The position numbers were made by a program, and so were the translations under genes. Of a DNA stretch of 38,654 bases, positions 1 to 38,654 are shown one piece after another; position 1 is the stretch's first letter; each line of letters begins with the position of its first letter. The notes below the pieces were generated by a model. It saw nothing but the letters and a program-made list of their open reading frames with translations, had not been told where the DNA came from and did not search any database. The stretch spans positions 1 to 38,654 of the forward strand of contig JAJPIV010000154.1 in assembly GCA_021324595.1 (NCBI GenBank), in the 5' to 3' direction. This DNA is from Actinomycetota bacterium. GTDB lineage: Bacteria; Actinomycetota; Actinomycetes; Streptosporangiales; Streptosporangiaceae.

Positions 1-57
1 CAGCCGCGCCCACTCCGCATCGGTCAGGTCATGTCGTTTCAGGCGATCATCATCCAT
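1..57 (-). CDS. IS transposase, N-terminal fragment (cut by window start)
   Basis: Read leftwards from an ATG at 57, the minus strand encodes 19 residues running off the window, including RHDLTDAEWARL. A short basic stretch followed by LTDxEWxxL is the usual opening of IS4/IS5-type DDE transposases (family knowledge; the DUF4096-like N-terminal segment). No catalytic residues are visible because the rest lies outside the window. The AT-richer bases at 45-95 contrast with the surrounding GC-rich DNA and fit a foreign element. The call rests on only 19 residues, so the family is tentative, but I see no better explanation for this start. Confidence 0.6.
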   Translation of the reverse strand, partial: MDDDRLKRHDLTDAEWARL

Positions 58-103
58 AAGATAATTCAAGCTGACACCGACACAATGATCTGTAAGACAC
101 GCC
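58..103. mobile_element. Probable end of an IS element (non-coding terminus)
   Basis: This is the 46-bp stretch between the transposase start and the GT87 stop codon. Read inward from the GT87 side it begins ggcgtgtcttacagatca, which looks like an IS terminal inverted repeat, and it is clearly less GC-rich than its flanks. The other end of the element is outside the window, so the repeat cannot be matched and the exact boundary (about 103/104) is inferred. Confidence 0.45.
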
Positions 104-1501
104 CTAGGCCCGCAGGGCGGCCGGGCCGGCCGCGGGGCGGTCGCCCTTGAGCACCGCGTCCGCCCGGGCCAGCAGCGCGTCGACCTCGCCCGGCGGGGGC
201 GCCGGGGCGGGTCGCGGGGCCTTCGGGCGACGCCGCCAGGCCAGCCACGCGCCGGCCAGCAGCGCCAGCCAGGCGGCTCCGCCCGCAGCGACGAACAGGT
301 TCCAGGTCAGTAGCTGCCACCCGTGCAGCGACGTCACCTGATAGATCTGGGGCGGCCTGACCGCCCAGGCGAGCAGGCCCCGGCCCGGGACGAACGCGAG
401 CGGCCCGCTGTACTGCCACGGCCACGCCCCGAAGACGGCGGCGGGGGCCACCAGCACGATCACCCAGGCGGCCCGGGCCCGGCCGGCGCCCTCCATCGCC
501 AGCCCGGCGAGCAGCGCCAGCAGTGGCACGATCCAGACCCAGTGATGGTCCCAGCTGATCGGCGAGACGAGCACGCTGGTGATGCCGACCAGCACCCAGC
601 CGTGGACTGGCCGGCCCGACCGGGCGAAGGCCGCGCCGCCGGCCAAGCCGGCGAGCGCCACGGCGATCGCCACGGGCAGCCAGATCGGTTGTCCCTGGGG
701 GACGCCGCCGGCGGCCCGCGCGATCGCTCCGAGCAGCGACTGGTTGACCAGCGAGTCCACGCCGCCGGTGCGGCCGGGGCGGATGAAGTAGCCGGTCAGC
801 CAGTACGAGGCCGACGGCCCGGGCAGGACGGCGAAGCCGACCGCGATCGTGCCGGCGAACGCTGCCGCGGCGGTCAGCGCCTGCCGGGTCTTCCCGGCGA
901 CCAGCAGGTAGGGGATGAACAGCAGCGGGACCAGCTTGATGCCGGCCGCGATCCCGACCCCGATCCCTTTCCATGCCCGCCGGTCGCCGCGGGTCAGGTC
1001 CCAGACCACCAGCAGCAGCAGCACCGGTTCGATCTGGCCGAGAAACAGGCCCTTCACCACCGGCTCGGTCCACAGCGCGAGCGCGGCCACCGCGAGCGCC
1101 GCGGCCAGCCGGGCCGCGCCGCGCCGGCCCATGGCGCCGAGGGTCAGCCAGGCGGCCACCGGGACGGCGGCCAGGCTGGACACCGTCATCAGCCACCGGA
1201 GCGTGGCCCAGGACAGCAACGAGCCGAGCGCGAAGACGAGCGCCGCGAACGGCGTGTAGGTGAACTTGACCCCCTGGGTGAGCTGCCAGGTGTACAGGAT
1301 CGAGGGAAGCTGCCTGGTGATCAGGCCCGCGTCGTTGTAGACGTTGAGGTCATACCAGTCCAGCAGCGCGCCGGGGTGCACGGCGAGGTCCGTGAGGTAG
1401 GCGGTCAGCGACGTCAGGTAGAGCAGCCCGGCCACGGCCAGGCCGCCGCCGCCGATGATCCGGTTCCACGGCATCCGGCCGACGCCGGCCTGCGACTGCA
1501 C
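104..1501 (-). CDS. GT87 (DUF2029) polyprenol-phosphate mannosyltransferase-like membrane protein
   Basis: The 465-residue protein is an integral membrane glycosyltransferase of the GT87/DUF2029 type, the family of mycobacterial PimE and related C-class transferases that take mannose or arabinose from a polyprenyl-phosphate donor on the outer face of the membrane. About ten hydrophobic segments are visible. The first extracytoplasmic loop holds acidic residues (LLDWYDLNVYNDAG, about residues 47-59), where this family has its catalytic aspartate, followed by FTYTPFAALVF. Later GQIEPVLLLLVVWDL and GIKLVPLLFIPYLL are typical family segments. The GTG start at 1501 has a GAGGAGGG sequence 7 nt upstream; an internal ATG at 1474 is less well placed. 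The tail (from about residue 420) is Arg/Pro/Ala-rich and cytoplasmic. The stop codon touches the presumed IS end, so the native C-terminus may have been altered. The acceptor is unknown. Confidence 0.8.
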   Translation of the reverse strand: MQSQAGVGRMPWNRIIGGGGLAVAGLLYLTSLTAYLTDLAVHPGALLDWYDLNVYNDAGLITRQLPSILYTWQLTQGVKFTYTPFAALVFALGSLLSWATLRWLMTVSSLAAVPVAAWLTLGAMGRRGAARLAAALAVAALALWTEPVVKGLFLGQIEPVLLLLVVWDLTRGDRRAWKGIGVGIAAGIKLVPLLFIPYLLVAGKTRQALTAAAAFAGTIAVGFAVLPGPSASYWLTGYFIRPGRTGGVDSLVNQSLLGAIARAAGGVPQGQPIWLPVAIAVALAGLAGGAAFARSGRPVHGWVLVGITSVLVSPISWDHHWVWIVPLLALLAGLAMEGAGRARAAWVIVLVAPAAVFGAWPWQYSGPLAFVPGRGLLAWAVRPPQIYQVTSLHGWQLLTWNLFVAAGGAAWLALLAGAWLAWRRRPKAPRPAPAPPPGEVDALLARADAVLKGDRPAAGPAALRA

Positions 1502-1606
1502 GAACGGACCCTCCTCATCGCCCGAGTCGGCACCTGTGAGCTAAGACGCGCGGGGCCGGCGTCTGGTGCCCGCGCTCGCCGGCGGGCGCCGCGCCCGGCC
1601 AGCAGT

Positions 1607-1707
1607 CTGCCAGATGGCCGGGCGGCCCGCTGGCCGGGCGCGGCGCTGGCCGGGCTTGCCGATCGCCACCGGGCGTGGTGGCATATCTGGCAGTGCCGTT
1701 CTGGCAG
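1607..1707. repeat. Inverted/direct repeat upstream of the acyl-CoA synthetase
   Basis: In the 234-bp divergent gap (1502-1735) the 9-mer ctgccagat at 1607-1615 is mirrored exactly by atctggcag at 1685-1693, and ctggcag recurs at 1701-1707. It lies within about 40 bp of the acyl-CoA synthetase start and could be a regulator site, for example for a TetR/FadR-type protein. No regulator gene is next to it. The rest of the gap holds nothing I recognise. Confidence 0.3.
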
Positions 1708-1735
1708 GTACGCCGATGTCGGTGAGGTGACCCAG

Positions 1736-3607
1736 ATGGCCAGCGATGTCCTCGAGCAGCGGGCAGCCGTCGAGGCTGAGGTCGGCGGGCGGACGCTGTG
1801 CGACGTGCTCGCGCAGACCGTGGCCAGCCATGGCGACCTGCCCGCCTATTCCGACCGGGACGGCTCTCAGGCGTGGCGGACGCTCACCTGGGGCCAGTTC
1901 CGCGGCGAGGTGCTGGGGCTGGCCGCGGCACTGGTCAGGCTCGGGCTGAGGCCCGGGGAGCGGGTCGCCCTGATGCTGCCCAACCGGGCCGAGCACGTGC
2001 TCGCCGACCAGGCCGTGGTCCACGCCGGCGGGGTGCCGGTCACCTTGTACGCCACGCTCGCCCCCGACCAGGTCAGGTACATCGCGGCCGACTGCGACGC
2101 GCGCGTCGCCGTGCTGGACGGCCCGTCCGAGCTGGCCAGGTGGCAGGCGGTGCTGCCCGACCTGCCGGGCGTGCGGGCGGTGGTCGTGCGCGACAGCGCC
2201 GCGTGCCCGGCCGGCGAGCCATTCCTCACCTGGGCGGGCCTGGCTGCGATCGGCAGGGACGCGGCGGCCGGGGCCGAGGCGGCCGAGGTGGCCCGCCGGA
2301 CCGCGGCGATCACCCCGGACGACCCGGTCACGCTGCTCTACACCTCGGGCACCACCGCCAGCCCGAAGGGCGTGGTCATCACCCACCGCAGCGTGCTGTA
2401 CGAGTGCGTCACCGCCCGGATGTCCGGAAGCGCGATCATGCATGTGCGCTGGGTCTCCTACCTGCCGCTCGCCCACATCGCCGAGCGCATGTTCACCCTG
2501 TACCTGGCCGCGTTCCTGGCCGGGCACACTTATTTCTGCCACAACGCCGCCACCGACCTGGTGCAGGTGATCGGCGAGGTGAAGCCGACCTCGTTCTTCG
2601 GGGTCCCCCGGGTCTGGGAGAAGATCCAGGCCGGCCTGCAGGCGCTGCTGGCGGCGGAGCGGGACGAGGCGAAGCGGGCGGCGGTCGCCGCGGCGATGGA
2701 CGTCGGCCGGCGCTACGTGGAGAGCAGCCAGTTCGGCCGCGTCATGCCCCCCGGGCTGGAGGCGGAGTACGCGCGCGCCGAGGCCGGCGTGCTCGGGCCG
2801 ATCAAGTCCCTGCTCGGCCTGGGCGAGGCCCGGGTGGTGGTGAGCGCCGCCGCGCCGCTGCCGCCGGACGTCAGCGCGTTCTTCGCCGGGCTCGGGATGA
2901 GGATCCTCGACGTCTACGGGATGACGGAGACCACCGGCGCGTTCACGATGAACACGCCGGGCGCGTTCAAGCTCGGCACTGTCGGGCGGCCGGTCCCGGG
3001 CACCGAGGTCAGGGTCGCCGACGACGGGGAGATCCTGACCCGTGGCCCGCTCAACACGCCCGGCTACCTCAACCTGTCCGGTCAGACCGCTGAGCTGCTG
3101 GACTCCGACGGCTGGCTGCACACCGGGGACATCGGCTCGGTCGACGCCGACGGCTTCGTGTCCGTGGTGGACCGCAAGAAGGAGCTGATCATCACCTCGG
3201 GCGGGGAGAACATCTCGCCGGCCGCGATCGAGAACCTGCTCGTCGCGCACCCGCTGATCGGCCAGGCCCTCGCCTACGGCGACCGGCGCAAGTACGTGGT
3301 GGCGCTGCTCACGCTGGACGGCGAGGTGGCGCCCGCCTGGGCGCGGGCGCGCGGGGTCGAGGCCTCGTCGCTGGCCGAGCTGGCCGGGACCCCGCTGGTG
3401 CTGGACGCGGTGGGCGAGGCAGTGGCCGCGGCGAACCAGAGGCTGGCGCGCGTGCAGCAGGTCAAGCGGTGGCGGCTGCTGCCGGTGGAGTGGACCGCCG
3501 AGAGCGAGGAGCTGACCCCCACGCTCAAGCTCAAGCGCCGGGTCATCCACAGCAAGTACGCCGACGTCATCGACCAGCTCTACGCCGAGCCGGCCGATCA
3601 CGGCTGA
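1736..3607 (+). CDS. Long-chain acyl-CoA synthetase (AMP-forming, FadD15-like)
   Basis: This 623-residue enzyme of the ANL adenylate-forming superfamily activates fatty acids with ATP to acyl-adenylates and transfers them to CoA. The P-loop YTSGTTASPKGV lies at about 202-213, the A5 motif YGMTETTG near 402, and the A7/A8 hinge GDIGSVDADGFVSVVDRKKE followed by ITSGGENISPAAIE further on. The family lysine region near the C-terminus is TPTLKLKRR. Length and motif order match the FadD15 long-chain subgroup that lacks lid-domain insertions. The ATG at 1736 has an AGGTGA sequence 6-8 nt upstream; the open frame continues upstream to 323 but lies opposite the GT87 gene and is not coding. A 9-bp inverted repeat begins 9 bp after the stop. 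Substrate chain length is inferred from the subgroup only. Confidence 0.9.
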   Translation: MASDVLEQRAAVEAEVGGRTLCDVLAQTVASHGDLPAYSDRDGSQAWRTLTWGQFRGEVLGLAAALVRLGLRPGERVALMLPNRAEHVLADQAVVHAGGVPVTLYATLAPDQVRYIAADCDARVAVLDGPSELARWQAVLPDLPGVRAVVVRDSAACPAGEPFLTWAGLAAIGRDAAAGAEAAEVARRTAAITPDDPVTLLYTSGTTASPKGVVITHRSVLYECVTARMSGSAIMHVRWVSYLPLAHIAERMFTLYLAAFLAGHTYFCHNAATDLVQVIGEVKPTSFFGVPRVWEKIQAGLQALLAAERDEAKRAAVAAAMDVGRRYVESSQFGRVMPPGLEAEYARAEAGVLGPIKSLLGLGEARVVVSAAAPLPPDVSAFFAGLGMRILDVYGMTETTGAFTMNTPGAFKLGTVGRPVPGTEVRVADDGEILTRGPLNTPGYLNLSGQTAELLDSDGWLHTGDIGSVDADGFVSVVDRKKELIITSGGENISPAAIENLLVAHPLIGQALAYGDRRKYVVALLTLDGEVAPAWARARGVEASSLAELAGTPLVLDAVGEAVAAANQRLARVQQVKRWRLLPVEWTAESEELTPTLKLKRRVIHSKYADVIDQLYAEPADHG

Positions 3608-3616
3608 AGCGCGGGG

Positions 3617-3638
3617 CAGGTGACGGTATCGTCACCTG
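3617..3638. promoter_or_regulatory. Perfect 9-bp inverted repeat over the selA promoter region
   Basis: caggtgacg (3617-3625) and cgtcacctg (3630-3638) are exact reverse complements around a 4-nt centre. The repeat fills the 34-bp gap between the acyl-CoA synthetase stop and the selA GTG. A TAnnnT -10-like box (tatcgt, 3627-3632) sits in its centre, 9 nt before the GTG, and no Shine-Dalgarno is seen. It can be read as an operator over a nearly leaderless selA promoter or as a short hairpin terminator for the upstream gene; it has no T-tract. Confidence 0.5.
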
Positions 3639-3641
3639 ACC

Positions 3642-4976
3642 GTGAACGATGCCCGCCGGCTGGTCCCGCGGACCGACGCGGTGCTCGCGGACCCGCGGCT
3701 GGAGTCCGCGCAGGCCAGGCTCGGCCGCCCCGTGGTCCGCGACGCGGTCCGCCGGGCGCAGCAGCTGGCCAGGACCGGGCAGATCAGCCCGGCAGAGGTG
3801 GCCGACGCCGCCCTGGCGAGCCTGCCGCCGCGCGCCGCGGGCCTCGTGCCGGTGATCAACGCGACCGGCGTCCTGGTCCACACCAACCTGGGCCGGGCGC
3901 CGTTGTCCCCGGCCGCGCGGGACGCCGCGGCGGCGGCGGCCGGCTACGCGGACCTGGAGTACGACCTGGGCACGGGGCGCCGCGGCAGGCGCGGAGCGGC
4001 GCTGCTCGCCGCGCTCGCCCGCGCCGTTCCCGACGCGCAGGCCGTGCACGTGGTGAACAACAACGCCGCCGCCCTGGTCCTGGTTGCGACGGCCCTGGGC
4101 GCGGGCCGGGAGGTGGTGCTGAGCCGGGGGGAGCTGATCGAGATCGGTGACGGGTTCCGGCTCCCTGAGCTGCTGGCGAGCACCGGCGCCCGGGTCCGCG
4201 AGGTGGGCAGTACGAACCGGACGACGCTCGCGGACTACGCCGCCGCGATCGGCCCCCGGACCGCCTTCGTGCTCAAGGTGCATCCCTCCAACTACCGGAT
4301 CGAAGGGTTCACCTCGGGCGTGGGGATCAGGGACCTGGCCGGCCTTGGCGTGCCGGTGGTCGGCGACATCGGCTCCGGGCTGCTCGCCCCGCACCCGGCG
4401 CTGCCCGGCGAGCCGGACGCGGCCACGTGGCTGCGCGCCGGGGCGGCGATCGTCACGGCCAGCGGGGACAAGCTGCTCGGCGGCCCCCAGGCCGGGCTGC
4501 TGCTCGGCCGCGCCGACCTGATCGCGCGGCTGGCCAGGCACCCCCTTGCCCGCGCGCTGCGGGTCGGCAAGCTGACCGTGGCGGCGCTCGAGGCGACGCT
4601 CGCCGGCCCGCCGCCGCCGGTCTTCCGGGCGCTGGCCGCCCGGCCCGGGCAGCTGGCGGCGCGGGCCGGGCGCGTCGCCGCCGCGCTCGCCGCCGCCGGG
4701 ATCGATGCGCGCCCGGTCTCGTCCGCGGCGGCCGCGGGGGGAGGCGGCGCACCCGGGGTCGAGCTGCCCAGCGCCGCGGTGAGCGTGCCCGCCTCGCTCG
4801 CGGTCCCGCTCCGCTGCGGCGAGCAGGTCCGCGGCGGCGCGCACCCGGCCGTGGTCGGCCGGCTCCGCGGCGGCCGGCTGCTGCTCGACCTGTTCGCGGT
4901 GGCGCAGGAGGACGACGGCGAGCTGGTCGCCGCGGTGCTGGCCGCCGCGGGCGCCAGCCGCGGCGGGCCGCGCTGA
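3642..4976 (+). CDS. selA: L-seryl-tRNA(Sec) selenium transferase
   Basis: SelA is the PLP enzyme that converts seryl-tRNA(Sec) to selenocysteinyl-tRNA(Sec) using selenophosphate, allowing UGA to be read as Sec. The 444 residues show the N-terminal SelA domain (1-65), NATGVLVHTNLGRAPLS at about 73-90, NNNAAALVLV at 139-148, GSTNRT near 189-194, GDIGSGLL at 241-248 and the PLP lysine K277 in SGDKLLGGPQAG. It is slightly shorter than the usual 460 or so residues. Near the C-terminus the usual LDLRTV is LDLFAV (415-420), replacing an arginine common in the family. The start is GTG with a 34-bp upstream gap. selB, selD, tRNA(Sec) and a Sec protein are not in the window. moaA is 1.3 kb downstream. 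A SelA-like paralogue with another role is possible, but the N-terminal tRNA-binding domain favours true SelA. Confidence 0.88.
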   Translation: MNDARRLVPRTDAVLADPRLESAQARLGRPVVRDAVRRAQQLARTGQISPAEVADAALASLPPRAAGLVPVINATGVLVHTNLGRAPLSPAARDAAAAAAGYADLEYDLGTGRRGRRGAALLAALARAVPDAQAVHVVNNNAAALVLVATALGAGREVVLSRGELIEIGDGFRLPELLASTGARVREVGSTNRTTLADYAAAIGPRTAFVLKVHPSNYRIEGFTSGVGIRDLAGLGVPVVGDIGSGLLAPHPALPGEPDAATWLRAGAAIVTASGDKLLGGPQAGLLLGRADLIARLARHPLARALRVGKLTVAALEATLAGPPPPVFRALAARPGQLAARAGRVAAALAAAGIDARPVSSAAAAGGGGAPGVELPSAAVSVPASLAVPLRCGEQVRGGAHPAVVGRLRGGRLLLDLFAVAQEDDGELVAAVLAAAGASRGGPR

Positions 4977-4996
4977 CCGTCCCGCAGCCGGCGCCG

Positions 4997-6136
4997 TCAG
5001 CGGGATCGCGCGAACCGGGTCGCGCTCCACGCGCCGGCCTCGGGCGGCGGCCGGCCGGCCGAGATCCACCGGGCGATCGCGAGCCCGGTCGCCGGCGCGT
5101 TCAGGATCCCGGTGCGGAAGTGGCCGGAGGTCAGCCAGGCGTTCCCGATCCCGGGCACCCGGTCGATGACGGGGCGCCCGTCCGGGTGGCGCGGGCGGAA
5201 GCAGCACCACTGGTGGGAGACGCCCAGCCGCCGCGCCCCGGGCAGCGCGGCGCGCAGGCTTGCCATAATCAGTTCGATGACCTCCTCGCGGACCTGCGGG
5301 CTCTCGTCGCCGTAGTCGAACGTCCCGCCGGCGAGCAGGCGCCCGTCCTCCAGCGGCGTCGCCACTGGCGCCACCGTGCAGGGCAACAGCACCGGCGCGG
5401 GGTCGGTGACGAGCAGGTGCCCCTTGACGCGGTCCGATGGCACGTCGAGGTGAAGCCCGTCCAGGACGGGAGGCTGCCCGGTGGCGAACACGACCACGCC
5501 CGGGTGGATCCGGCCGGCAGAGGTGATGACCGTCTCGATCCGCTCGCCCCGGACCGTCGCGGCCAGCGCGGCGACGGCGGTGCCGATGGCGGGCAGGCCC
5601 TCTGCCAGGCCGGCCAGCGCCCGGAGCGGGTTGAGCCGCGCCTGGTGCCGGATCAGCGTGCCGCCCAGGCGCCAGGCCAGGCCCGGCACGAGCGCGGCGA
5701 CCTGGGCCGCCGTGAGCCAGCGGATGTGCGAGGGCAGCCGGGCGGCCTGCCCGGTCGGGTCGGGCGCCAGGCCGATCCAGTCCAGCTCCACCAGCCCGAG
5801 CCCGCCGGGCGTCACCTGATCGAGGTAGCGCCAGCGCTCCAGGCTGGCTCGCTCCAGGTCGATGAAGGTCTCCGGGTCGCTCCACTGGTGCGGCTCGGGT
5901 ATCAGCAGCCCGGTCGCCCCGCCGGTCGCGCCCGATCCCAGCCGCCCGGCCTCGATGAGCTGCACCGTGCCCAGCCCGGCGTCGTGCACGGCCGCCGCCG
6001 TCGCGACGCCGAGCATGCCGCCGCCGACCACCAGGATGTCCGGCCGGGAATCGATGATCTCGCCGGCGCCCCGGCCGAGCAGGGCCCGCTGCTCGGTGGT
6101 GAGCTGCTCCCGCCAGATCGCGCCGGTCACGGTCAT
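4997..6136 (-). CDS. FAD-dependent oxidoreductase of the DadA/glycine oxidase (ThiO-like) family
   Basis: The 379-residue protein has an N-terminal dinucleotide fold with ILVVGGGMLGVATA (about 34-47) for FAD, a DAO-type substrate domain and the C-terminal FAD motif TSGHFRTGILNAPATG with a preceding RPRHPDGRPVI. These mark the D-amino-acid/glycine oxidase (DAO) family of flavoenzymes, which oxidise the C-N bond of amino acids or sarcosine-like substrates. The GHxRxGILxAP signature is closest to ThiO, the glycine oxidase of thiamine synthesis, yet no thi gene is adjacent, so the substrate is open. The ATG at 6136 is preceded by GAGGATGGGCAC, giving a usable ribosome site. It is convergent with selA (20 bp between stops) and divergent from moaA across 171 bp. 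There is no signal peptide, so it is cytoplasmic. Confidence 0.8.
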   Translation of the reverse strand: MTVTGAIWREQLTTEQRALLGRGAGEIIDSRPDILVVGGGMLGVATAAAVHDAGLGTVQLIEAGRLGSGATGGATGLLIPEPHQWSDPETFIDLERASLERWRYLDQVTPGGLGLVELDWIGLAPDPTGQAARLPSHIRWLTAAQVAALVPGLAWRLGGTLIRHQARLNPLRALAGLAEGLPAIGTAVAALAATVRGERIETVITSAGRIHPGVVVFATGQPPVLDGLHLDVPSDRVKGHLLVTDPAPVLLPCTVAPVATPLEDGRLLAGGTFDYGDESPQVREEVIELIMASLRAALPGARRLGVSHQWCCFRPRHPDGRPVIDRVPGIGNAWLTSGHFRTGILNAPATGLAIARWISAGRPPPEAGAWSATRFARSR

Positions 6137-6225
6137 GTGCCCATCCTCGGCCAGGGCATCCGGCGGGCGCGCGGGAATCGGGGGCGGAGGCGGGTGTTGT
6201 AGCGGGAGGTGGCCGCCCGGCGGGG

Positions 6226-6259
6226 GGCGGGGACCGGAAGTAGGCGGGGACCGGAAGTA
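6226..6259. repeat. 17-bp tandem repeat (two copies) in the moaA upstream region
   Basis: ggcggggaccggaagta occurs twice head to tail at 6226-6242 and 6243-6259 without mismatch, about 50 bp before the moaA start. Two TAGG steps follow. It could be a duplicated regulator site or simple slippage. No molybdenum-cofactor riboswitch fold was recognised in this gap. Confidence 0.55.
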
Positions 6260-6307
6260 GGCTAGGCGGTCACGGCGGCAGCCGGTGCCCGCCGGCGGGG
6301 AGGTGCA

Positions 6308-7297
6308 GTGCTCGCCGACTCCTACGGTCGTGTCGCGACGGACTTGCGGGTCTCGCTCACCGACAGGTGCAACCTCCGGTGCACCTACTGCATGCCGCCC
6401 GAAGGCCTGGACTGGCTGCCCGGCCCAGCGCAGCTCACCGACGACGAGCTGCTCCGGCTGCTCGCCATCGCGGTCGGGCGCCTGGGCATCACCGAGGTCA
6501 GGTTCACTGGCGGGGAGCCGCTGCTGCGGCGGGGCCTGACCGGGATCGTCGCACGCACAGCGGCGCTGCGACCCAGGCCGGAGATCTCGCTCACGACCAA
6601 CGGGATCGGGCTGTCCAGGCTGGCCGGCCCGCTGCGGCAGGCGGGCCTGGACCGGATCAACGTCTCCCTCGACACGCTCGACCGGAGCACCTTCGTCACG
6701 CTCTCCAAGCGGGACCGGCTGCCCGAGGTGCTCGCCGGGCTCGAGGCCGCCGCGGCGGCCGGGCTCAGCCCGGTCAAGGTCAACGCGGTGCTGATGCGCG
6801 GCATCAACGACCGTGAGGCGCCGCGCCTGCTGCGGTTCTGCCTGGAGCGCGGCTACGAGATGCGGTTCATTGAGCAGATGCCCCTCGACGCCCAGCACGG
6901 ATGGCGCCGGGAGGACATGATCACCGCCGATGAGATCCTGACGATCCTGTCTGCCGAGTTCACCCTGATCCCGGACGACCCCGGCAAGCGCGGCTCGGCC
7001 CCGGCGGAATCGTTCCTGATCGACGGCGGGCCGGCCCGGGTGGGCGTGATCGGGTCGGTGACCCGGCCGTTCTGCGCCGCCTGCGACCGGGTGCGGCGCA
7101 CCGCGGACGGGCAGGTGCGGAACTGCCTGTTCGCCCGCGAGGAGAGCGACCTGCGGACGCCGTTGCGCGCGGGGGCCTCCGATGAGGAGATCGCCGAGCG
7201 CTGGCGGCAGGCCGTGGCCAGGAAGCTCCCTGGGCACGGGATCAACGACCCCGGGTTCCTCCAGCCAGCCAGGCCGATGTCGGCCATCGGCGGTTGA
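6308..7297 (+). CDS. moaA: GTP 3',8-cyclase MoaA
   Basis: MoaA is the radical-SAM enzyme that, with MoaC, converts GTP to cyclic pyranopterin monophosphate, the first step of molybdenum cofactor synthesis. The 329 residues carry the radical-SAM cluster motif CNLRCTYC (C21, C25, C28), the SAM-binding FTGGEPLL (67-74) and a second 4Fe-4S site with C256, C259 and C273 (FCAACDR, NCLFA). The protein ends in the GG dipeptide needed for activity in characterised MoaA. Length is normal. The GTG at 6308 follows GGGGAGGTGCA, a good ribosome site. The DUF6457 gene follows, and selA lies 1.3 kb upstream with the oxidoreductase between them. No moaC, moaE or moeA is visible here. Confidence 0.95.
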   Translation: MLADSYGRVATDLRVSLTDRCNLRCTYCMPPEGLDWLPGPAQLTDDELLRLLAIAVGRLGITEVRFTGGEPLLRRGLTGIVARTAALRPRPEISLTTNGIGLSRLAGPLRQAGLDRINVSLDTLDRSTFVTLSKRDRLPEVLAGLEAAAAAGLSPVKVNAVLMRGINDREAPRLLRFCLERGYEMRFIEQMPLDAQHGWRREDMITADEILTILSAEFTLIPDDPGKRGSAPAESFLIDGGPARVGVIGSVTRPFCAACDRVRRTADGQVRNCLFAREESDLRTPLRAGASDEEIAERWRQAVARKLPGHGINDPGFLQPARPMSAIGG

Positions 7298-7317
7298 TCG
7301 CGAGCAAGGGAGCGGCG

Positions 7318-7596
7318 ATGAGCACCATGAGCGAGTGGATCGGCGCCGTCTGCGCGGAGCTGGGGATCAGCGAGGCGGTCGTGGACGAGCGCGAGGTCCT
7401 GGCGGTTGCGCGGGATGCCGCGCACCGGGTCGCCCGGCCGCTCGCCCCGGTCACCACGTTCCTCCTCGGGGTGGCGGTCGGCAGCGGTCAGCCGCTGGGT
7501 CCCGCGGCTGAGCGGGTACGGGCACTCGCGGAGGGCTGGCCGGGCGGCGGTGCCGGGCAGGGCGGCGGTGCCGGGCAGGACGTTGCGGACCGCTGA
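7318..7596 (+). CDS. DUF6457 small protein (molybdenum-cofactor-associated)
   Basis: This is a 92-residue protein, mostly helical by composition, with SEWIGAVCAELG near the start and a conserved-looking VARPLAPVTTFLLGVAVGSG. I recall DUF6457 as a small actinobacterial domain often beside or fused to MobA, the molybdopterin guanylyltransferase; the position 20 bp after moaA fits. The ATG at 7318 is chosen because AAGGGAG lies 6 nt before it; a TTG at 7294 overlapping the moaA stop is also possible. The tail has a duplicated GGGAG(Q/A) glycine-rich segment that looks disordered. No catalytic residues can be named and the function is unknown. Confidence 0.7.
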   Translation: MSTMSEWIGAVCAELGISEAVVDEREVLAVARDAAHRVARPLAPVTTFLLGVAVGSGQPLGPAAERVRALAEGWPGGGAGQGGGAGQDVADR

Positions 7597-7612
7597 CGGG
7601 GCGCTTGCCGAG

Positions 7613-7642
7613 GATAACTCAACGATATATCGTTGAGTTATC
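7613..7642. promoter_or_regulatory. Perfect 30-bp palindrome, probable PadR operator
   Basis: gataactcaacgata and its exact reverse complement tatcgttgagttatc join without a gap, giving 15-bp half-sites with no mismatch. It is strikingly AT-rich for this DNA and lies 24 bp before the padR-type gene start, with GGGAGG (7653-7658) between. PadR repressors bind dyads of this kind and commonly repress their own operon. The position supports autoregulation together with the exporter genes downstream. Confidence 0.85.
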
Positions 7643-7666
7643 GAGATTCGGCGGGAGGCGGTTGTC

Positions 7667-8497
7667 ATGACCGAGCGGTTCGACGAGCACGGTGACGAGG
7701 GCAGGGGCGGGCCGGCGGGCGCGGGGCCGGGCATGCCGGGGGGGCCCGGGCATGGGGAGCCCGGGCACGGGTGGCCCGGGCACGGTGGCCCCTGGCCGGG
7801 GAAGCGCTTCCGGCGCCACGGTCACGGCCCGTGGATGCGGCAGGCGCCCTGGGGGCCGTCCCCGGCCTGGGTCGGCCCGCCGGGCTGGGCTGGCCCGACG
7901 GGCTCCGGCCCGGACCCTTCGGAGTCACCGGGCGCGCCGGGCTGGCATCGCGGCCACGGCCACCGGGGCGGCCGCGCGCGCCGCGGCGACGTGCGAGCGG
8001 CCGTGCTCGCGCTGCTCGCCGAGGAGCCGATGAACGGGTACCAGATCATCCAGCAGATCGCCGACCGCAGCGGCGGCCTGTGGCGGGCCAGCCCCGGGTC
8101 GGTCTATCCGGCGCTTGCTCAGCTGGAGGACGAGGGGCTGGTCGAGCGCGCGGCGGACGGGCATGGCCGGGCCTACGCGCTGACCGAGCGGGGCCGGCGG
8201 TACGTCGCCGAGCACGCCGGCGAGCTCAGGGCGGCCTGGTCGACGGTGGGCGGCGACGCGGCGAGCGCGGCGGCGGGCATGCGCGCGCTGGTCCACCAGG
8301 TCCACCTGGCGGCGTTCCAGGTGATCAGCGCCGGCACGCCGGCCCAGGTGCGGCAGGCGGGCGACGTGCTGGCGCAGGCCAGGAGGGCGCTCTACGGCAT
8401 CCTGGCGCAGGAGGACGATGCGCCGGACGCCGAGGCGCCGGGCCCGGAGGGCGGTGACGCCGGCAGGCCCGCGGGTGCCGGCGGCGGCGCGGGCTAG
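7667..8497 (+). CDS. PadR-family transcriptional regulator with long Gly/His/Pro-rich N-terminus
   Basis: The 276-residue protein has a disordered N-terminal 100 residues rich in G, P, H and W, then a PadR winged helix from about 104: RRGDVRAAVLALLAEEPMNGYQII (recognition domain start), SPGSVYPALAQLEDEGLV (140-159) and ALTERGRRYV. The C-terminal part (185-260) is helical, as expected of the PadR dimerisation arm (Vir_act_alpha_C type), and ends in a Gly/Ala tail. PadR proteins are ligand-responsive repressors, often of multidrug exporters. The gene starts with ATG behind GGGAGG and a perfect palindrome, and is followed 22 bp later by an ABC exporter pair, the likely target. The long low-complexity N-terminus is seen in other actinobacterial PadR proteins, so it is not unique, but its role is unclear. 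Confidence 0.92.
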   Translation: MTERFDEHGDEGRGGPAGAGPGMPGGPGHGEPGHGWPGHGGPWPGKRFRRHGHGPWMRQAPWGPSPAWVGPPGWAGPTGSGPDPSESPGAPGWHRGHGHRGGRARRGDVRAAVLALLAEEPMNGYQIIQQIADRSGGLWRASPGSVYPALAQLEDEGLVERAADGHGRAYALTERGRRYVAEHAGELRAAWSTVGGDAASAAAGMRALVHQVHLAAFQVISAGTPAQVRQAGDVLAQARRALYGILAQEDDAPDAEAPGPEGGDAGRPAGAGGGAG

Positions 8498-8519
8498 GCT
8501 CGCGCCAGGGAGGTGAGCG

Positions 8520-9530
8520 GTGTACCCGTCAGCAGGCTCCGAGGACGGCCGTGAGCCGGTCATCGTGGTGACGTCGCTGGCCAAGCGCTACGGTGCGATC
8601 GAGGCGGTGCGCGGCATCGACCTGACCGTCCGCCGGGGCGAGACCTTCGGGTTCCTGGGACCGAACGGCGCCGGGAAGACCACCACCATCAAGATCCTCT
8701 GCACGCTCGCGGCCGCGACCTCGGGACGGGCGATGGTCGCCGGGTACGACACCGCCACCCAGCGCGACCAGGTCCGGCGGAACATCGGGCTGGTGTTCCA
8801 GGACACCACGCTCGACAACTACCTGACCGCCGAGCAGAACCTCCGCTTCCACGCCGAGCTCTACGGGGTGCCCAAGGGCGCGCTCGGGCCGCGGATGCGG
8901 CAGGTGCTCGACATGGTCGGGCTCTGGGACCGCAAGGACAGCCTGGTCAGCACGTTCTCCGGGGGCATGCAGCGGCGGCTGGAGATCGCCCGCGGCCTGC
9001 TGCACGCCCCCCACGTGCTCTTCCTCGACGAGCCGACCGTCGGCCTGGACCCCCAGACCCGGTCCTCGATCTGGGCGTACATCAACGAGCTGAAGCGGCG
9101 CGAGGACATCACGATCTTCCTGACCACGCATTACATGGACGAGGCCGAGCACTGCGACCGGATCGCGATCATCGATCATGGCCGGATCGTGGCCATGGAC
9201 ACGCCCGAGGCGCTCAAGGCGAGCGTGGGCACCGACCGGGTGCAGATCCACACCGCCGACGACGAGCAGGCGATCGACGCGCTCCGCCGGGTCTTCGGGG
9301 TCACGGCCGGGATGCATGACGGGGCGGTCACGTTCTCGGTGCCCTCCGGCGAGCAGTTCGTGCCCCGCCTGTTCGCCGAGCTCGGGGTGCCCATCCGGGC
9401 GGTCAGCGTCTCGCGGCCGTCCCTGGACGACGTGTTCATGTCCTACACGGGCAGGACGATCCGCGACACGGAGGTGTCGGGGACCGACGCGATGCGCCAG
9501 ATGGCGGCGCGCTGGCGGGGAAGGCGCTGA
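8520..9530 (+). CDS. ABC transporter ATP-binding protein (DrrA-like exporter)
   Basis: The 336-residue ATPase shows Walker A GPNGAGKTTT (about 48-57), signature FSGGMQRR (near 146), Walker B VLFLDEPTVGLD (about 168-179) and the switch histidine in TTHYMDEAEHCD. A C-terminal extension of about 110 residues with SVSRPSLDDVFMSYTGR is the feature of the DrrA/NodI-type group that drives ABC-2 permeases for drug, lipid or polysaccharide export. The GTG at 8520 is preceded by GGAGGTGA. The permease starts 3 bp after its stop, so they form a transporter. PadR upstream suggests induction by a toxic compound. The transported substrate cannot be read from the sequence. Confidence 0.93.
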   Translation: MYPSAGSEDGREPVIVVTSLAKRYGAIEAVRGIDLTVRRGETFGFLGPNGAGKTTTIKILCTLAAATSGRAMVAGYDTATQRDQVRRNIGLVFQDTTLDNYLTAEQNLRFHAELYGVPKGALGPRMRQVLDMVGLWDRKDSLVSTFSGGMQRRLEIARGLLHAPHVLFLDEPTVGLDPQTRSSIWAYINELKRREDITIFLTTHYMDEAEHCDRIAIIDHGRIVAMDTPEALKASVGTDRVQIHTADDEQAIDALRRVFGVTAGMHDGAVTFSVPSGEQFVPRLFAELGVPIRAVSVSRPSLDDVFMSYTGRTIRDTEVSGTDAMRQMAARWRGRR

Positions 9531-9533
9531 CTC

Positions 9534-10427
9534 ATGACAACCGACACCATCGGCAAGGCCGCCGAGGCGGCCCTGGTCGAATCGATCAGGGTGGCCGTCC
9601 CGGAGCATGGCATCCGGCACGACTTGCGGGCGGCGAGCGTCGTCTGGCGCCGCGAGCTGATCAGGTTCAAGGCCGACCGGCTCCGCGCGGTCACCTCCCT
9701 GATCCAGCCGTTCCTGTTCCTGTTCATCCTCGGAACCGGGCTGTCCTCGCTGGCCGGCGGCAGGCTGCCGCCGGGGGTGGACTTCAAGACCTTCATCTAC
9801 CCCGGCGTGCTCGCCATGTCGGTCCTGTTCACCGCCATATTCTCGGCCGGGTCGATCGTCTGGGACCGCGAGTTCGGGTTCCTGCGGGAGATCCTCGTCG
9901 CGCCGGTCAGCCGGGCCTCGATCGTGGTCGGCAAGTGCCTCGGCGGGGCGACGATCGCCACCTTGCAGGGGGCCGTGTTCCTGGCTCTGGCGGGCTTCGC
10001 GCACGTACCCTACGACCCGCTGCTCCTGCTTGCCCTGGTGGGCGAGCTGCTGCTGCTCGCGTTCACCCTCACGGCCTTCGGGGTGATGATGGCGGCGCGG
10101 ATCACGCAGTTCCAGGCGTTCATGGCGCTCACCCAGATGCTGGTCATGCCGCTGTTCTTCCTCTCGGGCGCGCTCTACCCGCTGAGCGGGCTGCCCGGCT
10201 GGCTGACCGTGCTGACCCGGGTCGACCCGCTCACCTACGTGGTCGGCCCGATGCGGGAGGCGGTCTTCAGCCACCTGAGCATCCCCGCGGTCGAGCAGCA
10301 CTTCCTGGCGCCCGAGCTGACCTGGGCCGGCTGGCCGGTGCCGACCTGGCTGTCGCTGGCCATGGTCGCCGTCATGGGGCTGTCGATGATGGGCGTCGCG
10401 ATCGCCCAGTTCCGCCGGACCGAGTAG
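9534..10427 (+). CDS. ABC-2 type exporter permease (DrrB-like)
   Basis: This 297-residue integral membrane protein has a cytoplasmic N-terminus of about 45 residues and six hydrophobic segments (about 53-73, 90-112, 135-160, 165-190, 196-215 and 265-288). EFGFLREILVAPVSRASIVVGK after the second segment is the conserved ABC-2 coupling region, and MLVMPLFFLSGALYPL is a typical fifth segment. With the preceding ATPase it would form a homodimeric-permease exporter of the DrrAB kind. The ATG is 3 bp after the ATPase stop, in the same operon. A hairpin with a 14-bp stem lies 68 bp after its stop and likely ends the transcript. Confidence 0.92.
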   Translation: MTTDTIGKAAEAALVESIRVAVPEHGIRHDLRAASVVWRRELIRFKADRLRAVTSLIQPFLFLFILGTGLSSLAGGRLPPGVDFKTFIYPGVLAMSVLFTAIFSAGSIVWDREFGFLREILVAPVSRASIVVGKCLGGATIATLQGAVFLALAGFAHVPYDPLLLLALVGELLLLAFTLTAFGVMMAARITQFQAFMALTQMLVMPLFFLSGALYPLSGLPGWLTVLTRVDPLTYVVGPMREAVFSHLSIPAVEQHFLAPELTWAGWPVPTWLSLAMVAVMGLSMMGVAIAQFRRTE

Positions 10428-10772
10428 CTCACGCCCCGGCCCGCGGGTGGGCTGCGGAGCGGACGAGAAGGAACGCTTGTTCCCGGGAAGAAAGGGCGAC
10501 GCCGGGTGGCTACGGGGGCAAACCACCCGGCGTCGCATTCATCGGCGTTCCGACGGGGGCCCGGAACGCCGGCAACGGTGCCCCAGCGGGGGACCAGAGC
10601 ACCGGTATGCATGTTACACCGAACCGGCCCCATGTGCGTCAAGACCGGATGAGAAGCGAATCTGCGGATCACTCGTTACGAGCCGGTAGCGGCCTGGTCG
10701 GCCGATATGCGCCCGGCCGTGCGGGCCGTGCCGTCCGATCCGCCCGGACGCGCCCGGCCGGCCCGGACGGGG
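10428..10772. other. Gene-free stretch between exporter operon and DUF3099 gene
   Basis: No convincing gene lies in these 345 bp; a possible 80-codon frame at 10447-10689 runs through the hairpin and has no recognisable domain. The stretch holds the hairpin at 10496-10536, and upstream of it the short palindromes ggaac-gctt-gttcc (about 10471-10484) and ttcccgggaa. The part at 10600-10690 is less GC-rich (atgcatgttacaccgaac) and could hold a promoter reading rightward, though no gene follows on that strand before 11356. It separates convergent genes. Confidence 0.6.
10496..10536. terminator. Strong hairpin, probable bidirectional terminator
   Basis: gcgacgccgggtgg (10496-10509) pairs exactly with ccacccggcgtcgc (10523-10536), a 14-bp stem with a 13-nt loop. 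It lies between the convergent exporter operon and DUF3099 gene. There is no T-tract, as is usual for actinobacterial hairpin terminators. Confidence 0.7.
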
Positions 10773-11195
10773 CTAGCCGGCCCAGGTTTGCCCGCGGTCG
10801 TCTGCGGGCCGGCCCGGCGCTCCGGCGGGGCTGGGCGGCGCGGCCCGGTCCTGCGGCGCGGCCCGGTCCTGCGGCGCGGCGCGGCCCGGCCCGGTCTGGC
10901 CGGCGCGGCGCTCCGGCAGCGCGGGCTCGTACGGCCGGAACCCGCGCCCGCGGCTGCCGGGCCGGCGCGCGTTCGCGACCACGACCGCGAAGTAGGGCAG
11001 CACGGTGGCGCCGAGCGCCGGGATCGCGGCCAGCCAGCCGGCATGGTGCAGGAACATCACCACGGCCACGATGAAGCAGGCCAGCCGGATGCCCATCATC
11101 AGCAGGTACCGGCGCTGCCGCTGGCCGATCTCCGCCGAGCGCGGCTGCCGGGCCTCGGTCACGAGGTGGGCCTGGCGGCGGGATCGGGTGCGCAC
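10773..11195 (-). CDS. DUF3099 small membrane protein
   Basis: The 140-residue protein has a basic N-terminus (about 1-32), two hydrophobic segments close together (about 33-53 and 57-75; LLMMGIRLACFIVAVVMFL then AAIPALGATVLPYFAVVVA), and a cytoplasmic tail rich in R, P, A and Q. This matches DUF3099, an actinobacterial family of unknown function often found beside fabG-fabI. The GTG at 11195 is chosen because a TAnnnT box (TAACGT) ends exactly 7 nt before it, the leaderless arrangement; a GTG at 11204 would lie inside that box. The tail includes an 18-bp in-frame DNA duplication (10835-10870) giving two AAPQDR units. The function is unknown. Confidence 0.75.
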   Translation of the reverse strand: MRTRSRRQAHLVTEARQPRSAEIGQRQRRYLLMMGIRLACFIVAVVMFLHHAGWLAAIPALGATVLPYFAVVVANARRPGSRGRGFRPYEPALPERRAGQTGPGRAAPQDRAAPQDRAAPPSPAGAPGRPADDRGQTWAG

Positions 11196-11208
11196 GCCTC
11201 CCACGTTA
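11196..11208 (-). promoter_or_regulatory. Leaderless -10 box of the DUF3099 gene
   Basis: On the minus strand TAACGT (11208 to 11203) is followed by 7 nt and the GTG start. This TAnnnT plus 6-7 nt spacing is the hallmark of leaderless actinobacterial genes. No clear -35 is seen. Confidence 0.5.
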
Positions 11209-11355
11209 GGCGTGCCTTCGCTGGGACGCCAATCCCGCGCCGGGGAGCGGGGCCGGCCCCCGGCGCGGCGATCCTGCGCCGCGCCGCCCGCGGGTGGTAG
11301 TCCTGGACCTGCCGCGCCGGCGCGGTGCCGGCGGCGAGCACGCGGAGAGGACGTC

Positions 11356-11568
11356 ATGAGCGAACGTACCTACCGGGTCGTCGAGATCGTCGGCACCTCG
11401 CCGGAGAGCATCGACGCGGCGATCCGCAACGGCCTGCGCCGTGCCGCCGCGACCCTGCGTCACCTCGACTGGTTCGAGGTGACGCAGATCCGCGGCCAGG
11501 TCGAGGACAACGAGATCGCCCACATCCAGGTGGGCCTGAAGATCGGCTTCCGGCTGGAGGACGCCTGA
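11356..11568 (+). CDS. Dodecin family flavin-binding protein
   Basis: Dodecins are small proteins that assemble into hollow dodecamers storing or buffering FMN or other flavins (and CoA in some bacterial members). The 70 residues match the family in length and order: a first strand TYRVVEIVGTSPESIDAAI, one helix (about 17-34), then strands HLDWFEVTQIRGQV and AHIQVGLKIGFRLE. W39 corresponds to the conserved tryptophan that stacks on the flavin ring. The ATG at 11356 has GAGAGG about 7 nt upstream. It is divergent from DUF3099 and lies 121 bp before fabG, separated from it by a probable fabG promoter. It is cytoplasmic. Confidence 0.93.
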   Translation: MSERTYRVVEIVGTSPESIDAAIRNGLRRAAATLRHLDWFEVTQIRGQVEDNEIAHIQVGLKIGFRLEDA

Positions 11569-11625
11569 GGGCCACCCCGCGCGTCCGGCCCGGGACCCCG
11601 GGCCTGGACCCCGCGCGCGGCCGGG

Positions 11626-11631
11626 TACGCT
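11626..11631 (+). promoter_or_regulatory. Candidate -10 box of fabG-fabI
   Basis: TACGCT lies 58 bp before the fabG start in the dodecin-fabG gap and matches TAnnnT. It would give a leader of about 50 nt ending in the GAGGTG ribosome site. No clear -35 was found. Confidence 0.35.
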
Positions 11632-11686
11632 CGGTCCGCGCGGGCAGGCGGCGAGGGCCGGCGGGGCGCCGCGGGCACGGAGGTGA

Positions 11687-12394
<708 letters not shown>

Positions 12395-12403
12395 GAGGGA
12401 CCG

Positions 12404-13171
12404 ATGGGACTTCTCGACGGCAAGCGGATCCTCGTCACCGGCGTCCTCACCGACTCCTCGATCGCGTTCCACGTGGCCAGGATCGCCCAGGAGCAGGGCG
12501 CGGCGGTGGTGCTCACCGGGTTCGGGCGGCTCAGCCTCGTGGAGCGGATCGCCCGCAGGCTCCCCGACCCGCCGCCGGTCCTCGAGCTGGACGTGACCGA
12601 CCCCGGGCAGCTGGACTCGCTCGCCGGCCGGGTCGGCGAGCACGTGGACCGGCTCGACGGCGTGGTGCACGCGGTCGCCAACGCCCCGGCCGCCGCGCTC
12701 GGCGGGAACTTCCTGAACACGGCCTGGGACGACGTGTCGGCCGCGCTGCACGTGTCCACCTACTCGCTCAAGGCCCTGGCGATGGCCGCGCTGCCGTTGA
12801 TGCGCGAGCGCGGCGGCGCGATCGTGGGCCTGGACTTCGACGCCAGCCTCGCCTGGCCGTCGTACGACTGGATGGGCGTGGCCAAGGCCGGCCTGGAGTC
12901 GTGCGCCCGCTACCTGGCCCGTTACCTCGGCGAGCACCGGATCCGGGTCAACCTCGTGGCCGCCGGCCCGCTGCGCACGATCGCGGCCACCTCCATCCCC
13001 GGCTTCGAGCGGTTCGAGTCGGTCTGGGGGGAGCGAGCGCCGCTCGGCTGGGACCTGGGCAACCACGAGCCCGCCGCCCGGGCGTGCGTGGCGCTGCTGT
13101 CAGACTGGTTCCCCGCCACCACCGGCGAGATCGTCCACGTGGACGGCGGGGTGCACGCGGTCGGTGGCTGA
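12404..13171 (+). CDS. fabI: Enoyl-[ACP] reductase (FabI/InhA type)
   Basis: The 255-residue NADH-dependent enoyl reductase completes the FAS-II cycle. Its opening MGLLDGKRILVTGVLTDSSIAFHVARIAQEQGA is very close to InhA. Catalytic residues are present: F145 (GLDFDAS), Y154 and K161 in YDWMGVAKAGLES, and LLSDWFPATTGEIVHVDGG at the end. It lacks part of the longer substrate-binding loop of mycobacterial InhA (269 residues), as in FabI enzymes of shorter-chain specificity. At the InhA Ser94 position the sequence reads VVHAVANAP, so A90 replaces the serine. GGAGGGA lies before the ATG. It follows fabG directly and a 252-bp gap comes after it. Confidence 0.93.
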   Translation: MGLLDGKRILVTGVLTDSSIAFHVARIAQEQGAAVVLTGFGRLSLVERIARRLPDPPPVLELDVTDPGQLDSLAGRVGEHVDRLDGVVHAVANAPAAALGGNFLNTAWDDVSAALHVSTYSLKALAMAALPLMRERGGAIVGLDFDASLAWPSYDWMGVAKAGLESCARYLARYLGEHRIRVNLVAAGPLRTIAATSIPGFERFESVWGERAPLGWDLGNHEPAARACVALLSDWFPATTGEIVHVDGGVHAVGG

Positions 13172-13241
13172 CCGCCCGCGAGCCGGGCGCGGCAGCCCGG
13201 GGCCGGCGGGAATTGATAACAACTTGTGACGTTCCGGAATC

Positions 13242-13269
13242 TTGTTCTCTACGGGATCGCGTCTACGCT
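13242..13269 (+). promoter_or_regulatory. Candidate promoter of the first peptide-importer operon
   Basis: ttgttc (13242-13247), a 16-nt spacer and tacgct (13264-13269) resemble a housekeeping -35/-10 pair. The surrounding 13211-13260 is unusually AT-rich for the window. It would give a leader of about 150 nt before the binding-protein gene. Confidence 0.45.
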
Positions 13270-13423
13270 TCCGGCAAGCCGCTGGGCTGATGCACGCATG
13301 GATGCTGAGCAACCGGCGGACCGAGGAAGGTGGCCAGGCAGTGCCCGCAGCGCGTGACGCCGTGCCCGGCTCGCGCCCGGGCGCCGCGCTCCACCGTGAC
13401 CGCCCTGAGAGCAAGGGGATCTG

Positions 13424-15292
13424 ATGAAAGTCGCCCATCCGGTGATGAAGATGGCGGCGCTCGCCGCCGTCGGCGCGACGGTGCTCGCCGCGTGCGGCAC
13501 GAGCACGTCAACGCCGTCGTTCATCGGCCCGTCCGGAGCCTTCGGCAAGGTGCCGCCGGCGGCAAGCGGGCCGAAGCACGCTGGCACGATCACGGTCGCC
13601 GAGCCCCCGGGCGCCACGCCGACCTGGATCTTCCCGGTCACGCCCGGTGCCAACAGCTCGGTGTACACCGCGTACTCGTTCCAGTACGAGTTCTGGCGCC
13701 CGCTGTACTGGATCGTCAACGGCGTCCGGCCGGTCGAGTACAAGCCGATGAGCATGGCCAACGACCCGGTGTTCAGCAACGGCGACAAGACCGTCACGGT
13801 CACGCTGAAGAACTGGGTGTGGTCCGACGGCCAGCCGGTCACCTCCAAGGACCTGCTGTTCTGGATCGACGAGGCCAGGGCGGCGATCAAGGAGTCCCCG
13901 GCGAACTGGGGCAACTACACGCCCAAGTACGGCATCCCGGACCAGATCGTGACCGCGACCACGCCGAACGCCAAGACGCTTGTGCTCACGCTCAACAAGG
14001 CGGTCAACCCGACCTGGTTCTTCGAGGACGAGCTGCCGCTGATCCAGCCGATCCCCGCGCACGCCTGGGCGAAGGCCTCGGTCAGCGGCCCGATCCTCGA
14101 CTTCACCAACCCGGCGAACGCGAAGAAGATCTACGACTTCCTCGCCGCGCAGTCGAAGTCCACGAAGACCTACGCGACCAACCCGCTGTGGCAGATCGTG
14201 GACGGCCCGTACCAGATCACCTCATTCAACAACACCACCGGCGCGTGGACCGCGAAGCCGAACGCCAAGTACAGCGGCCCGCACGCGACCCCGATGTCCA
14301 GCCTGTCGGCCGTGCCGTTCACCTCCGACACCGCGGAGTTCAACGCGGTCAAGTCCGGCCAGATCGACCAGGGCTACGTCCCGCTGACCGACGTGCCGCA
14401 GATCGGCTCGATCAAGTCGACCTACAACGTGTTCGGCTACCCCGGGTTCGGGTTCAACTACGTGACCTACAACTTCCTGGACAAGACCGGGGACTTCAAC
14501 AACATCATCAAGCAGCTGTACATCCGGCAGGCGATGGCCCACCTGGAGGACGAGGCCGGCTACATCAAGGCGTTCTTCCACGGCGCGGGCGGCCAGGCGT
14601 ACGGCCCGGTCCCGGCGATCCCGGCGACCCCCTACACGCCGTCCAACGCGCTGACCAACCCGTACCCGTTCAGCGTCAGCGCCGCGATCAGCCTGCTGAA
14701 GAGCCACGGCTGGACGATCAACCCGGGCGGTACCGACGTGTGCGCCAACCCGGGGACCGGGGCGAACCAGTGCGGCGCCGGCATCCCGAAGGGCACCAAG
14801 CTCGCCTGGAACATGATCTACAACACCTCGCCGGCGATCATCGGCGAGCAGGTCACCGACCTGGTCTCCCAGGCGCGCAAGGCCGGCATCACGATCACGC
14901 TGAAGTCGGACAACTTCAACCACATGATCGCGACCTACTACGACGTGGCCAACCCGAAGGCCGACAACCTCTGGGCGATGGAGGACTTCGGAGGGTTCAG
15001 CATCTCCGCCTACCCGACCACGCTCGGCATCTTCAACTCGACCGGCTCGTTCAACATCGGCGGGTACAAGGACCCGCAGGCCGACACGCTCATCAACGCG
15101 TCGGTGACCAGCGGGAACCCGTCCGCGGTGAAGAACGAGGCCGCCTACCTGACCGAGCAGCAGCCGAGCCTGTTCCAGCCGCTCGTGGACAACGTGGTGG
15201 TCTGGAAGAAGACGATCTCGGGTGACCCGCTGTCGTTCGAGTCGCTCACCCAGTACCAGCTCAACCCCGAGTTCTGGTACTTCACGAAGTAA
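13424..15292 (+). CDS. Extracellular solute-binding lipoprotein, oligopeptide type (SBP family 5)
   Basis: This 622-residue protein captures the substrate for the importer encoded next. It begins with a lipoprotein signal: a short basic start, a hydrophobic stretch and lipobox LAAC with the acylated cysteine near residue 25, followed by a Ser/Thr linker. Family-5 (OppA/DppA) features follow: FEFWRPLYW-like N-terminal lobe, VTLKNWVWSDGQPVTSKDLLF (about 125-145, the conserved W-SDG-P-TS-D), and GPYQITSFN. The protein is rich in N, T and Y, as exported proteins are. The ATG has AAGGGGAT upstream. A short open frame ends at its ATG (TGATG). Peptides are the default substrate, but nickel, opines or sugars are also bound by the family. 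Confidence 0.92.
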   Translation: MKVAHPVMKMAALAAVGATVLAACGTSTSTPSFIGPSGAFGKVPPAASGPKHAGTITVAEPPGATPTWIFPVTPGANSSVYTAYSFQYEFWRPLYWIVNGVRPVEYKPMSMANDPVFSNGDKTVTVTLKNWVWSDGQPVTSKDLLFWIDEARAAIKESPANWGNYTPKYGIPDQIVTATTPNAKTLVLTLNKAVNPTWFFEDELPLIQPIPAHAWAKASVSGPILDFTNPANAKKIYDFLAAQSKSTKTYATNPLWQIVDGPYQITSFNNTTGAWTAKPNAKYSGPHATPMSSLSAVPFTSDTAEFNAVKSGQIDQGYVPLTDVPQIGSIKSTYNVFGYPGFGFNYVTYNFLDKTGDFNNIIKQLYIRQAMAHLEDEAGYIKAFFHGAGGQAYGPVPAIPATPYTPSNALTNPYPFSVSAAISLLKSHGWTINPGGTDVCANPGTGANQCGAGIPKGTKLAWNMIYNTSPAIIGEQVTDLVSQARKAGITITLKSDNFNHMIATYYDVANPKADNLWAMEDFGGFSISAYPTTLGIFNSTGSFNIGGYKDPQADTLINASVTSGNPSAVKNEAAYLTEQQPSLFQPLVDNVVVWKKTISGDPLSFESLTQYQLNPEFWYFTK

Positions 15293-15313
15293 CGCGCAAG
15301 GGCCGCCTCTGGA

Positions 15314-15353
15314 CGCCCCTGGCCCGCGGGTGCTACACCGTAGGCCAGGGGCG
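15314..15353 (+). terminator. Hairpin after first binding-protein gene
   Basis: cgcccctggcc (15314-15324) pairs exactly with ggccaggggcg (15343-15353), an 11-bp stem with an 18-nt loop that itself contains ggtg/cacc. It starts 21 bp after the lipoprotein stop and before the permease. Such a hairpin may terminate part of the transcripts or shield the 3' end of the lipoprotein mRNA, giving more binding protein than permease. Confidence 0.6.
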
Positions 15354-15417
15354 CTCCACGGCGCCCCGGCGTGGTGGCCGTGCGGGCGCGGCGGGCTCGC
15401 GGGAAGGGGCAGCGGCG

Positions 15418-16365
15418 GTGACCGCGTACATACTGCGGCGGATCGGGACGTCGATCGTCGTCGTGCTCGGCGTCACGTTCATCATCTTCTTCCTCCTGCA
15501 CCTGATCTACCCGTCGCCGGCGATCGACGTGCTCGGGCCCAAGGCCACCGGCCCGGCGATCCGGTCATGGAACCTCCAGCACGGGTTCGACCGGCCGTTC
15601 ATCGTCCAGTACCTCAGCTACCTGGGGAACCTGCTGCACGGCAACTTCGGCTACTCCTGGAAGGCGAACCAGAGCGTCACCGCCCTGTTCGCCGAGCGAT
15701 GGGCGCGCAGCGCCTACCTGTCGGGCATCTCGCTGGTCTTCGCGGTGCTGATCGCCATCCCGCTGGGGATCTTCCAGGCGGTCCGGCGGAACACCATCGC
15801 CGACAACGTCGTCACCGGGCTGGCGTTCGTCACCTACGCGATGCCGGTCTTCATGCTCGGGCTCATCCTGATCCAGGTCTTCGCGCTGTCGTTCCCGATC
15901 TTCAACTACGAGGCGAGCCAGTCGATGTCCGTGTGGGGCGTCATGACGGACTGGCGCTCCATGACGCTGCCGATCGCGACGCTCACGCTGATCAGCGTGG
16001 CCGGCTTCTCCCGGTACATGCGCTCGAGCGCGATCGACCAGCTCGCGCAGGACTACATCAAGGCAGCGCGGGCCAAGGGGCTGCCCGAGCGGCTGGTCCT
16101 GTGGCGCCACCTGCTGCGCAACGCCTGCCTGCCGATGGTCACGCTGATCGGCCTGTCGATCCCGTTCCTGCTGGCCGGGAACCTGATCACCGAGCAGCTC
16201 TTCAACTACCAGGGCCTCGGGCTGCTGTTCTTCGACAGCCTGAACAACGTGGACTACAACACGCTGCTCGCCTACACGATGCTCGGGGCGCTGCTCACCG
16301 TGGTCGGCAACCTGATCGCCGACATCTCGCTGACGGTCGCCGATCCGCGGATCAGGCTGGCCTGA
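15418..16365 (+). CDS. Oligopeptide-type ABC importer permease (DppB-like)
   Basis: The 315-residue membrane protein has the DppB/OppB layout: TAYILRRIGTSIVVVLGVTFIIFFLLHL as first segment, a periplasmic loop with GFDRPFIVQYLSYLGNLLHGNFGYSW, then five more hydrophobic segments. The coupling motif DYIKAARAKGLPERLVLWRHLLRNA (about 210-234) contains the EAA-loop signature that docks on the ATPases. LTVADPRIRLA at the end is the usual C-terminus. The start is GTG at 15418 with GGGAAGGGG about 10 nt upstream. It follows the hairpin after the lipoprotein gene and precedes the second permease by 38 bp. Confidence 0.92.
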   Translation: MTAYILRRIGTSIVVVLGVTFIIFFLLHLIYPSPAIDVLGPKATGPAIRSWNLQHGFDRPFIVQYLSYLGNLLHGNFGYSWKANQSVTALFAERWARSAYLSGISLVFAVLIAIPLGIFQAVRRNTIADNVVTGLAFVTYAMPVFMLGLILIQVFALSFPIFNYEASQSMSVWGVMTDWRSMTLPIATLTLISVAGFSRYMRSSAIDQLAQDYIKAARAKGLPERLVLWRHLLRNACLPMVTLIGLSIPFLLAGNLITEQLFNYQGLGLLFFDSLNNVDYNTLLAYTMLGALLTVVGNLIADISLTVADPRIRLA

Positions 16366-16403
16366 CGGTCGGCGGCGGGACAGGGCAGGGAAGGGGACCG
16401 GAC

Positions 16404-17324
16404 GTGGCGCAGGTCAGCACCTCACTGACGCCGCTCGACATCACCCGCGCGCCCGAGGGCGGCGAGATCGGGCCGATCCAGAGCGGGTGGAAGCTGGCGA
16501 TACGCGAGTTCGCGCAGAACAGGCTCGCGGTGATCGGCCTGGCGATCCTGGTGTTCTTCGTGGTGTTCTGCTTCGCCGGGCCGCTGTTCTACCACGGGCA
16601 GGTGTTCAACACGAACCTGACCGCCGCCGACATGCCGCCCGGGGCCGGCCACCCGCTCGGCACCGACGACGAGGGCTTCGACGAGCTGGCCCTGCTCATG
16701 TGGGGCGGCCGGGCCGCGCTTGAGGTCGGGTTCTTCGCCGCGATCATCGGGATCGGGATCGGCGCGATCTGGGGGTCGGTCTCCGGGCTGGCCGGCGGGA
16801 TCGTGGACGCGGTCATGATGCGGATCGTCGACATGTTCCTGGCGATCCCGTTCCTGTTCATCGTGCTGATCGTCGCGGTCAGGTACGGCGCGTCCGTGCT
16901 CGGGCTCAGCCTGATCATCGGCGCGTTCACCTGGCTGGTGCCGTCCAGGCTGGTCCGGGGCGAGGTGCTGACTCTGCGCGTGCGGGACTTCGTCTCGGCT
17001 GCCCGCGCGGCCGGGTCGGGGCGCCTGCGGCTGATCCGCAAGCACCTGCTCCCCAACGCGCTCGGCGTGATGATCGTCAACGTCACGTTCAACGTGGCCG
17101 ACGCGATCCTGGCCGTGGCCGCGCTCGGCTACCTGGGCTTCGGCCTGCACTACCCCACGCAGGACTGGGGCGACATGCTCTCCAACGGCATCCAGTCGCT
17201 GCAGGACGGGTACTGGTGGCTGGTCTACCCGGTCGGCGCGTGCATCGTGCTCGTGGTCATGGCCGCCAACCTGGTGGGCGACGCCCTGCGTGACTCGCTC
17301 GACGTGCGGCTGAGGCGCCGGTGA
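16404..17324 (+). CDS. Oligopeptide-type ABC importer permease (DppC-like)
   Basis: The 306-residue partner permease has an N-terminal cytoplasmic part (about 1-35), first segment LAVIGLAILVFFVVFCFAGP, a periplasmic loop with HPLGTDDEGFDELALLMWGGRAALEVG (the PhPlGTDxxGrD motif of DppC, altered to GTDDEGFDEL), and four to five further segments. The coupling loop is LRVRDFVSAARAAGSGRLRLIRKHLLPNA. It ends DALRDSLDVRLRRR. The GTG at 16404 follows AAGGGGACCG. It would pair with the preceding DppB-like protein, and the fused ATPase gene begins 84 bp later. Confidence 0.92.
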   Translation: MAQVSTSLTPLDITRAPEGGEIGPIQSGWKLAIREFAQNRLAVIGLAILVFFVVFCFAGPLFYHGQVFNTNLTAADMPPGAGHPLGTDDEGFDELALLMWGGRAALEVGFFAAIIGIGIGAIWGSVSGLAGGIVDAVMMRIVDMFLAIPFLFIVLIVAVRYGASVLGLSLIIGAFTWLVPSRLVRGEVLTLRVRDFVSAARAAGSGRLRLIRKHLLPNALGVMIVNVTFNVADAILAVAALGYLGFGLHYPTQDWGDMLSNGIQSLQDGYWWLVYPVGACIVLVVMAANLVGDALRDSLDVRLRRR

Positions 17325-17408
17325 GGGCGGCCGGGCCGGCGCCGCCGGGCGCGAAGGCGCGCGCGACGCAGCCCAACCCCCGGCACCGCTGACCTAGGAG
17401 CATCCCCG

Positions 17409-19559
17409 ATGTCCCCCGTCCTTGAGATCGACGACCTGTCCACCCACATCAAGCTCAGCCGCTCCGTCGTCCAGGCCGTCGGCAACGTCTCGCTGCGGAT
17501 CGAGGCCGGGGAGACGCTGGGCCTGGTGGGGGAGTCCGGCTGCGGCAAGTCGATGACCGGGCTGTCGATCATGGGCCTGCTCCCGCCGGGCGGCAGCGTG
17601 GTGGGCGGCTCGATCAAGCTGGAGGGGCGGGAGCTGGTCGGGCTGCCCGATGCCGAGCTCCGCAAGCTCCGCGGCAACGAGATCGCGATGATCTTCCAGG
17701 ATCCGCTGACCTCGCTCGACCCGACCAAGACGGTCGGCTACCAGGTCGCCGAGCCGGTGCGGCTGCACCGGGGCGCGAGCAAGGCGGAGGCCCTGGCGCG
17801 CGCCGAGGAGGTGCTCGGCCTGGTCGGCCTGCCGCGCCCGAAGGAACGGCTGGCCGACTACCCGCACCAGCTGTCCGGCGGGCTGCGCCAGCGGGTGATG
17901 ATCGCGATGGCGCTGGCGTGCGAGCCGAAGCTGCTCATCGCCGACGAGCCGACCACCGCGCTCGACGTGACGATCCAGGCGCAGATCCTCAAGCTCCTCG
18001 ACGACCTGCGGACCCGCCTCGGCATGGCGATGCTGCTGATCACCCACGACATGGGGGTGATCGCCGGCCACGCCGACCGGGTCAACGTGATGTACGCCGG
18101 CCGGATCGTCGAGGCCAGCGAGACGACCAACCTGTTCGCGCGCATGCACCACCCGTACACGCAGGCCCTGCTCGCCTCGATTCCCAAGCTGGACAGCGAC
18201 AGCGCCAGGCCGCTGCTGAACATCCCCGGCCTGCCCCCGGACCTGGCGCACCCGCCGGCGGGCTGCCGGTTCGCCGCCCGGTGCGGCCGCGCCACGGACC
18301 GGTGCGTCACCGAGGAACCGCGGCTGACCGGGCCGGACGCCGGGCACCTGTTCGCCTGCTGGCACCCGGTCGACGGCCCGCTCGCCGCCACCGCGGCGAA
18401 CGGGGCGGGCGCCGCGCGGACAGGCGCCGCGCGGGCTGCGGCGGCCGGCGCCCCGCCGCAGGGGCACGACGCCCAGACCGGCCCCGGGGAGGTGCTCCGC
18501 GGCTCCCCCCTGCTGGAGATCAGGGACGTCGTCAAGGAGTACCCCGTCACCTCAGGGGCGATCCTGCAGCGCCGGACCGGGGCAGTGCACGCGGTCTCCG
18601 GCGTCTCCTTCACCGTCAACGCCGGGGAGACCTTCGGGCTGGTCGGCGAGTCCGGCTGCGGGAAGACCACGATCGGCAAGATGATCGTCGCGCTCGAGCG
18701 GCCCAACTCGGGCAGCGTGCTGCTCGCCGGGCGGGACGTCTCCGCCCTGCGCGGATCGGAGCTGCGCCGGTACCGCAAGGACCTGCAGCTGATGTTCCAG
18801 GACCCGTACTCCTCGCTGGACCCGAGGATGCGGGTCGGCGCGATCATCAGGGAGCCGCTGGCGATCCAGCGCATCGGGTCCCGCGCGCAGCAGCAGCAGC
18901 GGGTCTACGAGCTGCTCGACGAGGTCGGCCTGCCGCGCAACGCGGTGGAACGGTACCCGCACGAGTTCTCCGGCGGCCAGCGGCAGCGGATCGGGCTGGC
19001 CCGCGCGCTGACCCTCAACCCGCGGGTGATCGTGGCCGACGAGCCGGTCAGCGCGCTCGACGTGTCGATCAGGGCACAGGTGCTCAACCTAATGAAGCGG
19101 CTGCAGGCCGACCACGACCTCACCTACGTCGTGATCTCCCATGACCTGGCCGTCGTCAAGTACCTGGCCGACCGGATCGGCGTGATGTACCTCGGCAAGC
19201 TGGTCGAGATGGGATCCGCCGACGACATCTACCAGCGCGCCGCGCACCCCTACACGGCGGGCCTGATCGCCACGATCCCGGTGCCCGAGCCCGAGGTGGC
19301 GCGGACCAGGCGGGGAGCCGGGATCTCCGGGGAGCTGCCCAGCCCGATCCGCCCGCCGTCCGGCTGCCGGTTCCGGACACGGTGCCCATTTGCCCAGGAT
19401 GTGTGCTCCGAGCAGGAGCCGGCGCTGCGCTCGTTCGGCGCCGGGCACGTGGCCGCCTGCCACTTCCCGCTGCGCAGCCCCGCGGACCTGCCAGAGCCGG
19501 CCGCGGTGACCGTGACCGCCAGCGAGGGAACGGCCCCGGCGGGCGGCCCCGCGGGCTAG
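17409..19559 (+). CDS. Fused double ATP-binding protein of the oligopeptide importer (DppD-DppF)
   Basis: The 716-residue protein contains two complete ABC ATPase domains, so one polypeptide supplies both ATP sites. Domain 1 (about 1-325): Walker A GESGCGKS, signature LSGGLRQR, Walker [13 protein letters not shown] and the C-terminal oligopeptide-transporter domain with clustered cysteines ([20 protein letters not shown]). An Ala/Gly-rich linker of about 40 residues (about 328-366) follows. Domain 2 (about 366-690): [28 protein letters not shown] and [14 protein letters not shown]. The conserved cysteines fit the C-terminal domains that can bind a 4Fe-4S cluster in DppD/F proteins. The ATG has AGGAGC about 9 nt upstream. 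The second importer in this window has the two ATPases as separate genes. Confidence 0.92.
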
Positions 19560-19661
19560 CGGCGGGCCCCGCCTCCCCACCGTCGGCGGCCCGGTCCGGC
19601 CCCCCCTCCCGTCCGGGCCCGGCGTGTTGCGCCCCCCGCGGGGCCACCCGATACTGTGGGC

Positions 19662-20240
19662 ATGACCGGCATCCGGGCGTCGGACGAGGAGCGGGACCGG
19701 GCGGCCGGCGAGCTGCGGGAGCGCTTCGCGGAGGGCCGGCTGAGCCAGGAGACGTTCCTGTACCGCCTCGACCGCGCCCTGCGCGCGAAGGACTCGGCGG
19801 AGCTGTCCGGCCTGCTCGGGGACCTCCCGCCGCGGCGGCAGGGCTGGCTCGCCGGCGGCCGGCCGGGGCGCGGCTGGCTGGGCTGGGCCGCCCGGATCGC
19901 CGGGCGGTGGCGGCCCGGGCCGGGCGCCGCCGGGTACAGTGCCGCGCGCCACGACCAGTTCCTCCCGCCGTTCTACCTGCCCAGGCAGGCAAACGGCCGG
20001 TTCACCATCGGGCGGGCGATGGCCTGCGACTTCACCCTGGCCGACCTTTCCGTCTCCCGCTGGCACGCCAAGCTCCACAAGGATGGCGAGGCCTGGCTGC
20101 TGTCCGACCTGGGCTCGACCAACGGCACCAGGCTGAACGGCTGGCGCGTCACCACCGGGGTGCCGCTGCGGCCGGGTGACCGGGTGACTTTCGGCTCGGT
20201 CAGCTTCATCGTCCGCGACGTCCCTGCGGCGCTCGGCTGA
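19662..20240 (+). CDS. DUF1707 and FHA domain protein
   Basis: The 192-residue protein has an N-terminal DUF1707 segment (RASDEERDRAAGELRERFAEGRLSQETFLYRLDRAL, about 5-39), a Gly/Trp/Arg-rich linker, and an FHA domain from about 105. Its FHA signature is complete: GRFTIGRAMACDFTLADLSVSRWHAKL, then DLGSTNGTRLNG. FHA domains bind phosphothreonine peptides, so it likely reads serine/threonine kinase signals. There are no membrane segments. The ATG at 19662 is chosen; a GTG 6 nt upstream is possible. A -10-like TACTGT (19652-19657) sits just before the start and there is no Shine-Dalgarno, suggesting a leaderless mRNA. Its partners cannot be read from the neighbours. Confidence 0.87.
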   Translation: MTGIRASDEERDRAAGELRERFAEGRLSQETFLYRLDRALRAKDSAELSGLLGDLPPRRQGWLAGGRPGRGWLGWAARIAGRWRPGPGAAGYSAARHDQFLPPFYLPRQANGRFTIGRAMACDFTLADLSVSRWHAKLHKDGEAWLLSDLGSTNGTRLNGWRVTTGVPLRPGDRVTFGSVSFIVRDVPAALG

Positions 20241-20266
20241 CGGCGCGGCGCCCGGAGGGCACGGCC

Positions 20267-20291
20267 GGCGGGGCCGGCATGCCGGCCCGCC
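20267..20291 (+). terminator. Hairpin between FHA and phosphatase genes
   Basis: A perfect gccggc-at-gccggc core extended by ggcgg/ccgcc with one bulged G forms an 11-bp-paired stem with a tiny loop. It lies 27 bp after the FHA stop and fits a T-tract-free terminator, isolating the phosphatase operon promoter. Confidence 0.5.
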
Positions 20292-20330
20292 TGGCCTGCG
20301 GGCACTGCGGCCCGGCTGGCCGGCAGGCCA

Positions 20331-20342
20331 TAGAGTCGGACC
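20331..20342 (+). promoter_or_regulatory. Leaderless -10 box of the phosphatase operon
   Basis: TAGAGT (20331-20336) is followed by 6 nt and the GTG start at 20343. No Shine-Dalgarno precedes the GTG, so the transcript probably begins at the start codon. Confidence 0.6.
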
Positions 20343-21056
20343 GTGACCCTCGTCCTGGTGGTGCGGCACGGGCTGACCGCGGCGACCGGCACGGCGCTGG
20401 CCGGCCGGACCCCCGGGATCGCCCTGGACGACCGCGGCCGGGCCCAGGCGGCCGCGCTGGCGCAGCGGCTGGCCGGGGTCCGGCTCGACGCGATCGTGTC
20501 GAGCCCGATGGAGCGGTGCGTGCAGACTGCCGAGGCGGTGGCGCGGGCGGGGCAGGGCGCCGCGGTGGTCACCGACGAGCGGCTCACCGAGTGCGGCTAC
20601 GGCGACTGGACCGGCAAGCCCCTGCGCAAGCTGGCCCGCGACCCGCTGTGGCGAACCGTGCAGGCGCACCCCAGCGCGGTGACCTTCCCCGGACCGGGCG
20701 GTGAGGCGATGGCCGACATCCAGCGCCGCGCGGTGGCCGCGATCCGGGACTGGAACGGCCGGCTCGGGTCCGGCGCCGTCTACCTGGTCTGCTCCCACGC
20801 CGACGTGATCAAGGCGATCCTGGCCGACAGCCTCGGGCTCCACCTGGACCTGTACCAGCGGATCGTGATCGACCCGTGCTCGCTCAGCGTGATCCGCTAC
20901 ACGCCGACCCGGCCGTTCGTCGAGCGGCTGAACGACGTCGGCGGCAGCGTCGCGGCGCTCGCCAGGGCGGTACAGTCCAGATCGGAGAAGGCCCCGGCCC
21001 CCGCGTTCGCGCCGCGGCCGGGCGACGCGCCGGTGGGCGGCGGGGCGGGAGGATAG
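20343..21056 (+). CDS. Histidine phosphatase superfamily protein (MSMEG_4193 family)
   Basis: The 237-residue protein is a phosphoglycerate-mutase-like histidine phosphatase. The catalytic RHG is at residues 8-10 (LVVRHGLT), with IVSSPMERCVQTAEA providing the second arginine, LTECGYGDWTG the acidic residue region and CSHADVIKAILAD the second catalytic histidine. It belongs to the actinobacterial MSMEG_4193 family of putative phosphomutases, whose substrate is unknown. The C-terminal 25 residues are Ala/Pro/Gly-rich. DUF3090 follows 4 bp downstream and the SCO1664-like gene after it; this trio is conserved in actinobacteria, which suggests a shared, still undefined pathway. Confidence 0.9.
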   Translation: MTLVLVVRHGLTAATGTALAGRTPGIALDDRGRAQAAALAQRLAGVRLDAIVSSPMERCVQTAEAVARAGQGAAVVTDERLTECGYGDWTGKPLRKLARDPLWRTVQAHPSAVTFPGPGGEAMADIQRRAVAAIRDWNGRLGSGAVYLVCSHADVIKAILADSLGLHLDLYQRIVIDPCSLSVIRYTPTRPFVERLNDVGGSVAALARAVQSRSEKAPAPAFAPRPGDAPVGGGAGG

Positions 21057-21060
21057 GAAC

Positions 21061-21621
21061 ATGGCCGTCTACGCGTACGATCCGCCCGAGCGATTCATCG
21101 CGGGAACGGTCGGCCAGCCCGGCGAGCGCACGTTCTACCTGCAGGCCTCGGGCGGCGGCCGGGTCACCAGCGTGCTCGTCGAGAAGGGGCAGGTCAGCCA
21201 GCTCGCCGAGCGGCTCGATGAGCTGCTCGACGAGGTGATGCGGCGCAGCGGCGGGTCGGCCCCCATCCCGGCGGTCGCGCCGTCCGCGCTCGCCGACGAC
21301 GGCCCGCTCGAGCAGCCGGTGCTGGAGGACTTCCGCGCGGGGGCGATCGCGCTCGCCTGGGATGGCGAAAGCCAGCGCGTGATCATCGAGGCGCAGGAGC
21401 TCAGCGACGAGCCGCTAGAGCCGCTGTCGGAGGACCTTCCCGAGGACGGCCCCGCGGTACTGCGGGTCACGATCAGCGCCGCCGCCGCGCGGGCGTTCGC
21501 CAAGCGGGCGCTCACGGTCGTGCTGGCGGGCCGGCCGCCGTGCCCGCTGTGCGGCCTGCCACTGGACGCGTCCGGGCACGTCTGCCCGCGGCAGAACGGG
21601 CACCGGATTGGGCGCTCCTGA
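21061..21621 (+). CDS. DUF3090 family protein with C-terminal zinc-ribbon-like motif
   Basis: The 186-residue protein opens with YAYDPPERFIAGTVGQPGERTFYLQA, the DUF3090 signature, continues with a helix-rich middle (about 40-60) and an acidic stretch around 125-135, and ends with CPLCGLPLDASGHVCPRQNGH, a probable CxxC...C..H metal site. DUF3090 members are cytoplasmic actinobacterial proteins of unknown function. The gene lies 4 bp after the phosphatase with GGAGGATAGG before its ATG, and the following gene overlaps its last 14 bp, so the three are probably translated as a coupled unit. A metal-dependent role is inferred from the cysteines only. Confidence 0.88.
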   Translation: MAVYAYDPPERFIAGTVGQPGERTFYLQASGGGRVTSVLVEKGQVSQLAERLDELLDEVMRRSGGSAPIPAVAPSALADDGPLEQPVLEDFRAGAIALAWDGESQRVIIEAQELSDEPLEPLSEDLPEDGPAVLRVTISAAAARAFAKRALTVVLAGRPPCPLCGLPLDASGHVCPRQNGHRIGRS

Positions 21622-22429
21622 GCGGCGGCGCCGCGACCTGGCCGACCCGGGCGGGCCGGCCGCCGCCGCGCGGGCGCTCCGGGAGGCGCCGGCCGGGCCG
21701 GCCGGCCCCGGCGAGGCCGAGGACGCCGCCCTAGAGCTGCTGTCGGCGGGACGCCTCACCGTGGCCGGCCGGCTCGCGGAGGCGTCGAACGCCACCCTCT
21801 ACTGCACCGTCACGCACCGCGGCCGGGCCGGCGCGTGCGTGTACAAGCCGGTGGCGGGCGAGCGCCCGTTGTGGGACTTCCCGCACGGCTCGCTGGCCGG
21901 GCGGGAGGTCGCGGCCTACGCGGTCTCGCGCGCGTCCGGGTGGAACATCGTGCCGCCGACGGTGTACCGTGACGGCCCGTTCGGGCCGGGCATGTGCCAG
22001 CTGTGGATCGACGCTGACCCCGCCGTGGACCTGCTCGCGCTCGCCAGGAGCGCCGATCACGCCGGGCTGCGGGCGATGGCGGTCTTCGACGCGGTGATCA
22101 ACAACGCCGACCGCAAGATCGGCCACCTGCTCCCCGTGCCCGGCGGGCACGTGTACGGCTGCGACCACGGGGTGTGCTTCGCCGAGGAGTACAAGCTGCG
22201 CACGGTGCTGTGGCAGTGGCGGGGAGATCCGCTCGCCGAGGCGGACGTCGAGGCGCTGGAGCGGCTGCGCGCCCGGCTCGAGGCCGGCGACCTGGCCGCC
22301 ACCCTGCGGCGCTGGCTGACCGCCGGGGAGGTCGCCGCCACCTCGGCCAGGGTCCGGACGCTGCTGCGCCACCGGGTCCACCCGCAGCCACCGCGAGACT
22401 GGCCCGCGGTCCCCTGGCCGCCGGTGTGA
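21608..22429 (+). CDS. SCO1664 family protein (PI3/PI4-kinase-like fold)
   Basis: The 273-residue protein belongs to the SCO1664 group, whose sequence resembles a reduced phosphatidylinositol 3/4-kinase or HipA-like fold. The candidate P-loop/lysine region is LYCTVTHRGRAGACVYKPVAGERPLWDFP (about 75-100), the catalytic loop is DAVINNADRKIGHLL (about 160-174) and the metal-binding loop is YGCDHGVCFAEEYKLRTVLW (about 183-202). These are the N/D and DHG residues expected of an active kinase-like fold; the substrate is unknown. The start is uncertain: the TTG at 21608 overlaps the DUF3090 stop by 14 bp and no better start precedes the conserved region (LLSAGRLTVAGRL, about 44). Residues 1-40 are low-complexity Arg/Ala/Pro. 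It is the last gene of the operon. Confidence 0.82.
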   Translation: MGAPERRRRDLADPGGPAAAARALREAPAGPAGPGEAEDAALELLSAGRLTVAGRLAEASNATLYCTVTHRGRAGACVYKPVAGERPLWDFPHGSLAGREVAAYAVSRASGWNIVPPTVYRDGPFGPGMCQLWIDADPAVDLLALARSADHAGLRAMAVFDAVINNADRKIGHLLPVPGGHVYGCDHGVCFAEEYKLRTVLWQWRGDPLAEADVEALERLRARLEAGDLAATLRRWLTAGEVAATSARVRTLLRHRVHPQPPRDWPAVPWPPV

Positions 22430-22459
22430 GCGGGCCGCCGGCGTGAGCGGGCCGCCGGC
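22426..22459. repeat. 17-bp tandem duplication at a convergent gene junction
   Basis: gtgagcgggccgccggc occurs twice head to tail (22426-22442, 22443-22459). The first copy contains the TGA stop of the SCO1664-like gene and the second reaches the TAG stop of the PAC2 gene on the other strand. It fills the whole space between the two genes. No terminator hairpin is seen here. Confidence 0.7.
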
Positions 22460-23370
22460 TACCGGCCGCCCTGCTCGCCGCGACGGCGCAGGTAGCGCTC
22501 GAACTCGCGGGCGATCGCGTCCCCGCTCGCCTCGGGCAGGTCGGCGGCGTCCTTGGCCTCCTCAAGCGCCCGGACGTAGTCAGCGACCTCGCTGTCCTGC
22601 TGGGCGAGCTCGTCCACCCCGCGCTCCCACGCCCGTGCCTCGTCCGGCAGGTCACCGAGCGGGAGCGGGGCGTCGAGCAGGTCCTCCACGCCGCGCAGCA
22701 GCGCCAGCGTCGCCTTGGGGCTCGGCGGCTGGGCGACGTAGTGGGGCACCGCCGCCCAGAGCGAGACCGCGGGCAGGCCGGCCCGGGCGCAGGCGTCCTG
22801 CAGCACGCCGACGATGCCGGCCGGCCCCTGGTAGTCCACCTGCCCGGTGCGCAGCGCGCCCGCCAGGGCCTCGTCCGAGGCCGCCACGGTCACCGGGACC
22901 GGCCTGGTGTGCGGCGAGTCGGCGAGCAGCGCGCCGAGCAGGATCACCAGATCGGCGCCCAGCCGCCGGAAGGCGTCGACCAGCTCGGCGGTGAACGCGC
23001 GCCAGCGCATGTTGGGCTCGATCCCGTGGACGAGCACCACATCGCGGCCGAGCCCCGCAGGGCTGGCCACGGCGAGCCTGGTGGTCGGCCAGGTCAGCCG
23101 GCGGGTCCGGCCGCCGGCCACCTCGACGACCGGCCTGGTGACCTGGAAGTCGTAGTAGTCCTCCGGGTCGATCTCGCCGACCGCGGTGGCATCCCAGGAT
23201 GCGCCGAGGTGGGTCACGGCCGCGCTCGCCGCCTCGCCCGCGTCGTTCCAGCCCTCGAACGCCGCGATGACCGCCGGCCTGGCCAGTCGCCGGCCGGAGC
23301 CGTGCCGGCCTCCGGCGCCGTCCTGGCCGCTGCCGTCCTGGCCCGGCGCCGGGAGTCCGTCGAGCTCGAT
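22459..23370 (-). CDS. PAC2 family protein with probable ATC start codon
   Basis: PAC2 proteins resemble proteasome-assembly chaperone 2 and are conserved in actinobacteria near metH and proteasome genes. The conserved body is plain: AVIAAFEGWNDAGEAAS, then GEIDPEDYYDFQVTRP, VLVHGIEPNMRWRAF and GIVGVLQDACARAGLPAVSLWAAVPHY, with a C-terminal helical ATPase-like tail. The first usable GTG (23217) falls after the conserved AAFEGWNDAGE, so it is too late. Upstream, the family opening IELDGLP begins at an ATC (23370) with GGAGGTG exactly 7 nt before it, while an in-frame TGA at 23427 and the 18 codons after it offer no ATG, GTG, TTG or CTG. With the ATC start it has 303 residues. A Gly/Asp/Gln-rich insertion (about 9-28) interrupts the N-terminus. 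A CTG at residue 29 is the alternative. Confidence 0.8.
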   Translation of the reverse strand: MELDGLPAPGQDGSGQDGAGGRHGSGRRLARPAVIAAFEGWNDAGEAASAAVTHLGASWDATAVGEIDPEDYYDFQVTRPVVEVAGGRTRRLTWPTTRLAVASPAGLGRDVVLVHGIEPNMRWRAFTAELVDAFRRLGADLVILLGALLADSPHTRPVPVTVAASDEALAGALRTGQVDYQGPAGIVGVLQDACARAGLPAVSLWAAVPHYVAQPPSPKATLALLRGVEDLLDAPLPLGDLPDEARAWERGVDELAQQDSEVADYVRALEEAKDAADLPEASGDAIAREFERYLRRRGEQGGR

Positions 23371-23377
23371 CGGAAGC

Positions 23378-23384
23378 CACCTCC
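23378..23384 (-). promoter_or_regulatory. Shine-Dalgarno that points to an ATC start (PAC2 gene)
   Basis: GGAGGTG on the minus strand is a near-perfect anti-16S match, 7 nt before the ATC at 23370. No ATG, GTG, TTG or CTG lies in the PAC2 frame between the upstream stop and this point, so the site decides the start. Confidence 0.6.
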
Positions 23385-23440
23385 AGGACTTGGTCCCGCG
23401 CCCGCCGTGGCCCGCCGGGCGACGTCACGCTCGTACCACC

Positions 23441-23470
23441 AGCCTAGTCGCCCTGCGGTGCGCCTAGGAT
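23441..23470. promoter_or_regulatory. Divergent -10 boxes for the PAC2 gene and metH
   Basis: TAGGCT on the minus strand (23446 to 23441) and TAGGAT on the plus strand (23465-23470) lie 18 bp apart between the two genes. The metH box overlaps an ATG at 23469, so the ATG at 23481 is the better metH start. The PAC2 transcript would have a leader of roughly 60 nt. No cobalamin riboswitch fits in the 110-bp gap. Confidence 0.45.
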
Positions 23471-23480
23471 GGGGGTCATC

Positions 23481-26400
23481 ATGTCGCCCGCAGCCGAACA
23501 TGCCGGACAGCCTCCCAGGGGGGCGCTGCTGCGCGCCGCCCTCGCCGAGCGGCTGGTCATCGCCGACGGCGCGATGGGCTCGATGCTGCAGGGCAGCCCG
23601 GTCGCCCCCGGTGACTTCGCCGGGTACGAGGGCTGCAACGAGATCCTCAACGTCACCCGGCCCGATGTCGTCCGCGCGATCCACGACGGGTACCTGGCGG
23701 CCGGCGTGGACTGCGTCACGACCAACACGTTCGGGGCGAACCTCGGCAACCTGGGCGAGTACGGCATCCCCGAGCGCATCTACGAGCTGTCCAGGGCAGG
23801 GGCGGTGCTCGCGCGGCAGGCGGCCGACGCGGCGGCGGCGGCGGACGGGCGGCCCCGGTGGGTCCTCGGCTCGATCGGCCCCGGGACCAAGCTGCCCACG
23901 CTCGGCCATGTCCGGTTCGCGCAGCTCCGCGACGCCTACGAGAGCAACGCCGCCGGGCTGCTCGACGGCGGCGCCGACGCGCTGATCGTGGAGACCTGCC
24001 AGGACCTGCTCCAGGCGAAGGCGGCGATCATCGGCGCGCGGCGGGCCATCGCCGGGCGCCCGGGCGCCGCGTCGACCCTGCTCATCGCCCAGGTGACCAT
24101 CGAGACCACCGGGGCCATGCTGCTCGGCACCGAGATCGGGGCAGCGCTGACCGCCCTCGAGCCGCTGGGCATCGACATGATCGGGCTGAACTGCGCGACC
24201 GGGCCGGCCGAGATGAGCGAGCACCTGCGCTACCTCGCCGCGCACTCGCCGCTGCCGCTGTCCTGCATGCCCAACGCCGGCCTGCCCGAGCTGACCGCGG
24301 ACGGGGCAAGATACCCGGTCACGCCGGGCGAGCTCGCCGCCGCCCACGACATGTTCGTGACCGAGTACGGCCTGGCGATGGTGGGCGGCTGCTGCGGCAC
24401 CACCCCGGAGCACCTCGCGGCCGTCGTCGGCCGGCTTGCCGGGCGGCCCGCGGCGACCCGGGCCGCCCGGCCCGAGCCCGGGGTCTCCTCGCTCTACCAG
24501 CACGTGCCGTTCCGCCAGGACACCGCGTTCCTCGCGATTGGCGAGCGGACCAACGCCAACGGATCGAAGGCGTTCCGCGAGGCGATGCTCGCGGGCCGGT
24601 ACGACGAGTGCGTCGAGATCGCCAGGTCCCAGACCAGGGACGGCGCGCACCTGCTCGACGTGTGCGTCGACTACGTCGGCCGGGACGGCGTGGCTGACAT
24701 GACCGAGATCGTGAGCCGGCTGGCGACCGCCGCGACCCTGCCGCTGGTGCTCGACTCCACCGAGCCGGAGGTGATCAGGGCCGGCCTGGAGCTGACCGGC
24801 GGCCGGTCGGTGGTCAACTCGGTGAACTACGAGGACGGCGACGGGCCGGGCTCGCGGATCGCCCGCGTCATGCCCCTGGTGGCCGAGCACGGCGCGGCCG
24901 TGATCGCGCTCACCATCGACGAGCAGGGCCAGGCCAGGACGGCCGAGCGGAAGGTGGAGGTGGCCGCCCGGCTGATCGGGGACCTGACCGGCCGGTGGGG
25001 GATGCGGGCCAGCGACATCATCGTGGACTGCCTCACCTTCCCGATCGCCACCGGCCAGGAGGAGACCCGGCGCGACGCGGCAGAGACGATCGAGGCCATC
25101 CGCGAGGTCAAGCGGCGCTTCCCCGACGTGCAGACCACGCTCGGGGTGTCGAACGTCTCGTTCGGCCTGGCCCCGGCCGCGCGCGCGGTGCTGAACTCGG
25201 TCTTCCTGCACGAGTGCGTCGCGGCCGGGCTGGACTCGGCCATCGTGCACGCCGCGCGCATCATGCCGATCGCCCGCATACCGGAGCGGCAGCTCCAGGT
25301 CGCCCTCGACCTGATCTATGACCGCAGGGACGGCTCGTACGACCCGCTGGAGGAGATGCTCAGGCTCTTCGAGGGAGTCGACGCGGCGTCGCAGCGCGCC
25401 GACCGGGCCGCCGAGCTGCGTGCCCTGCCGCTCGCCGAGCGCCTCAAGCGCCGGATCATCGACGGCGAGCGGGGCGGGCTCGAGGAAGACCTGGACGAGG
25501 CGCTGCGGGAGCGCCCCGCCCTGGAGATCGTCAACGACGTGCTGCTGGACGCCATGCGGACAGTGGGCGACCTGTTCGGCTCCGGGCAGATGCAGCTGCC
25601 GTTCGTGCTGCAGTCCGCCGAGGTCATGAAGGCGGCCGTGGGCTATCTCGAGCCCCACATGGAGCGCACCGGGGAGGTGGGGAAGGGCAAGATCCTGCTC
25701 GCCACCGTCAAAGGCGACGTGCATGACATCGGCAAGAACCTGGTCGACATCATCCTGTCGAACAATGGCTACGACGTGGTGAATCTCGGGATCAAGCAGC
25801 CGATCTCGGCCATCATCGCGGCGGCGGACGAGCATGGCGTCGACGTGATCGGGATGTCCGGCCTGCTGGTCAAGTCCACCGTGGTGATGCGGGACAACCT
25901 CGCCGAGCTCAACGCGCGCGGCCTTGCCGGGAGGTGGCCGGTGCTGCTCGGCGGCGCCGCGCTGACCAGGTCCTACGTCGAGCAGGACCTGGCGCAGATG
26001 TTCGCCGGGCAGGTCCGCTACGCCAGGGACGCGTTCGAGGGGCTGCGGCTGATGGACGCGTTCATGGCGGTCCGCCGCGGCGTCCCGGGCGCCGAGCTGC
26101 CGGCCCTGCGGCAGCGGCGGGTCCGGGCGGCGGCGCGGCCGGCGGAGGACGAGGACTCCGGCCGGGCCCGCTCCGACGTCTCTGCGCTGGTCCCGGTCCC
26201 CGATCCGCCGTTCCTCGGCACCCGGGTCGCCCGCGGCATCCCGCTCGCCGACTACGCCGCCTACCTCGACGAGCGGGCGCTGTTCCTCGGCCAGTGGGGG
26301 CTCAAGCCCGCCCGGGGGGGCGCCGGCCCCGGCTACGACGAGCTCGCGGCGACGCAGGGCCGCCCCCGGCTGCGCATGTGGCTGGAACGGGTGCAGACCG

Positions 26401-26987
26401 AGGGGCTCGTCCAGGCCGCTGTCGTGCACGGGTACTTCCGGTGCGTCAGCGAGGGCAACGACCTGATCGTCCTCGGCGAGGACGGGGCGGAGCGGGAGCG
26501 GTTCAGCTTCCCGAGGCAGCGCCGCGACCGCAGGCTGTGCCTTGCCGATTTCTTCCGCCCCCGCTCCAGCGGCGAGACCGACGTGCTCGCGCTGCAGCTG
26601 GTGACCATGGGCCCGAGGATCAGCGAGGCCACCGCGGAGCTGTTCGCCAAGCACGCCTACCGCGACTACCTGGAGCTGCACGGCCTGTCGGTGCAGCTGG
26701 CCGAGGCGCTCGCCGAGTTCTGGCACGCCCGGGTCCGCGCCGAGCTCGGGATCAGCGGCGATGACCCGGACACCCTCGACGGCATCCTGCGCGTCGGATA
26801 CCGGGGCTGCCGCTACTCGTTCGGCTACCCGGCCTGCCCGAACCTGGAGGACAGGGCCACGGTGATGCGCCTGCTCGGGGGGGAGCGGATCGGCGTGGAG
26901 CTGTCCGAGGAGTTCCAGCTGGCACCCGAGCAGTCCACCGACGCGCTGATCGCGCACCACCCCGAGGCGAGCTACTTCAGTGTCTGA
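23481..26987 (+). CDS. metH: Cobalamin-dependent methionine synthase
   Basis: MetH transfers the methyl of 5-methyl-tetrahydrofolate to homocysteine through cobalamin. The 1168 residues (from ATG 23481) show all four modules: homocysteine domain with the zinc motif VGGCCGTTPEH near 300; pterin domain with FLAIGERTNANGSKAF near 350; the B12 cap and binding domain with DVHDIGKN near 746 (the histidine is the cobalt ligand) and VIGMSGLLVKSTVVMRDN; and the reactivation domain with RVGYRGCRYSFGYPACPNLEDR near 1104 that binds SAM. It is near normal length (about 1170-1230). An ATG 12 nt upstream overlaps the -10 box and is less likely. A HAD-family gene overlaps its end by 8 bp. Confidence 0.96.
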   Translation: MSPAAEHAGQPPRGALLRAALAERLVIADGAMGSMLQGSPVAPGDFAGYEGCNEILNVTRPDVVRAIHDGYLAAGVDCVTTNTFGANLGNLGEYGIPERIYELSRAGAVLARQAADAAAAADGRPRWVLGSIGPGTKLPTLGHVRFAQLRDAYESNAAGLLDGGADALIVETCQDLLQAKAAIIGARRAIAGRPGAASTLLIAQVTIETTGAMLLGTEIGAALTALEPLGIDMIGLNCATGPAEMSEHLRYLAAHSPLPLSCMPNAGLPELTADGARYPVTPGELAAAHDMFVTEYGLAMVGGCCGTTPEHLAAVVGRLAGRPAATRAARPEPGVSSLYQHVPFRQDTAFLAIGERTNANGSKAFREAMLAGRYDECVEIARSQTRDGAHLLDVCVDYVGRDGVADMTEIVSRLATAATLPLVLDSTEPEVIRAGLELTGGRSVVNSVNYEDGDGPGSRIARVMPLVAEHGAAVIALTIDEQGQARTAERKVEVAARLIGDLTGRWGMRASDIIVDCLTFPIATGQEETRRDAAETIEAIREVKRRFPDVQTTLGVSNVSFGLAPAARAVLNSVFLHECVAAGLDSAIVHAARIMPIARIPERQLQVALDLIYDRRDGSYDPLEEMLRLFEGVDAASQRADRAAELRALPLAERLKRRIIDGERGGLEEDLDEALRERPALEIVNDVLLDAMRTVGDLFGSGQMQLPFVLQSAEVMKAAVGYLEPHMERTGEVGKGKILLATVKGDVHDIGKNLVDIILSNNGYDVVNLGIKQPISAIIAAADEHGVDVIGMSGLLVKSTVVMRDNLAELNARGLAGRWPVLLGGAALTRSYVEQDLAQMFAGQVRYARDAFEGLRLMDAFMAVRRGVPGAELPALRQRRVRAAARPAEDEDSGRARSDVSALVPVPDPPFLGTRVARGIPLADYAAYLDERALFLGQWGLKPARGGAGPGYDELAATQGRPRLRMWLERVQTEGLVQAAVVHGYFRCVSEGNDLIVLGEDGAERERFSFPRQRRDRRLCLADFFRPRSSGETDVLALQLVTMGPRISEATAELFAKHAYRDYLELHGLSVQLAEALAEFWHARVRAELGISGDDPDTLDGILRVGYRGCRYSFGYPACPNLEDRATVMRLLGGERIGVELSEEFQLAPEQSTDALIAHHPEASYFSV

Positions 26988-27747
26988 CGGCACCGGGGCG
27001 GCGGGCCGGCTGCCCCAGGCCGTGCTGTTCGACATGGACGGGCTGCTCGTCGACTCCGAGCCGCTCTGGTACGAGGTGGAGAGCGCGGTCATGGCCCGGC
27101 TCGGCGGCCGGTGGAGCCCGGCCGACCAGCGGGCGCTGATCGGCAGCACCCTCGACCGGGCCGTGACCTACCTGCTCGGCCGCGCGAGGGCGGCGCCTGC
27201 CGGCCGGGAGCAGGCGGGCCGGGAGCAGGCGGGCCGGGAGCAGGTGGCACGGTGGCTGCTGGACGGGATGAGCGCGCTGCTGGCCGAGCGGGACGTCCCG
27301 CTCCAGCCCGGGGCGGCGGCCCTGCACGCCGGGCTCGCCGCGGCCGGCATCCCGTGCGCGCTGGTCACCTCGTCGCAGCCGGAGATCGTCGCGAAGGTGC
27401 TCGACCGGACCGGGCTCCGCTTCGACGCCGTGGTCACCGGAGCGGACGTGCGGCACGGCAAGCCGCACCCCGAGCCCTACCTGCGGGCGGCCGCGCTGCT
27501 CGGCGCAGGTCCCCGGAGCTGCGCGGCGCTCGAGGACTCCCCGACCGGGGCCGCCTCGGCCGCGGCCGCCGGCTGCGCGGTGGTGATCGTCCCGGGCGGG
27601 CCCGCCGCCGGCTGGCGAGGGCGCGTTCCGGCGCACCGGGCGGCGTCGCTCACCGAGGTCACGCCGGCGCTGCTCGGGGACCTCGTCTGGCGCCAGCTGG
27701 GGTCGGCCGCGCCCTCCGGCGGCCTTGCGGGGATCCGCCCGGACTGA
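26980..27747 (+). CDS. HAD-superfamily hydrolase (phosphatase/phosphoglucomutase-like, subfamily IA)
   Basis: The 255-residue protein has the HAD nucleophile motif LFDMDGLLVDSEPLWYEVE (D18 and D20), a helical cap domain (about 24-100), motif II VTSSQP (about 128-133), the motif III lysine in GKPHPEPYLRAA (about 161) and motif IV ALEDSPTGAASAAAAGC (about 184-200). This is the beta-phosphoglucomutase-like group of small-molecule phosphatases. It starts with a GTG inside the last codons of metH (8-bp overlap), implying translational coupling; the pair is conserved in actinobacteria. An in-frame 15-bp triplication puts AGREQ three times in the cap domain (about 73-88), an unusual insertion. The substrate is unknown. 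Confidence 0.9.
   Translation: MSDGTGAAGRLPQAVLFDMDGLLVDSEPLWYEVESAVMARLGGRWSPADQRALIGSTLDRAVTYLLGRARAAPAGREQAGREQAGREQVARWLLDGMSALLAERDVPLQPGAAALHAGLAAAGIPCALVTSSQPEIVAKVLDRTGLRFDAVVTGADVRHGKPHPEPYLRAAALLGAGPRSCAALEDSPTGAASAAAAGCAVVIVPGGPAAGWRGRVPAHRAASLTEVTPALLGDLVWRQLGSAAPSGGLAGIRPD
27202..27246 (+). repeat. 15-bp tandem repeat inside the HAD gene
   Basis: Three consecutive units of ggccgggagcaggcg (27202-27216, 27217-27231, 27232-27246, the last with one change) encode AGREQ repeats. Being in frame, copy-number change would lengthen or shorten the cap domain by five residues without breaking the gene. Confidence 0.85.
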
Positions 27748-27904
27748 CGGTCGCCCAGGCGTGCCCCAAGTCACGGCGCAGTTGCGGTTCTGTAACCACT
27801 GTGACCTGATCCGGCCAGGTGGGTGGACAGATGGCATGGTTGCTCGGTAGCAATAAGCAGCGTTCGTGTGCCTGGACATCAAGCCGGGCCAGAAGGAGTT
27901 GCTC

Positions 27905-29749
27905 ATGATACCGATCACCAAGCGAGCAGTGGCGATCTCGGCGGCGCTGCTGACGGCCGGAGGGCTGGCCGCGTGCTCGTCGACGTCAACGCCTTCGGGG
28001 CCATCGAGCGGCCCTCCGTCGAAGCCGACGGGCGTGCTCCGGCTGGTCGCCGCGAGCGGATTCGACCACCTGGACCCGGTGTCGGCCTACTACACCGCGG
28101 ACTACATCCTGGAGCGCGCCTACACCAGGCAGCTGCTCGCGTACCCGTACGCGGTGCCGCTGGCGGTCGGCGACGCGCAGTGGAACAAGGCGGTCACCCC
28201 GGTGGCCGACGTCGCGACCCAGGTGCCGACGACCTCCAACGGCGGGATCACCAATGGCGGGCTGACCTACACCTTCCACATCCGGCCCGGCGTGACCTGG
28301 CAGACCGGCGCCCCGGTGACCTCCGCGGACTTCCTGCGCGAGTTCAAGGCGTTCTGCAACCCGGCGCCCGGCGGCTTCGTGGGCAACATCGTGTACTTTG
28401 AGGCCACGATCAAGGGCATGACCCAGTACTGCAACGCGGAGCAGGCGTACTTCAAGAACACCAAGGCACACCCGATCACCGCGGCGGACGTGGCCAACTT
28501 CCAGAACACCCACTCGATCTCCGGCATCGCCACGCCGAGCCCGACCGAGATCCAGTTCACCCTGGTCCACCCGGCGGCCGACTTCATCTACATCATGGCG
28601 ATGCCGTTCACCTCGGCGCGGCCGGCCAGCTACGACAGCTACCTGCCGAACAGCGCCCAGCTGAACCAGCACATCATTTCCGACGGCCCGTACGAGATCA
28701 GCTCCAACGTGCCGGGCAAGTCGCTGACGATGGTGCCGAACCCCAACTGGAAGGCCTCTAGCGACCCGATCAGGCACCAGTGGGTCAAGGAGATCACGCT
28801 CACGATCGGCGTCACCTCCGCGGCGACCCAGCTGGCGGACGAGAAGGCCGGCACCTACGACCTGGTGCAGGACACCCCGTTCGAGTCGACCGCGATCCCG
28901 GGCCTGCTCGCCAGCCACGACCCGCACTTCCGTATCTGGCCGTGGAGCGACACCTTCCCGTACATCGTGTTCAACCTGCGCAGCCCGGATGCCGGCCACG
29001 CGATGGCCAAGCTCGGCGTCCGCCAGGCGTTCGAATACGGCGTCAACAAGGTCGCGGTGCAGAAGGTCTACGGCGGCCCGCCGGTCGCGAAGATCATCAA
29101 CTCGGTGATCCCGCCCGGCAACGTGGGCTACACCGCCACCAACCTGTACCCGGACAACAACGGCAACGGCGACCCGGCCAAGTGCAAGGCCACGCTCGCC
29201 GCGGCGGGCTACCCGCACGGCCTGACGCTGACGGCGCTGTACATCAACGACTCGATCAACACCCAGCTGTTCCAGGCGGTCCAGGCCAGCCTCACCAGCT
29301 GCGGCATCACCCTGAAGGGCAAGCCCGAGCCCGGGTCGAGCTACTTCACCGACCTCGGCAACGCCCCGGCCAACAACAAGCCGGGCACCTGGGACATCGG
29401 CTTCCCCGGCTGGATCCCCGACTGGTTCGGCCTCAACGGCCGGACGATCATCCCGCCGTTCTTCCAGACCGACTGCGTGGTCAACACCATCAACTACGGG
29501 TGCGTCAACAACGCCCAGATGGACAAGCTGATCACGCAGGCGGAGCAGGCCACCTCGACATCGCAGGCGGCGTCGCTGTGGACGCAGGCGAACCTGCTGG
29601 CGATGAAGAACGCCTGGATCGTCCCGCTGACGGACCAGCAGGCGCCGTACTACTCCAGCAGCCGGGTGCACAACCCGGGCTCGACGGCGATCGCCTACCA
29701 GCCCAACATCGGCGGGCCGGACATCACCAACATCTGGGTGACCGGCTGA
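27905..29749 (+). CDS. Extracellular solute-binding lipoprotein of the second peptide importer
   Basis: The 614-residue family-5 binding protein starts MIPITKRAVAISAALL and has lipobox LAAC at about residue 24, followed by a Ser/Thr/Pro linker. Body motifs: LRLVAASGFDHLDPVSAYYTADYILERAYTRQLL, TYTFHIRPGVTWQTGAPVTSADF (W-TG-PVTSAD, about 121-143) and a C-terminal lobe with NPNW and IGFPGWIPDWFGL. Several cysteines (CNPAPG, QYCN, DCV..CVN) suggest disulphides. AAGGAG lies 7 nt before the ATG at 27905, so an upstream in-frame TTG/GTG extension is not needed. It is about 5 residues shorter than the first binding protein but only loosely similar, so the two importers probably take different substrates. 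Confidence 0.92.
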   Translation: MIPITKRAVAISAALLTAGGLAACSSTSTPSGPSSGPPSKPTGVLRLVAASGFDHLDPVSAYYTADYILERAYTRQLLAYPYAVPLAVGDAQWNKAVTPVADVATQVPTTSNGGITNGGLTYTFHIRPGVTWQTGAPVTSADFLREFKAFCNPAPGGFVGNIVYFEATIKGMTQYCNAEQAYFKNTKAHPITAADVANFQNTHSISGIATPSPTEIQFTLVHPAADFIYIMAMPFTSARPASYDSYLPNSAQLNQHIISDGPYEISSNVPGKSLTMVPNPNWKASSDPIRHQWVKEITLTIGVTSAATQLADEKAGTYDLVQDTPFESTAIPGLLASHDPHFRIWPWSDTFPYIVFNLRSPDAGHAMAKLGVRQAFEYGVNKVAVQKVYGGPPVAKIINSVIPPGNVGYTATNLYPDNNGNGDPAKCKATLAAAGYPHGLTLTALYINDSINTQLFQAVQASLTSCGITLKGKPEPGSSYFTDLGNAPANNKPGTWDIGFPGWIPDWFGLNGRTIIPPFFQTDCVVNTINYGCVNNAQMDKLITQAEQATSTSQAASLWTQANLLAMKNAWIVPLTDQQAPYYSSSRVHNPGSTAIAYQPNIGGPDITNIWVTG

Positions 29750-29769
29750 GCCGAGGCGGTTAGCGGTGA

Positions 29770-29806
29770 GATTCGGCCGGGTATGCTCCGCATACCCGGC
29801 CGAATC
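29770..29806 (+). terminator. Very strong hairpin after second binding-protein gene
   Basis: gattcggccgggtatgc (29770-29786) pairs without mismatch with gcatacccggccgaatc (29790-29806), a 17-bp stem on a 3-nt loop, 20 bp after the lipoprotein stop. A TACGCT -10-like box (29827-29832) follows before the ATPase gene. It likely cuts off most transcription after the binding-protein gene or stabilises its mRNA. Confidence 0.8.
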
Positions 29807-29924
29807 CGGTTGCGCGGCACATCAGGTACGCTGTGCTGCCGCATCGTCACGCCAGGGCCCCCGACCGCGCCCGGACCTGGCTCCAGCGACTCGCACCGCG
29901 GCGCGGCGGTATCGGAGGAGCTCA

Positions 29925-31013
29925 GTGAGCCTGCTTGACGTGACCGACCTGCGCGTCAGCTTCCCCACGGCCGACGGGGTGGTGCAGGCGGTCCGCGGGG
30001 TGTCGTTCAGCGTCGACACCGGCCGGACTCTCGGGATCGTCGGGGAGTCCGGCAGCGGCAAGACCGTCCTGACCCAGACCCTGCTCGGGCTGACCCCCGG
30101 GAGCCAGGTGAGCGGGACGGCGATGTTCAACGGGGTCAACCTCATCGGGCTGGGCCCGGACCAGATGCGACGCATCCGCGGCGAGCAGATCGCGGTGGTC
30201 TTCCAGGACCCGCTCACCAGCCTGCACCCGCTCTACCGGGTCGGGTGGCAGATCGCCGAGATGATCCGCGCCCATGACAAGTCCGTCAGCCGCAAGCAGG
30301 CCCGCGAGCGCGCCATCGACCTGCTGGGCCGGGTCGGCATCCCGCAGCCCAGCAGGCGGGTGGACGACTACCCGCACCAGTTCTCCGGGGGCATGCGGCA
30401 GCGCGCCATGATCGCGATGGCGCTCTCGCTGAGCCCCAAGCTGATCATCGCGGACGAGCCGACGACGGCGCTGGACGCGACCGTGCAGGCGCAGATCCTC
30501 GACCTGCTGCTGCGGCTGCAGCAGGAGTCCGACACCGCCCTGATCATGATCACGCATGACCTGGGCGTGATCGCCGACATCGCCGACGAGGTCATGGTCA
30601 TGTACGCGGGGCGGGCGGCGGAGAAGGCGAGCAAGCACGACATCTTCTACGCCCCCCACCACCCCTACACCAAGGGGCTGCTGGAGTCGATCCCGCGCAG
30701 CTCGGCTGCGGCGGACCGGCTCAAGCCGATCACCGGCCAGCCGCCCAGCCTCATCCACCTGCCCAGCGGCTGCGCGTTCCACCCCAGGTGCGCCTACGTG
30801 ATGGACCGGTGCCTGACCGAGGAGCCGCAGCTGCGCTCGGTCGGCGACGCCGGCGCCCACAAGTCCGCCTGCTGGCTGCCCGCCGCAGCGATCGGCACGG
30901 CCGAGGCGGCCGAGGCGGCCCGCCGCCGGGCGGTCGGCGAGGGCAGGCACGCGGCGGCCGCCCGGGTCGCCGAGGAGATCGCCGCGAGCCCGGAGGGGAG
31001 CGTGATCGCATGA
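29925..31013 (+). CDS. Oligopeptide-type importer ATP-binding protein (DppD-like)
   Basis: The 362-residue ATPase shows GESGSGKTVL (Walker A), FSGGMRQR (signature), [18 protein letters not shown] (Walker B) and THDLGVIADIADEVMVMYAGR. The oligopeptide-transporter C-terminal domain follows, with FHPRCAYVMDRC. After about residue 310 an Ala/Arg-rich tail extends it. The GTG at 29925 has GGAGGAG 4 nt upstream; the open frame continues to 29766 but crosses the hairpin and is not coding. The next ATPase gene overlaps its stop (ATGA). It powers the import complex with the DppF-like protein. Confidence 0.92.
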   Translation: MSLLDVTDLRVSFPTADGVVQAVRGVSFSVDTGRTLGIVGESGSGKTVLTQTLLGLTPGSQVSGTAMFNGVNLIGLGPDQMRRIRGEQIAVVFQDPLTSLHPLYRVGWQIAEMIRAHDKSVSRKQARERAIDLLGRVGIPQPSRRVDDYPHQFSGGMRQRAMIAMALSLSPKLIIADEPTTALDATVQAQILDLLLRLQQESDTALIMITHDLGVIADIADEVMVMYAGRAAEKASKHDIFYAPHHPYTKGLLESIPRSSAAADRLKPITGQPPSLIHLPSGCAFHPRCAYVMDRCLTEEPQLRSVGDAGAHKSACWLPAAAIGTAEAAEAARRRAVGEGRHAAAARVAEEIAASPEGSVIA

Positions 31014-32080
31014 GCGGCCCGCTCAGCGCCGTCCCGGCCGACGGCGGGGGCTCGGGCGAGCTGCTGCGGGTGGAGAACCTGGTCAAGTACTTCCCGGTCC
31101 GCAGCACTGGCATGGTCCGCCGGACGATCGGTCAGGTGCAGGCAGTGGACGGGGTGTCGCTGACGATCGGGCGCGGCCAGACGCTCGGCCTCGTCGGCGA
31201 GACCGGGTGCGGCAAGTCCACCCTGGCCCGGTGCATCGCGGGCCTGATCCCGGTGACCTCGGGCACAGTGACCTTCGAGGGCCACGACATCACGAACCTG
31301 CCCCGCCGGGCGATGCGGCCGTTCCGGCGGGAGATCCAGATGATCTTCCAGGATCCGTACGGCTCGCTGAACCCCCGGCGACGGGTCGGGGCGATCATCG
31401 GCGACCCGTTCGCGATCCACAAGACCGCGACCGGCAACGAGCGCAAGCGGGCCGTCCAGGAGCTCATGGAGCGGGTCGGGCTGAACCCGGAGCACTACAA
31501 CCGGTTCCCCGCGGAGTTCTCCGGCGGCCAGCGGCAGCGGATCGGGGTGGCCAGGGCGCTGGCCCTGCGGCCCAAGCTGATCATCTGCGACGAGCCGGTC
31601 TCCGCGCTCGACGTGTCCATCCAGGCCCAGGTCCTGAACCTGCTCGCCGACCTGCAGGACGACTTCGGCCTGTCGTACCTGTTCATCGCGCACGACCTGG
31701 AGGTCGTGCGGCACGTCAGCGACTCGGTGATCGTCATGTACCTCGGCCGGATCGCCGAGGCCGGGCCGAAGGACCCCGTCTACGACACGCCGAGGCACCC
31801 CTACACCGCGGCGCTGCTGTCCGCGTCCCCGGCCGCCGACCCGGAGTCGGCGGCGAGCCGGCAGCGCATCATCCTCACCGGCGACGTCCCGTCGCCGATC
31901 AACCCGCCGAGCGGCTGCCGGTTCCACCCGCGCTGCCCCAAGGCCCAGGAACTGTGCAGCCAGTCGGTGCCCGAGCTCGAGCCCAAGAGCGGCGGCGAGC
32001 CCACCCACCTCACCGCCTGCCACTATCCCGTGCAGGCCGGGGAGATCCTGGCGAGCACCGGACGGAGGGAGCCGGTATGA
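31010..32080 (+). CDS. Oligopeptide-type importer ATP-binding protein (DppF-like)
   Basis: The 356-residue ATPase has a loop after the first strand (STGMVRRTIGQVQAVDG) typical of DppF/OppF, Walker A GETGCGKST, signature FSGGQRQR, Walker [19 protein letters not shown] and a C-terminal domain with CRFHPRCPKAQELC plus a later cysteine. The ATG overlaps the previous stop (ATGA) and GGAGGGGAG lies upstream, so it is translationally coupled to DppD. The next permease gene also overlaps its stop by ATGA. With the DppD-like partner it forms the heterodimer that the first importer encodes as one fused chain. Confidence 0.93.
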   Translation: MSGPLSAVPADGGGSGELLRVENLVKYFPVRSTGMVRRTIGQVQAVDGVSLTIGRGQTLGLVGETGCGKSTLARCIAGLIPVTSGTVTFEGHDITNLPRRAMRPFRREIQMIFQDPYGSLNPRRRVGAIIGDPFAIHKTATGNERKRAVQELMERVGLNPEHYNRFPAEFSGGQRQRIGVARALALRPKLIICDEPVSALDVSIQAQVLNLLADLQDDFGLSYLFIAHDLEVVRHVSDSVIVMYLGRIAEAGPKDPVYDTPRHPYTAALLSASPAADPESAASRQRIILTGDVPSPINPPSGCRFHPRCPKAQELCSQSVPELEPKSGGEPTHLTACHYPVQAGEILASTGRREPV

Positions 32081-33105
32081 GCGTCACCGACATCGCGTTC
32101 GAGGCGCAGGCCGCCGAGGCCGTGCCGGAGCAGGCGATCGAGGGCCGCAGCCAGCTGCAGCTCACCTGGCGGCGGCTGAGGCACGACCGGATGGCGATCG
32201 CCTCGGTGGTCGTCATCCTCGTCATGGCCGTGCTCGCGCTGCTGGCACCGCTGTTCGCCAGCCTCACCGGCCACGGGGTCGACCAGCCGTTCACGAACAC
32301 CGGGCTGACCGCGGACGGCATTCCCGTACCGCCGGGCACCAACGGGTTCATCCTCGGCTCGGACTACATCGGCCGGGACCTGCTCATCCGGATCCTGTAC
32401 GGCGCCCGGCTGTCCCTGTTCGTGGGGATCACCACGACGCTGATCGCGACCGTGGCCGGGGTCACGATCGGCCTGGTCGCCGGGTACTTCGGCGGCTGGG
32501 TCGACAGCGTGCTCGCCCGGTTCATCGACGCCGTGCTGGCCTTCCCGGTCGTCGTGCTCGCCCTGGCCCTCGCGGCGGTGTTCGGCGCCAGCCTGCCGAT
32601 CGTGCTCGGGGTGATCTCGTTCTTCTCCTGGGCCGGGATCTCCCGGATCGTGCGGGGCCAGACGCTGTCGCTGAAGGAGAAGGAGTACATCGAGGCGGCC
32701 AGGTCGCTGGGGGCCGCGCCGCTGCGGATCATGTTCGTCGACATCCTGCCGAACCTGATCGGCCCGGTGCTCGTGCTCGCCACGCTGTACATCCCGAACG
32801 CGATCGTGTTCGAGGCGACCTTGTCCTTCCTCGGCATCGGCATCCCGGCGCCGACCGCCGACTGGGGCAGCATCCTGTCCGAGGCGCAGAACTACTACCA
32901 GGTCTCCTGGTGGTACGTGGTCTTCCCGGCCGCCGCGCTGCTCGTCACCACGCTCGCGTTCAACCTGCTCGGCGACGGCATCCGGGACGCGCTGGATCCG
33001 CGGACCGAGCGGCTGTTCGCGGCCGGCCGCAAGAGCCGGCGCCGCCGCCGCCGCGAGGGGCCCGCGATCGCGCTCGCCGCGCCCGCCGGGGGGAGTGAGG
33101 CGTAG
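32077..33105 (+). CDS. Oligopeptide-type importer permease (DppC-like)
   Basis: The 342-residue permease has a cytoplasmic N-terminus (about 1-40), first segment ASVVVILVMAVLALLAPLF, a periplasmic loop with FILGSDYIGRDLLIRILYGARLSL (the GTDxxGRD motif), and four to five further segments. The coupling loop is LKEKEYIEAARSLGAAPLRIMFVDILPN. The C-terminus ends in a basic run (KSRRRRRREG, about 318-330). The ATG overlaps the DppF stop, and the DppB permease ATG begins directly after its stop. Gene order in this operon (binding protein, D, F, C, B) is the reverse of the usual order for the membrane genes. Confidence 0.93.
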   Translation: MSVTDIAFEAQAAEAVPEQAIEGRSQLQLTWRRLRHDRMAIASVVVILVMAVLALLAPLFASLTGHGVDQPFTNTGLTADGIPVPPGTNGFILGSDYIGRDLLIRILYGARLSLFVGITTTLIATVAGVTIGLVAGYFGGWVDSVLARFIDAVLAFPVVVLALALAAVFGASLPIVLGVISFFSWAGISRIVRGQTLSLKEKEYIEAARSLGAAPLRIMFVDILPNLIGPVLVLATLYIPNAIVFEATLSFLGIGIPAPTADWGSILSEAQNYYQVSWWYVVFPAAALLVTTLAFNLLGDGIRDALDPRTERLFAAGRKSRRRRRREGPAIALAAPAGGSEA

Positions 33106-34074
33106 ATGGCACTGGCCCGCTTCCTCGTCCGGCGCGTCCTCACCGGCATCCTGGTGCTGTGGCTGGTCGCGACCGGCACGTTCTTCCTGTTCTTCGCCCG
33201 GCCGGTGCTGGTGGTCGCCCGCGGGCTGGCCGGCCGGGCCGCCAGCCCCCAGGTGATCCAGCAGGTGATCCGGGACCTCGGCCTGGACCAGCCGCTCATG
33301 GTGCAGTACGGGCACTTCCTCAACCGCCTCTTCCTGCACCTGGACTTCGGCTACTCCTACTACAACGGCGAGTCGGTCAAGACGATCATCGCCCAGGACA
33401 TCCCGATCACCGCGTCGGTCGTGGTCGGGGGCGTGGTCCTGTGGCTGATCGTCGGCCTGAGCGTCGGCATCATCAGCGCCACCAGGCCGCGGAGCCTGTT
33501 CGACCGGGTCTCCACGGTCGGCGTGCTCGCCGGGCTGTCCGCGCCCACGTTCGTGATCGGCGAGCTGCTGATCATCGCGATCTTCGTGCCGCTCAACCAG
33601 CACGGGTTCAGCTGGATCCAGACCGGCTACTACCCGCTCTCCCAGGGGGTCATCCCGTGGATGGGGCACATGATCCTGCCGTGGGTCACGCTCGCCACCG
33701 TGCAAGCGGCCGTCTACACGCGGCTGTCCCGCGGGTCGCTGATCGACACGCTCGGCGAGGACTACATCAGGACCGCCCGGGCGAAGGGCCTGTCCGAGCG
33801 GCGGGTGGTGTTCCGGCACGGCGTCCGCGCCGCGCTCACCCCGGTGGTCTCCCAGCTCGGCGTGGACATCGGCGGGCTGCTCGGCGGCGTGGTCGTCGTC
33901 GAGCAGGTCTTCGGCCTGTCGGGCCTCGGCCAGGACTCGGTGCAGGCGATCGCCACCGGGAACCTTCCGGTGATCATCGGGTTCGTGATCGTGGCGGCCG
34001 CGTTCGTCGTCGTCGCGAACATCGTCGTGGACATGTGCTACGCGCTGCTCGACCCGCGGGTGCGGCTCACCTGA
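33106..34074 (+). CDS. Oligopeptide-type importer permease (DppB-like)
   Basis: The 322-residue permease begins with a membrane segment (LVRRVLTGILVLWLVATGTFFLFF), has a loop with DLGLDQPLMVQYGHFLNRLFLHLDFGYSY, and further segments to a total of six. Its coupling loop is DYIRTARAKGLSERRVVFRHGVRAALTP. It ends with CYALLDPRVRLT, the family C-terminus. The ATG immediately follows the DppC stop. The stop is 6 bp from the stop of the convergent nuclease gene and no hairpin lies between, so transcripts may run into the antisense of the neighbour. Confidence 0.93.
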   Translation: MALARFLVRRVLTGILVLWLVATGTFFLFFARPVLVVARGLAGRAASPQVIQQVIRDLGLDQPLMVQYGHFLNRLFLHLDFGYSYYNGESVKTIIAQDIPITASVVVGGVVLWLIVGLSVGIISATRPRSLFDRVSTVGVLAGLSAPTFVIGELLIIAIFVPLNQHGFSWIQTGYYPLSQGVIPWMGHMILPWVTLATVQAAVYTRLSRGSLIDTLGEDYIRTARAKGLSERRVVFRHGVRAALTPVVSQLGVDIGGLLGGVVVVEQVFGLSGLGQDSVQAIATGNLPVIIGFVIVAAAFVVVANIVVDMCYALLDPRVRLT

Positions 34075-34080
34075 CCCCGG

Positions 34081-35025
34081 TCACCCGGCGAGGTCGGTCA
34101 GGTCGATGATCTCCGGCGAGCCCGCCGCGGAGTCCCCTGCCGGCGCCGTGGCGGGCAGCGGAGGCGGCGTGCCGCCGAAGGCCGGGCAGCGCTCCTGGTG
34201 CGAGCACCAGGAGCAGAGCCTGCCCGGCCGGTGCCGCCAGTCGCCGGTCACGGTCGCCCGCTCGATCGCCTTCCACAGCGCCTCGATCTGCCGCTCGGTC
34301 GCCCGCAGGCCCGCCTCGTCGGGCGCCTGCCGGACGATCTCGCCGTTGCCGAGGTAGATGAGCTGAAGCTGGCGGGGCACGATGCCCCGGGAGCGCCAGA
34401 GCACCACCGCGTAGAAGCGCATCTGGAACAGCGCCCGCGCCTCGAAATCCGCGCGCGGCGCCGTCCCGGTCTTGTAGTCGACGATCCGCACGTCCCCGGC
34501 GGCCGAGACGTCGAGCCGGTCGATGTAGCCGCGCAGCCGCAGGCCCGAGGGGAGCACGACCTGCACGTGCAGCTCGCGGTGAGCGGGCTCGATCCGCGTC
34601 GGGTCCTCCAGCGTGAAGTAGCGGGCCAGCATCTCCCGGGCCTGGGCGAACCACCGGGCGCGCCCGCCGTCCCCGGAGGGCAGCCCGGCCAGCTCGGGCT
34701 CGGCTGCGACGAGGCGGTCCCACTCCGGCTCGATCAGCGCCGCGGCCGCCTCAGGGCCGCGCTGCGCCGCCGGCAGGTCGAACAGCCGCTCGAGAACGGC
34801 GTGGACCAGCGTGCCGCGTGCCGCGGCTGGGCCCGGCGGCTCGGGCAGCCGGTCGATCACCCGGAACCGGTACAGCAGCGGGCACGTCATGAAGTCCCCG
34901 GCCCGCGACGGGGAGAGCGACGGGCCCTGCCACTCGCCGGGCCCGCCGGGCCCGGCGGGCACCCGCTGCCCGGTTGCCTGCTCCTGCGGCGCCTGCCCCG
35001 GGGCCGCCGCGCCTGCCTGCGTCAC
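34081..35025 (-). CDS. RecB-family PD-(D/E)XK nuclease (possible Fe-S)
   Basis: The 314-residue single-domain nuclease shows SPSRAGDFMTCPLLYRF (about 37-54), GTLVHAVLERLF (histidine near 75), RGYIDRLDV and IVDYKTG (about 167-190), the PD-(D/E)XK core with D...DYK. A cysteine in TCPLLYRF and three in LCSWCSHQERCPAF near the end match the four-cysteine 4Fe-4S arrangement of AddB/Cas4-like nucleases. It has no helicase domain, like mycobacterial Rv2119, which lies in the same neighbourhood of trmI and the ARC ATPase. The GTG at 35025 has a TACGCT -10 box ending 7 nt before it and no Shine-Dalgarno. N-terminal 35 residues are low-complexity. Its role in repair or otherwise is not established by the sequence. 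Confidence 0.87.
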   Translation of the reverse strand: MTQAGAAAPGQAPQEQATGQRVPAGPGGPGEWQGPSLSPSRAGDFMTCPLLYRFRVIDRLPEPPGPAAARGTLVHAVLERLFDLPAAQRGPEAAAALIEPEWDRLVAAEPELAGLPSGDGGRARWFAQAREMLARYFTLEDPTRIEPAHRELHVQVVLPSGLRLRGYIDRLDVSAAGDVRIVDYKTGTAPRADFEARALFQMRFYAVVLWRSRGIVPRQLQLIYLGNGEIVRQAPDEAGLRATERQIEALWKAIERATVTGDWRHRPGRLCSWCSHQERCPAFGGTPPPLPATAPAGDSAAGSPEIIDLTDLAG

Positions 35026-35108
35026 GCCTGGCAGCGTACGGGAGCGCGCCGACACCGCGCCCGCGTTCGGGCGGGGCCGCCGGCCGGCGCAGCACGTAGC
35101 ATCGTCCT
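35026..35108. promoter_or_regulatory. Divergent leaderless promoters (nuclease and site-2 protease)
   Basis: In the 83-bp gap, TACGCT on the minus strand (35038 to 35033) lies 7 nt before the nuclease GTG, and TAGCAT on the plus strand (35097-35102) lies 6 nt before the protease GTG. Neither gene has a Shine-Dalgarno. Both genes therefore likely give leaderless mRNAs from back-to-back promoters. Confidence 0.6.
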
Positions 35109-36299
35109 GTGACAACACGCGCGCCGGATCGCGGCGCCAGCGGCACCAGCGGTCCCGGCAGCCAGCCGCCCGGGCCGCCCGGCCGCCCGCCACTGCGCGA
35201 TCCGAGGCTGGGCCTGGTGGTCGCGCGGCCCTTCGGCATCCCGGTCTACATCTCGCCGTACTGGCTGCTGTTCGCGGTGGTGCTGGTGGTGATGTACGCC
35301 TCGGGGTTCGCGCAGGCCATCCCGAAGACCACGGACCGCTACGTCGTCGCGACGGCGTTCGTGCTGCTGCTGTACGTCTCGGTGCTGGTGCACGAGCTCG
35401 CGCACTGCGTGGTCGCCCGCGCGTTCAGCATCCCGGTCCGCCGGGTGCTGCTCTACCCCCTGGGGGGGTACTCGGAGATCGAGCGGGAGCCGGCCTCGCC
35501 GGGGCGCGAGGCGCTGATCTCGGTGGCCGGCCCGGCCGTCTCCCTGGCGATCGCCGGGGCCGGGTACGCCCTCACCCAGGTGGTGCCGGCCGGCCTGCCC
35601 AGGTACCTGATCGCGCAGCTGTTCTGGGCGAACGTGGTGGTGGGCGCCTTCAACCTGCTGCCCGGGCTGCCGCTGGACGGCGGCCGGATCTTCCGGGCGG
35701 GGGTATGGAAGGTCACCGGCAGGCCGGGCGCGGCGACGATCACGGCCGCCTGGGCGGGCCGGGTGCTGGCGCTGGTCCTCGTCGGGCTGGCGCTGGCCAG
35801 CCAGCGGATGGCGTCGTCATTCCTCAGCCTGTACTGGCTCTGGCTGCTGGTCATCGCGGCGTTCATCTGGCTGCAGTCGGGCCAGGCGATCCGTGCCGCG
35901 CGGATCAGGGAGCGGCTGCCCGCGGTCAGCGCCCGGCGGCTGGCCCGCAGGGCCATCCCGGTTCCCGCGAGCCTGCCGCTGGCCGAGGCCGTGCGGCGGG
36001 CCCAGGCGAGCGGGGCGGGCGCGCTGGTCATCGTGGACGCCGAGGGCACCCCGACCGGGCTGGTCAGCGAGTCGGCCGTGCAGGCGACCCCGCTGGAGCG
36101 CAGGCCCTGGATCGAGGCCGGGTCGCTGGCCCGGACGATCGAGCCGGGCCTGGTGCTGCCCGCCGACCTGTCCGGGATGGACCTGCTCAAGGCGGTCCAG
36201 CGGACCCCTGCGAGCGAGTACCTGCTGATCGAGCCGACCGGCCAGGTCTTCGGCGTGCTCGCCACCACCGACCTGGACCGGGTCTTCGCCAGGGCGTGA
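35109..36299 (+). CDS. Site-2 protease family (M50) metalloprotease with CBS domains
   Basis: The 396-residue intramembrane zinc protease has HELAH (H95, E96, H99) in its second membrane segment and LPLDGGR (D190) further on, both zinc-binding signatures, so it should be active. Hydrophobic segments lie at about 50-66, 80-97, 135-158, 168-186, 210-228 and 236-252. Two CBS-type repeats follow (about 275-390: VPASLPLAEAVRRAQASGAGALVIVDAEG, and LPADLSGMDLLKAV... GQVFGVLATTDLDRVF), which may sense nucleotides. Such M50-CBS proteins cleave membrane substrates, often anti-sigma factors; the substrate is unknown. It is divergent from the RecB-type nuclease and 82 bp before trmI. The N-terminal 30 residues are Pro/Gly-rich. 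Confidence 0.92.
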   Translation: MTTRAPDRGASGTSGPGSQPPGPPGRPPLRDPRLGLVVARPFGIPVYISPYWLLFAVVLVVMYASGFAQAIPKTTDRYVVATAFVLLLYVSVLVHELAHCVVARAFSIPVRRVLLYPLGGYSEIEREPASPGREALISVAGPAVSLAIAGAGYALTQVVPAGLPRYLIAQLFWANVVVGAFNLLPGLPLDGGRIFRAGVWKVTGRPGAATITAAWAGRVLALVLVGLALASQRMASSFLSLYWLWLLVIAAFIWLQSGQAIRAARIRERLPAVSARRLARRAIPVPASLPLAEAVRRAQASGAGALVIVDAEGTPTGLVSESAVQATPLERRPWIEAGSLARTIEPGLVLPADLSGMDLLKAVQRTPASEYLLIEPTGQVFGVLATTDLDRVFARA

Positions 36300-36368
36300 G
36301 CCGGCCCGTGCGGGGACGCCGGCCCGCGCGGGGACGCCAGGCGGTGCCGTCCCTGGCGGCGCGTGCAC

Positions 36369-36381
36369 TAGCCTGTCCGGC
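36369..36381 (+). promoter_or_regulatory. Leaderless -10 box of trmI
   Basis: TAGCCT (36369-36374) is followed by 7 nt and the GTG of trmI at 36382; no Shine-Dalgarno is present. An imperfect direct repeat (gccggcccg-gcggggacgcc twice) lies just upstream in the 82-bp gap. Confidence 0.55.
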
Positions 36382-37425
36382 GTGTTCGCCTCCCGCCGCG
36401 GGCCGCTGCGGCCCGGTGACCAGGTGCAGCTCACCGACGACAAGGGGCGCCGGCACCGGCTGGTGCTCGCTGCCGGGCGGTCCTTCCACACGCATCGCGG
36501 CTGGCTGGCCCACGACGACCTGATCGGCCGCCCGGAGGGGAGCGTCGTGCAGGCCTCGTCCGGCGCCCGGTACGTGGCGTTCCGGCCGCTGCTCGCCGAC
36601 TACACGGTGTCGATGGCCCGCGGCGCCGCGGTGATGTACCCCAAGGACGCGGCGCAGGTCATCGGCCGCGCGGACATCTTCCCCGGGGCCCGGGTGCTCG
36701 AGGCCGGGGCCGGCTCCGGGGCGCTGTCGTGCTGGCTGCTGCGCGCGGTGGGCCCGCACGGGCTGCTCGTCTCGTTCGAGCGCCGGGCCGACTTCGCGCG
36801 GCTGGCCGCCAGGAACGTGCAGGAGTGGTTCGGCGGGCCGCATCCGGCCTGGCGGCTGGTGCAGGACGACCTGCCCGGGCCGGGTGCCCCGGTGCCGGGC
36901 CTGGGAGCCCCGGCAGCCGGGCCGGCGGCGCCGGAGGGGGAACGCGGCCCGGGCGCCGGGGCGGCCGGGAGCGCCGGGGAGGCCGGGGACGGCTTCGACC
37001 GGGTGGTGCTCGACCTGCTCGCCCCGTGGGAGCATGCCGCGGCGGCGGCCGGCTGGCTGGTGGCGGGCGGCGTCATCTGCTGCTACGTGGCGACCACGAC
37101 CCAGCTCGCGCGGGTGGTGGAGGCGCTGCGCGAGCATGGCGGGTTCGACGAGCCGTCCGCCTGGGAGACCCTGGAGCGCGGCTGGCACGTCGAGGGGCTC
37201 GCGGTCCGCCCCGAGCATCAGATGGTGGGCCACACCGGGTTCCTGGTCACCGCCCGCCGGCTCGCGAGGGGCGTGACCGCGCCGCCGCGGCGGCGCCGGC
37301 CGGCGAAGGGCGCGCGGGGCGAGCAGGCGGGCCCGGGCGGGCGCGAGACGGACCGGCCGCCGGCCGGACCGGCGGGAGCGGCGGGATTTCTTCCGGATGG
37401 GGTCCGCCGCGAGGTTACGGAATGA
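36382..37425 (+). CDS. trmI: tRNA (adenine(58)-N1)-methyltransferase TrmI
   Basis: TrmI methylates N1 of adenine 58 in the T-loop of tRNA using SAM and acts as a tetramer. The 347 residues contain an N-terminal beta domain (GDQVQLTDDKGRRHRLVL), MARGAAVMYPKDAAQVI (about 78-94), the SAM motif VLEAGAGSGALSCWLL (105-120) and VLDLLAPWE (209-217), where D211 matches the conserved catalytic aspartate of Mtb Rv2118c. An insertion rich in P, G and A (about 165-204) lies between the strand ending QDDLPG and DRVVLDL, not seen in typical homologues that I recall. The C-terminal 60 residues are basic and disordered. It lies next to arc, as in mycobacteria. Confidence 0.92.
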   Translation: MFASRRGPLRPGDQVQLTDDKGRRHRLVLAAGRSFHTHRGWLAHDDLIGRPEGSVVQASSGARYVAFRPLLADYTVSMARGAAVMYPKDAAQVIGRADIFPGARVLEAGAGSGALSCWLLRAVGPHGLLVSFERRADFARLAARNVQEWFGGPHPAWRLVQDDLPGPGAPVPGLGAPAAGPAAPEGERGPGAGAAGSAGEAGDGFDRVVLDLLAPWEHAAAAAGWLVAGGVICCYVATTTQLARVVEALREHGGFDEPSAWETLERGWHVEGLAVRPEHQMVGHTGFLVTARRLARGVTAPPRRRRPAKGARGEQAGPGGRETDRPPAGPAGAAGFLPDGVRREVTE

Positions 37426-37442
37426 CCGCGCGTAGGTAGGGT
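37415..37442 (+). promoter_or_regulatory. Candidate promoter of arc
   Basis: TTACGG (37415-37420), a 16-nt spacer and TAGGGT (37437-37442) form a plausible pair overlapping the trmI stop, about 135 bp before the arc ATG. A second TAGGTA step follows. Confidence 0.4.
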
Positions 37443-37575
37443 CTAGGTAAGTCCGCTCTCAGAGTCCGCCAGGAGCGAGCGCGCCGGGTGAGAGCCCCGC
37501 GCCGCCGCTCGGAGTTCCGGGAGCGAGCGGGTCGGGCAGGCCGCCGCGGCACCGCTCGGGAAGGGGGTGAGGGGC

Positions 37576-38654
37576 ATGGCCTCTCGTGACGACAGCGCTC
37601 GCGCCGCACGCCATGAGGATGAGGTCAGGGTCAAGGTCCTGACGGACCAGATCTCCTTCCTTGAGGAGGAGGTCGCGGCGCTGCGCAGCAAGCTCGCCGA
37701 GACGCCGCGGTCGTCCAGGCTGCTTGAGGAGCGGCTCGCCCAGACCGAGGCCGCGCTGGCCACCATCACCGGCCAGAACGAGCGGCTGACCGCCACGCTG
37801 CGCGAGGCCAGGGACCAGATCGTGGCGCTGAAGGAGGAGGTCGACCGGCTGGCCCAGCCGCCTTCGGGGTTCGGCGTCTTCCTGCGCGCCAACGACGACG
37901 GGACCGTGGACGTCTTCACCGGCGGCCGGAAGATGCGGGTCGCCGTCAGCCCGAGCATTGACCCGGCCGACCTGCGCCCGGGACAGGAGCTGGTGCTCAA
38001 CGAGGCGCTGAACGTCGTGGTCGCCTCGGGCTACGAGACCGTCGGCGAGGTCGTGATGCTCAAGGAGCTGCTGGAGGGCGGCGACCGGGCGCTGGTGATC
38101 TCGCACGCGGACGAGGAGCGGATCGTCCGGCTGGCCGAGCCGCTGCGCGACGGGGTCCTGCGCGCGGGCGACTCGCTGCTGCTCGAGCCCAGGTCCGGGT
38201 ATGTGTACGAGCGCATTCCCAAGGCGGAGGTCGAGGAGCTCATCCTGGAGGAGGTGCCCGACGTCACCTACGAGCAGATCGGCGGGCTGGCCCGGCAGAT
38301 CGAGCAGATCCGGGACGCGATCGAGCTCCCCTACCTGCACTCGGACCTGTTCAGGGAGCACCAGCTCCGGCCGCCCAAGGGGGTGCTGCTGTACGGGCCG
38401 CCGGGCTGCGGCAAGACGCTGATCGCCAAGGCGGTCGCGAACTCGCTGGCCAAGCAGGTGGCCAGGCGCACGGCGGAGCTGGCCGGCGCCGGCGACGGCG
38501 AGGCGGCCCGCGAGGGCAAGAGCTTCTTCCTCAACATCAAGGGCCCTGAGCTGCTGAACAAGTACGTCGGCGAGACCGAGCGGCACATCAGGCTGGTCTT
38601 CCAGCGGGCCAGGGAGAAGGCCAGCGAGGGCATGCCGGTGATCGTGTTCTTCGA
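37576..38654 (+). CDS. arc: Proteasome-associated ATPase ARC/Mpa (N-terminal 359 residues; runs off window)
   Basis: ARC (Mpa in mycobacteria) is the hexameric AAA ATPase that unfolds pupylated proteins and feeds them to the 20S proteasome. The visible part has an N-terminal coiled coil (about 14-93, heptads such as [17 protein letters not shown]), which recognises Pup, the OB domains (about 97-225: [17 protein letters not shown]... [15 protein letters not shown]... [11 protein letters not shown]), and the AAA start [21 protein letters not shown] with Walker A GPPGCGKT (274-281). The window ends at VIVFF, just before the Walker B acidic residues. The ATG at 37576 has GGGGGTGAGGGG upstream; an in-frame GTG lies 9 nt earlier. 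It has no stop because it is cut off. dop, pup and proteasome genes are expected to follow, beyond the window. Confidence 0.95.

Follow-up and report, generated by a model that had tools for sequence, protein, structure and literature searches.

Where does translation of a gene begin when its open frame carries recognisable family sequence upstream of any ATG, GTG or TTG? The question is raised by a PAC2 family gene, encoding a proteasome-chaperone-like protein, on a 38,654-nt contig of a Streptosporangiaceae genome (Actinomycetota; GenBank assembly GCA_021324595.1, contig JAJPIV010000154.1), the whole of which was analysed and is here called the window. A first-pass annotation, made from the letters alone, had proposed that this gene starts at ATC (AUC in the transcript) behind a strong Shine-Dalgarno (SD) sequence. 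The features on which the argument turns are given below; ATG, GTG and TTG are termed canonical throughout, and G and L numbers denote genomes and loci, G000 being the genome of the window.

22459..23370, minus strand: PAC2 family protein (PF09754; PDB 3mnf, 5un0), 303 codons plus stop when counted from ATC
23368..23370, minus strand: candidate AUC (ATC) start codon of PAC2, from the ATC/ATA column in 27 of 32 clade species and the constraint pattern
23371..23373, minus strand: CCG, at the presumed ancestral GTG start position (GTG there in 86 of 99 homologues outside the clade)
23378..23384, minus strand: extended Shine-Dalgarno sequence GGAGGTG, 7 nt before ATC
23425..23427, minus strand: in-frame TGA, upstream bound of the open frame
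23215..23217, minus strand: GTG at residue 52, first canonical in-frame codon, the start if only ATG, GTG or TTG is allowed
23441..23446, minus strand: TAGGCT, putative -10-like element (consensus match)
23287..23346, minus strand: in-frame low-complexity insertion of about 60 nt, limits approximate, in the N-terminal part of PAC2

The minus strand bore out the layout that had been described. The TGA is followed by 18 codons without ATG, GTG, TTG or CTG before the ATC, GGAGGTG (23384-23378) is separated from it by exactly 7 nt (23377-23371), residue 29 is CTG, and no canonical codon occurs in frame until the GTG at 23217, 51 codons on. The insertion consists of Gly/Gln/Asp-rich codons and was observed in none of the window's four congeners (G001-G004); the AFEGW motif lies 36 codons after the start in the window and 16 in those four. 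In another genome, G229, AFEGW is 12 codons farther from the start than in most species.

Read from ATC, the frame matches PF09754 with an E-value of 1.9e-66 (224.4 bits, cut-off 25.8), and residues 37-256 cover the whole profile (1-215 of 215). Alignments with the structures 3mnf (E 3.6e-96) and 5un0 (Rv2125; E 1e-88) begin at query residues 31 and 34. Since the three matches open at residues 37, 31 and 34, a start at 23217 would lose part of the conserved core. The earlier claim that a late start deletes AFEGWND was thus correct, and the first 15 residues matched by PF09754 would be cut as well.

A PAC2 protein was detected in 59 of 60 genomes in the relatives search (E up to 0.001) and in 332 of 341 in the family search (E up to 1e-60). 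In each locus the DNA was read upstream of AFEGWND; start columns come from the fetched loci, a part of the 332, so that further ATC species may exist, and draft assemblies may conceal additional exceptions. Eight loci whose motif had no match were left out of the counts (L028, L030, L097, L103, L106, L125, L147, L148); GTG had earlier been read in two of these, L028 and L030. Also left out were L049-L053, which have identical codon strings, together with three more duplicates found by script, and L146, a 100-base placeholder stretch. The PAC2 tree comprises 62 rows, and L049-L128, L134 and undetected loci are absent from it.

The first-pass annotation had suggested aligning homologues over the N-terminus and the start codon. 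Such an alignment revealed ATC (24) or ATA (3) in the start column of at least 27 species from ten genera, all of them inside one clade of 32 PAC2 proteins (SH-aLRT 100). The window's genus contributes five of these species (G000-G004), g25 nine and g89 six; the remainder are G006, G015, G023, G092, G102, G228 and G229. Within the same clade, G021, G033 and G084 have GTG directly before ATC, G018 has GTG in the ATC column at an equal distance from GGAGG, and G017 has, according to the protein alignment, GTG in that column nearer to the SD. The TAGGCT element recurs upstream of the gene in G017 and in 21 of the 27.

Thirteen of the 27, the window included, lack a canonical codon all the way from the in-frame stop to the column; the gap is reduced to a single codon (GCA) in G015 and to six in G002 and G004. 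The other 14 have some canonical codon upstream, the nearest being scattered between 6 and 43 codons away in 13 of them. The exception is G102, whose TTG two codons before ATC is the sole canonical codon within five codons upstream among the 26 further species. G229 has an ATG 11 codons upstream and a weak SD of four matching bases, and the SD of G023 is likewise weak (five bases, 13 nt away). An AUC/AUA start is accordingly predicted less firmly for G102 and G229.

Outside the clade, all 99 distinct homologues read have a canonical codon. In 93 it stands at the start site (86 GTG, 4 TTG, 3 ATG), with ATC as the next codon in 70 of the 93; in the other six it lies 12 to 28 codons before AFEGW. 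Over the span from 13 to 40 codons before AFEGW, a canonical codon is lacking in 19 of the 27 ATC/ATA species vs 1 of the 99, and that one (L094) has GTG at 12. As the start outside the clade is canonical and usually GTG-ATC, the ancestral GTG would have been lost and initiation would have moved to the old second codon. For the same reason, conservation of ATC is weak evidence when taken alone, because homologues outside the clade mostly have ATC as their second codon. GTG was kept or regained in 5 of the 32 clade species. The fewest canonical/non-canonical changes on the PAC2 tree number four, or two if G017 and G018 count as shifted, and a single clade of 29 rows (the 27 plus G017 and G018) was not rejected (p-AU 0.413); this is a quick, single-protein tree in which 17 of 59 inner branches reach 95.

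The onset of coding was located from substitutions in nine close species pairs, which were picked by us and within which the ATC column is unchanged. Codon positions 1, 2 and 3 carry 10, 3 and 27 substitutions over the first 15 codons past ATC (chi-square p 1.1e-5), vs 38, 38 and 35 (p 0.92) at nt -45 to -24. Coding constraint follows the ATC, and there is none upstream of the SD. Furthermore, G006 and its sister group g89 have SD-ATC spacers that are unequal by 2 nt, and therefore that stretch cannot be read through in frame in both. The protein alignment of G000 with G003 does extend upstream of ATC as far as the stop, because the SD region is conserved. Taken together, the upstream stops, codon variation, substitutions and spacer lengths place the predicted start at ATC/ATA.

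As a control, 30 non-overlapping frames of the window that are conserved with G003 were compared with a 60-kb stretch of that genome. In 28 of them at most three conserved residues precede the first canonical codon, these being conserved frames, not curated genes, of which about ten align only well inside the frame and are uninformative. PAC2 and the frame 21500-22426 depart from this. The latter was considered as a further case of an upstream start and taken instead as an overlap effect, because its upstream part overlaps the neighbouring gene 21061-21621 and the alignment there passes through a G003 stop codon. PAC2 is thus the sole control frame judged to have real coding sequence well before its first canonical codon. 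The control says only that, within a 38-kb sample, no obvious general relaxation of start codons appears in the lineage.

Three other accounts of the start were weighed against these data. The first-pass annotation had named a sequencing error as the main rival, that is, a miscalled or misassembled base hiding a canonical start; the window is indeed one contig of a 168-contig draft genome. This account is excluded for practical purposes by 26 further species, sequenced as separate genomes, which carry ATC or ATA in the same column amid differing flanking bases, and the AUC of PAC2 looks like an inherited trait. A start far downstream, with the upstream part left untranslated, could use the GTG that is present at 23217, and we give it hardly any credence either. 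It would forfeit AFEGWND and the beginning of the PF09754 match, and it would leave the third-position bias after ATC unaccounted for. Moreover, the first canonical codon past the column falls at varying places, 5 to 61 codons on, in 26 of the 27 species, while G002 has none within 80 codons.

Initiation at a weak codon close by is a more serious proposal, and we still judge it improbable. Candidates are GTC, the codon used by sigR, just before ATC in five species (G228, G356, G361, G362 and G363), CTG two codons before it in seven of the 27, and the TTG of G102. For the five GTC-ATC species, a GTC start would be compatible with conservation considered alone. In the window, however, only CTT or CCG could serve, and nothing but ATC/ATA is shared across the species: codon -1 takes 11 forms and codon -2 takes 12, one of which, in G015, is a stop. 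In four g89 species, GTC would lie just 2 nt past GGAGGTG, vs 5 nt for ATC. Initiation at AUC, with its column recurring in 26 further species, is the best reading of the comparative evidence, and PAC2 in the lineage of the window very probably initiates with fMet at AUC/AUA.

The surroundings of the start were then compared. At least seven matching SD bases are found in 24 of the 27 ATC/ATA species vs 20 of 93 homologues outside the clade (Fisher p 2.4e-10, a value which overstates the evidence because the species are related). Long SD sequences also occur in some GTG-bearing members of the clade, and the extended SD may have come first, making the loss of GTG tolerable. Matches were counted against what we take to be the complement of the anti-SD. 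The exact 16S tail pattern was matched in one of six genomes, G000 not being that one, probably because drafts often come without rRNA. Four leader folds revealed no unusual structure (z-scores 0.15, -0.83, 0.13 and 0.31), the fourth being that of L014, a relative with a GTG start.

An initiator tRNA arm with a CAU anticodon was found in 24 of the 27 genomes searched, and ARAGORN called tRNA-Met(cat) at three of nine places examined; on these two grounds the initiator tRNA looks unaltered. G000, G361 and G028 each have two arm matches, one called as a tRNA by ARAGORN and one not. An altered initiator was considered and rejected; ARAGORN called neither the GAU-loop matches in G021 and G228 nor a variant in G017 as a tRNA.

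A mechanism can be proposed in which an ancestral GUG-AUC start lost its GUG and the old second codon came to occupy the P site. There, the initiator tRNA-fMet(CAU) would form two Watson-Crick pairs with AUC or AUA and be mismatched at the third base, with assistance from the extended SD GGAGGTG, usually 5-7 nt upstream. The protein would begin with fMet-Glu or fMet-Lys; that of the window is to be written MELDGLP, because the initiator tRNA(CAU) would place fMet at the AUC.

Known systems offer both likenesses and differences. In the accessible part of PMC5472188, infC is said to start at ATT in E. coli and at ATC in Streptomyces. Among 30 genomes searched here, the infC start column is ATC after GGAGG in all 25 with a match (loci L149-L174), an identification which leans on the published Streptomyces start because some infC frames stay open further upstream. 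PAC2 resembles infC in having an AUC start after GGAGG. They differ in that infC is autoregulated by its own product, whereas PAC2 is no translation factor and has AUC in one clade. As a separate observation, G001 carries two different infC copies on opposite strands of one contig, about 0.7 kb apart.

Streptomyces sigR is described in the same part of PMC5472188 as having a GTC start that is repressed by IF3 and preceded by an extended ribosome-binding site, AGGAGGTG. The gene is called misannotated there, its start having been proven by mutation and Western blots; its expression drops when IF3 is increased and is higher in infC fidelity mutants, and the start is GTT in 2 of 34 species. As far as that account goes, sigR and PAC2 are alike in being actinobacterial, in starting at a codon mismatched in its third base and in having an extended SD (AGGAGGTG in sigR). 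They differ in that sigR uses GUC, proven experimentally, whereas AUC/AUA in PAC2 is predicted by comparison. PAC2 shares with both infC and sigR a start other than AUG, GUG or UUG alongside a normal tRNA-fMet(CAU).

The sigR start column was also read in 18 genomes of the family (L187-L204; G000:C158:50932-51498 in the window's genome), as the match to the Streptomyces GGT-CCG-GTC start and from match coordinates. It holds GTA in eight, GTC in six, GTT in two and GTG in two, and it is preceded by a G-rich, SD-like stretch containing an in-frame GTG. This suggests that the mismatch start of sigR is not confined to Streptomyces and that GUA is another of its codons, though sigR might instead start at the GTG inside the SD-like stretch.

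Another parallel is rnhC of Listeria monocytogenes, whose ATC start is, in the available portion of PMC13068326, experimentally confirmed. On that account it is, like PAC2, a bacterial gene other than infC with a fixed AUC start, while being another gene in another phylum. The same portion ranks reporters as ATG > ATA > ATT, and placing AUC at the start of a Bacillus subtilis fusion is reported, in the text at hand of PMC10303841, to have made its expression much lower. According to the accessible part of PMC10158994, IF3 lowers in vitro initiation at AUU read by CAU; an IF3 titration in that paper omits the pairing of AUC with CAU. Rv2125 (5un0) and 3mnf belong to the same protein family as the window's PAC2. 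By contrast with the latter, the distinct homologues read outside the clade have canonical codons in 99 of 99 cases.

What the mismatch start does for the cell is less clear than where it lies. The first-pass annotation had raised regulated low expression, which is a reasonable suggestion by likeness to infC and sigR. In a more specific form, PAC2 initiation would be weak and held down by IF3, keeping the protein at a low level which would rise when IF3 activity falls; by analogy with those genes, we regard this as an even proposition. A single substitution would turn ATC or ATA into ATG, yet none of the 27 species has ATG at the column, and this hints at selection for weak initiation, an argument that is weak because the 27 species are related.

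It is somewhat short of an even chance that the AUC start is real and merely tolerated, near-neutral, with the extended SD sufficing and no regulation by IF3. The presence of the extended SD in GTG-bearing clade members would fit such tolerance, as would the near-universal GTG of PAC2 outside the clade (86 GTG and 3 ATG of 93) and its retention or regain in five clade species. Against it stand the persistence of the mismatch start in ten genera, with ATG so near and never used, and the IF3 repression of the GTC start of Streptomyces sigR, as stated in the part of PMC5472188 cited above. A broader scheme is speculative and, in our estimation, rather unlikely: a mismatch start plus extended SD would be a selected control device in this lineage, shared by infC (AUC), sigR (GUA/GUC/GUU) and PAC2 (AUC/AUA), the mismatch being conserved and not the particular codon. 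Reduced IF3 activity would then raise, in concert, a few genes for stress and protein quality.

Few bacterial genes besides infC are documented with an AUC start in the portions of the literature at hand, Listeria rnhC being one, and PAC2 is a predicted addition to these published cases. An AUC start of PAC2 was not found in the titles and abstract openings of the matches listed for PAC2, Rv2125, infC/IF3 and non-canonical starts, in a search that most subscription journals lie outside. The PAC2 site offers a natural series of GTG, GTC, ATC and ATA across related species, in a gene unrelated to IF3, which could be used to study the loss of a canonical start and the effect of IF3 thereafter. 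For annotation, in the 13 species that lack an upstream canonical codon, software restricted to ATG, GTG and TTG would have to begin the gene late, by 5 to 61 codons and in G002 by more than 79.

As to the neighbourhood, the plus strand from 20343 to 22429 encodes an MSMEG_4193-type phosphomutase, a TIGR03847 protein and a SCO1664-family protein, the last lying tail to tail with PAC2. On the other side, a gene for B12-dependent methionine synthase (23469-26987) is divergent from PAC2.
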